Positions 1 to 64,000 of a stretch of 64,000 nt of DNA are shown one piece after another. Where the stretch lies: contig HG799467.1 of the NCBI GenBank assembly GCA_000531095.1, forward strand, positions 424,421 through 488,420. Reading direction: 5' to 3'. The first letter of the stretch is position 1; every line of letters starts with the position of its first letter. The DNA is from Gemmata massiliana (GTDB taxonomy: Bacteria > Planctomycetota > Planctomycetia > Gemmatales > Gemmataceae). The notes beneath the pieces were generated by a model. It was not told the DNA's origin and searched no databases. It was given only the letters and a program-made list of their open reading frames with translations. Position numbers and translations under genes: made by a program.

Positions 1-1026
1 CTCCTCCCGCTCGACGGCGTGCTCACACGCGACTGGATCGGCGTGAGCCGTAAGTATTGGCCCGGGATGCAGTTCGGCATCCGACAGTACAGCATCGAGG
101 GGATCACGTTCGCGCGCTGCGTGGCCCCGTTCGGGGCGTCCGGGAGCTACGACTTCTTCGTCGTCGCGAAGAGCGATTACCTCAAACTGTTCCGGCAGGC
201 GATCAAGTCACACCGCACGAAGGAACCCGAGGGCGAAGCGCCGGTCCTCCTGAGTGAGCAACTCGAAACGCTCAAACAGAACACGCTCGGCTTCCTCGAC
301 CGCAAGAACCTCCAGCGCATCAAAGAACTGGGCGGGCGCGCGAAGCGCGGCATTTTGCTCACCGGCCCGCCCGGTAACGGCAAAACGAGTGCGTGCCGGT
401 GGTTGTGGCGCGAGTGCCTGCGGCTTGGCTACGAGTACCGGCTCGTTACGCCCGACACGTACCGCTCGGCCCGCGGGTCCAACGACCCGGTCGAAGCGGT
501 GAAGGAGCTGTTCTCGGTCGGGCGCCGCGGGGTGATCTTCTTCGACGACATGGACATCGCCCTGCGCGACCGCAACACCGTCGGCGAGACCGAGGACCAG
601 GCGGTGTTCCTCAGTGCGCTCGACGGCATCGAGGTGAACGAGGGCATCGCCTACGTGTTCACGACCAACTGCTCGATGTCGCTCATCGACCCGGCGTTCA
701 AGCGCCCGGGGCGCATTGATGTGGTGCTGCACCTCGAACCGCCGGACGCGGCCCTCCGGCGCGAACTCGTTGGGCGCTGGCACGCGGACGTTCAGTCCGG
801 TGTGGACGTGGAGCACGTCGTTTCTCAGACCGCGGGGTTCAGCTTCGCGGAAATCGAAGAGGTGAAGAACCTGCTCATCCTGCTGTTCCTCAACGACAGT
901 AAGTGGGACTGGGACCGGGCGATGGACCAGTTCCGGGAGAACCGCCAGGAACTCGCGGCGCGGAAGTCGCGCTCCGTCGGCTTCGGCCCCGCGGCCACAG
1001 TTACGGCCAACGGCAGCGGGCATTGA
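1..1026 (+). CDS. AAA-family ATPase, 5' end outside the window
   Basis: Partial gene whose frame is open to base 1, so the true start lies upstream; the first in-window start-like codon is GTG at 19. Numbering from that GTG, the N-terminal ~110 residues are not a family I recognise. A classical AAA module follows: Walker A GPPGNGKT at 116-123, Walker B VIFFDDMD at 172-179, a sensor-like TTN near 216-218 and an arginine-finger stretch FKRPGRID at about 227-234. The gene would hydrolyse ATP to remodel a protein partner, but the substrate cannot be told. It resembles the stand-alone FtsH/BCS1-like ATPases common in large planctomycete genomes. The downstream neighbour is an IS-truncated gene. 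The AAA assignment is firm and the role is unknown. Confidence 0.85.
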   Translation, partial: LLPLDGVLTRDWIGVSRKYWPGMQFGIRQYSIEGITFARCVAPFGASGSYDFFVVAKSDYLKLFRQAIKSHRTKEPEGEAPVLLSEQLETLKQNTLGFLDRKNLQRIKELGGRAKRGILLTGPPGNGKTSACRWLWRECLRLGYEYRLVTPDTYRSARGSNDPVEAVKELFSVGRRGVIFFDDMDIALRDRNTVGETEDQAVFLSALDGIEVNEGIAYVFTTNCSMSLIDPAFKRPGRIDVVLHLEPPDAALRRELVGRWHADVQSGVDVEHVVSQTAGFSFAEIEEVKNLLILLFLNDSKWDWDRAMDQFRENRQELAARKSRSVGFGPAATVTANGSGH

Positions 1027-1047
1027 TCTTCACGGCGTGGGTCGCAT

Positions 1048-1377
1048 ATGCGTTTTTTCACCGTTCGTGAAGCAAAGGAAGGCGAACACGTCATCCGCCG
1101 ACTATTCGGTGGTCGTCGTTTCTATGGCCCCTTCCGTTTCCGCCTATCACCCGAACCGACATGTGAGCAGATTACCGTTGATGCTGTTGCCGTACCCGAT
1201 TCGATGAACTTTTGGGCCGTAGAATTGCATTTGGCTGATATTGCATCGGGAGTGAATGAAGGGCTTCGACACTCAATAGAGTACGGCACTCGCTACTGCG
1301 GGATTCGTTTGACGGTAGTGGACCAAAAATACCATGACGTGCATACGCACTCTGAGGGGATGTGTAAAGAAGGCTTG
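1048..1377 (+). pseudogene. Unknown gene truncated by IS1595-type DNA
   Basis: An ATG at 1048 opens about 110 residues of ordinary-looking protein (starts MRFFTVREAKEGEHVIRRLF), too short and featureless to assign to a family. At about 1377 the reading frame runs into the end of an IS1595-type transposase remnant (GGCTCATGAGGC), and the last ~23 codons up to 1449 are antisense IS sequence. I read this as a 3'-truncated gene. It starts 21 nt after the AAA ATPase stop and may once have been its operon partner. No matching 3' part was found elsewhere in the window. Confidence 0.5.
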
Positions 1378-1379
1378 GC

Positions 1380-1697
1380 TCATGAGGCGTCAGGGGTGAG
1401 TCGGAGCATAATTCTCAGCGTGTCGGGTATCGCCTCTTTGAGGTTGTAGGCCCACTGAAAGACGGCGACGTACTGGCCGAGGTAGTGCTTGCTGACCCCT
1501 CGGAACGGGCGCAGGAACGTGCGCAACGCGGCCCACAATCCTTCCCGGGTGTTGTCATGCACTTCGCGGATCCCGTCCCCGTCGTCATCTCGCGCCCACT
1601 CCCGCTGACCGGGCGTGTGGTTCACCGTCGCATGCCCGCGATTGTTCCGAGCCAACCGACTGCACCCCTTCCACTGATCCGTGTACACCATCGCCCC
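1380..1697 (-). mobile_element. IS1595-family (ISXO2-like) transposase remnant, C-terminal part
   Basis: The minus strand encodes about 105 residues matching the end of an ISXO2-like DDE transposase. It has VYTDQWKG near the start, a conserved NH (VNHTPG), the third catalytic acidic residue in HDNTREGLW, and the GVSKHYLGQYVAVFQWAYN tail. It ends in a TGA inside GGCTCATGAGGC at the edge of the element. The N-terminal half with the first two acidic residues is missing and the upstream sequence belongs to another IS type. A second, frameshifted copy of the same tail lies at 14036-14152 in the opposite orientation. Confidence 0.75.
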
Positions 1698-1699
1698 TT

Positions 1700-1985
1700 C
1701 AACCGTCGACGCGCACGAACCGAGTCCGGGTGATGCCCGCAGAACGACCGCCGCACCCGCTTGCAGACGTGCCACGCGGCGTTGTCCCACACCAGGGCGA
1801 ACACCCGCTTCCCCTCGGTCGCCAATTCCCGGCACACCCACCCCAGATACTCCTCGGTGGTGGCACTCACCGGTCGTCCGTCGCAGAACCGCAGCATCAT
1901 CCCGCCCGTGTCGGCCCGCAGCACCCCATAGCACGCCACCGCCTCGGGCCCGCCGCCCTTCGGATCCCGGGCGTTGCCGCCGAGC
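1700..1985 (-). mobile_element. IS630-family transposase remnant
   Basis: The minus strand carries an internal piece of an IS630-type DDE transposase: a GRPVSATTEEYLGWVC stretch and then LVWDNAAWHVCKRVRR, the usual second-aspartate region. Neither the N-terminus nor the final catalytic glutamate is present. It abuts the IS1595 remnant on one side and a moxR fragment on the other, so several insertion or deletion events have been layered here. It is non-functional as it stands. Confidence 0.6.
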
Positions 1986-2009
1986 CGGAGCGGGCCGGAG
2001 GCGGCCGGG

Positions 2010-2456
2010 TTCGTGATCCGCTACGCGATGAGGATCGCCCGCCTCACGCGCCCGGGCACCCAGGACGGTGAGGCGCCGGACCCGAACGTGCCGGACTTCG
2101 TGAAGAAGTACGTGACGTGGGGTGCGGGTCCGCGGGCCGGGCAGAACCTGATCCTCGCGGCGAAGGCCCGTGCCCTGCTCCGCGGGCGCACCTATGTCGC
2201 GACCGAGGACGTGAAGGCCGTCGCGATGCCCGTGATGCGCCTCCGCGTCGCACCAACAGAACCTGATCCTCGCGGCGAAGGCCCGTGCCCTGCTCCGCGG
2301 GCGCACCTATGTCGCGACCGAGGACGTGAAGGCCGTCGCGATGCCCGTGATGCGCCACCGCGTCGTCACCAACTACAACGCCGACGCCGACCGGGTCACA
2401 CCCGACGAGATCGTGCGAAAGCTCCTCGCGCTCGTCCCGGCGCGAGCCACCGAGTA
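2010..2456 (+). pseudogene. moxR: moxR C-terminal half (detached)
   Basis: The plus strand encodes the C-terminal lid region of a MoxR-type AAA ATPase: FVIRYAMRIARLTRPG, then FVKKYVTWGAGPRAGQNLIL, the AKARALLRGR/ATEDVKAVAMPVMR stretch, and a final DEIVRKLLALVPARATE before TAA at 2454-2456. The ATPase core (Walker A and B) is absent, and IS630 debris lies immediately upstream. An internal tandem duplication (2142-2241 and 2257-2356, 100 bp identical) shifts the frame, so the lid cannot be read through in one frame. The matching N-terminal half is on the opposite strand at 14305-15007. In ordinary planctomycete loci moxR precedes a DUF58 gene, and a DUF58 gene lies at 3904. Confidence 0.75.
2142..2356 (+). 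repeat. Direct tandem duplication in the moxR lid region
   Basis: A 100-bp block at 2142-2241 recurs without mismatch at 2257-2356, a period of 115 bp. The linkers after each copy are also alike, but the first lacks one base, so the unit was probably 116 bp. Because 115 is not a multiple of 3, the duplication shifts the frame of the moxR fragment. The lack of mismatches points to a recent event. Confidence 0.9.
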
Positions 2457-2503
2457 ACACAAACAAGGATTCGCCAAATCCTCACAAACGCGCAATCTAA
2501 GGA
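2404..2503 (+). repeat. 100-bp inverted duplicate, left copy (moxR 3' end)
   Basis: This block covers the last 17 codons of moxR, its stop codon and 47 nt beyond. It recurs inverted at 14156-14255 with a single mismatch over 100 bases. After the block the sequences diverge: here into the BBP7 upstream region, there into IS1595 DNA. The pair brackets about 11.7 kb. Confidence 0.9.
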
Positions 2504-2535
2504 TTACCGCTAAACAGCCCATCTCACTTCATTCG

Positions 2536-2591
2536 ATATATTCCGCGTGTCACTCCCAGCCCGTATCCGCGGGCTTCCACGCGGAATATAT
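2536..2591 (+). promoter_or_regulatory. Inverted repeat directly upstream of the BBP7 gene
   Basis: Perfect 14-bp arms ATATATTCCGCGTG (2536-2549) and their complement (2578-2591) enclose an inner stem AGCCCG/CGGGCT. The structure ends 4 nt before the ATG at 2596, so no Shine-Dalgarno site is free outside it. It could be a cruciform, an operator, or an mRNA hairpin controlling initiation. The sequence alone cannot separate these. Confidence 0.6.
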
Positions 2592-2595
2592 AGCC

Positions 2596-3816
2596 ATGCG
2601 AATCACGTTTCTGGCCGGAACATTGTTTCTGGCAACGGTTAGTGCAGCGCGTGCCCAACCCGCTGCATCCACCACGCCCCCCACTTCCCCCGAGCCGGCC
2701 AGCAGGCTTGCCGAGCTGACGAGCGCGCCGACGGTCATGCCCCCAGTCGAAGCGCGACCGTTCGACATGAGCGGCCCGCGCTTCTGGGCGACGGGCGACT
2801 ACATGCTCATGTGGTACAGCCCAATGCGGACCGTACCGCTCATCCAAACAGTCCCCGCGGCCATTGCGAACACGTCTCAGGCCACCGGCGCTGTCACCGT
2901 GTTCCCGGAGAACAACCGAATCGATTTCGGTGCGTTCAGCGGCGCCCGAGCGGCCGTTGGTGCGAACTGGGATAAGTTCGGTGCGGAAGTGGGCGGGTTT
3001 GTACTGGAGCGGAAAAACGAGACCGGCTCTTTCTTCAACAACGGCACCCCGGTAGCCATTGCCCAAGGGTACATCGCCGCCGGCTCGGGGGTGCCTACTT
3101 CACTCTACGCATCACTCCCCAACCAGTATTCCGGCGGCGTGTCCGCCGTGGCCCAAAGCCGGTTGTGGGGCGTGGACGGCAACGTCCGGCGCGCGTGGTA
3201 CTCGCTCCTCTCCGATTCGACCGACATTCTCATCGGTTTCAAGTACCTCGACCTACAGGAAAGTCTGGTGATCGATTCTCCCTCTTTCTTCCCGAGCGGG
3301 GGCATCGTCGACGTGCGTGATTCGATCCGGGCGCGTAACTCGTTTTACGGCGGGTACATCGGCTTCAACAGCCGGTTCGGGGGGAACGACCGTGGCTTCG
3401 GCCTCGACCTGACCTCGAAGTCGGCGATCGGCGGAGTGGCTCAACGGGTCGAACTGGTCGGCTCGAACACCTTCGTCTCGGCGACGGGGTTGGTCGATAC
3501 CGAATCGGGCGGGCTGTACGCCCGGGGGCTGAACGCCGGGACGTTCACGCGCGGGAAATTCGCCTACTCGCACGACTTGGACCTGAAGCTCACCTACAAC
3601 TTCAACCGGTGGGTGCAGGTGTCGTTCGGGTACTCGCTGATGTACCTGAGCGCGGTGATGCGCCCGGGGCGCGCGATCGACCCAATCGTGAACGACAGCA
3701 ACGTGCGGTTCGTGGCCCAACCGACGCCGAGCACCCTTCCCCGCCCGACCTTCGCGTGGCGGTCCGAGGAACTCGTCGTTCAAGGCATGACCTTCGGTAT
3801 CCGCGTGCAGTATTAA
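2596..3816 (+). CDS. BBP7-family outer-membrane beta-barrel protein
   Basis: A 406-residue secreted protein. Residues 1-20 form a signal peptide (MRITFLAGTLFLATVSAARA) followed by a Pro/Ala/Ser/Thr-rich linker to about residue 55. A long beta-rich domain follows, starting FWATGDYMLMWY, with the alternating hydrophobic pattern of a membrane barrel and a C-terminal aromatic residue (IRVQY). This matches the planctomycete BBP7 family, thought to be outer-membrane barrels; the cargo is unknown. The ATG follows an unusual inverted repeat. It lies between a moxR fragment and a DUF58 gene. Family assignment rests on overall pattern and length and is likely rather than certain. Confidence 0.75.
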   Translation: MRITFLAGTLFLATVSAARAQPAASTTPPTSPEPASRLAELTSAPTVMPPVEARPFDMSGPRFWATGDYMLMWYSPMRTVPLIQTVPAAIANTSQATGAVTVFPENNRIDFGAFSGARAAVGANWDKFGAEVGGFVLERKNETGSFFNNGTPVAIAQGYIAAGSGVPTSLYASLPNQYSGGVSAVAQSRLWGVDGNVRRAWYSLLSDSTDILIGFKYLDLQESLVIDSPSFFPSGGIVDVRDSIRARNSFYGGYIGFNSRFGGNDRGFGLDLTSKSAIGGVAQRVELVGSNTFVSATGLVDTESGGLYARGLNAGTFTRGKFAYSHDLDLKLTYNFNRWVQVSFGYSLMYLSAVMRPGRAIDPIVNDSNVRFVAQPTPSTLPRPTFAWRSEELVVQGMTFGIRVQY

Positions 3817-3903
3817 TGATAAGCCGTCGCCGCGCGCCAAACGCGCTGGCGATAAGGAGGGATTGCGTTTCGCCGCAACACGCTCGCCCCGCGTTGCGGT
3901 ATC

Positions 3904-4827
3904 ATGAGCTCCACGAACGCAATCCGGGCACCAAGCGACACCACCGTGACGAACCCCCTCGACCCCGCCGTACTCTCGCGCATCGACCGCCTCGAACTGG
4001 AGGCGCGACTTGCGGTGGAGGGTTACCTCGCGGGCAAGCACCGCAGCCCGCGCCAGGGTTTAGCCGTCGAATTCGCCCAGCACCGCGAGTACGCCCCCGG
4101 CGACGACGTGAAGCACATCGATTGGGCCGTGTACGCGCGCACCAAGCGTTACTTCCTCAAGCAGTACGAGCAGGAAACTAACCTCGTCGCGTGGCTCGTC
4201 GTGGACGCGAGCGAGTCAATGGGTTACGGCTCCGGTACCCGCACGAAGTACGACCTCGCGTCCACCGCGGCGGCGGCGATGGCGTACCTCGTGCTCCAAC
4301 AAGCCGACACGGTGGGCCTCAGTCTGGTCGCGAACGACGTGCGCGCGTTCCTTCGACCGTCCGGTCAGATGAACCAGCTCCGGGAAGCGTGCCGCGTCAT
4401 GAGCAGCGGACCGTTTCCCGGTGGAGGCGGGATCGCACGCGGCGTGGACGAACTGGCCGGGCGCACCGGGCGCCGAGGGGTCGTATTTCTGTTCAGCGAC
4501 CTACTCGACGACGTGCCCGATATTCTCGCCGCGCTCCAGCACCTGCGCTATCAGAAACACGAAGTGATCCTCTTCCACACGCTCGACGCGGCCGAACTCG
4601 ACTTCCCGTTCCGGCAGACCACACTGTTCCGCGGGCTCGAAGGGTTACCAGAAATCCTCACTGATCCGTCCGGCATCCGCGACAGTTACCTGAAAGCACT
4701 TCACGACCACATCGACGCGATCGAAACCGGGTGCCGGAGGCTCGAAATCGACTACGTCCGGCTCCGTACTGACGCGGACCTCGGCCACGACCTCGCCGCG
4801 TACCTCCAGAAGCGCCACGGGCGGTAG
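3904..4827 (+). CDS. DUF58 domain protein (vWA-like partner of MoxR)
   Basis: A 307-residue cytosolic protein of the DUF58 family. Diagnostic features are the N-terminal domain ending in REYAPGDDVKHIDWAVYART (61-80) and a von Willebrand A-like fold whose metal-site motif DASESM is at 101-106. In many bacteria DUF58 proteins are encoded next to MoxR ATPases, and the pair is proposed to act as a chaperone system maturing other proteins or enzymes. Here the plus-strand MoxR fragment 1.5 kb upstream is broken, and undoing the proposed inversion would put an intact moxR upstream in the same direction. There is no clear Shine-Dalgarno before the ATG. Confidence 0.93.
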   Translation: MSSTNAIRAPSDTTVTNPLDPAVLSRIDRLELEARLAVEGYLAGKHRSPRQGLAVEFAQHREYAPGDDVKHIDWAVYARTKRYFLKQYEQETNLVAWLVVDASESMGYGSGTRTKYDLASTAAAAMAYLVLQQADTVGLSLVANDVRAFLRPSGQMNQLREACRVMSSGPFPGGGGIARGVDELAGRTGRRGVVFLFSDLLDDVPDILAALQHLRYQKHEVILFHTLDAAELDFPFRQTTLFRGLEGLPEILTDPSGIRDSYLKALHDHIDAIETGCRRLEIDYVRLRTDADLGHDLAAYLQKRHGR

Positions 4828-4844
4828 CGCCGACGGTCCGGGAA

Positions 4845-6041
4845 TCACTTCCACGCCACGAACGGGACCGGGAGCAAAAAGGCGTGTTGCTCGTAAAGTG
4901 TTGAGACACCCTGCCAGCCGATGTGCTGCGAAACCCACACGGCGAACACATACGCCAGCACGACGGGAATCACCGCGAATCGCCCGGCCCAGCGCGAGAG
5001 CCAGGAGCGCGGTTCGGGTCGTCGCGCGCCGCGAGCATAGGCCCAACCACCGAGCACCCGCGCCGGGAAGATGAATAGCAGGAAGACCAACCCTTCGAGA
5101 AACACCAGATCGCGCGGAATCAGTTCGATCTTGAGCAAGTAGAGTGGCATCGCGAACAGCAGGTGAACCCACAACGCGAGCGCGAACGCGAGCGGGGCGC
5201 GCTGGTACACCTGTCGGACCTTGAGTACCTCGAAGAACGCCCGGAACCGGTGCGTGCGTGCGAACCGCACCTGCATGAATGGCACGTACAACACCACGCA
5301 CGCCAGCAACCCCGCCCCCATCACACCCACGAACCAGTACCGGTGCCCCAACCCGAGTAGCAGCAGCGGGAACGCGAGCCACAGAAACGCCCCTGCGAAC
5401 CCACGCGCACCAAGCCAGAAATAGTACGGCACCCGCAACCCAACGGCGGTATTCCAAACCCGGTCGCGTGCTTCGGTGTAAAGTCCCCCGCGACACGCGC
5501 GATACACGAGCCACGGAACGTTAATCGGGTTCAAAAAATGCCGGATTCGCCCCCCGCGGAGCAACGCCCCCGCCGCGTGCAGTGCGAACGCAACTGCGAA
5601 TACGGTAAGACCGACTTCCCACTGCCGCGCGAGCCGCCCACTGGGGTCGATAATGCGGGCGGCTTCGGCCTGGAGCGACATGAAGTACAGCGGCAGCCAC
5701 ATCAGCGCGCACGCGAGCGCGGCGCCGCCAAATAAGGCTGCGGTGCGAACTCCAATGAAGCCGTCGCGGATGCGCCCGGTGCGTGCGACGCGCCCACTCG
5801 CTTCGAGCAGGTACCCGAGTGCGAGGAACTGACCGAGCGGAACCGCGGCCAACACGGACAGCCCCAGAAACAGCGCCGCGACTCCGAAAGCCCAGCCCAC
5901 AGCAGAACCAACCGAACCGAGCGCACGCTGAAACAGGTTCTTCGGCGCGATCGGCATCACGACCGGAACTTCGCCCTCGAAGTCCGGTTCGACCAGAAGG
6001 GGTGGCGCGACGGGTATTGCGGCACGGGCCATGATTCGCAC
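4845..6041 (-). CDS. Polytopic membrane protein, DUF4013-like
   Basis: A protein of about 398 residues with a ~35-residue cytosolic N-terminus and then seven to nine hydrophobic segments, for example around 45-75, 95-120, 140-165, 215-260, 285-305, 320-340 and 360-380. It has no enzyme motif I can name. The overall plan resembles uncharacterised planctomycete membrane proteins near DUF4013. The start may be the annotated ATG or a second ATG four codons in (MARAAI). It converges on the DUF58 gene with 17 nt between stop codons, and diverges from the DUF1549 gene. Confidence 0.75.
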   Translation of the reverse strand: MRIMARAAIPVAPPLLVEPDFEGEVPVVMPIAPKNLFQRALGSVGSAVGWAFGVAALFLGLSVLAAVPLGQFLALGYLLEASGRVARTGRIRDGFIGVRTAALFGGAALACALMWLPLYFMSLQAEAARIIDPSGRLARQWEVGLTVFAVAFALHAAGALLRGGRIRHFLNPINVPWLVYRACRGGLYTEARDRVWNTAVGLRVPYYFWLGARGFAGAFLWLAFPLLLLGLGHRYWFVGVMGAGLLACVVLYVPFMQVRFARTHRFRAFFEVLKVRQVYQRAPLAFALALWVHLLFAMPLYLLKIELIPRDLVFLEGLVFLLFIFPARVLGGWAYARGARRPEPRSWLSRWAGRFAVIPVVLAYVFAVWVSQHIGWQGVSTLYEQHAFLLPVPFVAWK

Positions 6042-6159
6042 GGAGTAGAGCGGTGTGTGATATTCGTGCTACCCTTCAAGGTCGCTCGCGGTTTCGTGAA
6101 ACGCGGCGCGTCGGGCCGGGGTATGTGCGTGCGAGTCTTCATCCACCGGAATCGCACCC

Positions 6160-7785
6160 ATGTGGGGCCGCAACCTTCTTTTCATTGCGCTTGTGGCGGG
6201 AGCGACGTTCGCGCTGCGGGCGAGCCTGTTCCCGCTGTACACCGAATCGCGCAAGATCAAGTTCGACTCGGCCCACACAGAACGGGATGATTTCCGCACA
6301 GCCGTCAGTCGAGTCGATCACTCGTTCCGTGAAGATTGGGCCGAGAAGCAAATTCAACCCGCGTCGCGCGCGAACGATCTCGCAGTCGCGCGCCGACTGT
6401 CACTCGCACTAACCGGAAGCGTTCCGTCACTGGAAGAGATCCGGCAGTTCGAGCAACAGCCGCCCGAAAAGCGGCTCGACGGCTGGGCGAACCACTTGCT
6501 CCGCGACCGCCGGTTCGCGGACTACTTCGCGGACCGACTCGCGCGGGCCTTCGTCGGCACCGAGGACGGCCCGCTCCTCACGTACCGCAAGCGCCGGTAC
6601 ATCTCGTGGCTCGGTGACGAACTCTTCAAGAACACGTCGTATGCCGAAATCGTGCGGCAAATGATTGCGGCCCAGGGGCTGAACACGGACACGCCCGCCG
6701 TCAACTTCATCGCGGCGACGTTCGACGAAAACAAGAAGGCGCCGGACGCCGAGAAGCTCGCGATCCGCGTGACGCGCGCGTTCCTCGGGCTCCGCATCGA
6801 TTGCGCCCAGTGCCACGACCACTTCCTGGAACCCGCGTGGAAACAAACGCACTTCCAGGCGCTCGCCGCGTTCTTCGGTCAAACGAAGCACGCGGTCACG
6901 AACATCGCGGACACGAACAAAGGCGAATACGAATTCGAGGACCGCGTGGCGGGCGGAACGCACGAAATCGCCCCGTCGGTGCCGTTCGCGCCCGCACTGC
7001 TCCCGGAGCACGGGACACGGCGCGAACGGCTCGCGTCATGGGTCACCGACCCAGGTAACGTCTACTTCGCCCGCGCCGCGGTGAATCGTGTTTGGGCCAT
7101 GATGTTCGGGCGCCCGCTCTTGCGACGAGTTGAAGCGCAAACACTCGATGAGATGAGCGCCGAAAAGATCCCACCCGCGTTGCGCATTCTGGCGGACGAC
7201 TTCGCCGCCCACAATCACGACCTGCGCCGACTGATTCTACTCATCGCGTCCACGGAAGTGTTCCGGCTCGACAGCGCGGCCGAGTTCGAGATCACGGACA
7301 CACACGACGACTCCTGGGCCGTGTTCCCACTTACGCGGTTGCGCCCGGAACAAGTGATCGGTAACGTGATTCAGGCCGCGAGCGTGAAAACGATCAACCA
7401 GCAATCGCACATCTTCGTGCGGGCCATGCGGTACTTCAACGAGCGGGACTTCGTCAAGCGTTACGGCGACGCGGACGACGACGAGTTCGCGCGGGCACAC
7501 GGCACCATCCCGCAGCGCCTCCTGATGATGAACGGCGATCTTGTGGACGGCAAAGCAAAGGACGAGATCCTCAGCGCGTCCACGCAGATCGCGCTGTTCG
7601 CCCCCAACGACGCCGCGGCCGTCGAAACCGCGTACCTGGCCGTGCTAACGCGCCGCCCCACACAAAAGGAAACGGAGCACTTCACGGCGAAACTCGCCAA
7701 CACCACCGGCGACGACCGAAAGCGCCTACTCGCGGACCTGTACTGGGTGCTGTTCAACTCGACCGAGCTGAGCTGGAATAAATGA
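6160..7785 (+). CDS. DUF1549/DUF1553 protein
   Basis: A 541-residue protein with one N-terminal membrane or signal segment (5-20), then a DUF1549 domain containing the conserved CAQCHDH (215-221, a c-type-heme-like CxxCH) and a C-terminal DUF1553 domain rich in R and W (ARAAVNRVWAMMFGRPL). In planctomycetes such proteins are encoded beside DUF1501 proteins; they are exported and of unknown biochemical role, sometimes in sulfatase or polysaccharide clusters. The DUF1501 partner is at 9334, but about 1.5 kb of other DNA separates them. No PSD1 domain is present, so this is the short architecture. Confidence 0.93.
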   Translation: MWGRNLLFIALVAGATFALRASLFPLYTESRKIKFDSAHTERDDFRTAVSRVDHSFREDWAEKQIQPASRANDLAVARRLSLALTGSVPSLEEIRQFEQQPPEKRLDGWANHLLRDRRFADYFADRLARAFVGTEDGPLLTYRKRRYISWLGDELFKNTSYAEIVRQMIAAQGLNTDTPAVNFIAATFDENKKAPDAEKLAIRVTRAFLGLRIDCAQCHDHFLEPAWKQTHFQALAAFFGQTKHAVTNIADTNKGEYEFEDRVAGGTHEIAPSVPFAPALLPEHGTRRERLASWVTDPGNVYFARAAVNRVWAMMFGRPLLRRVEAQTLDEMSAEKIPPALRILADDFAAHNHDLRRLILLIASTEVFRLDSAAEFEITDTHDDSWAVFPLTRLRPEQVIGNVIQAASVKTINQQSHIFVRAMRYFNERDFVKRYGDADDDEFARAHGTIPQRLLMMNGDLVDGKAKDEILSASTQIALFAPNDAAAVETAYLAVLTRRPTQKETEHFTAKLANTTGDDRKRLLADLYWVLFNSTELSWNK

Positions 7786-8032
7786 CGGGGTAATCTCAGC
7801 ACTGGAACGACCAACTCGCTCGTTTCTTATCACACCGAACCAGCAACGAAATACTCGCCAACAAGTGTGGCAATCCGATCAACACATCACGCACTTTACC
7901 CAGCTACTGTAATTGCGAGTTTTCGGCACCTCATTTCGCGGCGGATAAATTGTTAAAATCCATGATTGACCGGAGTCACAGAGCAGGCGATAAAGTAACC
8001 TCGCTCCCTACAAAACGGGGAACCATGCAAAC

Positions 8033-8338
8033 ATGAAAAGGACGAACGCTGTAAGTGCCATTCGCAAAGCCGTAGAAGCGTGTTCCGATGCGTTGAAAAC
8101 CTGGGCGCACGCCAAACCCGAACTCGCAAAAGCCGTGTTCGAGGCGGGTCACCGAGGCCTCATTTCCTTCCGCCACGCGATCCACACCGCCCTGCAAGAA
8201 TGTGGGACCAAGGTCCACCTGACCGGAAAAGACATTCTGTCCCTCTTCCAACGGGTCGGCGGGAAACGCACACAAAACCCGGCCGAGGCCGAGTTGGTGC
8301 GAAGAATTCGAGGGCGTTGTTCGATCGACCGAGTGTAG
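8033..8338 (+). CDS. Small hypothetical protein
   Basis: A 101-residue mostly helical protein (MKRTNAVSAIRKAVEACSDA) with many Lys, Arg and Ala residues and no motif I recognise. It starts at an ATG preceded by GGGGA about 16 nt upstream. It lies in the AT-richer stretch separating the DUF1549/1553 and DUF1501 genes. No paralogue appears in the window. It may be a genuine accessory gene brought in with the insert, or a chance frame. Confidence 0.45.
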   Translation: MKRTNAVSAIRKAVEACSDALKTWAHAKPELAKAVFEAGHRGLISFRHAIHTALQECGTKVHLTGKDILSLFQRVGGKRTQNPAEAELVRRIRGRCSIDRV

Positions 8339-8683
8339 TCTCCTATTTTCACGAATTGTCGATAACACACAGCGAATAGATGGCAACCCGGTCCTTTCCG
8401 AACTCACGTCAACCTCTCCCCCAATAAATGCCCACTCTCCCGAAGGTTAGCCCGGACCGCGTGTTATGAAACACGCGCCGGTACGCCGGTCGAGGTCTGT
8501 TCGATAATGGCTCACCTCTTCACAAATTGCCCGAATTCGCCCTCAACACCTCCGCTAATGAATTCGCAACCAAATTGCGAAAGCAACCAGTTGGTAACTT
8601 TAACGGACGCAAAGCCGGTGTAAGCATTCAGGAATGTCGCGGTAAGTATTGGTGCTTGCAAATTAGAATGCGCGTCACCTATA
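8339..8683. other. AT-richer gene-free stretch
   Basis: About 345 nt between two hypothetical genes, visibly lower in GC than the rest of the window. Apart from the promoter-like site at its right end I see no coding frame, RNA gene or repeat. Confidence 0.5.
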
Positions 8684-8685
8684 AT
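8656..8685 (+). promoter_or_regulatory. Near-consensus sigma-70 promoter
   Basis: TTGCAA (8656-8661), an 18-nt spacer and TATAAT (8680-8685) form an almost ideal housekeeping promoter. The -10 box overlaps the first ATG of the next frame (8684), so transcription starting near 8692 would exclude that codon. This favours the ATG at 8717 as the real start. Confidence 0.65.
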
Positions 8686-8716
8686 GTTAAATGATTTGGT
8701 GGTAGCGAGAGCTGGA

Positions 8717-9175
8717 ATGCGACTACACCAACAGACCGAGTGGGAAGCCCTGGGGCTTATGTGCGAACTGAGCAAGGAAGCCAAAGCCCGTATCGGCAAC
8801 GGTACCGTTAAAATGGCCGAGGATGATGCTAACTACAAGTCAATGAAAGATGAAGAATTCTTCAATTTCTTCGCAGGAATCCTCAATCACGCGCAAAAGC
8901 GAATTCTGAGAATCCAAGAGGACCGGGGGATTAAAGGCAGAGCCCGGAGGAAAGCGAACCCGATCAGTCTCCGAGACGGTGTGGTCCAGCTACTAAAAAA
9001 GCACGGCCGACTGAACGTTAAGCAAATCGCGGACCTCATGATTTCGGAACTGAATTTTGACACAGAATCAACGGGCGAGCGGTGGAAGCGGTCGGTTTAC
9101 CAAGGGGGCATCGTTCCGTTACTCAAAAGCTTCAAAATCAAGAAAGATTCAGACCGCCACTATTTCGTGGACTAG
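8717..9175 (+). CDS. Hypothetical protein with a winged-helix-like C-terminus
   Basis: A protein of about 152 residues starting MRLHQQTEWEALGLMCELSK. The first ~70 residues are helical and charged. The last ~75 include a Lys/Arg linker (GRARRKA) and then VVQLLKKHGRLNVKQIADLM, which looks like a helix-turn-helix or winged-helix segment such as those at the ends of phage or restriction-related proteins. The start at 8717 is chosen because a promoter -10 box covers the earlier ATG. The gene sits in AT-richer DNA between two planctomycete-type genes and looks transferred. The DNA-binding suggestion is an inference. Confidence 0.6.
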   Translation: MRLHQQTEWEALGLMCELSKEAKARIGNGTVKMAEDDANYKSMKDEEFFNFFAGILNHAQKRILRIQEDRGIKGRARRKANPISLRDGVVQLLKKHGRLNVKQIADLMISELNFDTESTGERWKRSVYQGGIVPLLKSFKIKKDSDRHYFVD

Positions 9176-9333
9176 CACACTCTGAGTGCGCCCCACCACT
9201 AGCACAAATTGTGCCCGTCAGCGTTCGCACCCAGCTCCAGCTCTCTGAAACTCTCCTCACGATCTCCGGGTACATCTCTTCACCGTACTACATTTGCCAG
9301 TGTGCCGGCCCGATCTTATTCGGCGGAGCTACT

Positions 9334-10596
9334 GTGAACCCGCTTCTTCCGAATTTCAACCGTCGTCATTTCCTCGCGGCCGCGGGCGCCTCTTCCCTTG
9401 CTTGGCTCACGCCGCTGGGTACGGCACTAGCTCGCGCAGCGGAGAAGGATCGGGCACCCGCGAAGTCGGTCGTTGTACTGTGGATGGGCGGCGGACCGAG
9501 TCAACTGGAAACGTTCGACCCGAAGCCGGGAACCGACATCGCCGCTGGCACCAAAGCCATCAACACATCGGTCAAGGGGGTGCAACTCGCGGCCGGTCTC
9601 GAACAACTCGCGGAGCAGATGCAGCACGTCGCACTGGTACGGTCGCTTTGGAGCAAAGAGGGCGACCACGAACGGGGCACCTACGCGCTGAAAACCGGCT
9701 ACCGCCCCGACGCGACCGTGGCGCACCCGTCACTCGGAGCGATCGTATGTCACGACCTGCCGAATAAGAACGTCGACATTCCCCGGCACGTGTCCATCAT
9801 GCCGAACGAGTGGCCCGCACGCGGCGGGGTGCTCGGCGCCCAGTTTGATGCGTTTAAAGTACACGACCCAAAGGACGGCGTGCCGGACGTAACCCCGCAC
9901 GTTTCACCCGAGCGTTTCGAGCAACGCCTCGAAGACCTCAAAGTGGTAGAAGAAGCGTTCGCGAGGGGACGTGGGAAACGTGTCGAGGCGACCGGGCACA
10001 AAGACACAATGGACCGCGCCCGCAAAATGATGAGTTCCGACCAACTCAAAGCGTTCGACGTGTCCCGTGAACCCGGCGCGGTTCGCAAGGAGTACGGCGA
10101 CACACCGTTCGGGCGCGGGTGCCTGGCCGCACGGCGGTTGATCGAACTCGGGGTGCGGTGCGTCGAAGTTACGCTCGCCGGGTGGGACAGCCACGCGAAC
10201 AATCACGACATCACCACTCGATTAAAGGGCGAACTCGATCCGGCCTTTGCCGCACTAATCCGCGACCTCGCGAACCGCGGCACACTGAAGGACACAGTCG
10301 TGTTGTGCGTTGGCGAGTTCGGGCGCACCCCGCAGCTCAACGCACTCGGAGGGCGCGACCACTGGCCGCACAACTTCACCGCGGCGCTGGCGGGCGGGGG
10401 CATTAAGGGCGGTACCGTCGTGGGCGAAAGTGACCCCGCCGGTGGAAAAGAGCCAAAGGACAAGCACCCCGCGGCAAACTTGCACGCGACCGTCCTCAAG
10501 GCGCTCGGCATCGATTGGGAAAAAACATTCCGCAGCCCGATCGGGCGCACGTTTGCTCGCAGCGAGGGTACGCCCATCGACGCAATCCTGAGCTGA
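9334..10596 (+). CDS. DUF1501 protein, Tat-exported
   Basis: A protein of about 420 residues. I place the start at GTG 9334, since the frame upstream is not protein-like and this start exposes a twin-arginine signal peptide (NRRHFLAAAGASSLAW, about residues 9-24). The body has the DUF1501 pattern related to sulfatase/alkaline-phosphatase folds: VVVLWMGGGPSQLETFDPKP early, GWDSHANNHD in the middle and VCVGEFGRTPQLN with GGRDHWPHNF late, all likely metal or active-site segments. These proteins usually work beside a DUF1549/DUF1553 partner, here at 6160-7785, in the periplasm. The enzymatic role is unproven. Confidence 0.93.
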   Translation: MNPLLPNFNRRHFLAAAGASSLAWLTPLGTALARAAEKDRAPAKSVVVLWMGGGPSQLETFDPKPGTDIAAGTKAINTSVKGVQLAAGLEQLAEQMQHVALVRSLWSKEGDHERGTYALKTGYRPDATVAHPSLGAIVCHDLPNKNVDIPRHVSIMPNEWPARGGVLGAQFDAFKVHDPKDGVPDVTPHVSPERFEQRLEDLKVVEEAFARGRGKRVEATGHKDTMDRARKMMSSDQLKAFDVSREPGAVRKEYGDTPFGRGCLAARRLIELGVRCVEVTLAGWDSHANNHDITTRLKGELDPAFAALIRDLANRGTLKDTVVLCVGEFGRTPQLNALGGRDHWPHNFTAALAGGGIKGGTVVGESDPAGGKEPKDKHPAANLHATVLKALGIDWEKTFRSPIGRTFARSEGTPIDAILS

Positions 10597-10742
10597 CGCG
10601 CGCACCAATCGCCACTGCCCGCGCGCCAGATGAACCGATCTTAGCTCGACTGGTGCCGAACCTCAGTGCTCAAGCCGCTGGGCCGGCTCTCGAAGAATTC
10701 CTGCACGGGTGCGGTACGTCTTCGCGAGCCGGGAGCCCCGAC

Positions 10743-11096
10743 CTATGGCAAAACGGCCTCGCCCCAGAGCCACCGGCGGCCCACGCACAGGACGTTGGAG
10801 AATGTCACGACCAATGTCCGGGCCGGCGTGAGGGCCGTGGCGGTGGTGAAGACGCGCTCGTCGCGGTGCGTCCCAGTTGCGTCGCGCACGAACGCCCAGT
10901 TGGGCAACTCCAGGAACCGCCCGAAGAACGCTTTCTTCGCTTCGCCGTAAGCCGCGATCTGCTCCCACCCGTCGGCCCCGGCAATGATCGCGCAGGTGGC
11001 GATGGTCAGGATGTCGGTCAACAGGTGGAGTTTGTTCTCGGTGTCGCGGGGCGGGTCCGGTACGTCGGCGAACACTGTGGCGAGCGGCAAGGGCAT
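10743..11096 (-). mobile_element. ISAs1-family transposase remnant (N-terminal part)
   Basis: The minus strand reads VFADVPDPPRDTENKLHLLT followed by DILTIATCAIIAGADGWEQI and AYGEAKKAFFGRFLELPN, the N-terminal DDE-associated domain of ISAs1-type (H-repeat) transposases. After LELPN the sequence jumps to unrelated codons. The catalytic region is missing, so the element is dead. It lies between the DUF1501 gene and a sugar epimerase. Confidence 0.7.
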
Positions 11097-11371
11097 CGGG
11101 GAGCCTCCTGGTGCCCACGATGTAGTTGTAAACCCTCACGCCGTCATGGGTTCATAGTGCGCGCACCCTGCCTCAACCGCTCAGCCCAAGGGAATCACGG
11201 AAACTACAGGCCCCGGTTTAGTAGGAGGAATCCACTTTGCCCGGTTTCTTTTGTCGGTAGTGATCGTGATCGTCAAACACGTAGATCGCACGTTGATTGT
11301 CACCCCATGTTTGTGAAACACTGAATGTGGTGCGGGCTGTGCGCCTCTTCTTCGTAGTAGAACGCAGAAAA

Positions 11372-11626
11372 CTAGCGCTTCACGTCCGCCATCGTGCGCG
11401 GGCGGTGCGACATCGGGTATTCGTCGTAGGGGTGAAATAGCGTGTGAAAGGCGTCCATGTCTAACCCGGTGAAAAGTTGCTTGCCGTACTCGTTCGCCTT
11501 CGCGCGAGTGCCGTGCAACTTCCACACGTCTTTCGCCCAGTCGAGCATAGTGTCGTGCTCGAATCGTCGGACGTGCTTCTCACTTGGTGCTCCGTAGTGG
11601 CACCGGTACACGAAGTAGACGGCCAC
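11372..11626 (-). CDS. Small hypothetical protein, possibly a gene fragment
   Basis: An 84-residue frame starting MAVYFVYRCHYGAPSEKHVR, aromatic-rich, with a coherent amino-acid pattern (FEHDTMLDWAKDVWKLHG). No family is recognised. It lies among IS debris and may be the remains of a larger gene. Flanking bases 11097-11371 and 11627-11773 show nothing else I can support. Confidence 0.4.
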   Translation of the reverse strand: MAVYFVYRCHYGAPSEKHVRRFEHDTMLDWAKDVWKLHGTRAKANEYGKQLFTGLDMDAFHTLFHPYDEYPMSHRPRTMADVKR

Positions 11627-11773
11627 AGATTGCGGCTCCGGGATGACCGATTGTCGGTCCGCGTCTTATTGCGTCAAGCACGGCGGTTGGTGGCTCACGT
11701 TTTTCCGCTCGCCCGTTGCCGCGGCGCTCACCGTGCCGGACAATGCCGCAAACCTTTCCCGTTGGAGATCCGC

Positions 11774-12634
11774 ATGAAACTCGGGATGAACCTGCTCCTC
11801 TGGACCGGTCAGGTGACCGCCGAGCACTTCCCGCTGCTCGCCAAACTCAAGGCCGCGGGGTTCGACGGCGTCGAGCTGCCGGTGTTCGGGGGCGCGCCGA
11901 GCGACTACAAGCCCGTTCGCGCCGAACTCGACCGGCTCGGGCTGAAGTGTACCACCGTCACCATTCTGACTAAGGAAACGAACGCCGCCAGCCCGGACGC
12001 GGCCACGCGCCAGAAGGCGGTGGAGTGGCTCAAAACGGTGGTCGAGATCAACCACGTGCTCGGCGCAGAAACCGTGTGCGGGCCGTACCACTCGGCCATC
12101 GGCGAGTTCACCGGGACCGGGCCGACCGCGGACGAGAAGAAGCACTCCGCCGACGTGCTCCGGCAGGTCGCCGAGGTCGCGAAGCAGGCGAACCTGATGA
12201 TGGCCGTCGAGTACCTCAACCGGTTCGAGTGCTACCTCATCAACACCGCGGCGCAGGCCGTCGAACTGGTGAAGATGGTGGACCACCCGAACCTCCGCAC
12301 GATGTACGACAGCTTCCATGCGCACATCGAGGAGAAGGATCCGGCCGCGGCGATCCGCACGATCGCTCCGGTACTGGCACACGTTCACATCAGTGAGAAC
12401 GACCGCGGCATCCCGGGTACGGGTCAGGTGAACTGGGACGACACGTTCGGCGCGCTGGCCGACATTAAGTACGACGGCTGGATGACGATCGAATCGTTCG
12501 GGCGCGCGCTCCCGGACATCGCCGCCGCAACGAAGGTATGGCGCGACCTGTTCCCGACCGCGGAGGACGTTTACACGAAGGGCATCAAGTTCATCAAGGA
12601 ACAGTTGAGCGGTTCGAGCACGTGTTGCGGATAG
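11774..12634 (+). CDS. Sugar-phosphate isomerase/epimerase family (3-epimerase type)
   Basis: A 286-residue TIM-barrel protein of the AP-endonuclease-2-like superfamily. The four metal and catalytic ligands of D-psicose/D-tagatose 3-epimerases are in place: Glu146 (VEYLNRFE), Asp179 (MYDSFHAH), His205 (HVHISENDRG) and Glu240 (TIESF). The frame is open far upstream, but the ATG at 11774 has GGAG nine bases ahead and begins the conserved MKLGMNLLLW strand. It is likely cytosolic and would interconvert ketoses at C3; the exact sugar is not visible. A strong hairpin terminator follows at 12680. Confidence 0.88.
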   Translation: MKLGMNLLLWTGQVTAEHFPLLAKLKAAGFDGVELPVFGGAPSDYKPVRAELDRLGLKCTTVTILTKETNAASPDAATRQKAVEWLKTVVEINHVLGAETVCGPYHSAIGEFTGTGPTADEKKHSADVLRQVAEVAKQANLMMAVEYLNRFECYLINTAAQAVELVKMVDHPNLRTMYDSFHAHIEEKDPAAAIRTIAPVLAHVHISENDRGIPGTGQVNWDDTFGALADIKYDGWMTIESFGRALPDIAAATKVWRDLFPTAEDVYTKGIKFIKEQLSGSSTCCG

Positions 12635-12679
12635 GTCCGCGTGTAGCGACCGTAGCGAACTCACCAGATGTCCAACACG

Positions 12680-12709
12680 GGAGCCCGCGCGAGTGGTCGC
12701 GCGGGCTCC
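12680..12709 (+). terminator. Hairpin terminator after the epimerase gene
   Basis: A 12-bp perfect stem GGAGCCCGCGCG/CGCGCGGGCTCC with a 6-nt loop, 45 nt after the epimerase stop, followed by a T-containing stretch (GTTCGTTGTT) rather than a clean T run. Confidence 0.7.
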
Positions 12710-12795
12710 GTTCGTTGTTACCCCGGACCCCTTGCCCGCCGATGTAGGATTGCACTGATCGCCCAACGGGGATCGGTCGGCCGGGAGGTTCGCGA

Positions 12796-13896
12796 ATGAA
12801 ACGAGTTTTACGCTCGATAACGGTTTCGGCGATTGGGTTGAGTTTAACGACGGTATCGCTCGCTGGGCCAACGGCCAAGCCCGCGCCGCCCGCACCAGCG
12901 GCAGCGGCACAACCGAGCACGCAGGCGCCGTGGGCCAACAAGTTCTTCCTGCCCGATATCGCGAACAACCGCGAGCAGGCTGCGCCCGCGCTCATCACGC
13001 ACAACTTCGGCGAAGTGCCGCACGGCACGCTCTGCGTGCACAAGTTCACGGTCACCAACATCTATGACGTTCCGATGCAGATCACGGACGTGCGTCTGAC
13101 GTGTTCGTGCCTCGACTACGTTCCCATGACGAAGGAACTGGCGCCGAACGAAACGGGCGAGTTCACGGTGACGATGAACACCGCCAAGTTCGTCGGCCAG
13201 AACTCTCAAACCTTCCATGTCACGTTCGGTCCCAAGTTCGTGTCCACGGCCGCGATCCGCGTGTCCGCGACCAGCCGCACGGACGTCAGCCTGAACCCCG
13301 GGGCCATCGGGTTCGGCACGGTCCCGCAGGGCACGCGGTTGAGCCAGTCCGTGCAGATAAAGTATTCCGGCCGCACGCGCGACTGGAAGGTGACCGAGGT
13401 GGTGCAGGGGAACTGGCCGTTCGAGGTGAAACTGTCCGAGGTGGGCCGCGGTGGGCCGCTCCGCGGGGGCGCGGAATACCAGGTGGACGTGACGCTCAGC
13501 GGGCGCGCGGCACCCGGCCCGATCTCCGAACAGATCACCCTGAAGACGAACGACCCGACGAACCCACTCATCCAGATCGGCGTGACCGGTACCGTGGTGG
13601 CGCCGCTGGAACTCGCGCCAGGTAAAGCACGGCTCGAAGCGAAGGTGGGCGAGTCCGCGTCGCAGCGGATTCTGGTGCGGGCCGCGAAGCCGTTCAAGAT
13701 CGTGGGCGTGGACGGCGCCGGCGACGGGATCACGGTCGAACTCCCCGCCGCGCCCGCCGCGCTCCCGGTTCAGGTGGTCGTGGTGAAGTTCGCGCCAAAG
13801 ACAGCGGGAACTGTTGCTCGTCAACTGCGTATTCGCACCGATCAACCGGGCGAAGGCGGTGCGCTGCTCCCCGTCGAGGCCGAAGGAACGAAGTGA
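12796..13896 (+). CDS. Secreted DUF1573 protein
   Basis: A 366-residue exported protein. The signal peptide covers about 1-23 (MKRVLRSITVSAIGLSLTTV) and is followed by a Pro/Ala linker to ~45. A DUF1573 immunoglobulin-like domain starts near 67 (ITHNFGEVPHGTLCVHKFTV) with the cysteine pair LTCSCLDY typical of the family. At least one further Ig-like domain lies around 165-275 and another at the C-terminus. DUF1573 proteins are surface or periplasmic adhesin-like domains of unknown function, frequent in planctomycetes. GGGAGG precedes the ATG. Confidence 0.9.
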   Translation: MKRVLRSITVSAIGLSLTTVSLAGPTAKPAPPAPAAAAQPSTQAPWANKFFLPDIANNREQAAPALITHNFGEVPHGTLCVHKFTVTNIYDVPMQITDVRLTCSCLDYVPMTKELAPNETGEFTVTMNTAKFVGQNSQTFHVTFGPKFVSTAAIRVSATSRTDVSLNPGAIGFGTVPQGTRLSQSVQIKYSGRTRDWKVTEVVQGNWPFEVKLSEVGRGGPLRGGAEYQVDVTLSGRAAPGPISEQITLKTNDPTNPLIQIGVTGTVVAPLELAPGKARLEAKVGESASQRILVRAAKPFKIVGVDGAGDGITVELPAAPAALPVQVVVVKFAPKTAGTVARQLRIRTDQPGEGGALLPVEAEGTK

Positions 13897-13944
13897 GGTT
13901 GTTCGGGCGAACGGCCGGCGTAAACCCTTCCCGTTGAACACATT

Positions 13945-14035
13945 GGCTCATGAGGCGGTAGAGGTGGAGGTTTAGTGCAGGACGCTGTCGGGCAACGAAT
14001 TGCGACCAGCCTCCACCTCTACCGCCTCATGAGCC
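13945..14035. repeat. 91-bp element with perfect 26-bp terminal inverted repeats (MITE-like)
   Basis: GGCTCATGAGGCGGTAGAGG plus six bases (13945-13970) is repeated as a perfect inverted copy at 14010-14035 around a 39-nt centre. The outer GGCTCATGAGGC matches the transposase-proximal end of the IS1595 remnants at 1377 and 14142-14153, so this looks like a mini-element moved by the same transposase. It has no coding capacity. Confidence 0.65.
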
Positions 14036-14152
14036 TCAGTAAGCATTACCTCGATCAATACGTGGCCGTTTTCCCGTGGAGCTACAACGCTCAAGCGTGC
14101 GGTACCCGACGCACTCCGCATTATGCTACGCACCACCCCTGATGCCTCATGA
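14036..14152 (+). mobile_element. IS1595-type transposase tail, second copy
   Basis: The plus strand encodes LSKHYLDQYVAVFPWSYN, aligned with the C-terminus of the remnant at 1380-1697, then ends with the same CTGATGCCTCATGA. One extra base after the asparagine codon shifts the frame. It directly abuts the moxR 3'-end duplicate at 14156 and the MITE-like element at 13945-14035. Confidence 0.7.
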
Positions 14153-14155
14153 GCC

Positions 14156-14255
14156 TCCTTAGATTGCGCGTTTGTGAGGATTTGGCGAATCCTCGTTTGT
14201 GTTACTCGGTGGCTCGCGCCGGGACGAGCGCGAGGAGCTTTCGCACGATCTCGTC
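14156..14255 (-). repeat. 100-bp inverted duplicate, right copy
   Basis: This is the inverted partner of 2404-2503 with one mismatch. It contains the last codons, stop and 3' flank of moxR in minus orientation and ends against IS1595 DNA. Confidence 0.9.
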
Positions 14256-15007
14256 GGCGTGCGACCCGCATCGGCGTCGGGGTTGACGATCGCGACCGCA
14301 CGCAGTTTGCGCACGAGCCGCTGCATCGCTACGAGTTCTTCGCGACCCACCACACGCTGAGGTTGTGAACGGACCGCTGACGTGGTGGCTTCGATGATCC
14401 GGAACTCTTCTTCCTCGTTCGGGTAACCCACGTTGACCGTGAACATGAAACGGTCCTGCTGTGCTTCGGGCAGCGGGTACGTCCCTTCCTGTTCGATTGG
14501 GTTCTGGGTCGCGAGTACGAAGAACGGGTCGGGAAGTTGGTGCCGGACGCCGGCGACCGTGACTTGCTTCTCCTGCATCGCCTCCAGCAGCGCCGACTGC
14601 GTTTTGGGCGGCGTGCGGTTCACCTCGTCCGCGAGCACCACGTTGGCGAACAGCGGACCGGGGAGGAACTTGAACACCGGGCGGTGCGTTTCCGGGTCGT
14701 CCTCGATCATCCGTGTACCAGTGATGTCGGTCGGGATGAGGTCGGGGGTGAACTGCACGCGGTTGAACGTGAGGTTCATGCTGTCCGCGAGCGTGCGGAT
14801 CATTAGCGTCTTCGCCAGCCCGGGCACGCCCACGAGCAGCGCGTGGCCCTGCGCCAGGAGCGCGATGAGCAGCAGTTCCATCACGTCCTGCTGACCCACG
14901 ATGACCTTGCCGCACTCTTCGAGGATGCGCTCGCTGGCGGCTCGCAGTTGGTCCACTGCGTGCGCGTCGTCACCGCTCAGACCGACGGGTTCCGCTCTCA
15001 CCGGCAC
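14159..15007 (-). pseudogene. moxR: moxR N-terminal (ATPase) half with damaged 3' end
   Basis: A MoxR-type AAA+ ATPase begun at an ATG at 15007. The core is intact: Walker A GVPGLAKT at 60-67, Walker B VVLADE at 123-128, and the conserved FVLATQNPIEQEGTYPLPEA at 163-182. It is recognisable to about Lys234 (base 14305). The ~80-codon lid found in intact MoxR is then missing; a short remnant of the 3' end follows, out of frame, so the frame runs past the true stop and ends at 14159. MoxR proteins act with DUF58/vWA partners as chaperones for metal or cofactor insertion or protein assembly. The missing lid is encoded on the other strand at 2010-2456. If expressed, the product would lack the lid and is probably inactive. 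Confidence 0.85.
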
Positions 15008-15040
15008 GGGCTTACCTCACACATTAAGAGGAAGGCTGGC

Positions 15041-15175
15041 TGGCCACAAAAAACAGAGGTCAGAGAACAGAAAACAGAAGGCACGTGCGTCGTTTATTTG
15101 GTTTATGTTTCTGCATTTGATTTTCTGTTCTCTGTTCTCTGTTCTCTGTTCTCTGGCCTCTGTTTTTTGTGGCCA
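15041..15175. repeat. Long hairpin with heptamer repeats between the PQQ gene and moxR
   Basis: Arms of 38 nt at 15041-15078 and 15138-15175 are complementary with two mismatches. The right side also contains four tandem GTTCTCT units (15127-15154). It lies 12 nt beyond the stop of the minus-strand PQQ gene and 34 nt before the moxR start, so it may act as the PQQ terminator. It is also the sort of purine/pyrimidine-biased interspersed hairpin seen again at 29255-29350. Confidence 0.7.
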
Positions 15176-15186
15176 ATCTTACTCGA

Positions 15187-18100
15187 TTACTTCAGCCACA
15201 CGACGCGATCGCCGGTGGCGAAAACCGCGGTGTCCGCGTCGAACCACGCGCGCACGGCCGGACCTCGTGCCGGGATCTCGTAGCGGCCGATCCGCTTGCC
15301 CGTTTTGGGGTCGAGCAGCAGCACCGGGAGCGTGCGATCGACCCACGCATCATACAGTGTGCTCGCGAGTCCGGGGAGGCGCCATACGAGCGGTTCCGCC
15401 CGGAACGAGCGCGTGACGCGCGCGAGGACGGTGTCCATCGACTCGCGCGGGATCGCCCGCGTCGGGTACGCGATCACGCACGATTTCCCGGCGCGAACGG
15501 TCCACGTGGTATCGGGCAGACCGGGCAGGTTCGCGGTCCATTCGGTCTTGCCTGTGTCGAGCGAGATACCGAGTAACGTGTTTTCGGCCGGGACGTAAAC
15601 GTGGGCGTCGTCGGCGGCGCTGGCGAAGAGGTCGATGCGGAAGGCGTCGGCGAACGCCGGATCGTTCCACACGGGTTTGCCGGTGGTCGCATCTACGCAC
15701 TCGATATCGACGCCGTGGTTCCGGCGCACCGCGATCAGCACGGTATTGCCCCACGAGCGCACTTGCGGCGGGTCGCCCGCGAGCCCGTCTTCGTGCTCCA
15801 CTTCGTAGGCCCACTTCACGCGCCCACCAAGACTCACAAGGCGAACGAGCCCTGGGCCGTCCGCGAGTGCGAGTTGGTTCTCGCTCAACGTCGCGGGTGC
15901 GTGCGGCCAGTTCACCCGGGCGGTCAGTTCGCCGAGCAGTGGTTGTGCGGCCGGGCGCCCCGTTTCGAGCTTGATGAACCACCGGCGCCCGTCGCTGAGT
16001 TGAGCGATGATGTATTTTTCGGTCACCGCGAAGTGCGGACCGAACCGCGGGGTCGATGCGAACACGAGCGCTTCGTACCCACTGTGTCCGGTCGCGCCGA
16101 GCACCCACACCACGCGCCGTGCCTGAAGGTCGAATGCGACGAGGTGGTGCTCCCCGATGCGCGCGAACAGCCACGATCCCGAAAGGACGAACGACGACAG
16201 GTCCGGTACCGGTGTGGGGCCTTCGGTCAGCACGCGAATGGGGAGCGGGCCGTTGGGGAGGCGCTCGGTTGCGGGCAAGCGGAACACCCAGATCGGGTCG
16301 CGGGCCGCTCCGTAGAGTGCGACGGCTCGCGGGCCGGCCGCCACGAACCCGTCACGTACATCGGAGGCATGCGTGAAAAGGTCGACCGCGACGTGCTCGC
16401 TTTCTGCGCCCCGGTCGAGCGGGATCGCGATGATTTTCTGAAGCCCGGCGGCGAAGATGTGCTTGGGTGGTCCGGGTTCACCGCTCATGGCCGGGAGCGG
16501 TGATACTTCGGTGGGGAGCTTCTGCGTGTGTGCGAATTCGGATTCCGGTGTGAGGTCCGGGGTACACGATTTCGTGGCCAGTACGAGCGCGGGCGGGAAC
16601 GCACGCACGGGGGTGCGGCCGAGGCGCTTTTGGAGGAAGTCCCCGAGCGTCACCGGAAGTCCGTCGGGTGCAATGACCCACTCGTTCACAAGCTCCGGGC
16701 GGAGCGCGTCTTGAACCTCTCGCGCGAGCTGGTCGCGCGAGGTTACTTGCGGCGACCACTGGAGGAGGCGTGCCGCCGCCCACGCGCGCATCGGAGCGGG
16801 GAGCCCGCCGGTCGCAACTTGCGCTAACGCAGCAATTGCGGCGGGGCGGTCGCCGGCGGCGAACTGGCGCTCGGCGCGTTCGACGATCCAGTCGAACCGG
16901 TCGCGGGGCGTGCTGTCGGGGCGCGGGACGATTTTCGTTGATTCCGCGCGGTAGAACCACACCTGCGTTGGGGTGACTACGACGAGCACACCGTCCGCGT
17001 AAGCGAGGTTACCGAAGTACCGCGCGAGGAAGTGCGGGAGCGGTGCCTGCCAGGGGTTCGGGCGCCCGGGCGGGAGCAGCCCACCTTCGGGCTGCAAGAA
17101 GTACAGTCCGTGGTGCGACGGCCAGACAATAATGTCGTCCGTGACGAACCCCTGCCCGTAAGGGAGCGTTCCACTTCCACCTAGTACCCATCCGCCGTCT
17201 TCCCGACGGTGCGAACCGGTATCGAGCGCCAGCGCGCGAAGGCTCCGGAGCGGGCCGGACACGCTGACGATTAATCGGCCGCGTGCGACGCCGACGATTC
17301 GCGCTCCTTCGGTCGGTCCCGATTCCCACACGAGTTGACCGGTGCGCGCGTCAAGGGCGTAGACGCGCTCGCCGTCGGCCGGGGCGACGAACACGCGCCC
17401 GTCGAACGCGACGGCCGGGCTCGGGTCGCTGCTCGCGCTCGCCGACTTGCGCGCTCGGGGGTAGCGGTAGGCCCAGGAACGCTGACCTGTGTGCGAGTCG
17501 ACGGCTACCACCGCGCCGCTGTTCGAGCAGAACACGAGGTGCCGGCCCGCGAGCGTGAGGAGTTCCTGGCGCGCGTTGCTCGTAACGGACGGGGCGCTGT
17601 CGCACAGTTCCGTGGCCCACGCGGGACGCTGGGGCTCGGCGTTACCATCGATCGGATCGTAACCGACCGCCACGTGGATCACGCGCCCGCCCTCGAATTT
17701 GGCGTACACCGCCCAGAGGCGCTTCCCGACCACGATCGGGGCACCCTCCCATGCGGCGGGCACTTTGGGGTCTTCTGGTGGTGCGAGTTTCCATGCGATC
17801 TTCAGATCGCGCCCCTCCGGGCGCAGGCAGCAGAGAAATGACTCGTTGGTCTTGTTCGCATTTAGTGGCGCGCGAACGATCGGGGGGCCGAAACGCGCGT
17901 AGAGTAGGCCATCGGCCGCGGTCAACGAACAGCACGAATCCGGGGGAGGATTGGTCTGATTGTTATTGGGCGGGCTGACATTCGGATCGAGTGCGACCTC
18001 ACGGGTGCGCGTCCCGGTTCGGAGGTCGAAGCCGAACACCCGGGACGAGTCCGCGACGAACACCTCGCCGTTCGTGATAACCGGGTGGCCGAGCGGCGGG

Positions 18101-18987
18101 CGCGCGGGCGGATGGCCGCCTTTTGGTTCAATGGTGATCTGCTTCCAAGGAACCGAGGACTCGAAGCGCGGGAGGCCGCCGGCGACGCGCCCGGTCCGCT
18201 CGGGACCACCGCCGTAAGTCGCCCACGAGCGCGATGGCGATTCGGAAGCGAGTTTGGGCGGCGCGCTGAGGAACGTTTGGAGCGTGTCCGCGAGTGGGCC
18301 GGTTTTACCGGCGAGCGTGCCTGTTGCAGTCGCGTGCTTGGCTTTGAATGCGTCGAACTCGATTTTCGCGCGCGGCGTGTCGCCCGCGAAAATGGCCGCC
18401 AGCACGACCCGCGCCCACACTAGGGCGTGGTCGGCTTTGGAATTCGGGTACGTCACGTCCGCGCCGCCGGCCGGCAAGAGCCGGCGCCACGAATCTTCGG
18501 CCGCTCGGAACTCGCCGCGCTCGAACAGTAGGTCGCCCAACAGGAGGAGCGCTTCGTCCGCGGGGCGCGAGACGAAGTAGCGGTCCAGGAGCTGATAGAG
18601 AGGGCGCGGGTCGCGCGCCTGCTTCGCTTGAGCGAGCAACTGCTTAGCGGGTTGGTCGATGCGGTCCTGGTACGCTTTCAGGGTGTCGCCCGGGAGCTTG
18701 GCGAGCAACTGGTGCGCGAACCACCGCGCCGGTCGTGCCTGGTTCGCGCCGACGAGGATCAGATCGCTGCCGGATTCATCGAGTACGCGCTGGAGTTCGT
18801 CGGCCGCGTCCGCGTGCTTACCGGCGAGGATCTTTTGCTCGATCTCAAGGAGTCGTTTGCGGGTTTGAGCGGACTCGCCCCGAAGGTTCGCCGGTTCCGG
18901 TGCGGTCTGCGCCGGTGGTTGGGCACGGGCGGCGGGGGCGGCTAGGAGCAGACAAAGTGTTGCTGCGGCGCGAACGGCCCGGTTCAT
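15187..18987 (-). CDS. Giant secreted PQQ-repeat beta-propeller protein
   Basis: About 1,266 residues. I place the start at ATG 18987, which opens a clear signal peptide (MNRAVRAAATLCLLLAAPAA, ending RAQ). Residues ~40-190 are helical and TPR-like (EIEQKILAGKHADAADEL). The rest is a series of PQQ/BamB-type blades, for example VVAVDSHTGQRSWAYR, VYALDARTGQLVWESG and LLGISLDTGKTEWTANLPG. Such proteins fold as multi-bladed propellers and act as periplasmic scaffolds or, when they hold PQQ, as dehydrogenases. No quinoprotein active-site motif is obvious, so a scaffold role seems likelier. It is divergent from the diheme cytochrome gene at 19173 with 185 nt between. Confidence 0.88.
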   Translation of the reverse strand: MNRAVRAAATLCLLLAAPAARAQPPAQTAPEPANLRGESAQTRKRLLEIEQKILAGKHADAADELQRVLDESGSDLILVGANQARPARWFAHQLLAKLPGDTLKAYQDRIDQPAKQLLAQAKQARDPRPLYQLLDRYFVSRPADEALLLLGDLLFERGEFRAAEDSWRRLLPAGGADVTYPNSKADHALVWARVVLAAIFAGDTPRAKIEFDAFKAKHATATGTLAGKTGPLADTLQTFLSAPPKLASESPSRSWATYGGGPERTGRVAGGLPRFESSVPWKQITIEPKGGHPPARPPLGHPVITNGEVFVADSSRVFGFDLRTGTRTREVALDPNVSPPNNNQTNPPPDSCCSLTAADGLLYARFGPPIVRAPLNANKTNESFLCCLRPEGRDLKIAWKLAPPEDPKVPAAWEGAPIVVGKRLWAVYAKFEGGRVIHVAVGYDPIDGNAEPQRPAWATELCDSAPSVTSNARQELLTLAGRHLVFCSNSGAVVAVDSHTGQRSWAYRYPRARKSASASSDPSPAVAFDGRVFVAPADGERVYALDARTGQLVWESGPTEGARIVGVARGRLIVSVSGPLRSLRALALDTGSHRREDGGWVLGGSGTLPYGQGFVTDDIIVWPSHHGLYFLQPEGGLLPPGRPNPWQAPLPHFLARYFGNLAYADGVLVVVTPTQVWFYRAESTKIVPRPDSTPRDRFDWIVERAERQFAAGDRPAAIAALAQVATGGLPAPMRAWAAARLLQWSPQVTSRDQLAREVQDALRPELVNEWVIAPDGLPVTLGDFLQKRLGRTPVRAFPPALVLATKSCTPDLTPESEFAHTQKLPTEVSPLPAMSGEPGPPKHIFAAGLQKIIAIPLDRGAESEHVAVDLFTHASDVRDGFVAAGPRAVALYGAARDPIWVFRLPATERLPNGPLPIRVLTEGPTPVPDLSSFVLSGSWLFARIGEHHLVAFDLQARRVVWVLGATGHSGYEALVFASTPRFGPHFAVTEKYIIAQLSDGRRWFIKLETGRPAAQPLLGELTARVNWPHAPATLSENQLALADGPGLVRLVSLGGRVKWAYEVEHEDGLAGDPPQVRSWGNTVLIAVRRNHGVDIECVDATTGKPVWNDPAFADAFRIDLFASAADDAHVYVPAENTLLGISLDTGKTEWTANLPGLPDTTWTVRAGKSCVIAYPTRAIPRESMDTVLARVTRSFRAEPLVWRLPGLASTLYDAWVDRTLPVLLLDPKTGKRIGRYEIPARGPAVRAWFDADTAVFATGDRVVWLK

Positions 18988-19172
18988 AGAATGTGGTCCG
19001 TGGTCCCAGGGCTGTCCGTCGGGGACTGTGGGTCCATTGTTGACATTCCGACCGAAAGCACAAGCGCCACTCGGTGAAAAATGGCGCACGGATTCGGGTG
19101 TGCTTTCGGCGGGGTGGCGGGTTCGGGCCGGATCGAGCGCCCCAGCCTTACCTCACTGTGTACTGTTTTGCC

Positions 19173-20618
19173 ATGAACCAACCTCGCTTCTTACTCGCTT
19201 GTGCCGCTCTCGCAGCCGCCGCTTGTGCCGGCTGCGGGTCTTACGCGGACCGGGACGCGCCTTCGCCGGCTGCCGCGCTCACCGTGCCGTCGGGCCGGTA
19301 CCAGGCCCGGACCGACTTAATGGCGCTCGCGACGCCCAAAAAGGCCCAGCCGCGCTGGTACTCCCCCCAATTCCCGCCGCTGCGCAGCGTCCGGCTGTTC
19401 CCGAACACGCCGGACCGGGATCTCGCTACGGACCTGCGTGCGGAGGGGCGCGAGGTGGTGCTCGACCCCACCGTCTACGAGCAGGACGTGTGGATGCCGG
19501 CCCAGGCGGACCGGCTGACGCGCCTCCTCGACGCCCATTTTGGTACCCCCGCTACCCCCGCGGTGCGGGTACCGACGTGGGACCAAATGGTCGCGGCGGG
19601 AGTCGTGCGATTCGACCAGTCCACGAGCTTGGGTGCGAACCTCAAGGAAATTCGCGGCAAACTCGGCAAGGCGAAAGTGAAGGACTGGACCGCCGACTGG
19701 ACCGCGGCAACCGCGGCCAAAGCGGAACTCAAGCTCGACGACGCGACCCTGGCGCGTGGGTCGCTGGTGTACCGCCGGTGGTGCATGCAGTGCCACGGCC
19801 CGAGCGGGGCCGGGGACGCGGCCTACGCGATCGAGGCCGGCCCGATGCCGCGCGACTACCGCCAGGGCGTGTTCAAGTTCACCACCGCGTTCGCGCCCCC
19901 GAACGCGCCGAAGAAGGCCGGACTCGGGGCGAGCGGGAAGGCGCGGCGCGAGGATCTGAAGCGCACCGTGCGCAACGGCCTGGACGGGTCCATGATGCCC
20001 TCGTTCGCGGCGCTGAGCGAGGCGGAAATCGAAGACGTGGTGAGCTACGTGATTCACCTGAGCATTCGCGGGGAGACAGAGTTCGCGACGCTCGTGAAGG
20101 CGATCAAGCCGGGCGGCGATGACCCGATCGCCGAGGGCGGGGAACTGGACTGGCTGTTCCTGCAACACCAACTCGCGGTGCTGATTAACTGGGGCATCGC
20201 GGCGAAGAGCCCGATCCCGGTGCCGACCGAGAAGTCGATGACGGAGACCGAGCGCATCCAGTCGGCGATCCGCGGGTTCAAGTTGTACAACTCCGCCGAG
20301 TTCGGGTGCGCGAGCTGCCACGCCAACTACGGCCGCGCGCAGCAACTGAAGTGGGATGCGTGGGACACCGTGGTACAACCGCGGAACCTTACGCTCGGGG
20401 TGTACCGCGGCGGGCGCCGAGGGGAAGATTTGTACGCTCGCATCTACGGCGGTATCGCGCCGTCGGGGATGACCGCGTTCCACGATCGCATCGCGAACGC
20501 GACCCCGGGGCAGCCGGACAAAATTTGGGACATCGTTCACTTCCTGCAAGCGCTCGCGGATTCCAGCGACCGCCGGCGGATGCAGGAACTCGACCGCGAG
20601 GTGAAGTTCGACCCGTAA
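19173..20618 (+). CDS. Diheme cytochrome c lipoprotein
   Basis: A 481-residue exported protein. ATG 19173 opens a lipoprotein signal (MNQPRFLLACAALAAAACAG, Cys about 23). Two c-type heme sites are visible, CMQCH near residue 206 and CASCH near 379, each in a cytochrome c fold; PRDYRQGVFKF and MPSFAALSEAEIEDVV follow the first site. It is a longer paralogue of the diheme lipoprotein at 37385-38557. Located between the PQQ gene and the ACIII operon, it could be a periplasmic electron carrier for the same chain. The partner is inferred from location. Confidence 0.88.
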   Translation: MNQPRFLLACAALAAAACAGCGSYADRDAPSPAAALTVPSGRYQARTDLMALATPKKAQPRWYSPQFPPLRSVRLFPNTPDRDLATDLRAEGREVVLDPTVYEQDVWMPAQADRLTRLLDAHFGTPATPAVRVPTWDQMVAAGVVRFDQSTSLGANLKEIRGKLGKAKVKDWTADWTAATAAKAELKLDDATLARGSLVYRRWCMQCHGPSGAGDAAYAIEAGPMPRDYRQGVFKFTTAFAPPNAPKKAGLGASGKARREDLKRTVRNGLDGSMMPSFAALSEAEIEDVVSYVIHLSIRGETEFATLVKAIKPGGDDPIAEGGELDWLFLQHQLAVLINWGIAAKSPIPVPTEKSMTETERIQSAIRGFKLYNSAEFGCASCHANYGRAQQLKWDAWDTVVQPRNLTLGVYRGGRRGEDLYARIYGGIAPSGMTAFHDRIANATPGQPDKIWDIVHFLQALADSSDRRRMQELDREVKFDP

Positions 20619-21218
20619 GAATTGGGGATTGTTGCCTTTGCAATGACCACGGCAGTGGAACAACGCGCCACCAAAGCTCCGTAACCCGGTGGCGCGAATA
20701 ACTTCACCTCATCGACGCGGTCCGCTCGGGTTACGAGAGCCCGAGCGGAGTCGTTCAACGTCACGCCCCGAGCCGGCGCCAATCGTTCAGATTTCGGTCA
20801 AGCAAACCCTCGTTCCACCGAATAACTTCTCACGCCGTGTGTGTCGTCGGGGGTGTTAGGTGGTTTTGCGCAGGCGGTATTGATTGGTGACGCTCAGTGC
20901 CCGGATCGTGTCGGGTTTATGAAATGGGTCTGCAAGGCAGACGTTATATGAACGGGCGTTTCCGCGCGTTACAAACGGTGCGTGCGGGAATGCGTTGAAT
21001 CAGGTACACGCATATCGGATCGGCCGTGCAACCGGTGTAACCGGCTTGTGCGGTATCACTTCGCCCACCGATGAGCGATTTGCTGCCGATTTCGTTCGCG
21101 CACATAAGCCCGTTATCACCAGTCCTTCAGGACTCGTTAAGCGGGTACTAACGATTCGTCGTGTAATTTGGAAGCAGCCCATGCGTTACCGAACGGATTC
21201 GGGTATCGGAGTTCCCCC
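20619..21218. other. Intergenic region with one hairpin
   Basis: About 600 nt without a convincing gene. A 10-bp perfect stem TCCGCTCGGG/CCCGAGCGGA (20721-20749) may end transcription of the cytochrome gene, though no T run follows. The rest shows nothing I can support. Confidence 0.5.
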
Positions 21219-21440
21219 ATGCTCGTCGTGCTCGTCGTCCTGTGCCCACCGCTCGCGGTGCTCCTGACCGCTCCGTCGCAAACCGCTAAAAATTTCGGCC
21301 TTACGCTCCTGCTGTACGTTCCCGGGGTGCTGCACGCGCGGTCCACAGTCGACCAGTACCGTGCCAACCGCCAGTACGCCTCGCTGGTGCGCGCGCTCGA
21401 CCGCCGCGTTGAACCGGTCCGCTCCCTTCGTGCCGCGTAG
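21219..21440 (+). CDS. YqaE/Pmp3-family small membrane protein
   Basis: A 73-residue protein with two hydrophobic segments (1-16 and 24-40) and the family pattern CPPLAVLL then LLLYVPGVLHA, matching Pmp3/YqaE proteolipids. These sit in the cytoplasmic membrane and are linked to salt and membrane stress. The C-terminal tail is charged and longer than usual. The start is taken at ATG 21219 because upstream codons are not part of the family. It lies with two other stress-associated small genes. Confidence 0.8.
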   Translation: MLVVLVVLCPPLAVLLTAPSQTAKNFGLTLLLYVPGVLHARSTVDQYRANRQYASLVRALDRRVEPVRSLRAA

Positions 21441-21505
21441 TGGCGCGCTGATTGCGAGTCGTCGCTGGGACCGGAACTCCCTCCGGTCGCCAGGAGGTAC
21501 TCGCT

Positions 21506-21766
21506 ATGAAGGGTACGAACAACAGTGACATCCGTGAGCACATGGACGTGTTCGGTTCCTGCGGGAACCAGCTCGGTACCGTGGACCACGTCGAGGGCAA
21601 CGAGATCAAACTCTCCCGGAGTGGTGCGAAGGCGAACGGTCAGCACCATTGGATTCCGCTCGGGTGGGTGGAATCCGTGGACAACGCGGTGCGGCTCAAC
21701 AAGGACTGTGGGCAAGCGGTGAAAGAGTGGCGCAGCGAATCGGTGACCACGGGCGGAGCGCGCTGA
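21506..21766 (+). CDS. DUF2171 protein
   Basis: An 86-residue soluble protein containing a PRC-barrel-like DUF2171 domain: IREHMDVFGSCGNQLGTVDH then GQHHWIPLGWVESVD. The ATG at 21506 is chosen because a strong AGGAGG lies eight bases ahead. DUF2171 proteins are small, of unknown function, and often found in stress or general-response contexts. A clear intrinsic terminator follows. Confidence 0.88.
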   Translation: MKGTNNSDIREHMDVFGSCGNQLGTVDHVEGNEIKLSRSGAKANGQHHWIPLGWVESVDNAVRLNKDCGQAVKEWRSESVTTGGAR

Positions 21767-21789
21767 TTTCGGTCGGAAACAAGAAAGTG

Positions 21790-21826
21790 AGCGGCGGTCG
21801 GGATTTACCGACCGCCGCTTTTGTTT
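21790..21826 (+). terminator. Intrinsic terminator after the DUF2171 gene
   Basis: An 11-12 bp stem AGCGGCGGTCGG/CCGACCGCCGCT with a 6-nt loop followed by TTTTGTTTTG, a textbook rho-independent terminator. Confidence 0.9.
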
Positions 21827-21864
21827 TGTGACTTATCGCTCGGGTTTGGCCCGTGGAGCGACTT

Positions 21865-22020
21865 TCAGTCCTTTTTTCGGGCTTCCGAAAGCCCGATTGC
21901 GATGGCTTGCTTCGGGTCCGTTACCCTTTTCCCGGAGCTACTTTTCAGCTTACCCCGCTTGAACTCGTGCATCACTTCGCCGACTTTTTCCTGGGCCTTC
22001 TCACTGTATTTGCGAGCCAT
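21865..22020 (-). CDS. DUF6496-type small protein
   Basis: A 51-residue basic protein MARKYSEKAQEKVGEVMHEF followed by KRGKL, KVTDPKQAIAIGLS-type and EARKKD segments. It matches the small DUF6496 family (KYS...V..VM.E...G.L.SG....V....QAIAI..SEAR). The start is set at the ATG beginning this conserved block. The function is unknown; location beside YqaE and DUF2171 suggests a stress-related island. Confidence 0.8.
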   Translation of the reverse strand: MARKYSEKAQEKVGEVMHEFKRGKLKSSSGKRVTDPKQAIAIGLSEARKKD

Positions 22021-22475
22021 GAGCACTCTCCAAACCGCGTTTTCGGGCGGGATTTGACACGTTCCGATATGCAGCACCTGACGTGCCGGAGCCGGTTCGG
22101 TAAAATTGTGACGCTCGCTGAAGTGACACTGCGTTGTCACTTCGTGATTTTTCCAGTTTTTTCTGTTGTCTTCTGTTTACAGCGGGGTAGCATCTCGACT
22201 TTGTGAAGAGAGCGGCAAAGTCGTGTGGACACTCCCGCGGCCGGGTCGTAATTCACCAGCACCATTCGGCGGACAGGTGGCAACTCCTCCTCTCCCCGCC
22301 GGCGAACGGTTGGAAACTCGCGTTTCCGTACCACCTCGCGATTATCAGAACGGCTACGTAAAGAGCTTCACCCGTGTCACATGCGGGTGAAGCTCCCCGG
22401 TTTGTTGCGATCGAGTGTTCGGAGCCGCTTCCGGCTCCGGGTCTCGGGGCAAGTACCCCGGTCGGAGGCCTGATT
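22021..22475. other. Intergenic region with an 11-bp hairpin
   Basis: About 450 nt between divergent genes. It contains AGCTTCACCCG/CGGGTGAAGCT (22364-22374 and 22384-22394, loop 9 nt), about 80 nt upstream of the next start. It could be an operator or leader hairpin. Nothing else is evident. Confidence 0.5.
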
Positions 22476-22805
22476 GTGGAATATCCCCCCGCAGCCCCTG
22501 CGCCCGCTCCCGGCACCCGTTCGCCGAACGATTCATACGTTGCTCGCGGATTGGCCGGTGCCTCGGTCGGCATGGGCTTCTTCTCCGCGTGCGTGTTCTG
22601 GTGGACGCCGTTCACCTCGATCCTCGCAACCGTCGGCCTGACGCTCGGCCTCATTTCCGTCCTGCGGGGCGTGAAGGGCGGGCTGCGTGGTGAGAACTAC
22701 GCGATGGTCGGCACCATTCTGTGCGCGACTAGTCTCACAATCACGGTAACGCTGAACCAGGGGCTGCGATACGCCCAGTGGGACTCGTTCCCGTGGCTGT
22801 GGTGA
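22476..22805 (+). CDS. Small two-TM membrane protein (DUF4190-like)
   Basis: A 109-residue protein. I choose GTG 22476 because GGAGG (22464-22468) lies seven bases upstream; the longer frame starts inside a hairpin. It has a Pro/Ala-rich N-terminus and then two hydrophobic segments (about residues 25-60 and 72-90) around GLISVLRGVKGG, the arrangement of DUF4190-type proteins. The role is unknown. It precedes the actA operon by about 100 nt on the same strand. Confidence 0.65.
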   Translation: MEYPPAAPAPAPGTRSPNDSYVARGLAGASVGMGFFSACVFWWTPFTSILATVGLTLGLISVLRGVKGGLRGENYAMVGTILCATSLTITVTLNQGLRYAQWDSFPWLW

Positions 22806-22912
22806 GCGGATCGCAGTCGTAGCGTGTCGTGGCTCGCCCCGGTTCTCGCGGGCGGTGCAGCGGTCGGTTCTCGACGGGTTTGAGGTCGGACACGAAGGAA
22901 AGGTGGCTCGCG

Positions 22913-23665
22913 ATGCCCCAGATCTTCCCTAAGGCGCTGAACCCGATCACCAAAATGCTCGTTCTCGCTGCGCCGCTCCTGGCCGGTGGGACGGGCGTGA
23001 CCGGGGCCGCGTTTTACCGGTCGAGTTACGCGACCGGTGTGGGCGAGATTCCGCCGCAGCCCGTCGCGTTCAGCCACTCGCACCACGTCGGGCAGCTCGG
23101 GATTCACTGCGTCTACTGCCACACGTCCGTTGAGTCCTCCGGGTTCGCGAGCGTACCGCCGACTAAGGCGTGCATGAACTGTCACCAGCAGATCTGGCAG
23201 GGGGCCGACCTCCTCGAGCCGGTGCGCAACAGCTACAAGGAAGACAAGCCCATCGAGTGGATTCGCGTCCACAACCTGCCGCACTACGCCTACTTCAATC
23301 ACTCGATCCACGTCGCCAAGGGTGTCGGGTGCGAGTCGTGTCACGGGCGCCTCGATCAGTGGAACAACCTGACGAAGCAGAACAGCACGCTCCTGATGGA
23401 GTGGTGCATCGCGTGCCACCGGACCCCGGAAAAGAATCTGCGGCCGAAGTCCGAGGTCTTCAACCTGACTTACGACCCCAAGAAACAAGCGGAATGGGTG
23501 GCCGAGGACTTCCCCAAAATGGGGCGCCAGGCCGACGGTTCGCTCAACCCACTCATCGGTAAGCCCCGCCCCACCAATCAGAAAGAGTTGGGGTTGCTGC
23601 TGAAGGAAGAGTATCACGTTCGCGACGCGGTCACGCTTACCAACTGTTCGATGTGCCACCGCTAA
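22913..23665 (+). CDS. actA: ACIII pentaheme cytochrome c subunit ActA
   Basis: A 250-residue protein with one N-terminal membrane segment (15-34) and five c-type heme motifs: CVYCH 66-70, CMNCH 87-91, CESCH 140-144, CIACH 165-169 and CSMCH 245-249. Five hemes, length and position before the ActB gene identify ActA of alternative complex III. It would carry electrons on the periplasmic face from the complex towards cytochrome c or the oxidase. The start at ATG 22913 is supported by AAAGGTGG upstream and by the membrane segment lying near the N-terminus. Confidence 0.95.
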   Translation: MPQIFPKALNPITKMLVLAAPLLAGGTGVTGAAFYRSSYATGVGEIPPQPVAFSHSHHVGQLGIHCVYCHTSVESSGFASVPPTKACMNCHQQIWQGADLLEPVRNSYKEDKPIEWIRVHNLPHYAYFNHSIHVAKGVGCESCHGRLDQWNNLTKQNSTLLMEWCIACHRTPEKNLRPKSEVFNLTYDPKKQAEWVAEDFPKMGRQADGSLNPLIGKPRPTNQKELGLLLKEEYHVRDAVTLTNCSMCHR

Positions 23666-23781
23666 GCGGTTGGTTTGGTGCAGTTAGCCGTTGGCCGTGT
23701 GCCAACTTCAGGTCCGCCCGCTGTCGACGCGGGCGGCGAGCCGCCGGTAGCGAAAGAGCCAAGAGCTAACGCGAGGTAGCG

Positions 23782-26700
23782 ATGAATCCCGATAGCACGG
23801 AAACTCCCGCGACCACGTCTGTCTCGCTCCCGTTGTGGCGCGGGCTGGACGAACTCGCGGATTCGCCGGAGTACCAGGCTGCGGCTCTGAACGAGTTCCC
23901 CGAAGGCGCGACCGAGTTCGCGGACGAGCCGAGCCGCCGTCGGTTCCTCGCTCTCATGGGCGCTTCGCTCGCCCTCACGACCGGGGTCGGGTGCAACGTT
24001 CGTCCCGCCTCGCAACGCAAGATCGTTCCCTACACGACGCAGCCCGACGAAATTGTTCTGGGCGTCCCGCTGTACTTTGCAACTTCTGCTCCGTTCGGTG
24101 GTTACGGGCAAGGTGTACTGGTTCGCAGCCACGAGGGGCGCCCGATCAAGGTTGAAGGGAACCCGGACAATCCTTCCAGTCTCGGTGGGGCGAGCCTTCA
24201 CGCCCTCGCATCGGTCCTCGATCTCTACGACCCGGACCGTTCTCGCGGTGTCACGCGGCGCGGGACCAGTGTTGGTTACGACGAAGCTCTCGCCGCGCTG
24301 CGTGCGAAGCTCTACCCGGGTGGTGTCGCGAACGCGGGCGTGCGGGTTCGCATTCTCGGCGAAACGACGACTTCGCCGACGCTCGGTTCGCAACTCACGA
24401 AGTTGTTCGCCACGTTCCCGAACGCGAAGTGGATTCAGTACGATCCGATTAGCAGTGACAACGTCCGGGCCGGTACCGCGAAGGCGTTCGGTTCACCGCT
24501 CCGGGCGATCTACGACTTCCTCAAAGCCGACGTCATTCTTTCGCTCGACGCAGACTTCCTCGGGAGCGGCCCGGGGCACGTGCGATACAGCCGCGATTTT
24601 GCCGATCGCCGCAAGATCCGCGAACACGGCAAAGACGCGAAGGCCATTGCCGAAGGCAAGCGTCTACCCGAGGGGGTGCAGGCCGACCAAGTCAGTCGGC
24701 TGTACGCGGTCGAGTGCATGCCGACGAACACCGGGGCCGTCGCGGACCACCGGTTGCCGCTCCTGAGTGCTCAGCTCGAAACGTTTACTCGTGCTCTGGC
24801 GGCCGAACTCGGTGTGGCCGGTGCGCCGGCGGCGGGCGCCCTGCCGGACGAAGCGAAGGCGTGGATCAAGCCCCTCGCGGCCGATCTCAAAGCGGAAGCC
24901 CGTAAGGGTAAGACGATCGTGGTCGTCGGTGAACACGCGCCGGCTTCGCTGCACACCCTCGCGTTCGCGATCAACGCCCACCTGGGCAATATCGGCCAGA
25001 CGGTGCGCCTCGTGCCCTCGTCCGAGGTAACCGTTGCCGGGAAGACGGGCGACCTGAAGTCGCTCGTCGCCGAGATGAACGCGGGCCAAGTCGACGTTCT
25101 CCTGATCGTCGGCGACGCAAACCCCGTGTTCACCGCGCCGGCCGACATCGACTTCGCCGGGGCGCTCGCGGCTCTGGCGAAAGACTCGACCAAACTCACG
25201 TTCCACCTCGGCCAGCGCCAAGATGAAACCGGCGTGTTGTGCGAGTGGCACGTCAACGAGGCCCACTACCTCGAAGCGTGGGGCGACATCCGCGGGTACG
25301 ATGGCACGGCCTCGATTCAGCAACCGCTCATCGCACCGTTGCACCACGGCAAGTCCGCGATCGAACTCATCGGGGCGATTCTGAAGGACGAACCGGGCGT
25401 CCCCGCGACCTCGCGTGACCCGCTCGACATCGTCCGCGCGACGTGGCAGGCGTGGTTCGAGGGGCAGAAGCGGACCGAAGCGTTCGACACCTTCTGGCAA
25501 GAGTCCGTGCGGTCCGGCGTCGTTTCCGGCTCCGCGCCGGCGGCCGTGACCGCGGCCCTCGCACCGAACTGGGCCGCGGGCGCCCCGGCTTCGCCGCCCA
25601 TTCAGGGGGCTAGCGATTACGAACTCAATATTCGCGCGTGCCCGGCGCTGCACGACGGCCGGTTCGCGAACAACGGCTGGCTCCAGGAACTGCCCAAGCC
25701 GCTGACCAAGATTTCGTGGGACAATGCCGCGTTCCTCAGCCCGAAGACCGCCGACGCGCTCGGCATCATGGACACCTACTACGAGTGGAACAAGGGCGCC
25801 GGTGAGCACGGCCGGGCCGAGGTCGGCGTCATCGAGATCGAAGTCGAGGGTAAGAAGATCAAGGCCCCGGTGTGGATCCTTCCCGGGCACGCGGACGGGG
25901 CCGTCACGGTTCACCTCGGCCACGGGCGCGACGGGGATCGCGTCGGCCGCATCGCGACCACGCCGGACGAATTGAACGTTGACGGTAAGCCGGCCCGCGG
26001 GTTCAATGCGTACCCGATCCGCACTTCCAAGGATCCGTGGGTTACGAAAGCGAAAGTGAGCGTCGTCAGCGGGGGCAAGTACGTTCTCGCGTGCACCCAG
26101 GGCCACTGGGCGATGGCGGAAAAGGATCCGGTCTCCGGGAAGTTGCTCGACCGCAAACCGGTTCGTAAGGGTAGCCTCGACGAGTACAAACGCAACCCGG
26201 CGTTCGCGAAGATCCCGCCGATGGCCGCGGCCGAAACGCTCGAGATCAACCAGAACATTCCGCTCCCGAAGCAGAAGGCCGGCAAGAACGGGCACCACCC
26301 GCACGACGAGCGGTTGCACCCGCTGAACATGTACAAGCCCGCCGAGGGCCTGTCCCCGGGCCTCAAAGACGAGCAGCGCCGGCGCTGGGGCATGGCGATC
26401 GATCTGAGCGCCTGTAACGGGTGCAGCGCGTGCGTGATCGCGTGTGTCAGCGAGAACAACATCCCGGTCGTCGGCAAGCGGCAGGTGACCAAGGGCCGCG
26501 AGATGCACTGGATCCGCATCGACCGGTACTACGAGAGCACCACGGCCGACATGAAGGGTGCGAAGGACGCGGGCGCGATCAAGACGTACTTCCAGCCGGT
26601 CATGTGCGTGCAGTGCGAGAACGCCCCGTGCGAGATCGTCTGCCCGGTCGGGGCGACGGTCCACTCGACCGACGGCCTCAACGACATGACTTACAACCGG

Positions 26701-27123
26701 TGCGTCGGCACCCGGTACTGCTCGAATAACTGCCCGTACAAGGTCCGCCGGTTCAACTTCCTCACGTTCGAGGGGAACGACTGGCACACCGACACGCTCA
26801 AGTTGGGCCGCAACCCGGAAGTGTCGGTTCGTAGTCGCGGCGTGATGGAAAAGTGCACGTTCTGCGTCCAGCGCATCCGCGGGGCCGAGATCGTGGCCGA
26901 GCGCGAGCACCGCCCGATCCGCGACGGCGAGATCCTGACCGCGTGCCAGTCCGCGTGCCCGTCCGGGGCGATCGTGTTCGGCGACCTGAACGACGCCGAC
27001 AGCGCGGTCGCCCGGTGGAAGAACGAGCCCGCGAACTACGGGCTGTTGGCCGAACTGAACACGCGCCCGCGGCTCACGCACATGGCCGCGATCCGCAACC
27101 CGAACCCCGCAATGCCGAAGTGA
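23782..27123 (+). CDS. actB: ACIII iron-sulfur subunit ActB (molybdopterin-oxidoreductase-like)
   Basis: A 1,113-residue fusion. A twin-arginine signal (SRRRFLALMGASLALTTGVG, 51-70) ends with a lipobox-like cysteine. Residues ~80-750 resemble the catalytic chain of molybdopterin oxidoreductases, which in ACIII has lost the cofactor. The C-terminus (about 875-1065) is a ferredoxin-type domain with cysteine clusters CNGCSACVIAC, CVQCENAPCEIVC, CVGTRYCSNNC, CTFC and CQSAC, enough for the usual four FeS centres. It passes electrons from the quinol site to the heme subunits. GAGG precedes the ATG. Confidence 0.95.
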   Translation: MNPDSTETPATTSVSLPLWRGLDELADSPEYQAAALNEFPEGATEFADEPSRRRFLALMGASLALTTGVGCNVRPASQRKIVPYTTQPDEIVLGVPLYFATSAPFGGYGQGVLVRSHEGRPIKVEGNPDNPSSLGGASLHALASVLDLYDPDRSRGVTRRGTSVGYDEALAALRAKLYPGGVANAGVRVRILGETTTSPTLGSQLTKLFATFPNAKWIQYDPISSDNVRAGTAKAFGSPLRAIYDFLKADVILSLDADFLGSGPGHVRYSRDFADRRKIREHGKDAKAIAEGKRLPEGVQADQVSRLYAVECMPTNTGAVADHRLPLLSAQLETFTRALAAELGVAGAPAAGALPDEAKAWIKPLAADLKAEARKGKTIVVVGEHAPASLHTLAFAINAHLGNIGQTVRLVPSSEVTVAGKTGDLKSLVAEMNAGQVDVLLIVGDANPVFTAPADIDFAGALAALAKDSTKLTFHLGQRQDETGVLCEWHVNEAHYLEAWGDIRGYDGTASIQQPLIAPLHHGKSAIELIGAILKDEPGVPATSRDPLDIVRATWQAWFEGQKRTEAFDTFWQESVRSGVVSGSAPAAVTAALAPNWAAGAPASPPIQGASDYELNIRACPALHDGRFANNGWLQELPKPLTKISWDNAAFLSPKTADALGIMDTYYEWNKGAGEHGRAEVGVIEIEVEGKKIKAPVWILPGHADGAVTVHLGHGRDGDRVGRIATTPDELNVDGKPARGFNAYPIRTSKDPWVTKAKVSVVSGGKYVLACTQGHWAMAEKDPVSGKLLDRKPVRKGSLDEYKRNPAFAKIPPMAAAETLEINQNIPLPKQKAGKNGHHPHDERLHPLNMYKPAEGLSPGLKDEQRRRWGMAIDLSACNGCSACVIACVSENNIPVVGKRQVTKGREMHWIRIDRYYESTTADMKGAKDAGAIKTYFQPVMCVQCENAPCEIVCPVGATVHSTDGLNDMTYNRCVGTRYCSNNCPYKVRRFNFLTFEGNDWHTDTLKLGRNPEVSVRSRGVMEKCTFCVQRIRGAEIVAEREHRPIRDGEILTACQSACPSGAIVFGDLNDADSAVARWKNEPANYGLLAELNTRPRLTHMAAIRNPNPAMPK

Positions 27124-27128
27124 CGTGT

Positions 27129-27190
27129 TTGTGGGGCGGGCGCTCGCCCGCCGCGGCTCTGCTCTGGCAGGTTGAACGCCTGCCCCACAA
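27129..27190. repeat. REP-like hairpin in the actB-actC gap
   Basis: Arms TTGTGGGGCGGGCG (27129-27142) and CGCCTGCCCCACAA (27177-27190) are complementary with one mismatch, with a smaller GGGCG/CGCCC stem inside. It fills most of the 87 nt between actB and actC and could set the stoichiometry or stability of the message. Confidence 0.6.
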
Positions 27191-27210
27191 GAATGCCTAG
27201 AGGGACTGAC

Positions 27211-28650
27211 GTGGCGACAGCGGAACTACCTCCTGCTCGATCGACCGAGCTGCCGCTCGAACCCGAGATGCACCCGCTCGTCAAGAGCGTGCACACCGGG
27301 CAGCCGCACAACTTGGTGACGGTCGGCGACGCGATCGGCAACGTCGTTCTCGACGGCAACCACCCGCGCGGCTGGTGGATCGGCTTTTTGGCCGGCTTCG
27401 CCATGCTGCAGGTGCTGGCGCTCGCGGTGTGCTGGCTGTTCTACATGGGCGTCGGGATCTGGGGCATCAACGTCCCGGTGGCCTGGGGCTTCGCGATCGT
27501 CAACTTCGTGTGGTGGATCGGCATCGGCCACGCCGGGACGCTGATCTCCGCCGTGCTGCTCCTGCTCCACCAGAAGTGGCGCACGTCGATCAACCGATTC
27601 AGCGAGGCCATGACGATCTTCGCGGTCATGTGCGCGGGCCTGTTCCCGCTCTTGCACATGGGCCGCCCGTGGTTCGCGTACTGGCTCTACCCGTTCCCGA
27701 ACGTCGCCGGCGTGTGGCCCCAGTTCCGCAGCCCGCTCACGTGGGACGTGTTCGCCGTTACGACGTACTTCACCGTGTCGCTCGTGTTCTGGTACCTGGG
27801 CCTCGTGCCCGACCTCGCGGCCCTCCGCGACCAGGCCAAAAAGCGCTGGCAGCGCATCGCCTACGGGCTGCTCGCGCTCGGCTGGCGCGGGTCGGCGATC
27901 CACTGGCGCCGGTACGAGAAGGTTTATTTGATCCTCGGCGGGATCAGCACGCCGCTCGTGCTCTCGGTTCACACGGTCGTGTCCTTTGACTTCGCCGTGT
28001 CGATCGTCCCGCTGTGGCACGCGACCATCTTCCCGCCGTTCTTCGTCGCGGGGGCGATCTACTCCGGCTTCGCGATGGTGGTGCTGATCGCGATCCCCGT
28101 GCGCCGGTGGTACAAGCTCGAAGACTTCTTCAGTGACCACCACCTCGACATCATGGGCAAGGTGATGTTGGCGACCGGGTTCCTCGTCACCTACGGGTAC
28201 TTCAGTGAGCTCTGGATGGCGTGGTACGGCCACACCCTCTACGAGTGGGGCACGACGATCGAGCGCATGTTCGGCCCCTACGGGTGGTCGTACTGGTGCC
28301 TGATCGGGTTCAACTGCGTGTTCCCGCTCACGGCGCTGTGGTCGCGGAAGATGCGCGTCAGCCCGTTCTGGATGTCCGCGATCTGCATCTCGGTGCTGAT
28401 CGGGATGTGGTTCGAGCGGTACGTGATCGTGATCACGCTGGCCCGCGAATACCTCCCGAGTGCCTGGGGCCACTACGCGCCGACGCTGTGGGACTACGCC
28501 ACGATGGTCGGCTCGCTCGGGCTGTTCCTGTTCCTGTTCTTCTTGTTCCTCCGATACCTGCCGATGATCTCGATCACCGAGATGCGCGAACTGCTGCCGA
28601 AGAAGCAGGGCGGCGGCGGCGGCCACTCGATCATGGAGAACGCGCCGTGA
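27211..28650 (+). CDS. actC: ACIII quinol-binding membrane subunit ActC (NrfD-like)
   Basis: A 479-residue integral membrane protein of the NrfD/PsrC family with about ten hydrophobic segments. Conserved features include GIGHAGTLISAVLLLLHQKW and HPLVKSVHTGQPHN near the N-terminus. It forms one of the two membrane quinol-oxidising subunits of alternative complex III. The start is GTG 27211, after the hairpin, with GGGA upstream. The last codons overlap the actD start (GTGA). Confidence 0.95.
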   Translation: MATAELPPARSTELPLEPEMHPLVKSVHTGQPHNLVTVGDAIGNVVLDGNHPRGWWIGFLAGFAMLQVLALAVCWLFYMGVGIWGINVPVAWGFAIVNFVWWIGIGHAGTLISAVLLLLHQKWRTSINRFSEAMTIFAVMCAGLFPLLHMGRPWFAYWLYPFPNVAGVWPQFRSPLTWDVFAVTTYFTVSLVFWYLGLVPDLAALRDQAKKRWQRIAYGLLALGWRGSAIHWRRYEKVYLILGGISTPLVLSVHTVVSFDFAVSIVPLWHATIFPPFFVAGAIYSGFAMVVLIAIPVRRWYKLEDFFSDHHLDIMGKVMLATGFLVTYGYFSELWMAWYGHTLYEWGTTIERMFGPYGWSYWCLIGFNCVFPLTALWSRKMRVSPFWMSAICISVLIGMWFERYVIVITLAREYLPSAWGHYAPTLWDYATMVGSLGLFLFLFFLFLRYLPMISITEMRELLPKKQGGGGGHSIMENAP

Positions 28651-29252
28651 GTACCACCGTCACCCCCGGCACCGGCCACGAGCCGGGCCACGCACACGAC
28701 CACGGCCACGCGGACCCGACCGTACCGGTCACCTACGGGCTCCTGGCCGAGTTCGAGACCGCCGACGAGATGTCCCACGCGACCGCGAAAGCGACCGCCG
28801 CCGGGTACACGCACATGGACGCCTACAGCCCGTACCCGGTGGGGGAGGCGGCCGACGCGCTGAACTTCCCCAAGTCGGAGATGGGGCCGATCATGTTCAT
28901 CGGCGGTCTCACGGGGGCGTGCGCCGGGTTCACCATGCAGTACTGGGCGAACACCTGGGGGTACTCGCTGAACATCGGCGGGCGCCCGTACTTCAGTTGG
29001 CCGTCGTTCGTGCCCATCACGTTCGAGATGATGGTGCTCACGACCGCGCTCACGGGGTTGTTCGGCTTCATGGCGCTCTGCGGGCTGCCGCGATACAACC
29101 ACCCGCTATTTAACTCGACGGCGTTCGATCGGGCGACGCGGGACCGCTTCTTCCTGTGCGTCGAAGCGACCGACCCGAAGTTCGATCTCGCCGCGACCCG
29201 GGCCTTCCTGAACGACCTCCACCCATTATCGGTCGAGGAGGTAATGGAATGA
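28647..29252 (+). CDS. actD: ACIII membrane subunit ActD (DUF3341)
   Basis: A 201-residue protein starting at a GTG that overlaps the actC stop by 4 nt. A His/Asp-rich N-terminus (GHEPGHAHDHGHADP) precedes the DUF3341 domain: YGLLAEFETADEMSHATAKA, then MDAYSPYPVGEAADAL and two membrane helices (about 80-105 and 125-150). DUF3341 is the ActD subunit, thought to be structural. The poly-His start is unusual and may bind metal. It ends with an ATGA overlap to actE. Confidence 0.93.
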   Translation: MSTTVTPGTGHEPGHAHDHGHADPTVPVTYGLLAEFETADEMSHATAKATAAGYTHMDAYSPYPVGEAADALNFPKSEMGPIMFIGGLTGACAGFTMQYWANTWGYSLNIGGRPYFSWPSFVPITFEMMVLTTALTGLFGFMALCGLPRYNHPLFNSTAFDRATRDRFFLCVEATDPKFDLAATRAFLNDLHPLSVEEVME

Positions 29253-30103
29253 CCACCGCGCTTTGTGAAGGCACAAGGAAAAAGGACAAAGGAAAAATGG
29301 GGAGCCGATCAATCGGTTTTTACCTTTTCGCTTTTGCCCTTTTGCTCCCCACCACAGTGGGGTGCCGCCAGAAGATGGCCGATCAGCCGTACTACCGGCC
29401 GCTCGAAGCCACCGATTTTTTCGAGGACGGACGCGCCAGCCGGCCGCTCGAGCGCGGGGTCATTCACCGCGCCCAGCGCCTCGAAACCGACCCGCTCGTC
29501 ACCGGGCTGACCGCGGAAGAGTGGAAGCGGAGCTACGAGTACCGCGTGCCGCCCAAGGTCGAGGTGCCCGCGCTCAGTGCCGAGGACCGGATCCCCCGCT
29601 CCGTCGGCGCCCCGCGGTACAACCCGAAGGCCGCCGACAAGCCGAAGGTGTACGTGGACGAGTATCCGTTCCAGATGACGCACGCGGACCTGAAACGCGG
29701 CCAGGAGCGGTTCACGATCTTCTGCGCCGTCTGCCACGGGCCGCTCGGTAACGGCCAGGGCAAGATCTGGGAGCGCGGCTATTTGGTGCCGACCTCGTTC
29801 CACACCAAGAAAGTGTCCCCGAGCGAACTGGACGTGAAGAACCCGCAGGGGTTGGGCATGTCGCGGGGGTACTCGACCTGGGGCATTTCCATCCCGATGG
29901 ACGAGGTGCCGGTCGGGTACTACTTCGAGGTCATGACGAAGGGGTACGGCGGGATGCCGAGTTACTCGGCCCAGATTCCTGCCGCCGACCGGTGGCGGAT
30001 CATCGCGTACATCCGGGCGCTGCAGTTGAGCCAGAGCGCCGACGCTGCGAAACTGCCGCCGGAAATCAAGAAATTGCTCGACGAGACGGGAGGTAAGAAG
30101 TGA
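29249..30103 (+). CDS. actE: ACIII monoheme cytochrome c subunit ActE
   Basis: A 284-residue lipoprotein cytochrome. The ATG overlaps the actD stop (ATGA). After a basic stretch (RKKDKGKMGSRS) comes a hydrophobic segment ending LPTTVGC, a lipobox with Cys near residue 39. The single heme motif CAVCH is at 159-163, and the likely distal ligand region is GYGGMPSY. It should be the membrane-tethered electron exit of ACIII. The signal-peptide DNA lies within a purine/pyrimidine hairpin repeat. The stop overlaps the actF GTG. Confidence 0.92.
   Translation: MTTALCEGTRKKDKGKMGSRSIGFYLFAFALLLPTTVGCRQKMADQPYYRPLEATDFFEDGRASRPLERGVIHRAQRLETDPLVTGLTAEEWKRSYEYRVPPKVEVPALSAEDRIPRSVGAPRYNPKAADKPKVYVDEYPFQMTHADLKRGQERFTIFCAVCHGPLGNGQGKIWERGYLVPTSFHTKKVSPSELDVKNPQGLGMSRGYSTWGISIPMDEVPVGYYFEVMTKGYGGMPSYSAQIPAADRWRIIAYIRALQLSQSADAAKLPPEIKKLLDETGGKK
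29255..29350. repeat. Purine/pyrimidine-skewed hairpin at the 5' end of actE
   Basis: A purine-rich strand (GGAAAAAGGACAAAGGAAAA, from 29269) faces a pyrimidine-rich strand (TTTTTACCTTTTCGCTTTTG, from 29317), approximately complementary, around a CCGAT/ATCGG core. It codes for the basic and hydrophobic parts of the ActE signal peptide. It is similar in type to the hairpin at 15041-15175. Confidence 0.55.
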
Positions 30104-31614
30104 GTAGTACTCCCGCAGCGGCACCGCCGGCGCCCGCCGACCAGCCCGACTGGTCCGGGTACACCCGTGTCGCGCTCATCATGGCCGTGGTCGGCTGGGT
30201 GCTGTTCGCCATCGTCGGCTTCGTTAACTACGGCGCGGCCAGTTCGCACGCGGTCGATGCCGCCGCGAAGGTCGAGAAGGCTAAGACCGAAAATACGCCG
30301 GACGGTCTCGCGCAGGCCGAGGCGGAGAAGGCCCACGCCGACGATGAGGTTCACGACTCGAAGTCGCGGTTCATGGTCGCGTATCTGTCCGGGTTCACCT
30401 ACTGGCTGAGCCTGCCGGTGGGCGCGCTCGCGCTGCTCATGATCCGCTACGTCGCCAAGACGTCGTGGGGGCTGTTGCTCACGCGCCCGTTCGAGGCCGC
30501 GACGCGGACCCTGCCGCTCACGATCCTGCTGTTCCTGCCGATCGTCGGTGCTGTCGCGTACCACGACGACAAGCACGAGGCCCCGCTCTCGCCGTACTGG
30601 TGGTCCAGCCCGGCGCACGCGGCGCACGAATCGCACGACGTCAAGAACGACGCGCACGCCGATCCCGGCGACAAGCGGCAGCAGGCCGAAAAGCTCGGCA
30701 AGTTGCACCTGAACAAGGCCATCGCCGATCGCCAGGAGGCCGAGCGCAAGGAACGCGACGAGAACATCTACGGCTACCTCTCGGTGCCGGGGTTCGTCAT
30801 CAACAGCGCGATCGTGTTCGGCGTGTGGGGAATCCTGATTTTCTTCCTCAACAAGTGGGGCAAGGAGACCTCCGACGCGACCGACCCGCGGGTCGTGGAC
30901 CGCGGGCTGATCAAGCTCCAGAACATCTCGGGGCCGGGGCTGATCCTGTTCGCGATCATCACCACGTCCGCGGCGACGCAGTGGACGATGTCGCTCGAAC
31001 CGGGGTGGTCGAGCACGATGTTCCCGGTGATCTTCTCCGTGAACACGTTCCTCACCACGATGGCGTTCGGCGTGTCGATGTTCCTGTTGATCGCGGACCG
31101 GCCCCCGTTCCGGGGGTTCATGCGGCCCAAGTTCCAGTTGGACATGGCCACGCTGATGCTCGTGTTCACGCTGTTCTGGTCGTACACCTCGTTCAGCCAG
31201 TTCATGCTGGTGTGGATCGGGAACCTGCCCGAAGAGATCCCGTTCTTCCTGAAGCGGTCGAACGAGCACGGCGCCCGGTCGTTCTGGTGGTTCGTGTCGG
31301 CGGCGCTGATCGCGCTGCACTTCGCGCTGCCGTTCGTGCTGCTGCTGTTCCGCAACATCAAACTGCACCCGAAGCGGTTGCGGATCGTCGCGCTGTACCT
31401 GATGGTTATTTGTGCCGTTGACGTGATCTGGTGGGTCGCCCCGAGCGCCCCGGCGCACGGGAGCTTCCCGACGTACCTGATGGACGTCGGCGCGGTCCTC
31501 GGTGTGGGCGGGGTGTGGCTCATGTTCTTCGTCTACCAGTTGAAGCAGCGGCCGATTTTCCCGGACAACCAAGCGTTCTTGCTGCCGGAGGGGCACCACC
31601 ATGAGCAGCACTAA
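30100..31614 (+). CDS. actF: ACIII second quinol-binding membrane subunit ActF
   Basis: A 504-residue polytopic protein starting at GTG 30100 (GTGA overlap with actE). After one helix (about 22-45) comes a charged, partly coiled loop (KVEKAKTENTPDGLAQAEAE), then the NrfD-like membrane core: FMRPKFQLDMATLMLVFTLF, YTSFSQFMLVWIGNLPEEIP and the final helices. Length and position fit ActF. A His/Asp-rich segment around 165-200 is prominent. Its 3' end overlaps the next gene by 14 nt. Confidence 0.93.
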   Translation: MSSTPAAAPPAPADQPDWSGYTRVALIMAVVGWVLFAIVGFVNYGAASSHAVDAAAKVEKAKTENTPDGLAQAEAEKAHADDEVHDSKSRFMVAYLSGFTYWLSLPVGALALLMIRYVAKTSWGLLLTRPFEAATRTLPLTILLFLPIVGAVAYHDDKHEAPLSPYWWSSPAHAAHESHDVKNDAHADPGDKRQQAEKLGKLHLNKAIADRQEAERKERDENIYGYLSVPGFVINSAIVFGVWGILIFFLNKWGKETSDATDPRVVDRGLIKLQNISGPGLILFAIITTSAATQWTMSLEPGWSSTMFPVIFSVNTFLTTMAFGVSMFLLIADRPPFRGFMRPKFQLDMATLMLVFTLFWSYTSFSQFMLVWIGNLPEEIPFFLKRSNEHGARSFWWFVSAALIALHFALPFVLLLFRNIKLHPKRLRIVALYLMVICAVDVIWWVAPSAPAHGSFPTYLMDVGAVLGVGGVWLMFFVYQLKQRPIFPDNQAFLLPEGHHHEQH

Positions 31615-32329
31615 TCCCTCACCCCAAGACCCGGTCGTGAAACTCGCACCGAAGGGGCCGGGCGCGCCGGCGCACGACGACCACGATCTGAGTGGTCCGC
31701 CGTCCGCGGAAACGATCAAGCGCGGTTACGAAGAGGACAAGTACGACACCAAGACGGTCCTCAGCGTCCCGCTGCTCGTGGTGCTGTTCTTCGTGCTCGC
31801 GTTCGGCACCGTCACCGTGTTGTTCTCGGTGTACTCGAAGCCGACCGTGGACCCGAAGGCTCACCCGCAAGCGAAGGCGCGTAACGAGGCGGACCTCAAC
31901 ACCCGCCTGGGGCGCATTCACCGCGGCGGCGAAGTCGATCAGCCGCGCCTGGAACCGCTCCGGATGCGGTCAGGCGAGGCCCGTGCGATCACCCGGCCGG
32001 AGTTGCCGACCGGGAACTCGCCGGAGCTGCACCCGGAAGACCTGATCCCGAACAAGGACCGGTTCCCGGAACTGTACGCGACGGACAAGGGGCGCATCGG
32101 GCTCGATAAGACGATGGCCCTGGACGGCGACGCGCTGAAATCGCTGTTCAAGTCGTCCGCCCCGCCGCTCGTGGAAGAGGCGTCGCGGTTCGCGCCGAGC
32201 GGGTCCAACGCCGGGCGCGGGGGCGAGGGGTCTCAAGTTGTCGTGCCGAAAGTGCCCGAAGTGAAGCCGCCGGCGCCGAAAACGACCGAGCCGGCTCCGA
32301 CACCGAAGGGGAAGGAGAACAAGAAGTGA
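31601..32329 (+). CDS. Single-pass membrane protein of the act-cox operon
   Basis: A 242-residue protein with one hydrophobic helix at about 52-75 (VLSVPLLVVLFFVLAFGTVT), a short Pro-rich cytosolic N-terminus and a ~165-residue presumably periplasmic part ending in a Pro/Lys-rich tail. No heme, metal or enzyme motif is seen. Translational overlap with actF and with the SCO gene shows it belongs to the complex or its assembly. It could be an ActG-like accessory subunit, but the sequence does not prove it. Confidence 0.75.
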   Translation: MSSTNPSPQDPVVKLAPKGPGAPAHDDHDLSGPPSAETIKRGYEEDKYDTKTVLSVPLLVVLFFVLAFGTVTVLFSVYSKPTVDPKAHPQAKARNEADLNTRLGRIHRGGEVDQPRLEPLRMRSGEARAITRPELPTGNSPELHPEDLIPNKDRFPELYATDKGRIGLDKTMALDGDALKSLFKSSAPPLVEEASRFAPSGSNAGRGGEGSQVVVPKVPEVKPPAPKTTEPAPTPKGKENKK

Positions 32330-33375
32330 CACGCGCGAGCCGCTTCGCTCCTGTCGCTCTGCTCGCGGCCCTTTTCGGAGTGGTCGCGCTCCCGCTGCCG
32401 GCGCTCGCCGGTAACGACGGCGTCGTGCCGGCGCACGACCAGAAGAACCCCTCGCTCTCTGCGGCCCGCATCGACGAGCAGATCGGGGCACAGGTGCCAC
32501 TGGACCTCGTGTTCCGCGACGAGGACGACAAGCCGATCGCGTTGCGGGATTGCATTGCGGGGAAACCCACGATCCTCGTGCCGGTGTACTACCGGTGCCC
32601 GATGCTCTGCTCGAAGATGCTCAACGGTCTGCTCGACACGATGCGAGCCATGCCGGAGAACTTCTCCATCGGTGAACAGTTCAACGTCGTGACCGTGAGC
32701 ATGGACCCGAAGGAGCACAGCGGGCTGGCGAAGGAAAAGAAGGCCAATTACGTCGGCCTGTACGCGCGGCCGGGGCCGGCGGCCGAAGCGGGGTGGCGGT
32801 TCCTGACGGGAACGAAGGAATCGAGCACCGCGCTCCTGAACGCGATCGGATACCGTTACGAGTTCGACAAAATGCTGAAGGAGTACGACCACCCGAGCGG
32901 ACTGGTCATACTCTCGCCGACCGGGAAGGTCACGCGGTACTTCTACGGCATCAGCTACGACGGCGAGTTTGAACTGCCCGAGCAATCTAAGTGGCAGGGG
33001 AACGGCGCGAGACCGGATCTAACCGACGCCGAACTCCGTGCCCGGATGGAGACGGACCCGGAGAAGCGCCGGAACTACACCCGCCCCACCACCACGCTGC
33101 GGCTCTCGCTGATCGAGGCCGCGGACGGGAAGGGCGGGTCGCTCTTCGACAAACTCACGCTCCTGTGTTACCGCTACGATTCGCTGCACAAGGGCTACTC
33201 GCTCAACGTGCTCCGCGTGGTTCAGGCCGGGGGGATTCTGACGCTCCTGGCACTCGCGATCGGTGTCTTTGTAGCGCTGCGGCGCGAGCGCCGGTCCCGC
33301 ACCCTTTCGCCGGCACTGCCCGACGGCGCGGCCGGCGCCCCGTCCAACGTGTTACCCTCCGGGGGGACCGCATGA
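32326..33375 (+). CDS. SCO/SenC copper-chaperone-like protein with C-terminal helix
   Basis: A 349-residue exported protein starting at GTG 32326 (GTGA overlap). It has a signal peptide (1-28) and a thioredoxin-like SCO domain with the copper motif YRCPMLC (91-97) and YGISYDGEF near the end of the domain. The third ligand His expected in the classic DxxxH site is not clear. A C-terminal membrane helix (about 305-325) anchors it. It lies between actF and coxB, so it probably loads the CuA site of subunit II. A second, smaller SCO gene lies at 40894. Confidence 0.88.
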   Translation: MTRASRFAPVALLAALFGVVALPLPALAGNDGVVPAHDQKNPSLSAARIDEQIGAQVPLDLVFRDEDDKPIALRDCIAGKPTILVPVYYRCPMLCSKMLNGLLDTMRAMPENFSIGEQFNVVTVSMDPKEHSGLAKEKKANYVGLYARPGPAAEAGWRFLTGTKESSTALLNAIGYRYEFDKMLKEYDHPSGLVILSPTGKVTRYFYGISYDGEFELPEQSKWQGNGARPDLTDAELRARMETDPEKRRNYTRPTTTLRLSLIEAADGKGGSLFDKLTLLCYRYDSLHKGYSLNVLRVVQAGGILTLLALAIGVFVALRRERRSRTLSPALPDGAAGAPSNVLPSGGTA

Positions 33376-34474
33376 CGACCCTGAGCATGTTACCGTTCAT
33401 CCCCGAGCGGGCGTCCACGCTGGCCGACCAGTTCGAGTACCTGTTCTGGTACATCACCATCACCACGGGCGTCGTGGGGCTGGGGGTGTACGCGGCACTG
33501 GCGTACTTCTGTGTCCGGTACCGGCGCGGCGCGACCAGCGGCTCTACGCCCCGCATCCTGGGGTCGACCCGGCTGGAACTGGCCTGGACGGTCGTGCCGC
33601 TACTCGTGTTCCTCACGTTCTTCGCGTGGGGCATGTTCGTGTACAACCACGCGGCGCACGCGCCGGCCGATTCCGAAGAGATCTTCGTTATCGGCAAGCA
33701 GTGGATGTGGAAGGCCCAGTACCCCAACGGCCAGCGGGTCATCATCGGCGGGAACCCGGCCAACATGACCGAGGCCGAGCGGAAGTCGATCGGCAAACTG
33801 GTGCTGCCGCTGAACAAGCCGGTGAAGCTGACGCTCACCTCGGAAGACGTGATCCACGACTTCGGCGTGCCCGCGTTCCGCTCGAAGATCGACGTGCTCC
33901 CCGGGCGCTACACGACGGTCTGGTACCAGCCGACGAAGCTCGGCGAGTACCACGTCTACTGCGATCAGTATTGCGGCACCTGGCACTCCCTGATGGTCGG
34001 CAAGATCGCCGTCGTCCCGGAACAGGACTACCGCGACTTCCTCCAGGGCTTCAAGCCGCTCCAGGGGTCGGACAACGCGGTGGACGGCTCGCTGGCTCAC
34101 GAGGGCCGGCAACTGTTCCTGAAGCTCCAGTGCATCAACTGCCACGGGGCGAACGCGACCGCCAAGGCGCCGGTGCTCGAGGGGCTGTACGGGAGCCGCG
34201 TGCCGCTTGGCGGGGGGGGGCCGAGATCGCGGACGACCACTACATCATCGAGTCCATCCGCCGCCCGCGGCTGAAGGCCGTCGAAGGGTGGGAGAAGATC
34301 ATGCCGGCCTACGACGAGAGCCAAGTGTCGGCCGAAGAAATGAACGCGCTCGTGGCATACATTCGGAGCCTGAAGAAGGGCACCACGCCGGACAACACCC
34401 AGCGGTTCCCGGCTCCGGTCGGCGCGCCGACCGAGCGGACCCCGTCCACCGTGCCCACGCCGGGAGGGAAATGA
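33372..34474 (+). CDS. coxB: Cytochrome c oxidase subunit II with cytochrome c domain; frame broken at a G9 run
   Basis: A protein of about 367 residues when the frame is repaired. Two N-terminal helices (about 20-48 and 66-92) are followed by the CuA cupredoxin domain, with CDQYCGTWHSLM supplying the ligands and WMWKAQYPNG the aromatic stretch. A C-terminal cytochrome c domain has CINCH, so this is a caa3-type subunit. At 34212-34220 a run of nine G shifts the frame: the domain continues one frame over as AEIADDHYIIESIRRPRLKA and stops at 34474 beside coxA. Ten G (or seven) would restore it. The first frame alone would end at 34274. GGGGGGA precedes the ATG. Confidence 0.9.
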
Positions 34475-34477
34475 TTC

Positions 34478-36227
<1,750 letters not shown>

Positions 36228-36238
<11 letters not shown>

Positions 36239-36923
36239 CACCCACTCACCGGTGCTGAAGCACCACTTCGAGGACCTGGGTCAGCAGCACGCCTGCGAGC
36301 GGCTGGGAATGTGGATGTTCCTGGCCACGGAGATCCTGTTCTTCGGCGGCCTTTTTGGGGCGTACACGGTGTACCGGCTCTGGTACCCGGAAGAATTCGT
36401 GTTCGCCAGCGCGCAGTTGAACCGGACGTTCGCGACCATCAACACGATGTTCCTGATCACCAGTAGCCTCACGATTACGCTGGCGATCCGGTCCGCGAAA
36501 CTCGGCGACCGCGGCGCGCTGATCCGCAACCTGCTCATCACCGCGGCGCTGGCGACTGCGTTCATGGTGGTGAAAGGATTCGAGTACGCGGAGGACTTCC
36601 ACGAACACCTCGTGCCCGGTCCGTCGTTCAGCCACGAGATCGCCGGGAAGGCCGTTGAACACGGACTGGACCCGGGCAAAGTGCAGTTGTTCCTGTGCTT
36701 CTACTACATCATGACCGGTATCCACGGGATTCACATTCTCGTGGGCATCGGGTGCATCCTGTGGCTGGTGTGGGAAGCGTGGCGCGGGACGATCCCGCCC
36801 GAGAACTACTCCACCGTCGAAGTGGTCAGCCTCTACTGGCACTTGGTGGACGCGATCTGGCTGTTCCTGATGCCGCTCCTGTACCTCGCCGGTGCCGGTA
36901 GTGGGTATGTGCCGCACCACTAG
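36228..36923 (+). CDS. coxC: Cytochrome c oxidase subunit III
   Basis: A 231-residue membrane protein with seven predicted helices and family motifs [38 protein letters not shown]-like and [20 protein letters not shown]. It supports subunit I proton uptake. The best start is a TTG at 36228, overlapping the coxA end by 11 nt, with AAGGAG seven to eight bases upstream. The rare start codon with overlap suggests translational coupling. Confidence 0.94.
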
Positions 36924-36938
36924 CGTAACGTCTCTGGG

Positions 36939-36972
36939 TCCGTGGCGCGGGCGATTCTGCCCGTGCCACGGA
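36939..36972. repeat. Intercistronic hairpin between coxC and coxD
   Basis: TCCGTGGC..CGGGC and GCCCG..GCCACGGA arms (36939-36952 and 36959-36972) form a GC-rich stem with a 6-nt loop and no T run. It is likely an mRNA stability or attenuation element rather than a full stop, since the operon continues. Confidence 0.6.
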
Positions 36973-37012
36973 TGAGATACCTAAGAATTCCCGCGTTGCC
37001 CGGACGATTCCA

Positions 37013-37360
37013 ATGGCCAATCCAACGACCCACGGCACGACAACGTCCGACGACCCGCACGGCATTCGCGCGAGCGCCGATAGCCCCGCGCTGCTCCTGG
37101 CGGTGTTCGCCGGCATCATCGGGCTGGCGCTGGCGAACATCGGGATCTCGATGCAGGTCGGGCCGACCAAGTTCATGCTGCCTCTGCAGCTCGCGATCGG
37201 CTCCATACAAGCGGGCCTCGTGGCGTACTACTTCATGCACTTGCGCCAGGGCGACAAGGTGGTGATCCTCACCGCCCTCTCGTCGCTGTTCTGGATGGGC
37301 ATTCTGTTCGTACTGTTCATGGGCGACTACATGACGCGGCACCTCGTCGTCGGCTCGTAG
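37013..37360 (+). CDS. coxD: Cytochrome c oxidase subunit IV
   Basis: A 115-residue protein with three hydrophobic segments (about 27-47, 55-75 and 82-105) and the pattern LQLAIGSIQAGLVAYYFMHL, typical of the prokaryotic COX4/caa3 small subunit. It stabilises the oxidase. It lies 89 nt after coxC, past a hairpin, and just before the diheme cytochrome gene. Confidence 0.85.
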   Translation: MANPTTHGTTTSDDPHGIRASADSPALLLAVFAGIIGLALANIGISMQVGPTKFMLPLQLAIGSIQAGLVAYYFMHLRQGDKVVILTALSSLFWMGILFVLFMGDYMTRHLVVGS

Positions 37361-37384
37361 TTCGTGCCGGAGGACCGGACCGGG

Positions 37385-38557
37385 ATGGCGGTTACGTACC
37401 CTGGGCGGGGGCGGTTTCGAGTCGCGGTACCGACCGCGCTGCTCGTGACCTGCTCCGCCCTGACTTTTCTTCCCGGGTGCAGTGGTTGTACCAGCACGCC
37501 CGACTACCCACCGAACCTCACGTTCCCCGCACGGGCCGACCGGCTCGTACTCAAGCTCCCGGATAAACCCGCGCCCGCAATCAATGACCCGGGCAAGCGC
37601 GAAGAAGAGATCGCCGCGCTCGACTCGCTCGGTGGTAAGACCGCGGTTGTGACCGGGCTGTCGGGCGAGGCTCGCGGCGCGCTGGACACGTTTCTGAAGG
37701 ACACGTTTGGCACGCCGGCCGCACCAACGATTGCAGTCACAAGCGAGACGGTAACGCGCCTCAAACTGACGAACGCACACCTAGCTGAGGGGGGCAAGCT
37801 CTACCGCCGGCACTGTCTTCAGTGCCACAACATGGCGGGCGACGGCCGCGGAACGTCCGGGGCCACGATCCCGTTCCCGCGCGACTACCGTCAGGGGCAG
37901 TTCAAGTTTGTGTCGAGCGGCGAGAGTGGGAAGCCGCGCCGGGCCGATCTGATTCGCACCATCGCGGAAGGTCTGAAAGCGACCCCGATGCCGTCATTCG
38001 GGCTGCTCCAGGAGGGTGAGCGCGATCTGCTCGCGGGGTACGTGACCTACCTCGCGATTCGCGGACAGGTCGAGTTTGAATCACTGCGTGCTCTTGCCGC
38101 AGGGGAGGCGAACGACCCCGGCGCCCGGCTGAAGGCGGCGCTCGCCGAATGGGAGAACGCGGAGAACGCGCCGCCGACCGCGGCCGAGCTGGACGACGGT
38201 CCGGTGGGTGGGCCGAAGCACCAGGAGGCAGTGCGCCGCGGGTTCGCTCTCTTCACCGCAAAAGTCGATAACTCGTGCATCAGTTGTCACGGTGAATTCG
38301 GCCGTAAACCGGTGCTGCGGTACGACGTGTGGGGGACGATCGCGAAGCCGGCCGACTTCACCCAACTCACACTGAAGAGTGGTTCGCGCCCGGAGGACGT
38401 GTTCGCGCGTGTTCGCGGGGGCATCCCGGCCGTGGGGATGCCGGCACACCCGAAGTATTCCGATCGCGAAGTGTGGGATCTGGTGCGGTTCGTGCGCTCC
38501 GCGCCTTACATGGCCCAGCTCCCGCCCGACGTGCTGAGCGCTGTTTACCCGAAGTAG
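37385..38557 (+). CDS. Diheme cytochrome c lipoprotein (paralogue of 19173)
   Basis: A protein of about 390 residues. ATG 37385 is preferred to the upstream GTG because it brings the lipobox (LTFLPGCSG) close to a basic N-terminus. Heme motifs are CLQCH (near 147) and CISCH (near 300). The segments PRDYRQGQFKFV and MPSFGLLQEGERDLLAGYV match the lipoprotein at 19173. It may be the soluble-side electron donor between ACIII and the caa3 oxidase, or a redox sensor. Flanked by coxD and heme A synthase, it is clearly part of this cluster. Confidence 0.88.
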   Translation: MAVTYPGRGRFRVAVPTALLVTCSALTFLPGCSGCTSTPDYPPNLTFPARADRLVLKLPDKPAPAINDPGKREEEIAALDSLGGKTAVVTGLSGEARGALDTFLKDTFGTPAAPTIAVTSETVTRLKLTNAHLAEGGKLYRRHCLQCHNMAGDGRGTSGATIPFPRDYRQGQFKFVSSGESGKPRRADLIRTIAEGLKATPMPSFGLLQEGERDLLAGYVTYLAIRGQVEFESLRALAAGEANDPGARLKAALAEWENAENAPPTAAELDDGPVGGPKHQEAVRRGFALFTAKVDNSCISCHGEFGRKPVLRYDVWGTIAKPADFTQLTLKSGSRPEDVFARVRGGIPAVGMPAHPKYSDREVWDLVRFVRSAPYMAQLPPDVLSAVYPK

Positions 38558-38608
38558 AATCCGTAGGCTGAAACTACCCTTTGACGTGCCGCCCCGAGCT
38601 TTTCATCG

Positions 38609-39775
38609 ATGACCGATTCGCTCCGACCCGTTCCGCGCTGGCTGCACGTGTGGGCCGTCCTCGCGGTGATCGCGACGCTCGTGCTCCTGGCGATCGGCCA
38701 GTTGGTGACGAGCTTCGCCGCGGGCATGGCTGATCCGGTGTGGCCGACGGAACCGTGGTACGTGTTCCGCACCGCGACCGACACGGAGAAGGAGCGGTTC
38801 CGCAAAGATTATCGGTTCTTCCTCGAACACTCGCACCGTATCGCGGGTTACACCATCGGCGGGCTGGTGATCGTCCTCAGCCTCGGGGTATGGTGGACCG
38901 AGCCGCGCAAACCCGCACGGTGGATCGCACTCGCGGGCACCTTCGTACTGATTACCGGCTACGGTGATTTCCACCGGGGGCTGATAGCCCAGCGCAATGA
39001 GCCCACCGCGGATATACAGTTGCCGATGGGCGCCGCCCGCGTTGCGCTCGCGGGCCTCGGGACGATGCTGGCGGTTGCCGCATGGGGGCTGCTGGCACGG
39101 GTACCAGGGGCGGGTTTGCGCCTGCTCGCGGGATTGGCACTCGTTGCGGTAATGATCCAGGGGCTACTCGGTGGCTTCCGCGTGAAGTTGAACGAACTCG
39201 TGGGGACCGACCTCGCGGCGTTCCACGGGATCTTCGCGCAGATCGTGTTCGGGTTGCTCACGTCCATCGCGGTGCTGTCGGCTCGTGCTTCATCGACCGC
39301 GAGCGCGGAATCGCGTCGGCTCGGTTGGTGGGCGTGGGTTCTCGCGCTCTTGGTGTTCGTGCAGGTCGCGTTCGGTGCAATGGTGCGACACTACCCGATT
39401 CCGCTGTCGCAGCGGTTGCACTTTGCGACGGCGTTCGTGGCCACGGCCCTTGCGGTGTGGGCACTGCGTGCGGTGTTCGTTGACCCCGTCTCGCGGGCAC
39501 GAGCCGGGTGGTTCGCCTGGGCGCTTACCGCGCTGCTCGTTGTGCAGTTGTACCTCGGGATCGAAGCGTGGCTGGCGAAGTTCGGTGCGTACATGCTGCC
39601 GGAACTGGTGCCGATCACGCCCGAGGGCGGGGCGATTCGCACGCTGCACGCGCTCGTGGGGAGCGGCGTGTGGGCCGCGGCCCTGGCCCTCGCACTGAGC
39701 CTGTGGCGGCCGGCGCCCGTGCTCGGCAATACACTAAATCCACACGTTTCGGTCCGCGCCGCGGGTCAGGATTAG
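38609..39775 (+). CDS. ctaA: Heme A synthase (COX15/CtaA)
   Basis: A 388-residue membrane protein with about eight helices. Heme-ligand histidines lie in FLEHSHRIAGYTIGG, FHGIFAQIVFG, MVRHYPIPLSQRLHFATAF and IRTLHALVGSGVWAAA. It converts heme O to heme A for the aa3-type centre of the oxidase encoded just upstream. It is longer than the usual ~300-350 residues because of an extra stretch after the first helix containing AVWPTEPW-type residues. Confidence 0.92.
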   Translation: MTDSLRPVPRWLHVWAVLAVIATLVLLAIGQLVTSFAAGMADPVWPTEPWYVFRTATDTEKERFRKDYRFFLEHSHRIAGYTIGGLVIVLSLGVWWTEPRKPARWIALAGTFVLITGYGDFHRGLIAQRNEPTADIQLPMGAARVALAGLGTMLAVAAWGLLARVPGAGLRLLAGLALVAVMIQGLLGGFRVKLNELVGTDLAAFHGIFAQIVFGLLTSIAVLSARASSTASAESRRLGWWAWVLALLVFVQVAFGAMVRHYPIPLSQRLHFATAFVATALAVWALRAVFVDPVSRARAGWFAWALTALLVVQLYLGIEAWLAKFGAYMLPELVPITPEGGAIRTLHALVGSGVWAAALALALSLWRPAPVLGNTLNPHVSVRAAGQD

Positions 39776-39828
39776 ATCCTCGTTCGTGAACCAGAAATCG
39801 TTGCAAATCACTTACGCGGAGACGCGCG

Positions 39829-40794
39829 ATGATGAAGGTGACGCTCACCGGCGAAACCGACACGCTGAAGCCGCTGACCTCGGCGGCTTCGGCCGTGAGC
39901 GCGCCGCGCGTGCATAGCCCCTCGCGATTTTCCGATTACCTCGAACTCACCAAGCCGCGGATCGCGGTGATGGCCCTGTTCACCGTGGGCGCGGGCTACT
40001 TGCTCGCCGCGGGCGGGGCCGCGGAGTGGCGCGTTCTGCTCCACACGCTCCTCGGAGCGGGTCTGGTTGCGGCCGGCGGTAGTGCGCTGAACCAGCTCTT
40101 CGAGCGCCGGATCGACGCTCGGATGCGCCGCACCCTGAAGCGGCCCCTCCCGGCGGGGCGCATCTCGCCCGAAGAAGCGGCCGCGTTCGGTGCGGGGTTG
40201 GCCGGCGCGGGTTTGGCGTACCTCGCGGCAACGGTGAGCCTGTCCGCGACTGTTGCTGCTGCCGCTACGTTCATCGCGTATGCGTTCGTGTACACACCGA
40301 TGAAGACCAAAACTGCCTGGAACACGGTGGTCGGGGCCGTTCCGGGGGCGCTGCCGCCGGTCATCGGTTGGTTCGCGGCCCAGGGGTGGAGCGGTGAGTT
40401 GGCCTGGGAAGGGGCGCTCGCGCTGTTCGCGATCCTGTTCCTGTGGCAGATCCCGCACTTCCTCGCGATCGCGTGGATGTACCGGGCGGATTACTCTGCC
40501 GGCGGGCTGAAGATGCTGCCCGGCTGCGACCCTTCGGGCAAGCGCACCGCGTTCGTGATGGTGCTGACGGCCGCGTCGCTAATCCCGCTCGGCTTCCTGG
40601 TGCCGCTCGCGGGCTTGGGTAGTTGGTTCTTCACGGTAGGTGCGATCGTCTTCGGCGCGATGTTCCTGCGCCGGGCTGTCGAGTTCGCCCGGGACCGCAC
40701 CGATCGCAAAGCGCGCCGCGTGCTCCACTCTTCGCTCTTCTATTTGCCGGGCGTGTTCGCGCTGTTGATGATCGACGTGCTTCTCTTGAAGTAA
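39829..40794 (+). CDS. ctaB: Protoheme IX farnesyltransferase (heme O synthase)
   Basis: A 321-residue UbiA-family membrane prenyltransferase with eight or nine helices. The first aspartate-rich motif is represented by LNQLFERRIDARMRRTLKRP and the second loop by YTPMKTKTAWNTVVGAVPGA. It adds a farnesyl group to heme B giving heme O, the substrate of CtaA. The N-terminal ~35 residues are a soluble extension. It directly follows ctaA in the same direction. Confidence 0.95.
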   Translation: MMKVTLTGETDTLKPLTSAASAVSAPRVHSPSRFSDYLELTKPRIAVMALFTVGAGYLLAAGGAAEWRVLLHTLLGAGLVAAGGSALNQLFERRIDARMRRTLKRPLPAGRISPEEAAAFGAGLAGAGLAYLAATVSLSATVAAAATFIAYAFVYTPMKTKTAWNTVVGAVPGALPPVIGWFAAQGWSGELAWEGALALFAILFLWQIPHFLAIAWMYRADYSAGGLKMLPGCDPSGKRTAFVMVLTAASLIPLGFLVPLAGLGSWFFTVGAIVFGAMFLRRAVEFARDRTDRKARRVLHSSLFYLPGVFALLMIDVLLLK

Positions 40795-40798
40795 TAAA

Positions 40799-40870
40799 TT
40801 AAGCCGAGTTCTGACAGGATCAACAAGATTGAAATGTGATTCGTTCTGATCCCGTTAATCCTGTCAAAAC
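40799..40870. repeat. Imperfect inverted repeat between ctaB and the SCO gene
   Basis: GTTCTGACAGGATCAAC (from 40810) and the near-complement GTTAATCCTGTCAAAAC (from about 40855) form an AT-richer hairpin just before the SCO gene. The ACAGGAT-type core is reminiscent of interspersed repeats in planctomycete genomes, which I cannot verify here. Confidence 0.45.
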
Positions 40871-40893
40871 TCCGCTCTTCCTCTGTGATTCCA

Positions 40894-41541
40894 ATGCGCC
40901 GTTTATTGCCGTACACGTTTTTGCTTCTCGCCGGGTGCGGCGCGTGGGCCGGGTCGCGCACGACGCAGCCGACTCAATCAACACCGGAACCGGACCTCGA
41001 ATACCCCGTCGGCACGTTTACCCTCACCGAGCGCGGTGGGAAGACCGTCACAGATCAGGATCTTCGAGGGAACGTGTGGGTCGGGTCGTTCATCTTCACA
41101 CGATGCAACGGACCGTGCCCCGCAGTGACGGCGACAATGGCCACGCTCCAGCGCGACCTTGCTGACGAACTCAAAACTGGCAAGTTTAAGCTCGTCACGT
41201 TCACGGTCGATCCCGCGCGCGATGATCTGAAGTCTCTGAACGAGTACGCGACCGCCCGCGGTGCGGACCCGAAGAACTGGCTGTTTCTCACGGGCGACGA
41301 GAAGACCGTCCACAAGCTCCTGAACGAACAGTTCAAGCAAGCGGTGGAACGCAAGCTCGGTCCGGACGTGCGACCCGGCGACGAGTTCGGCCACAGCACG
41401 CGCCTCGTTCTTGTGGACAAGAACGGGGTGATCCGGGCGATGTACGAGGGGCTGCCGAACGAAGACTTCCCGGACGGCAAAGCCCGCTTTGAAGACAGCC
41501 TCAATCGACTGAAAGATCGCGTTCGTGAACTCTTGAAGTAA
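40894..41541 (+). CDS. SCO1/SenC-family copper chaperone, lipoprotein
   Basis: A 215-residue protein. MRRLLPYTFLLLAGCGAWAG is a lipoprotein signal with Cys at 15. The thioredoxin-like domain contains the copper motif FTRCNGPCPAVT and a late histidine in GHSTRLVLVD, together the CxxxC..H set of SCO1. It would deliver copper to the CuA centre of CoxB or keep it reduced. The ATG at 40894 is favoured over an earlier GTG since the signal then starts correctly. It ends the respiratory cluster. Confidence 0.92.
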   Translation: MRRLLPYTFLLLAGCGAWAGSRTTQPTQSTPEPDLEYPVGTFTLTERGGKTVTDQDLRGNVWVGSFIFTRCNGPCPAVTATMATLQRDLADELKTGKFKLVTFTVDPARDDLKSLNEYATARGADPKNWLFLTGDEKTVHKLLNEQFKQAVERKLGPDVRPGDEFGHSTRLVLVDKNGVIRAMYEGLPNEDFPDGKARFEDSLNRLKDRVRELLK

Positions 41542-41586
41542 GCATTTTCCGTTGCACCGCGCGGGCGGTGCCGGTCCAATGGCAAC

Positions 41587-42819
41587 ATGGACCGCGAACC
41601 CTTCGACCACGTCTGGATTCACGCGCGCCTCGCCACATTCGATCCGCGCGTACCTACGCCGTGCGGCTTGCTCGAAGATCACGCCATCGCGGTTCGCGGC
41701 GACAGCATCGCGGCTGTTTTGCTTTCCAGTGCGCCCGAAGTGCGATCACACCGCGGCGCGGTCACGGATTGTGGCGGGAAACTCGTTACTCCGGGGTTCA
41801 TCGACTGTCACACGCACAGTGTGTGGGGCGGGTCACGGGCCGCGGAGTGGGAGTTGCGGCTCGCGGGCGTTCCCTACACCGAGATCGCGAAACGTGGCGG
41901 GGGGATTCTCTCGACCGTGCGCGCGACGCGGGGGCTGAGTGAAGAGGAACTGTTTCAGTCGGCCGTTCCGTGCGTTCAGTCGCTCATTCGCGAAGGCGTA
42001 ACGTGTGTCGAGATCAAATCCGGGTACGGGCTGACGTTCGATGACGAACTGAAGATGCTTCGGGTCGCGCGCCGACTCGGTGAGCGGCTCAACGTTGACG
42101 TGTCGCCAACACTACTCGCCGCGCACGCGGTCCCGCCGGAGTTCGCGGGGCGGGCGGATGACTACGTGTCGCTCATTGTGGATGAGATGATTCCGGTGGT
42201 CGCGCGCGAGAAGCTCGCGGACGCGGTGGACGTGTTTTGCGAATCGATCGCGTTCACGTCGGCTCAGTGCGACCGCATCTTTTCCGCGGCGAAGGCGCAC
42301 GGACTCGCGATCAAAGGGCACGTCGAGCAAATCACGAACTCGCACGGTGCCGAACTGGTCGCTAGGCACGGTGGCTGGTCGGCGGATCATCTCGAACACC
42401 TGGACGACGCCGGAATCGCGGCGATGGCGAAAAGTGGCACCGTCGCGGTGCTGCTGCCGGGGGCGTTTTACTTCCTCCGTGAGAAGCAGAAGCCACCCGT
42501 CGAGAAGCTTCGCGCCGCGGGTGTGGCGCTGGCCCGTGGCGAGTGACTTCAACCCTGGTACAAGCCGTTCGCGTCGATTCGTCTGGCGATGAACATGGCG
42601 TGCGTGCTGTACGGCCTTTCGCCGGAAGAGGCGCTCGCTGGCGTCACGCGCGAGGCCGCGAAAGCACTCGGGCGCGGTGAGCGGCTCGGTACGCTCGAAG
42701 CGGGCAAGCGGGCGGATTTCCTTGTGTGGGACGTGACGCATCCGGCCGAGATCGTGTGCCAGCTCGGTGTTACACCGCTGGTCGGTCGTGTTGTGAGTGG
42801 GAAGAACTGCGATGCCTGA
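41587..42819 (+). pseudogene. hutI: Imidazolonepropionase with compensating frame errors
   Basis: About 410 codons. The amidohydrolase signatures of HutI are clear: DCHTHSVWGGSRAAEWELR (metal HxH), VEIKSGYGL, LAAHAVPPEF, AIKGHVEQITNSHGAELVAR, and at the end NMACVLYGLSPEEALAGVTR. The frame breaks at ~42535, where an extra C causes TGA at 42544-42546. The lost DFNPGTS loop, which carries a catalytic Asp, can be read one frame over, and a missing C at ~42561 returns to the first frame until the stop at 42819. The enzyme makes formiminoglutamate in histidine breakdown. As written it is inactive, but sequence error is possible. Confidence 0.85.
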
Positions 42820-43762
42820 ACCCGACATGAGCGTGTGGGCCGGTCGGGTCGATACCGTGGACGGCCCGACCGCGCTGCGGTGGCACCAGATGGTGAAGCC
42901 ACTCGCTCCGGATTCGCCGCCCGGCCTGGCGCTGATCGGTTTCGCCTGTGACGAGGGCGTGCGCCGGAACGGTGGGCGCGTCGGTGCGAAGGACGGCCCG
43001 CGTGCGATTCGCAAGGTACTCGCGAACTTCGCGTGGCACCGACAACTGCCGGTTTATGATGCGGGTGATGTGCGGTGCGACGACGGCGACATGGAGGGGG
43101 CACAGGTACGGCTCGCTGAGGCCGTTCGGAACACATTCGTTGCTGGCCACCGCCCATTGGTACTCGGTGGGGGGCACGAAACAGCGTGGGGGACGTATCA
43201 GGGGTTGACGTCGTTTTGGCCGGGGGCGAATGTCGGGATCATCAACGTCGACGCGCACTTCGACTTGCGGGACGATGAGCCCGGAAATTCGGGAACTCCC
43301 TTTCGCCAGATGGCGGACTGGTGCCAGATACGCGACCGTTGGTTCGGGTACATGGCACTTGGGATCTCCGTGCCATCGAATACACGTGCGCTTTTTGATC
43401 GGGCGTGCGCGCTGAATGCTTGTTGGTATCTCGACCAGAACCTCGTGCCCTGGAACTTGGACCGCGTGCTGGCTGATGTAAAGGCTTTTGCCGACCACGT
43501 TGATTGCCTGTACCTCAGCATCGATCTGGATGTGCTGCCCGGCACGGTGATGCCCGCGGTTAGTGCGCCGGCTGCCCGGGGCGTGGCGATCGAGTCCGTG
43601 GAGACGATTATCGACGCCGTTGTTGGCACCGGGAAATTGTTTGTCGCGGACGTCGTGGAGCTGAACCCGCTGCACGACATCAACGGACAGGGCGCCCGGC
43701 TCGCGGCTCGGTTAGTTTGGCACCTCTTGAGCACAGGAAAGCCCGATAGGAAGCAGCCATGA
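42812..43762 (+). CDS. hutG: Formimidoylglutamase (arginase/agmatinase family)
   Basis: A 316-residue ureohydrolase-fold enzyme with both manganese-site stretches: [24 protein letters not shown] and [10 protein letters not shown]. It lies between hutI and hutU, so it should be the HutG type that splits formiminoglutamate to glutamate and formamide. The start at ATG 42812 overlaps the hutI stop by 8 nt, and the stop overlaps hutU (ATGA). The substrate is inferred from the operon; agmatinase cannot be excluded by motifs alone. Confidence 0.9.
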
Positions 43763-45420
43763 CCTTCACCCGAAACGATGCCGCGCGCGTGATCCGCGCG
43801 CCGCGCGGGAACTCACTTTCGTGCAAAAGCTGGCAGACGGAAGCGGCCCTCCGGATGCTCATGAACAACCTCGACGCGGAGGTGGCCGAGCGCCCCGCCG
43901 AACTCGTGGTCTACGGCGGGATCGGGCGCGTGGCTCGGAACTGGGAGTGCTTCGACAAGATCGTGGACGTGCTCCGCCGATTGGAGAGCGACCAAACGCT
44001 ATTGGTGCAGTCGGGCAAGCCCGTGGGCGTGTTCCCGACGCACCCGGACGCGCCCCGCGTACTCATCGCGAACTCGAATCTGGTGCCGCACTGGGCGACG
44101 TGGGAGAAGTTCCACGAACTCGACCGTGCCGGGCTGATGATGTACGGTCAGATGACCGCGGGGAGCTGGATCTACATCGGCACGCAGGGCATCGTGCAGG
44201 GCACTTACGAGACGTTCGTCGCGGTTGCCAAGAAACACTTCGGCGGAAACGCGGCGGGTAAGTGGATTCTGACCGGCGGGTTGGGTGGCATGGGCGGCGC
44301 TCAGCCGCTTGCGGCGACGATGGCCGGTTTCAGCATGCTCGCGGTCGAGTGCGATGAAACGCGCATCGATTTTCGACTCCGCACGCGGTACCTCGATCGC
44401 AAAGCGAACAGCCTCGATGAAGCACTCGCGCTCGTGCGTTCGGAGAAGCCCGTGTCAGTGGGGTTACTGGGTAACGCGGCGGACGTGTGCGCGGAACTGG
44501 TCACGCGGGGGATTCTCCCCGATGTCGTCACCGATCAGACGAGCGCTCACGACCCACTGAACGGCTATTTGCCACAAGGGTGGACGCTCACCGATTGGCG
44601 CGAGAAGGCGGAAACGGCTCCGCAAGACGTGATTGCGGCGGCGAAACGCTCGATGGCAAATCACGTGCGCGCGATGCTCGAACTTCAGGCACGCGGGGCG
44701 GTCGCGCTCGACTACGGCAACAACATTCGACAGGCCGCGAAGGAAAACGGAGTCGCGAACGCCTTCGATATCCCCGGCTTCGTTCCTGCATACATTCGCC
44801 CACTGTTTTGCGAGGGGGTCGGACCGTTCCGCTGGGCCGCACTTTCGGGTGACCCGGAAGACATCGCACGTACAGACGCGAAGGTGAAGGCCCTGATTCC
44901 CGACGATCCTCACCTTCATCGCTGGCTCGATATGGCAAAGGAGCGTATCGCGTTTCAGGGGTTACCTGCGCGCATCTGTTGGCTCGGACTGAAGGACCGC
45001 GCTCGTGTCGGGTTGGCTTTCAACGAAATGGTCGCGTCGGGGGAACTCAAGGCCCCGGTGGTAATCGGGCGCGATCACCTCGATTCGGGTTCGGTCGCCA
45101 GCCCGAACCGTGAAACCGAGAGTATGCGCGACGGCTCGGACGCAGTATCCGACTGGCCGCTCTTGAATGCGCTGCTGAACACCGCGAGCGGCGCGACGTG
45201 GGTGTCGCTGCACCACGGCGGCGGGGTCGGTATGGGGTTCAGCCAGCACGCGGGTGTGGTGATCGTGTGCGACGGGACGCCAGAAGCTGCCAAACGCATC
45301 GGGCGCGTGTTACGAAACGATCCCGGCACCGGCGTGATGCGCCACGCGGACGCGGGATACGACAGCGCGATTCGCTGTGCGAAGGAGAACGGGCTGGACC
45401 TGCCGATGTTGGGTGAATGA
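43759..45420 (+). CDS. hutU: Urocanate hydratase
   Basis: A 553-residue cytosolic NAD-dependent enzyme, full length for the family. Characteristic stretches are [40 protein letters not shown] (NAD binding), [19 protein letters not shown] and [20 protein letters not shown]. It converts urocanate to imidazolonepropionate, the substrate of HutI. hutH (histidine ammonia-lyase) is not in the window. Confidence 0.97.
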
Positions 45421-45473
45421 CACACGGACGATGAAGCACAGGGCATCCTTCCGTCCTATTACGGAACCTCGCC

Positions 45474-46510
45474 ATGCACTCACTTCACTACTTCCAGATC
45501 GTTGTGCTCGCGCTTGTTGTGGGTGTCGGCGTCGCGCCAGCTGCGCCGGAATCACCGACGTTCAAAGTGACCGAGGACGGGGATCGCATTCGTATCGCAG
45601 GGCGCACGAACTGGAGGCATCAATCAAGAAGAGGGGATACGTCAGTGGGGTCGAAGCCGGTAGTCTGCTCGACACGAAAACTGGCGCACGCGATCTCGGG
45701 TTCGGGCTGGACATCGTTGATTGGGTCATGGAACCCGGCAGTGACGAAGAGTACCGCGACAAACTTCCGGGCGATTTGCCCTACGTTTTCGACAATCTCT
45801 ATCACGGCAAGCGTGCGAAACGCTGCATCGAAGGCCCGCAAATTTGTACGCAGGCGAAGGAACTGAAACCGGTGGTGGTTTACGGTAAGGATTTCGTCGC
45901 GGTGAAGCAGAACCACACTTACACGCTCGCGGCGCCGGGCAAGAAGACCGGCTCGAAGTGGGAACAGACGATCGTGTTCCCGGCCGGCAAGCGCTACTTC
46001 ATCTCGGCCGATAAGATCACCGCGGTGAACGCGAGTGACGCGATGTTCCTCCGCATCGACATGCCCGGCCACGTCAAGCACAAGGGCGGTGACACGTTTA
46101 GCGAAGTGTACCTCAGCTACCACGGAACGATCGCGCCAAAGGAGTTCGAGAAAGACTTTGCCCCGGACGAGAAGTTTCTCTACACGCGCGACGACAAGAA
46201 GGTTCCCAAGCGGATCATCCGGGCGTACCACATTCGCGATCCGAAGACCGGGAAGGATGGGCCGTGGTTGGCGGGCATGACACTCGACCCGTCGGCCGTC
46301 TACGAAGCGTGGTGCCACCAGCGCGGCTACGTGTGCATGATCGAAGAGATCGGCGGGCGCGCGGTGAAAGCCGGCGATACGTTCGGGGCCGCGTTCATCG
46401 TCGGGTACTTCGATTCCGTCGAGGAGATGGAAAAGGTGTACGACGAACTCGCGGGCAACCAGGGACTCGAAGTTAGCGAGAAGGGCTGGACGTTGAAGAC
46501 CGCGCCGTAA
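45474..46510 (+). pseudogene. Secreted protein of unknown family, frameshifted near the start
   Basis: ATG 45474 opens a signal peptide (MHSLHYFQIVVLALVVGVGV, ending near APA) and about 20 residues of mature sequence (FKVTEDGDRIRIAGRTN). At about 45606-45613 a base is lost: the rest of the protein, starting LEASIKKRGYVSGVEAGSLL, is in the next frame and runs to 46510. The body is beta-rich with WEQTIVFPAGKRYFISAD and FLRIDMPGHVKHKGGDTFSE, and looks like uncharacterised planctomycete secreted proteins related to PmoA/DUF6807-type folds. That resemblance is tentative. It lies 53 nt after hutU on the same strand. Confidence 0.65.
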
Positions 46511-46529
46511 GTCGCCCGTCGGTGAACAC

Positions 46530-47207
46530 TCAATTTACTACGACGAACGGGCGCAGTTTATCGAGCGTCTTTGGCCCGATGCCCTTCACTTTGTCTAGGT
46601 CGTTGACGGTCTGGAACGGCGACTGTGTTCGGTGCGCGATGATCGCCTGTGCGATCACGGGGCCGATGCTCGGGAGGCGCTGGAGTTCTTCGTGCTGCGC
46701 GGTATTCACGTTGATCGGCGCTTCACCCGGTTGAATCTTCTTCGCGCTAGTCGATGCGGACCGCGGTGCTGGGATTGGCGTGGTCGCGCGAGTCACCGGT
46801 GGTGCGGGTGAAGTGGGCGCTTCTGCGAGAGGCCCGTTCGTCTGCGCACCGGTGCGGAAGTGTGCTCGGACCTTCTCGAATGTAATTGGCCCGATGCCGC
46901 GCACACTTCTCAGCTCTTCCACAGACTTGTAAGGTCCGTAAAGGTGGCGGTGATCGACGATCGCTTCCGCCATTTTGGGCCCGACACCCGGCACTTGGGC
47001 CAGTTCGATTTGGCTGGCCGTGTTCAGGTCGGTGAGATCGACCGCGACGGGTTCCGTTGGCCGCGCCCCGAAGCGGTTGCCGTACCCGCGGATGACGAGC
47101 AAGCCGAGCAGAACCGCGAGGAACACGCCGAGTGCCGCTTGTGCGCTACGCGAGGGCGCAGAAGCGCCCGACGCATTCGCAACCGGCGGTAACGAGGCGG
47201 TACTCAT
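46530..47207 (-). CDS. Membrane-anchored protein with two ComEA-type HhH domains
   Basis: A 225-residue protein. One N-terminal helix at about 24-42 anchors it. Two helix-hairpin-helix DNA-binding units follow: VDLTDLNTASQIELAQVPGV with GVGPKMAEAIVDHR (about 55-112), and INVNTAQHEELQRLPSIGPV with KGIGPKTLDKLRPF at the C-terminus, separated by a Pro/Ala/Thr linker. ComEA proteins bind incoming DNA at the cell surface during natural transformation, and here the domain is duplicated. It converges on the secreted gene at 45474. Direct evidence for competence is absent from the window. Confidence 0.88.
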   Translation of the reverse strand: MSTASLPPVANASGASAPSRSAQAALGVFLAVLLGLLVIRGYGNRFGARPTEPVAVDLTDLNTASQIELAQVPGVGPKMAEAIVDHRHLYGPYKSVEELRSVRGIGPITFEKVRAHFRTGAQTNGPLAEAPTSPAPPVTRATTPIPAPRSASTSAKKIQPGEAPINVNTAQHEELQRLPSIGPVIAQAIIAHRTQSPFQTVNDLDKVKGIGPKTLDKLRPFVVVN

Positions 47208-47324
47208 CGGAGCGGCTCAAGCGGTGCAATCCGCACAACCCCGATAGTCTAATCGCCCGTACAGACCGGTGCTAGTCCCTAAAACGGTCACGCGGCGCGA
47301 GTAAATCACAGTACGCGCCCCCTG

Positions 47325-48506
47325 TTACTTAAACGCTTCCCACTCCTTCCCCAATACCGACGCGGCGATCTTCAGCTTCAGGATTTCGTCGGTGCCCTCG
47401 TAGATGCGGCACACGCGAACGTCCGTGAGGTGCCGGCCCGGGCGGTAGAGTGTGCTCCACCCGCGTCCGCCGAACACCTGAACCGCGCGGTCGGCCGCGT
47501 CCCAGGCGGCATTCGTCGCGAAGAATTTCGCTTGAGCTGCGAGTAGATCGGCCTGGCGCAGCAGTTCCTTGTCGCCCGGCGCGGCTGCGGAACGGTCCTT
47601 CATTTCGGCCGCGCGGAGCACCATTGATTCGCTCGCGACGCGGTCCATTTCGATGTGCGCGATGTGGTCCTGAACGAGTTGGTGCCGGGCGATCTCTTTC
47701 CCGTGCTGCTTGCGCATCTTCGAGTATTCGATCGCTTCCGCGAGGCAGTCCTCGATCACGCCCAAACAGCCCGCGGCGACACTGAGCCGGCCGCTCACCA
47801 GCGTGCCCAACGCGATCCGGAACCCGTCGCCCTCGGTGCCCAGGAGGTTCTCGGCCGGCACCGCAACGTCGTGCATCTCGAACATCGCGGTGTTGGATGT
47901 GGGCATGCCCATTTTCGCGTTCACGGCGAAGCTCTCGGCCTCGAACCCCTTCGCGTCCGTGTCCACAACGAACGCCGAGATGCGTCCCGTGCCGACCTGC
48001 CCCTCCGGGTACCCGAACGCGATGACCGCGTGCGCGATCCCGCCGTTAGAAATGAGGTACTTCACACCGTTGAGAACGTAGCCGTCGCCCTTCTTGGTGT
48101 AGGTCGTGGTCATTTCGCGGGGATTGCTCCCCGCATCCGGTTCGGTGAGCCCGAACGCGAGAACTTTGTCGCCGCGCGAAGCCGCGGGTAGGTATTTTTG
48201 TTTGAGCCGCTCGCTGCCCCACGTCTGGATCGGGTACGCGCCGATGCTGAGGTGCCCCGAGAAGAACGTCCGGACGGTGGTTCCCTCGCGCCCGATGCGC
48301 GCGAGTGCCTTGAAGTAGTTCACGGCGTCCGCGCCGCGCCCGCCGTACTCGGGGTGGACGTTCATGCCGAGCAGGTTGTACTTCTTCGCGAGCGGCACGA
48401 CCTGGTCGTTGAACTTGCGCTCTGCGTAAGCCAGTTCCTCGGCCGGGCGCACCGCCTGGCAGAACGCTTCGGTGTCTTCGGCCAACTTGACGGGATCGAA
48501 CGCCAT
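47325..48506 (-). CDS. Acyl-CoA dehydrogenase
   Basis: A 393-residue flavoprotein of the acyl-CoA dehydrogenase family. It has the FAD-binding LAFGLTEPDAGSNPREMTTT region, GVKYLISNGGIAHAVIAFGY, and near the C-terminus the catalytic-base segment RVCRIYEGTDEILKLKIAAS. It oxidises an acyl-CoA to the enoyl-CoA in fatty or amino-acid breakdown; chain length cannot be told. GAGGAG sits before the ATG at 48506. No beta-oxidation partners are adjacent. Confidence 0.93.
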   Translation of the reverse strand: MAFDPVKLAEDTEAFCQAVRPAEELAYAERKFNDQVVPLAKKYNLLGMNVHPEYGGRGADAVNYFKALARIGREGTTVRTFFSGHLSIGAYPIQTWGSERLKQKYLPAASRGDKVLAFGLTEPDAGSNPREMTTTYTKKGDGYVLNGVKYLISNGGIAHAVIAFGYPEGQVGTGRISAFVVDTDAKGFEAESFAVNAKMGMPTSNTAMFEMHDVAVPAENLLGTEGDGFRIALGTLVSGRLSVAAGCLGVIEDCLAEAIEYSKMRKQHGKEIARHQLVQDHIAHIEMDRVASESMVLRAAEMKDRSAAAPGDKELLRQADLLAAQAKFFATNAAWDAADRAVQVFGGRGWSTLYRPGRHLTDVRVCRIYEGTDEILKLKIAASVLGKEWEAFK

Positions 48507-48701
48507 GACCGACTCCTCGGGTGGTTCTCCGCCTTAGCGGGGCGGTGGATCGTAGCCCTGACTGAAACCTGGGATCTGATGACCGTAGCGCGATCGATTA
48601 CACACTATTGCTCGTCCCGTTCGACCTCGCCAGTACCAGAACCCCGGCTCTGAAACTATTATTCGCGGCCCAATTGGGGTGAAAAGCAGAATCGCACGCG
48701 G

Positions 48702-49181
48702 CTATTTCTTCTTTCGCGGTTTCGCGGCAGCCTTTGCTTTGGGTTTCTTGGCGGCTGGGGCTTTTTTCACGGCTGGTGGCGGAGGCGGTGCCAGCGGCGG
48801 TTCCGCGCCCCCGAGCCGAGCGTTCAGTGCGAGAACTAGCTTCTTCGGCGCGATTGTGCGGTAGCTCTCCTCGATCCACTCTTCGAGCAGGTCCATCGGC
48901 GGATCGTCGGTTGGATGGAACGTGCAGGTGACCCAGCCGCTTTTGCCCAGCCCGTACCCGGTCGGCTGGGCGTACCGCTGTGTGAGTGCGTACCGACCGG
49001 AATCGGGCAACTTCATCGTGACCGATAACTTCCCGTCGTTCAGGGCCAGGATCAGGAAGATCTTCGCCTTCACCTTGATCGCCCGGTGCCCCCACGGAAA
49101 GTCTTCTGTGGCTCCGGGATAGGTCATCGCCAGGTCGCGGAGCGCGGTTTCGGTCGGCGCGAGCGGGTCGGCATCGGGCAT
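48702..49181 (-). CDS. MmcQ/YjbR-family protein with a lysine/alanine/proline tail
   Basis: A 159-residue protein. Residues ~8-118 are a YjbR/MmcQ domain: MTYPGATEDFPWGHRAIKVK, LNDGKLSVTMKLPDSGRYAL, YGLGKSGWVTCTF and LEEWIEESYRTIAPKKLV. The last ~35 residues are a disordered Ala/Lys/Pro tail (KKAPAAKKPKAKAAAKPRKK), like histone H1 or HU-tail sequences. YjbR domains are thought to bind DNA; the tail strengthens that inference. It is encoded alone between an acyl-CoA dehydrogenase and secreted paralogues. Confidence 0.85.
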   Translation of the reverse strand: MPDADPLAPTETALRDLAMTYPGATEDFPWGHRAIKVKAKIFLILALNDGKLSVTMKLPDSGRYALTQRYAQPTGYGLGKSGWVTCTFHPTDDPPMDLLEEWIEESYRTIAPKKLVLALNARLGGAEPPLAPPPPPAVKKAPAAKKPKAKAAAKPRKKK

Positions 49182-49374
49182 GGGAATCTCCGGGGGACGC
49201 GGGGCACCACGATACGATTGCAGAAAATTGCTGACTAATCGACAGGTGGCTGTTCGTCCGATATAATTTCGAGTCTGCCGGGGCTCTCATCGCGCCCTCA
49301 CTGCGCGCTTCCCTCCGGCCGATCCCGCCGCCTCTTTGGTTTCGCCTCTCCAATTAAGCTGCCGAGGGACGTTC

Positions 49375-50610
49375 ATGCTGCACGCCGCTCTCGCCCTTGC
49401 TGCTGTGTTCGTTACCACTACTCCGGCACCGCCGTCGCCTGATCCGAAATCGCTGGCGGTGCCGCAAGAGGAACTGTCGAAGGCCCGCGAACTCGTGCAG
49501 AAGCTCGGGAGCGAGACCTTTGTCGACCGCGAAGACGCGGAACACGGTCTGATCGCGATGGGGCGCGCCGCTCGCGCCGCGCTGCAAGACGGGGCGAACA
49601 GCGACCCGAACCCCGAGATCCGCGCCCGTTCGCGCTCGATGCTCTCACGGGCCAACGCCCTCGAAATGAAGGCCCGGCTCGACACGTTCCTGGCCGACAC
49701 CGAGGGTAAGTACGAACACGACCTCCCGGGCTGGAACAAGTTGCGCTCGGTCGCGCGGGGCGAGTGGTCGATGTTCGGCTGGTCGTGGACCACCCAGGCG
49801 GGAACCTCCGTTGACCGCGCCGCGCGCGAGCTGTTCGTGGAGTTCCTCAACGCCCCCGGCGGGCGCAAATTGCTCACGGCCCTCGGGTCCGGCACGACCG
49901 ACTTGGGGGCGGAAATCGCCACGATGAAGCAGGAACTGTACTACGCGAAGTTCCCGCGCGTCGGGGGCGTCGCCCCGCGAAACCCGACCGTGATGGAGGT
50001 CGCGGTCATCATGTTCGCGGACTCGCAGGTTCCTTTTAAGGGCGGCCCCCGGAACAGTCTATTCGCGAGTGTTTTGACTACCTCCGGTATCGCGCAGGCC
50101 GCTCAGGGGACCGACGATCGTGCCCGGGCACTGAAGACGGTGATGACCGCGTGGTTCGATTCGCGCACCGATCCCTATGAGATGTACACGGCCCTTAACC
50201 TCGCGACCAGCACTCAGAACACCGAGGCCGCGGGGCGCATGGCCGTGCGCCTCCTCGGAACCCCGGGCGCTCCGGCCGCTTACCGAGGCCAGGCGTTCGC
50301 GGCCCTCGTTCGGAACAAGTCCAAAGAGCACCTCCCGACGGTCGAAAAACTTATCGGCGACGGCACGGTGATTACCACGATCACCACTAACGTCGGGGGA
50401 AACCTGGTTCGCACGACGATCACGGTGGGCGACATGGCCCTGGCCGCGGCCGTGCTCATTACGGAGCAAAAGGTCGAGGATTACGGCATCGAGGACCGTT
50501 TTAAGGGGAGTGGGACGGCGTCGATCAGCTACACCCGGTTCAGTATCCCCGAGGACAAGCGGAAGGACGCGGCCGAGAAGTGGAAGACGTGGCGGGAAAA
50601 GAATCCATAA
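49375..50610 (+). CDS. Secreted protein, first of a tandem pair (HEAT-like N-terminus)
   Basis: A 411-residue exported protein with a short signal peptide (MLHAALALAAVFVTTTPAPP). Residues ~25-110 are helical (LSKARELVQKLGSETFVDRE, then ARAALQDGANSDPNPEIRAR), an ARM/HEAT-like unit. The rest is mixed and unassigned, ending in a conserved KRKDAAEKWKTWREKNP. ATG 49375 follows GAGGGA. It shares the N-terminal region and overall plan with the next gene, so the two are products of a tandem duplication. Confidence 0.8.
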   Translation: MLHAALALAAVFVTTTPAPPSPDPKSLAVPQEELSKARELVQKLGSETFVDREDAEHGLIAMGRAARAALQDGANSDPNPEIRARSRSMLSRANALEMKARLDTFLADTEGKYEHDLPGWNKLRSVARGEWSMFGWSWTTQAGTSVDRAARELFVEFLNAPGGRKLLTALGSGTTDLGAEIATMKQELYYAKFPRVGGVAPRNPTVMEVAVIMFADSQVPFKGGPRNSLFASVLTTSGIAQAAQGTDDRARALKTVMTAWFDSRTDPYEMYTALNLATSTQNTEAAGRMAVRLLGTPGAPAAYRGQAFAALVRNKSKEHLPTVEKLIGDGTVITTITTNVGGNLVRTTITVGDMALAAAVLITEQKVEDYGIEDRFKGSGTASISYTRFSIPEDKRKDAAEKWKTWREKNP

Positions 50611-50744
50611 GGCGGAGGTCCGCGTCTGAAGTTGTAACCGGCGCGGGGCATCCGAATTGTGGTTGGCGCCGGCCCCATTATGCGTCATCTTTGTAAGGTG
50701 GCGCTACACGAGTGAACACACCGAGAGTGCGTTGAGGGCAACAC

Positions 50745-52115
50745 ATGCGTCGGCTCCGGATGGTGATGCTGGTGTGCGGGGTGTTCGCACCGGTCCCGGC
50801 TTTCGGCGCGTCCCCGGATCCGAAAACCCTTGAAATCCCCGTGCAAGATCTGTCCAAAGCGCGCGAACTCGTTCGCCGGATGGGGAGCGAGAACTACCGC
50901 GACCGCGAGGACGCGCAGGGCGAACTCGCCAAGATGGGCCGGTCCGCCAAGCAAGCACTTATTGAGGGTACGACCACCGAGACGGACCCGGAGATCCGCG
51001 CTCGCGCGACCCGGTTGTTGCCGAAGGCCGAGGCCGACGACCTGAAGGCCCGCGTCGACACGTTCCTTGAGGACAAGGACGGAAAGTTCGATCACGACCT
51101 GCCCGGCCTGAAGATGTTCCGCAAGAACCTGGGCGCCACCCCGAAGGCCCGCGAGCTTTACGTCGAGATCCTCAAGTCGCCGTACAACCTGGAAATGTTC
51201 GCCGCAATGGACCGCGGGTCCGTAGAAGGTGGGCGGGCCGTCTCCGATCGGCGGAACAACCTGTTCAGCGACATGATCCACCGCCAGTTCGTTGGCGGCG
51301 CGCGCCCTACGCCCCCGAAACAGCCGAGCCTGGCGGACATCGCTGCGGTCCTGCTCGGCGAGTGCGAGATCCCTCACGAACTCATCCCGCGGGCCACCAT
51401 TCAGTGGAACCAGGTGAGCGGCGTGACCCTGCTCCAACAGAGCAGCGCTGCGATGACCGCGCTGAACGGTACCGGGGCGCACGCCGAAATCTTTAAAACT
51501 ATCGTCGGCAAGTGGCTTGGAACCCGCGACGACCCGCTGGACCTGGCCCAACTGGTTTACCTGCTCAGCAATGGCAACCTGAAGCAGTTCCCGGAATCGG
51601 CTACGCTGCTCCGGCGCATCACGCTGCTCGATACGGTTCCCGGGTACGCCAAGGGGCAGGCGCTGATTTACCTGATCCAACAGCGCGCCAAAGAGGAGGC
51701 GCCGCTACTCAAAGCGATCATGAAGAACGAGGTGCGCGTGGGTGACTACCCGGGCGTGTTCAAGAAGGGCGAGAACCCCGACAAACTGACCACGGTGGGC
51801 AGCGACGGGATGGTGACGCAGGTCTGGTTCCAGCGGAACCTCAACGGCGGTGTTGCGGACACGCACACGGTCACCCTGCGCGACGTCGCGTTCGCGTTCC
51901 TGATTACACAGTCCGGGCAAAACATGAAGGATTATGGGTTCGAGACCCAGCCGAACTCGAACTTCACCCCGACCCCCGCCGGGCTGGGCCAGTACGCCTT
52001 CACGTCCGAGGAGAAGCGCTCGGCCGCGTTCGTCAAATTCGGCTGGTACCAACTGAAGGACAACCTGAAGCGCCCCGCGAAGGATCTCATTCTGCCGATC
52101 AAACCCGGCAAATGA
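50745..52115 (+). CDS. Secreted protein, second of the tandem pair
   Basis: A 456-residue exported protein. It has a signal peptide (MRRLRMVMLVCGVFAPVPAF), then PDPKTLEIPVQDLSKARELV and KQALIEGTTTETDPEIRARA, closely parallel to the previous gene. C-terminal parts are more divergent: this one ends AAFVKFGWYQLKDNLKRPAK and is 45 residues longer. The function is unknown. GAGGG precedes the ATG, 134 nt after the first paralogue. Confidence 0.8.
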   Translation: MRRLRMVMLVCGVFAPVPAFGASPDPKTLEIPVQDLSKARELVRRMGSENYRDREDAQGELAKMGRSAKQALIEGTTTETDPEIRARATRLLPKAEADDLKARVDTFLEDKDGKFDHDLPGLKMFRKNLGATPKARELYVEILKSPYNLEMFAAMDRGSVEGGRAVSDRRNNLFSDMIHRQFVGGARPTPPKQPSLADIAAVLLGECEIPHELIPRATIQWNQVSGVTLLQQSSAAMTALNGTGAHAEIFKTIVGKWLGTRDDPLDLAQLVYLLSNGNLKQFPESATLLRRITLLDTVPGYAKGQALIYLIQQRAKEEAPLLKAIMKNEVRVGDYPGVFKKGENPDKLTTVGSDGMVTQVWFQRNLNGGVADTHTVTLRDVAFAFLITQSGQNMKDYGFETQPNSNFTPTPAGLGQYAFTSEEKRSAAFVKFGWYQLKDNLKRPAKDLILPIKPGK

Positions 52116-52166
52116 AAGTGACCCGAAGGTGCAAACGCGACGGCCGCCCACTTGAGGCGGCCGTTA

Positions 52167-52745
52167 TCACTTCCCGCGTAGCTCGGTACTCGACACATCG
52201 GCCCGGAAATCGGCCTCGGTTAACGGAACGAACAGGTCCGCGAATTCCGCGAGTAGGAACCCGTCGTCCCACACGCGGAACGCGCCCGTCGCGTCCATGC
52301 GCCCACCGACCACGAGCCGGCACCCGCGGGCCTGGAGTTTGCGGAGCGCCGCGTCGCGCCCGTGTTCCCCACCGTAATACTTCGGATCGACCACACGGAC
52401 CGCGGTGTCCCACCCCAACACGAACGCGGCCCCCGGGAACAGGTCCGCCTTCTTCTCGAACGCCGCAGCGCGCGTGACCCACACCGGGGCGACGCCCGCG
52501 AACTGCGACACCCGGCGCTCCACTTCCTCGCGCGGTAGTTCCGGCTTGTCCGCGTTGGTGATCGACAACTCGAAATGAACTTCGGTCCCGAGGCGCCGCG
52601 CCGCGACCGCGGCCAAGCCGGTGTGCCCGTGGTGTAGCGGGTTAAACGACCCGGGCATGATCGCGAGTGGGCGCGGGTTCACACGCACGACGCTCGCTGA
52701 TTCGACGCACGCGATCGAACGCGATGTGAAGAGATCCCAGAACAT
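52167..52745 (-). CDS. Cytidylyltransferase-like nucleotidyltransferase
   Basis: A 192-residue protein with the adenylyl/cytidylyl-transferase signature PGSFNPLHHGHTGLA (residues ~31-45, the TxGH-type site) and a Rossmann-like follow-up, FELSITNADKPELPREEV. Near the end FADLFVPLTEADFRADVSST resembles the ISSTxIR substrate motif. It likely transfers a nucleotidyl group to a small phosphate compound; the partner is unknown. The first ~28 residues (MFWDLFTSRSIACVESASVV) are an N-terminal extension. Confidence 0.85.
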   Translation of the reverse strand: MFWDLFTSRSIACVESASVVRVNPRPLAIMPGSFNPLHHGHTGLAAVAARRLGTEVHFELSITNADKPELPREEVERRVSQFAGVAPVWVTRAAAFEKKADLFPGAAFVLGWDTAVRVVDPKYYGGEHGRDAALRKLQARGCRLVVGGRMDATGAFRVWDDGFLLAEFADLFVPLTEADFRADVSSTELRGK

Positions 52746-52855
52746 GACGACGGTTGGTAAAGAGTACGATAGTCTTGGTGAGATTGGAAGTATTTATATA
52801 ATTAATAGTATATTATTGCAAAAATTATAAGGGAGGCGGCAGCCAACAAGGACAG
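52746..52855. other. AT-rich spacer upstream of the nucleotidyltransferase
   Basis: A markedly AT-rich stretch (for example TATTTATATAATTAATAGTA at 52789-52808) that stands out from the GC-rich surroundings. It may contain the minus-strand promoter of the nucleotidyltransferase or be an insertion target. No gene is seen. Confidence 0.5.
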
Positions 52856-53438
52856 AGGCGAACGGCCGGCATTGTACCCAATGCTGTTCGGCTCGACGTT
52901 TGTCCAGAGCGGTGTTACCCTTCTTGTACCGCTGGTCGAGGTAGTCTCGAAGTTCGTCGCCCTCAACCCACTTCTGGACGCCCAAGGTGAGGACCCAGAA
53001 CTCAATACCGGTGACGGGCCGCCCACCGCTTCGGCGAGCCGCACGCATGCGATCGCGTTGGGCTGGCCCGGCATGAGGCGCCTCAACCCGAGTACCTGTT
53101 TGAGGAACCGGAAGAACAACGCGATCGATCGCGTTGAACAGGGCGTCGCGCTCGTACCCGCGTCCGCGACGTGCACGCATTCGGGTGTAACAGAGCCAGC
53201 AGGTGCAGAGCGCGTAGTGCGAGTATCGGAGCGCACGGTTCCGTTCGGTCCCGTGTCCTTGAGCAACTCGAACAACCGGCACGCTCGGGCGCGACGGATC
53301 ACGTTTTCCGCTGGTGACCGGTCCGCGCCCGCCGTGCCCATGAGCGCCTCTCCACTTGGGCCACGTGGTGCTGCTATGCGGGTCCACGAACGCAACTTTC
53401 GAGCCGAACAGCATTGGGCTTACACCGGCCGTTCGCCT
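52856..53438. mobile_element. Non-autonomous element (~580 bp) with terminal inverted repeats
   Basis: The left end AGGCGAACGGCCGG...CCAATGCTGTTCGGCTCG (52856-52895) recurs inverted at 53400-53438. Fourteen outer and eighteen inner bases match exactly around a 7-8 nt variable stretch. The interior has no transposase I recognise; a minus-strand frame with a coherent-looking piece, FWVLTLGVQKWVEGDELRDY, is present but unassigned. It inserts 17 nt beyond the stop of the hydroxy-acid oxidase. No clear target-site duplication is visible. Confidence 0.65.
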
Positions 53439-53455
53439 CGACGCCAACGGCGCGA

Positions 53456-54631
53456 TCACGCGGTCGGTAGGGTTTCGCCGGGCTTCCGCAGCAGGTGCTG
53501 GCGCAGGTCCGCGACGCGGTGGCAGCACAGTTGCTCCATCACCTGCTTCAACTGGACCTTCAGCATGGCGATCGCGTGCTGACCGCCGGCCCGACCGAGG
53601 GCCGCGACCGAGTACATGAACGTCCGGCCCAGGAACGTGAAATCGGCGTCGCACGCCAGCGCGCGGGCGATGTCCGGTCCGCTCCGCAGCCCGCTGTCGA
53701 TCATGATCCGGAGTTTACCGCGGTACTTCGCCGCAATCGGGGCCAGCGAGCGGATCGTCGATTCGCCCGCGTCCACCTGGCGCCCGCCGTGGTTCGACAC
53801 GATGATCCCGTCGAGCCCGAGCCGGACCGCGGTTTCCGTGTCTTCCTCGCTCGCCACGCCCTTGAGCACCAGGTTGCCCTTCCAGCGGTCGCGGATCGGG
53901 GCGATCTTGGCCTCGTTCAGGCGCCCGGAGAACGTCGCGTTCATGTACGCGCCGAGCTGCTTCATGTTCAGGCCCTTGGGCATGTACTTCACCATCGTGG
54001 CGAAGTTCGGCGTGCCCTGTAGCAGCGTCCGCACCGCCCAGCTCGGGCGCCCGAAAATCTGGAGGATGTTGCGGAGCGTCATCCGCGGGGGCATCGCCAG
54101 CCCGTTACGGATGTCGCGCGGGCGGAAGCCGAACGTCGGGACGTCGCACAGCAGGACCAGCGTCTTGCACCCGGCGGCCTCGGCCCGGTTCAGGATATCG
54201 TCGCGGATCGCGTTGTCCGCGGGGTGGTAGAGCTGGTACCAGAACCGTCCGCCGGTGATCTCGCCGATCCGCTCGATGCTCGCCGTGGTGACGGTGCTGA
54301 GGATGAACGGGACGTTGTGCTCGGCGGCGGCGCGCGCGAGGATCTCCGGTGCGCCCGGCCAGATCAGCCCCTGGAGCCCGATCGGGGCGATGCCGAACGG
54401 GGCGTCGTACTCGTGGCCGAACAGCTCGGTCTTCAGGTTCGACGTGGTGTGCGGCGTCAGGTACAGCGGTTTCAGTTCGACCCGGCGCAGGTCGTCCGTG
54501 TTCTTGAACAGGTTCACGTCCTCGTTGCACCCGCCGTCGAGGTACTCGAACGCGAACCGCGGGGTCCGTTGTCGTGCGCGCTCGCGCAGGTCGTCGATCC
54601 CGGGGTAACTCGTGTGGTAGCTGAGATTCAT
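53456..54631 (-). CDS. FMN-dependent alpha-hydroxy-acid oxidase/dehydrogenase
   Basis: A 391-residue TIM-barrel flavoenzyme. Conserved active-site stretches are FWYQLYHPADN (substrate Tyr), KTLVLLCDVPTFGFRPRDIR (catalytic Asp), VLKGVASEEDTETAVRLG (Lys at FMN N1), and IVSNHGGRQVD with the catalytic His and Arg. It oxidises a 2-hydroxy acid such as lactate or glycolate to the keto acid; which one is not shown. I use the ATG at 54631 (MNLSYHTSYPGIDDL) because upstream residues are not part of the family. The family is certain. Confidence 0.92.
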   Translation of the reverse strand: MNLSYHTSYPGIDDLRERARQRTPRFAFEYLDGGCNEDVNLFKNTDDLRRVELKPLYLTPHTTSNLKTELFGHEYDAPFGIAPIGLQGLIWPGAPEILARAAAEHNVPFILSTVTTASIERIGEITGGRFWYQLYHPADNAIRDDILNRAEAAGCKTLVLLCDVPTFGFRPRDIRNGLAMPPRMTLRNILQIFGRPSWAVRTLLQGTPNFATMVKYMPKGLNMKQLGAYMNATFSGRLNEAKIAPIRDRWKGNLVLKGVASEEDTETAVRLGLDGIIVSNHGGRQVDAGESTIRSLAPIAAKYRGKLRIMIDSGLRSGPDIARALACDADFTFLGRTFMYSVAALGRAGGQHAIAMLKVQLKQVMEQLCCHRVADLRQHLLRKPGETLPTA

Positions 54632-55019
54632 GGGTCCGATGGCGTGGGAGATTCGGATTCCGGTGGGCCGGCACACGGTTCGCGCCGGGTCGCACAGCTA
54701 AACGTACAACTCTACCGTCGGAAGGGCATTCGGGCCGCGCGTTTCGGGTGCGAAGCGGGGCGCGGCCGGTGCCGGCGCTGATAGGGAAGGGCGGAGCCCG
54801 GGAACGGCTGCTGTGGTTTCTGAGACTTGTTCGCGAACCCGGGCGCTATAGAATCGGTCTTAGACACGACCGCCGCTTCTCGAAAGCGGTCGTTGGTTCG
54901 GGCCGCGTGGTGTTGATCTTCACGCGGCCGTTCCCGAGAATAGTGAGTGTCCTGGCGGGTGTTGGGCCGCGGAGCTGAAACACCAGATGTCTGCGAGGTA
55001 CTTGGAAATAAGGCGTTCC
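54632..55019 (+). promoter_or_regulatory. Upstream region of the tRNA-tuf operon
   Basis: About 390 nt without coding. Two strong hairpins are present, CGACCGC/GCGGTCG (54867-54892) and GGCCGCGTG/CACGCGGCC (54901-54929), with a TATAGAAT box at 54847 upstream of both. I infer a promoter and a structured leader ahead of the tRNA genes; exact sites are uncertain. Confidence 0.5.
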
Positions 55020-55091
55020 GCTCGCGTAGCTCAGTGGTAGAGCAGCGGTTTTGTAAACCGCTGGTCGTGGGTTCAACTCCCTCCGCGAGCT
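55020..55091 (+). tRNA. tRNA-Thr (anticodon TGT)
   Basis: A complete cloverleaf: acceptor GCTCGCG/CGCGAGC, anticodon loop TTTGTAA giving UGU, and T-loop GTTCAACTCC. CCA is not encoded. It is the first tRNA of the tuf operon and reads ACA/ACG codons. Confidence 0.96.
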
Positions 55092-55158
55092 TTTCACTGC
55101 TGGGATCGGTTCATACAATCGAGAGTGCTTGTAAAAGAGAATGGTGACGGTGATTCAC

Positions 55159-55241
55159 GGGTAGGTGGCAGAGTGGTCAATTGCACCAGACTGTAAATCT
55201 GGCTCCTTCGGGATTCGGGGGTTCAAATCCCTCCCTACCCA
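55159..55241 (+). tRNA. tRNA-Tyr (anticodon GTA)
   Basis: Acceptor GGGTAGG/CCTACCC, anticodon stem ACCAGA..TCTGGC with GUA, and a long variable arm as expected for bacterial tRNA-Tyr, then GTTCAAATCC. No encoded CCA. Confidence 0.96.
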
Positions 55242-55422
55242 CTGATCGAACGCGGAGTGCGGATCGTAGATCGCGGAGTGAGAGCGTGAGCCGCGAGAGT
55301 TTGAAGCGAAAAGTGAAAGTGACCAGGCGAAGGCGAGGAGAGTGAATGGGCTTGCGGCGGTATGCTGGGTAGCTTTGGTATCTTGTTCCGCGTTTCTGAC
55401 TCCGAGCTTCGCGATCCTTCGT

Positions 55423-55494
55423 GCGGGTGTAGCTCAGCGGTAGAGCTCTTGCCTTCCAAGCAAGATGTCGTGGGTTCAAATCCCATCGCCCGCT
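55423..55494 (+). tRNA. tRNA-Gly (anticodon TCC)
   Basis: Acceptor GCGGGTG/CGCCCGC with one G-T pair, anticodon loop CTTCCAA giving UCC, and T-loop GTTCAAATCC. No encoded CCA. Confidence 0.95.
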
Positions 55495-55599
55495 CTGGCC
55501 GGGAAACTGGAACGGGAAAAAGTTCAAAGGAAAGTTCAGCTCCCCGGTCGTCCGCCCCTTCACTTTTGGTCCGAACCTTTTACCCTGTACCTGGGTATT

Positions 55600-55672
<73 letters not shown>

Positions 55673-55753
55673 CTCTCGGACCGAAACGGGAAGACGGCCG
55701 TTCGGCCGCGACCCCTGCAACCACCACGTTAAACCGTCGAGGAGTGAGGAGCG

Positions 55754-57055
<1,302 letters not shown>

Positions 57056-57161
57056 TTTGGGGAGCCGTTGGCTCCGGTAGCAAGTTGATCGGGGCGGCGA
57101 GATCGGTTGGTGCCGCCGTCCCTTATGAATTAACTGCGTGTTGCCGGTGCCAAGTGGCTCT

Positions 57162-57233
57162 ACGAGCGTAGCTCAACGGTAGAGCAACGGTTTCCAAAAC
57201 CGTCGGTTGGGGGTTCAAATCCCTCCGCTCGTG
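57162..57233 (+). tRNA. tRNA-Trp (anticodon CCA)
   Basis: Acceptor ACGAGCG/CGCTCGT, anticodon loop TTCCAAA giving CCA, and T-loop GTTCAAATCC. It is placed between tuf and secE, a conserved position in many bacteria. Confidence 0.96.
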
Positions 57234-57476
57234 CTGTCTCGGGTGCCGGCGGTCTCTCGGTGCCCGAAGCGCAAACGCAGTCGATACGCAACCGGCCGCC
57301 GAACAGGGAAGAATACCCGGTTCAGCGGCCGGTTGGCTCATGTGGACCGGTTCGGCTCGCACTTAGTTCCAAGTGGTTCCAAGGCGAGACGCGAACGAAA
57401 TACGCCCGTTCCCGTTGCGATTGTGCCGCACACGCAAGTGGGGGACGTACCCAAGACGGGATGGAGAGGACGGAGC

Positions 57477-58454
57477 ATGGCGACCGCTGTTGAACCCAGT
57501 TCCGTGCCCAGTACGCCGGGCCAAACGCTGAGCCTGCCGATCGCGAGCCTCCTGGGTGCGATCTACGTGTGCGCGGCGCTCGCGATCGTGTTCTACCTGA
57601 TCCCGGTGACGTGGGCCGAGTACGTGACGCCGAGCCTGGCCAACCGGCCGGCGGACTACTTGTTCTGGTTCATCGCCGAGTGCGCCGCGCTGGTGGCGCT
57701 GGTGTGGTTCGGCGGGAAGATCGCGGGCGACGCCCCGAAGGGCGTGCACGGCGGCATCTTCCTGATGATCTCCGCGGTCATTACGATCTTCTTCCTGGCC
57801 CGCGCATTCGCAATGAACATCGACGGGCCGGCGGGGATGGCGATCAGCGGGCTGGTTGTTGCCGGGCTCGCGTACCTCGCCGCGCGGTTCTTTGCCGGCC
57901 CGACCGGGAAGCGGTGGATGGTCGCACTGGAAGAGCAGGGGTGGTTCTCCTCGCACCAGTACAAGCGGTCGCTCGGCGTGAAGGTTCGGCGCCTCACCAT
58001 TCTCGGTATCCTGCTCGTCGGTGGCTCGGGTGCGTGGTCGCTCTACGTGAACGGTCTGGTCCCGACGCAGATGTTGCTCGCAATGCCGTTCGGCATCCAG
58101 CCGATCCCGCTGATGAACGGGTTCCTGCTGAGCATCGGTGCGAAAGTCGTGGTGCTCGTGCTCATTATCGCGGTGACGCTGTGGGTCGGGTTCCGGTCGG
58201 TGAACGTACCCGATTTCGCCGAGTTTCTCATCGCGACCGAAGCGGAAATGAACAAAGTATCCTGGTCCACCCGCAAGCGGTTGGCCCAGGATACCGTCGT
58301 GGTGCTCATCACCACGCTTATGATGACACTGTTCCTGCTCGCCGTTGACCTCTTTTGGGGCTGGCTGTTGAGCCGCAACACGGTCGGGGTGCTCCCGGCT
58401 CGGCCGACCAACGCGGACAAGGGCGCGCAGGTCCAACAAGAACAGAAGTGGTAA
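57477..58454 (+). CDS. secE: Preprotein translocase SecE with a long polytopic N-terminus
   Basis: A 325-residue protein. The conserved SecE core is at the C-terminus: FAEFLIATEAEMNKVSWSTR (about 247-266), followed by the single SecE helix (270-300). The preceding ~245 residues hold five or six extra hydrophobic segments (for example 27-50, 62-80, 95-115, 122-140 and 185-225), not found in standard SecE of 60-130 residues. The core stabilises SecY in the translocon. ATG 57477 with GGAG before it is taken as the start, between tRNA-Trp and nusG. Confidence 0.9.
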   Translation: MATAVEPSSVPSTPGQTLSLPIASLLGAIYVCAALAIVFYLIPVTWAEYVTPSLANRPADYLFWFIAECAALVALVWFGGKIAGDAPKGVHGGIFLMISAVITIFFLARAFAMNIDGPAGMAISGLVVAGLAYLAARFFAGPTGKRWMVALEEQGWFSSHQYKRSLGVKVRRLTILGILLVGGSGAWSLYVNGLVPTQMLLAMPFGIQPIPLMNGFLLSIGAKVVVLVLIIAVTLWVGFRSVNVPDFAEFLIATEAEMNKVSWSTRKRLAQDTVVVLITTLMMTLFLLAVDLFWGWLLSRNTVGVLPARPTNADKGAQVQQEQKW

Positions 58455-58489
58455 CGCGGGACCGCGAGGCGGCCGAGGGCCGATTCAAC

Positions 58490-59416
58490 ATGATTGAAGA
58501 CACCGACGACGTCCCCGCGACCAACGAACCGGAACCCGCAGCCCCGGTCGTTGATGCGCACTCGAACGACACCGTTTCTGCCCCCGCGCCCGCCGAAAGC
58601 GAGACGCGGGATCTGATCGAGTCGGGCGATTCGTCTGACGGAAGTGCCGCCGAGTCCGAGGTGGCTCCGGAAGTAGCCGAAGAGTCCCAACCGACCAAGA
58701 AGCCGCGGCCGGCTAAAAAGTCCGAGGAAGACGAAGAGCCCGAGCCGGTGGCGGCCGCGTCGGACGATGACGACGACGAGCCCGCCGAACCGGTGCCCGA
58801 AAACAAGAAAAAGTGGTACGCGATCAAGGTCCAGAGCGGGCGCGAAGATACGATCAAGGCCGCGATTCTTCGTAAAGTCGCGATCGAAGGGCTGGAAGAA
58901 TATTTCGGCCAGATCATGATCCCCTACGAAGAGGTGATCGAGAAGAAGGCGGTCAAGGTCAAGGACAAGAAGACCGGCGACACCGTGACGGTGGAGCGGA
59001 AGGTCACTCGCAAGCGCAAGAAGTTTCAGGGGTACCTGTTCGCGGAACTGGAATTTAACGACCGCATCCTGTACCTGTTCCGCGAAACGAGCGGGGTCGG
59101 GGACTTCCTGAACCTGCGCAACAAGCCCAACGAGCCGCCGACCCCGGAGCCGATGTCGGACCAGGAGGTCCAGCAGATGCTCACCGGCGAGAAGCAGGCC
59201 GGGGTGGACAACAAGGGCAAGAAGATCAAGATCGAGTTCGAGAAGGGCGACCGCGTGCGCATCCGCGAGGGCTCCTTCGCGAACTCCGAGGGCGAAGTCA
59301 CCGCGATCAGTGAGCCGAAGGATCCGACCGACGCCCCGAAGATCACGGTGGTCGTCACGTTCTGGGGCCGGCCGCTGCCGGTGGAACTCGAATACTGGCA
59401 GGTTGCCAAGGTGTAG
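58490..59416 (+). CDS. nusG: Transcription antitermination factor NusG, extended
   Basis: A 308-residue NusG. Residues 1-105 are an acidic, disordered Pro/Glu/Ala extension (for example DDDDDEPAEPVPE). The NGN domain starts KKWYAIKVQSGREDTIKAAI and carries an extra basic loop (about 145-170, KKTGDTVTVERKVTRKRK). The KOW domain is FEKGDRVRIREGSFANSEGE to the end. It binds RNA polymerase and links it to the ribosome or Rho. Standard NusG is ~180 residues. It follows secE by 35 nt. Confidence 0.93.
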   Translation: MIEDTDDVPATNEPEPAAPVVDAHSNDTVSAPAPAESETRDLIESGDSSDGSAAESEVAPEVAEESQPTKKPRPAKKSEEDEEPEPVAAASDDDDDEPAEPVPENKKKWYAIKVQSGREDTIKAAILRKVAIEGLEEYFGQIMIPYEEVIEKKAVKVKDKKTGDTVTVERKVTRKRKKFQGYLFAELEFNDRILYLFRETSGVGDFLNLRNKPNEPPTPEPMSDQEVQQMLTGEKQAGVDNKGKKIKIEFEKGDRVRIREGSFANSEGEVTAISEPKDPTDAPKITVVVTFWGRPLPVELEYWQVAKV

Positions 59417-59511
59417 CGCGAGGCGCACCGGGTTGACGTAATTGTGGACGCCGCCCGGCGCCGGCACTACAACAGTTAATTCTTCAAAGACCATCCGTTC
59501 CAGGTGCAGCA

Positions 59512-59976
59512 ATGGCGAAGCAGGTGACGGGCCAAGTGAAGCTCCAGTGCCCCGGCGGGTCGGCAACCCCGGCACCGCCCGTCGGCCCGGCGCTCGGTGC
59601 CCACGGCGTGAACATCGGTATGTTCGTCAAGCAGTTCAACGACAAGACGAACAAGCCCGAAATGAAGGGCCTGATGCTGCCGGTGGTCATCACCGTGTAC
59701 TCGGACAAGAGCTTCGAGTTCAAAATCAAGAGCCCGCCCGCCGCGATCCTGCTGAAGCTCGCGGCCAAGATCCCGCACGCGAAGAAGGCGGGCAAGGAAG
59801 TGATCCCGGCCGACTCGAAGAAGGGCGGCAAGTACAAGGGCTTCACCGTCACCAAGAAGCAGGTGAAGGACATCGCCACGCAGAAGCAGGCCGACCTGAA
59901 CGCGAGCGACGTCGATCACGCGGCCCGGATCATCGAAGGCACCGCCCGCAGCATGGGCATCACGGTGGTCGAGTAA
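59512..59976 (+). CDS. rplK: 50S ribosomal protein L11
   Basis: A 154-residue protein with the L11 pattern [20 protein letters not shown] ([15 protein letters not shown]), [11 protein letters not shown], and the RNA-binding C-terminal domain [20 protein letters not shown]. It is slightly longer than the usual ~142. It follows nusG. Confidence 0.97.
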
Positions 59977-60173
59977 CTCTCCCGCCCGATCGCGTTTCGG
60001 ATCGCGTTTCGGATCACGCAGGTCGCTGTCAAGAGAAAAACGGCGTGTCGCCGTTGCCAACACTTGTTTGGTGTTGTAATCGTTATCTTCTCACTTACCG
60101 CCGCGCTCAGGTGCGGCGGAAGGGGTCGTAGTCGCGATTCGCGATGAGCCCCGACACGAGAGGTTTTGGAGTT

Positions 60174-61036
60174 ATGGCAAACGACAAAGAACCCGCACCG
60201 GCGGGCGATCCCGTAGTCGCTCCGGCGCCGGCGGAAGCCGCCGCTGCTGCCCCGGTCTCCGCCCCACCGGGGGCGAGAAGAAGGCCGCCGACGCGATTGA
60301 TACCCCGAAGGTCAAGAAGAAACCCGGCGTCCCGCCGCGCCGCGGGAAGAAGCTCCGCAACCACCTCAAGAACGTGGAAAAGAAGCTCCACGACGCCGGC
60401 CCGGTTAGCGTGAAGCAGGCGGTCGCCGAACTCAAGAAACTCAAGCGCGCGAAGTTCGACGAAACGGTCGAGATCCACATCAACCTCGGCATCGACCCGA
60501 CGCAATCGGACCAGATGGTGCGCGGCGCCATTCCGCTGCCCCACGGGATCGGGAAGAGCGTCCGCGTTGCGGTGTTCTGCCAGGGCGACAACGTCGAGAA
60601 GGCGAAGGCCGCCGGTGCGGACGTGGTCGGTGGTGCGGACCTCGTCGAGAAGGTGCAGAAGCAGAACTTCCTCGACTTCGACGTGGCCCTCGCGTCGCAG
60701 GACATGATGGGTCAGGTGTCGCGCCTCGGTAAGGTGCTCGGGCCGCGCGGCCTGATGCCGACCCCGAAGGCCGGCACCGTGGTCCCGGCCACCGGCGACC
60801 TCGCGAGCGTGGTCCGCGAGTTCAAGGCGGGTAAGGTCGAGTACCGGTCGGACAAGACCGGGCAGATTCACGCGGGCGTCGGCAAGATGAGCTTCGACGA
60901 GCAGAAGCTGGTCGAGAACATCAACGTGTTCGTCGAACAGATCCGCTCGGTCAAGCCGTCCGGGGTCAAGGGTAACTTCATCAACGGGGTCGTCCTTTCG
61001 GCCACCATGTCGGCGGGCATCCGGCTGACGGTCTGA
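60174..61036 (+). CDS. rplA: 50S ribosomal protein L1, frame broken at a G-run
   Basis: The body of L1 is intact from ATG 60374: [60 protein letters not shown] and the C-terminal [20 protein letters not shown]. Upstream, ATG 60174 (with GGAG ahead) starts an Ala/Pro/Glu N-terminal extension [20 protein letters not shown]; at 60269-60273 a five-G run puts the basic continuation [20 protein letters not shown] in the next frame. One added G gives a 287-residue L1. Internal initiation at 60374 would alternatively give 220 residues, near normal length. As L1 is universally present, a sequence error is likely. Confidence 0.93.
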
Positions 61037-61174
61037 GTTGTGTTCGCGTTTAGTGTTTGGTCCCTCGCGCTGGGATAGAGGTTCGGGGCGGAGTCGCCCC
61101 GCGACGCTCCCGGGCAGGGGCCGAGGCTAAGCACCCCACACCGACACCAAACACGAGCCAACTGCGAGTCCACA
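61037..61174 (+). promoter_or_regulatory. Candidate L10 leader before rplJ
   Basis: A 138-nt gap with long-range complementary segments GTGTTTGGT (61053-61061) and ACCAAACAC (61146-61154) closing a structure that contains a GGGGCGGAGTCGCCCC stem. In many bacteria the L10-L12 complex binds such a leader to repress its own translation. The kink-turn itself was not verified. Confidence 0.5.
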
Positions 61175-61720
61175 ATGAGCAAGAAGATCAAAGAGCTGGA
61201 GCTGAACGATCTCCGCAAGACGTTCAAGGGCGTGCGGGACTTCGTCCTGCTGGAGCCGCTGAAACTCGACTCCGCCGCGGACTACACGCTGCGGAAGAAC
61301 CTGCGCGACAAGAAGGTTCGCGTGAAGATGGTCAAGAACAGCTTCGTGAAGAAGGTGTTCGACGAGAACGGGATGAAGGTCGATCCGGGTTCCGGCCCGA
61401 CGCTCCTGTGTTGGGGCGCGGACAGCCCGAAGGCGCTCGGCACCGCGGTCGACGCGGTCCTGAAGCAGCTCCGCCCCGATCCCAAACTGCCCGAGAAGGT
61501 CAAGGCGAAGACCGGGATCGCCGACGGCGAACTGATGCCGCTGGACCAGCTCAAGGTCATCCCGACTCGCCAGGAGGCGATCGGCGACGTGCTCAACGCG
61601 CTGCTCAGCGCCGGCTCCTCGATCGTGGGTGCGCTGACCGGTCCGGCGACCCAACTGGCCGGCATCCTGAAGGCCATCGAAGAGAAGGGCGAAGGCGCTC
61701 CGGCCCCGGCCGCGGGCTGA
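61175..61720 (+). CDS. rplJ: 50S ribosomal protein L10
   Basis: A 181-residue ribosomal stalk base protein: LELNDLRKTFKGVRDFVLLE, then LRDKKVRVKMVKNSFVKKVF and the C-terminal helix LAGILKAIEEKGEG that binds L7/L12 dimers. An ATG at 61175 follows the leader. Confidence 0.95.
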   Translation: MSKKIKELELNDLRKTFKGVRDFVLLEPLKLDSAADYTLRKNLRDKKVRVKMVKNSFVKKVFDENGMKVDPGSGPTLLCWGADSPKALGTAVDAVLKQLRPDPKLPEKVKAKTGIADGELMPLDQLKVIPTRQEAIGDVLNALLSAGSSIVGALTGPATQLAGILKAIEEKGEGAPAPAAG

Positions 61721-61810
61721 ACCCGCGAGTCGTGACCGCTGTCTGTAGTTGTCCGGGGCGGTGCCCCGAATTCGGAAAATACAGCCCTCAAAGGCTGAAG
61801 AATAAAACGA

Positions 61811-61833
61811 AGCCCGGTAGTACCCGGGCTTTA
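61811..61833 (+). terminator. Attenuator-like hairpin between rplJ and rplL
   Basis: AGCCCGG/CCGGGCT stem with a short loop (TAGTAC) followed by TTT, in the 179-nt rplJ-rplL gap. A partial terminator here could change the L10:L12 ratio. A smaller AGCC/GGCT stem lies just before. Confidence 0.55.
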
Positions 61834-61899
61834 ACCCGACCAGCTATTACGCTCCTAGCCGGACCGCTTCACCCGGCGCTGTTTTAAAGGAACTGAGAC

Positions 61900-62292
61900 A
61901 TGGCATCTGTTACCGAACTCGGCGACCAACTCGCGGGCCTCACCATCGCGCAAGCCGTCGAACTGAAGAACTACCTGAAGGAAAAGTACCAGATCGAACC
62001 CGCCGCTGGCGGCGTGATGGTTGCTCCTGGTGGTGCCGCTGGCGGTGCTGCTCCGGCTGAAAAGGCCGCTGAGCCGACCGAGTTCAACGTCATCCTCGAC
62101 AGCTTCGCCGACAAGGTGAAGACGATTAAGGTCGTCCGCGAACTGACCGGCCAGGGGCTGGGCGAAGCCAAGGCGACCGTTGAAGGCGCGCCGAAGGCCA
62201 TCAAGGAAAACGTGGACAAGAAGACCGCTGAAGATGTGAAGAAGAAACTGGAAGAAACCGGCGCGAAGGTCACCATCAAGCCGGCCGGCTAA
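61900..62292 (+). CDS. rplL: 50S ribosomal protein L7/L12
   Basis: A 130-residue acidic protein: N-terminal dimerisation helix (TELGDQLAGLTIAQAVELKN), Ala/Gly-rich hinge (about 45-58) and the C-terminal domain FNVILDSFADKVKTIKVVRE with GLGEAKATVEGAPKAIKENV. It is present in multiple copies on the ribosome, where it recruits GTPase factors including EF-Tu. Confidence 0.97.
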   Translation: MASVTELGDQLAGLTIAQAVELKNYLKEKYQIEPAAGGVMVAPGGAAGGAAPAEKAAEPTEFNVILDSFADKVKTIKVVRELTGQGLGEAKATVEGAPKAIKENVDKKTAEDVKKKLEETGAKVTIKPAG

Positions 62293-62792
62293 GCAGAAAC
62301 CGCGTTCCACTCGTAATGAGTGGGCGTTTTTGGCAGACTGCAAAAAAAATGCCCAGGTGGGGTGACTTTTCTGTCCCGCCTGGGTATTATTATTGTATGG
62401 CGGGTTTCCCGCTTTCGCTCTGTTACGACCCTAGCGTTCCCGCTCCGCTCTCTTCCTCACATGATGTGTACGAAGCGGGTGAAGTGGGGCGATTCCGCGT
62501 AGCCAGTGGTGAAAATGCACACAACCCACTCGCTTCGATGTGTCGTACCTTCTCGATTCAACACCATGCCGATGCCCGTTGACGTCCCTCATCCGAACCC
62601 GGCAGCTATTGTGGCGGGTCTGTATGGGGGAGTCGTATTTTCTGTGCCCCCGATAGGTGCGACTCGCGCCGGGGCCGCCTACATCGTCACTCAATAACGC
62701 CCGCTGCTCAACGACGCAAGGCCCGTTGCCACCAGGGGCGACGGTGGCCCATACGTCGTGCCATCGTTTCAACCTGGGTAAGGAGCACACCG
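62293..62792 (+). promoter_or_regulatory. rplL-rpoB spacer with two hairpins
   Basis: About 500 nt without a supported gene. Stem CCACTC/GAGTGG (62307-62323) is followed by GCGTTTTT, and stem CCCAGGTGGG/CCCGCCTGGG (62352-62383) by TATTATTATT. Both look like intrinsic terminators or attenuators placed before rpoB, as in many bacteria where transcription is reduced after the ribosomal protein genes. The remaining ~400 nt have no clear signal apart from the AAGGAG before rpoB. Confidence 0.6.
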
Positions 62793-64000
62793 ATGCCGAT
62801 CCCGGCCCAGCGGATCATTACGCCGGATACCGTTCGTAACTTCGGTCGTTTCGGCGATGCCGTGGACGTCCCGGACCTCACCGACGTGCAGACTCGGTCC
62901 TATGACCGGTTCCTGCAACTCGATGCGTCTTACGACCGGCGCACGCATACCGGACTCGAAGGTGTGCTGCAAGAAATTTTCCCCATCGAGAGCTACGACA
63001 AGCGCATCTCGCTCGAGTACCTGCGGTACGAACTCGGCAAGCCGCGCTACGACGCGGACGAGTGCCGCCAGTTGCGCCTCACCTACGGGCGCCCGTTCCG
63101 CGTGTGGCTCCGGCTCCGCAAGACCGAGGGCGAGCCCGTCGAGGAAGAAGTCTACCTCGGCGACATGCCCATCATGATCGGGGGCGGCGAGTTCATTATT
63201 AACGGCGCCGAGCGCGTCGTCGTATCTCAGTTGCACCGCTCGCCCGGCGTAGACTTCGTCGTCACCCGCGAAGCCGACAAGGACCTCCACTCCTGCCGCA
63301 TCATCCCGGAGCGCGGGAGCTGGATCGAGATCAACGCGACCAAGAAGGACACGCTCGGGGTCCGCATCGACCAGTCGGGCAAGTTCTCCGCGGTGACGCT
63401 CCTGCGGGCGATGGACCCGGCGTATTCCACGACGTCGAGCATCATCAAAGAGTTCTTCGGTGACGCCATCGAAACGGTGAAGCTCAACGCGAAAGAGGCG
63501 CGCGGCAAGCTCGTGGGCGACCCCGACGCCAACGTGATGCCGTACATCGCGGTGGAGGACGTGATCGACCCGGAGAACGGCGAGGTGTACCTCGACGCGG
63601 GCAAGCCGTTCACGTCCGACAAGTTCGACAAGATCTCGGTGACGCAGGTCGGCTCCGTTCAAGTGATGCCGTACCCGAAGGACCCGATCATTCTCAACGC
63701 GATCGCCGAGGACGTCGGCACCGCGGTCGATTCCAAGGACTCTCACGAAGGCGCGCTGCTCAAGATCTACCAGCGCCTCCGCCCGGGTAACCCGCCGCAG
63801 CTCGAAAAGGCCAAGGAACTCTTCAAGGAGAAGTTCCAGGACGCGAACCGCTACCGCCTCGGGCGCGTCGGCCGGTTCCGCATCAACCGGAAGTTCGACC
63901 AAACTGTCGCCGAAACGGAGATGACGCTCCGCAGCGTCGACTTCGTGAACTCGGTGAAGTACCTGCTCGACCTGCGAGCCGGTAAGGGCCACGTGGACGA
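62793..64000 (+). CDS. rpoB: RNA polymerase beta subunit, 3' end outside the window
   Basis: An open frame of 402 codons running off the window, ATG 62793 with AAGGAG (62780-62785) upstream. Residues start MPIPAQRIITPDTVRNFGRF. Family signatures seen are QTRSYDRFLQLDA, GGGEFIINGAERVVVSQLHR followed by SPGVDF, IIPERGSWIEI, and the lobe region LGRVGRFRINRKF. It is the catalytic beta chain of RNA polymerase. The rifampicin-region motifs are beyond the window. Confidence 0.96.
   Translation, partial: MPIPAQRIITPDTVRNFGRFGDAVDVPDLTDVQTRSYDRFLQLDASYDRRTHTGLEGVLQEIFPIESYDKRISLEYLRYELGKPRYDADECRQLRLTYGRPFRVWLRLRKTEGEPVEEEVYLGDMPIMIGGGEFIINGAERVVVSQLHRSPGVDFVVTREADKDLHSCRIIPERGSWIEINATKKDTLGVRIDQSGKFSAVTLLRAMDPAYSTTSSIIKEFFGDAIETVKLNAKEARGKLVGDPDANVMPYIAVEDVIDPENGEVYLDAGKPFTSDKFDKISVTQVGSVQVMPYPKDPIILNAIAEDVGTAVDSKDSHEGALLKIYQRLRPGNPPQLEKAKELFKEKFQDANRYRLGRVGRFRINRKFDQTVAETEMTLRSVDFVNSVKYLLDLRAGKGHVD

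What the first reader, a model, noticed from the sequence alone, without database searches (positions are those of the whole stretch)
7786..9333. AT-richer island with two unknown genes between DUF1549/1553 and DUF1501 partners
The two planctomycete partner genes normally sit together. Here ~1.5 kb of lower-GC DNA with its own near-consensus sigma-70 promoter and a possible winged-helix protein separates them. This looks like a recent small insertion without recognisable transposase, possibly a defence or toxin-type pair.
Basis: partly seen in the sequence, partly recalled or inferred. Interest (0 to 1): 0.5.

Follow-up and report, generated by a model that had tools for sequence, protein, structure and literature searches.

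The report
Clade-specific two-gene islet beside prophage site
Between two usually neighbouring planctomycete genes lies a small AT-richer stretch with two real but unrecognised genes, found only in very close relatives, at a junction where a sister species carries a prophage; this is an ordinary accessory-gene islet whose function is unknown.

Summary
Window 7786-9333 has GC 0.52 against 0.64 for the window, the lowest of its 1.5-kb stretches, and lies exactly between a DUF1549/DUF1553 gene and a DUF1501 gene. Both small ORFs are real genes by substitution pattern. But it is not species-recent, and a toxin-antitoxin or defence pair is not supported: ORF1 occurs without ORF2 in one genome, and nothing matched the defence library. 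New here: in that genome (G012) a ~23.5-kb prophage with a large serine integrase sits in the same junction, inserted at a TTG core within the last five codons of the DUF1549/1553 gene. So the junction contains a phage attachment site and its content varies. Neither protein has a recognised relative; ORF2's C-terminus is winged-helix-like only in a low-confidence model. Most likely: accessory orphan genes parked at, or left by elements using, this site. Ordinary kind, modest interest.

The parts
6160..7785 (+). DUF1549/DUF1553 (PSCyt2/PSD1) gene, left flank; the end of its G012 orthologue is the prophage attachment site
   Evidence: Pfam; G012 orthologue split at TTG in its last five codons
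7765..7785 (+). uninterrupted counterpart of the G012 phage attachment site (GAGCTGAGCTGGAATAAATGA; CTG at 7768-7770 stands where G012 has the TTG core)
   Evidence: gene ends of G000 and 14 other genus orthologues beside attL and attR of G012
7786..9333 (+). AT-richer islet between the partner genes, GC 0.52
7966..7994 (+). possible ORF1 promoter, TTGACC-17-GATAAA; same hexamers and spacing in G012, one change in each hexamer in G008
   Evidence: read by eye; not reported by the scanner
8033..8338 (+). ORF1, 101-aa orphan protein, mostly helical in a low-confidence model
8507..9281 (+). approximate extent of the ORF2 segment present in G000 and G008 and absent from G012
   Evidence: alignment
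8656..8685 (+). near-consensus sigma-70 promoter-like site before ORF2 (TTGCAA-18-TATAAT)
   Evidence: at chance level by count
8717..9175 (+). ORF2, 152-aa orphan protein; C-terminal H-H-H-E-E order compatible with a winged helix
9334..10596 (+). DUF1501 gene, right flank; its GTG start appears to come from the inserted side (inference)

Best explanation
This is a clade-specific accessory islet of two independent orphan genes that settled in a labile junction between two planctomycete partner genes, a junction that also contains a phage attachment site. Shown: the junction is empty in the sister pair of genomes (the genes abut), holds ORF1 and ORF2 in G000 and G008, holds ORF1 plus a ~23.5-kb serine-integrase prophage in G012, and holds small genes without detectable similarity to ORF1/ORF2 in four more distant relatives. 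Shown: ORF1 and ORF2 are under purifying selection and each was found once per carrying genome. Inferred: ORF1 was gained before the G012/G000/G008 split; ORF2 was gained on the G000+G008 branch or lost in G012. Inferred, weaker: ORF2 is a small DNA-binding regulator with a C-terminal winged helix, made from its own promoter, and the islet is cargo or residue of earlier elements that used the same attachment site. ORF1's biochemical role cannot be told from sequence; its low-confidence model is helical, so the guess is a small cytoplasmic accessory protein.
For: Comparative anatomy of the junction in 16 genus genomes; trees placing (G012,(G000,G008)) together (100/99 for the three in the DUF1549/1553 tree, 100/98 in the DUF1501 tree) with G001 and G004 next in the DUF1549/1553 tree (95/91 for the five); prophage genes (terminase, portal, capsid, adaptor, integrase) in G012 and TTG-core attL/attR with the original gene end displaced to attR: 22 of 30 bases match the G008 gene end, against 18 for the next place on that strand and 19 for the best on the other strand of the 38.5-kb stretch; islet GC 0.52 close to the 0.53 of the G012 insert, flanking genes 0.63-0.66; coding pattern; narrow distribution.
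Against: No phage or transposon domain was found in the islet's frames of 60 aa or more and no second att copy: the 10-base repeat GAGCTGGAAT (7770 and 8709) is near chance level (3 ten-mer repeat pairs seen, 1.7 expected). ORF1 lies outside the G012 prophage. Neither protein was found in viral contigs, nor ORF2 in phage or plasmid records. The AlphaFold models have mean pLDDT 58 and 57, the two strands of the supposed wing lie at or next to the least confident stretch (142-152, pLDDT under 50), and fold search gave nothing significant. The promoter-like site is no more than shuffles give. In G001/G004 the empty state could also have arisen by deletion. The DUF1501 tree places G001+G004 less firmly.
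Confidence: 0.6

Rival explanations
1. Toxin-antitoxin or two-gene defence module that arrived as a unit.
For: Two small adjacent co-directional genes of low GC; a possible DNA-binding C-terminus in ORF2; position at a phage attachment site.
Against: ORF1 stands without ORF2 in G012; 378 bp with a promoter-like site lie between them; no PADLOC match at E<=1 and no Pfam or NCBIfam match within cut-offs; no homologues moving together elsewhere were found.
Confidence: 0.1
2. Decayed remnant of a former prophage or integrative element at the same serine-integrase site, with ORF1 and ORF2 as retained cargo (this overlaps with the weaker half of the best explanation).
For: Same junction as the G012 prophage, prophage-like GC, orphan genes, varied content of the junction among relatives.
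Against: No recognisable phage gene, integrase or att pair in 1.5 kb; no relatives found in viral collections; the DUF1549/1553 gene end is uninterrupted in G000 and G008.
Confidence: 0.3
3. Ancestral genes of the junction, lost in most relatives, rather than an insertion.
For: Other relatives also have small genes in this junction (G003, G005, G009, G013).
Against: Those genes show no detectable similarity to ORF1/ORF2, and no convincing homologue was found elsewhere in 95 family genomes or in the samples of 343 phylum and 347 class genomes.
Confidence: 0.1

Closest known systems
Lineage-specific genomic islets at phage attachment sites / integration hot spots (general kind, from established knowledge, not from a call)
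   Same: Low-GC accessory orphan genes between conserved genes; a prophage with a large serine integrase occupies the same junction in a sister species.
   Different: No integrase, att pair or mobile gene seen in the islet itself; the link to mobile elements is by position and composition only.
HK97-type prophages with large serine integrases
   Same: The G012 element has a terminase, portal, Phage_capsid (PF05065) protein and a Resolvase+Recombinase integrase next to attR; relatives of its head module lie in IMG/VR loci L079 and L080.
   Different: It is in G012, not in this window; ORF1 and ORF2 are outside it.
Winged-helix transcription regulators
   Same: ORF2's C-terminal half is modelled as helix-helix-helix-strand-strand; Foldseek rank 2 is the DNA-binding domain of Rok, E 0.64, not significant.
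   Different: No profile match within a cut-off, low model confidence, no significant fold match.

Membership tests
Genomic islet / insertion at a variable junction | Present in some relatives, absent at the same place in others | tested here: met
   Empty in G001 and G004, occupied in G000, G008 and (ORF1) G012
Genomic islet / insertion at a variable junction | Composition differs from the host | tested here: met
   GC 0.521 vs 0.638; 11 of 6246 windows as low, all at this locus
Serine-integrase integrative element (for the islet itself) | Integrase gene and flanking att copies | tested here: not met
   No integrase domain in the six islet frames of 60 aa or more; no att pair clearly above chance
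Serine-integrase prophage (for the G012 element) | Large serine integrase, phage structural genes, short shared core with split attB | tested here: met
Toxin-antitoxin module | Two genes that occur together as a pair | tested here: not met
   ORF1 without ORF2 in G012
Toxin-antitoxin module | Toxicity of one product neutralised by the other | not testable with these tools
   needs expression experiments
Known anti-phage defence system | Match to a defence protein model | tested here: inconclusive
   No match in PADLOC at E<=1; undescribed systems are not covered
Winged-helix DNA-binding protein (ORF2) | Winged-helix fold | tested here: inconclusive
   Secondary-structure order fits, but mean pLDDT 58 with the strands in or beside the worst stretch; fold search not significant

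The most novel reading that the evidence does not exclude
ORF1 and ORF2 found two new protein families restricted to one planctomycete clade, and ORF2 is a winged-helix regulator or phage-exclusion protein kept at a phage attachment site (omega 0.02), so that the junction is a small arms-race locus where islets and prophages replace one another.
Probability: 0.12. Interest if true: 0.5.

Novelty: new member of a known kind. Interest (0 to 1): 0.3.

Why it matters
It turns a vague 'odd AT-rich patch' into a dated, clade-specific gain at a junction that a sister species' prophage also uses, and gives a concrete serine-integrase attachment site at the 3' end of a planctomycete DUF1549/1553 gene. 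In the listings of my paper searches (0 papers; 72: 15 of 34 listed; 76: 11 of 11; 77: 0; 78: 12 of 17) no title or abstract start was about such a site; no paper was opened. The site and its integrase might serve genetics in a group with few tools (inference). The two orphan proteins themselves remain unexplained.

Tried and rejected
Profile searches of ORF1/ORF2 in Pfam, NCBIfam, PHROGs, PADLOC and PDB sequences gave only sub-threshold matches or none. Two weak ORF2 hits in family genomes (G024 E 0.003, 38% over 50 aa; G011 E 0.009, 23%), each with a stop inside, were judged chance. An Rfam scan of 7600-9500 found nothing. The C-terminal 72 residues of ORF2 alone found only G000 and G008 among 59 genomes. 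Overlapping frames: a plus-strand frame upstream of ORF2 has two stops in G008 and was rejected; the minus-strand frame 8512-8799 stays open in G008 but ends 8 residues earlier, overlaps ORF2's start and has no Pfam or PHROG match, so I did not take it as a gene, though it is not excluded. The 10-base repeat GAGCTGGAAT as an att remnant was rejected as near chance. A lead from remembered HARE-type winged-helix sequences was not confirmed by any search. Searching viral contigs with the G012 integrase and with the attachment-site pattern gave nothing; the two phage records found by terminase gave no match to the DUF1549/1553 protein (0 of 2), which as the tool says shows nothing. Of 10 G012 prophage proteins put to PHROGs, 2 had no match. 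ORF2 is not significantly more constrained than DUF1501 (Fisher p 0.16), though more than ORF1 (p 0.012). ORF1 was not searched in the phage and plasmid record collections. The phylum sample returned only G000 (1 of 343), so the known carrier G008 was evidently not drawn. In the trees I set the gene starts by hand and the G003 DUF1501 protein is cut by its contig end. No paper was opened; only search listings were seen.

Full report
What is there. The window lies in a 9.27-Mb genome (G000). It is a planctomycete, probably of the Gemmata group; that placing is my recall from gene content and size, no call names it. Between a DUF1549/DUF1553 gene (6160-7785) and a DUF1501 gene (from GTG 9334) lie 1548 bases with GC 0.521 against 0.638 in the window. 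Of 6246 sliding windows of that size 11 are as low, and all windows below 0.55 start at 7321-8151. Two ORFs run in the same direction as the flanks: ORF1 8033-8338 (101 aa) and ORF2 8717-9175 (152 aa; a longer start at 8684 overlaps the -10 box). A TTGCAA-18-TATAAT site stands at 8656-8685, where shuffles give 0.9 such hits on average; it is unchanged in G008.

Are they genes? Between G000 and its closest relative G008, ORF2 (163-codon frame) has 36.5 synonymous and 3.5 non-synonymous changes (omega 0.02) and ORF1 16 and 10 (omega 0.18); 35 of 40 and 17 of 26 differences fall on third positions. ORF1 keeps omega about 0.2 against G012. Both are therefore coding genes under purifying selection. 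ORF2's constraint is not significantly above that of DUF1501 (p 0.16).

Where else? ORF2 was found in 2 of 99 relatives, again only in G000 and G008 at convincing scores among 95 family genomes (4 of 95 at E<=0.01, two of them weak), and in 1 of 343 phylum genomes (G000; G008 was evidently not in that sample). ORF1 was found in 3 of 99, 3 of 95 and, as a three-row profile, 3 of 347 class genomes: G000, G008 and G012. Scans of viral contigs and of genome contigs, which reach close relatives and may leave out the window's own kin, gave none; ORF2 was also not found in plasmid and phage records.

The junction across the genus. Both partner genes were found in 16 of 19 genus genomes at E<=1e-150. 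The gap between the aligned genes is about zero in G001 and G004, where a stop and a start codon share TGATG, 1551 bp in G000, 1535 in G008, 404 in G009, 728 in G013, 2001 in G003, 2445 in G005 and 24.4 kb in G012. In G002 and G016 the partners lie far apart on one contig, in G017 and G011 about 20 kb apart in opposite orientation, and in G010, G006 and G007 on different contigs. The gaps in G003, G005, G009 and G013 hold small genes without detectable similarity to ORF1/ORF2. Trees of both partners put G000 with G008, then G012; in the DUF1549/1553 tree G001 and G004 come next (95/91 for the five), in the DUF1501 tree that is not resolved. So ORF1 was most simply gained before the three split, and ORF2 gained by G000+G008 or lost by G012. 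The gain is clade-specific but not species-recent (dS 0.25-0.62 for ORF1, 0.45 for ORF2).

The prophage. In G012 the 24.4 kb of GC 0.53 encode a terminase large subunit, portal, HK97-type capsid protein, head-tail adaptor, tail terminator and, at the right end, a 660-aa protein with Resolvase and Recombinase domains (PHROG integrase). The DUF1549/1553 gene of G012 departs from its relatives after GAGTTG, four sense codons before its stop; the missing end, TTGAGCTGGAACAAATAG, reappears 23,514 bases further right, left of ORF1. In the 38.5-kb stretch this is the best match to the G008 gene end (22 of 30; next 18 on that strand, 19 on the other). The phage thus entered at a TTG core within the last five codons and replaced the end (ELSWNK in G000 and G008, ELATNR in G012, 541 residues in all three). 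IMG/VR holds two records with 81% and 65% identical terminases and similar portal, capsid and adaptor genes. The junction where the islet sits therefore contains a phage attachment site, in G012 at least; in G000 the core position reads CTG.

What do the proteins do? No library gave a match within its cut-off. AlphaFold2 models from 2 and 3 sequences have mean pLDDT 58 and 57. ORF2's residues 82-152 are modelled as three helices and two strands, the order of a winged helix, but the strands lie in or beside the least confident stretch; the fold searches gave nothing significant. I take a small DNA-binding regulator as the likeliest role of ORF2 (about even odds, inference) and leave ORF1 as a helical accessory protein (inference). 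A toxin-antitoxin pair is unlikely because ORF1 stands without ORF2 in G012.

Verdict. Interest 0.3.

Noticed in passing
L025:3540 to L026:8056 (G012:C1:4701539-4725055): A ~23.5-kb prophage with a large serine integrase inserted at a TTG core in the last codons of the DUF1549/1553 gene, giving the gene a phage-supplied end of the same length; it also carries a DUF5131 gene and two glycosyltransferase-like genes.
   Followed up: yes
window 10743-11096 (-): A DDE_Tnp_1-associated domain (PF13808, E 5.9e-16), the N-terminal part of an ISAs1-type transposase (type name recalled), just downstream of the DUF1501 gene; alignable G000/G008 DNA also ends near 10600.
   Followed up: partly
L026:8126-8195: In G012, between the prophage attR and ORF1, an inverted repeat of 28 bases (ACCCGCTCGTTGACACTCGCGGTTCGCC and its complement, perfect by eye); its 15-base core was not found in this window.
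   Followed up: no
window 8600-8899: DNA just upstream of and at the start of ORF2 differs by only 3-5% per 100 bp between G000 and G008, against 8-21% in the other 100-bp stretches from 7800 to 9299; possibly regulatory or a recombination patch. Parts of the DUF1549/1553 gene are as similar.
   Followed up: partly
window 6160-10593: Between G000 and G008 the synonymous divergence goes from 0.17 in the DUF1549/1553 gene to 0.46 in the DUF1501 gene across the islet, as if recombination had exchanged one side.
   Followed up: no
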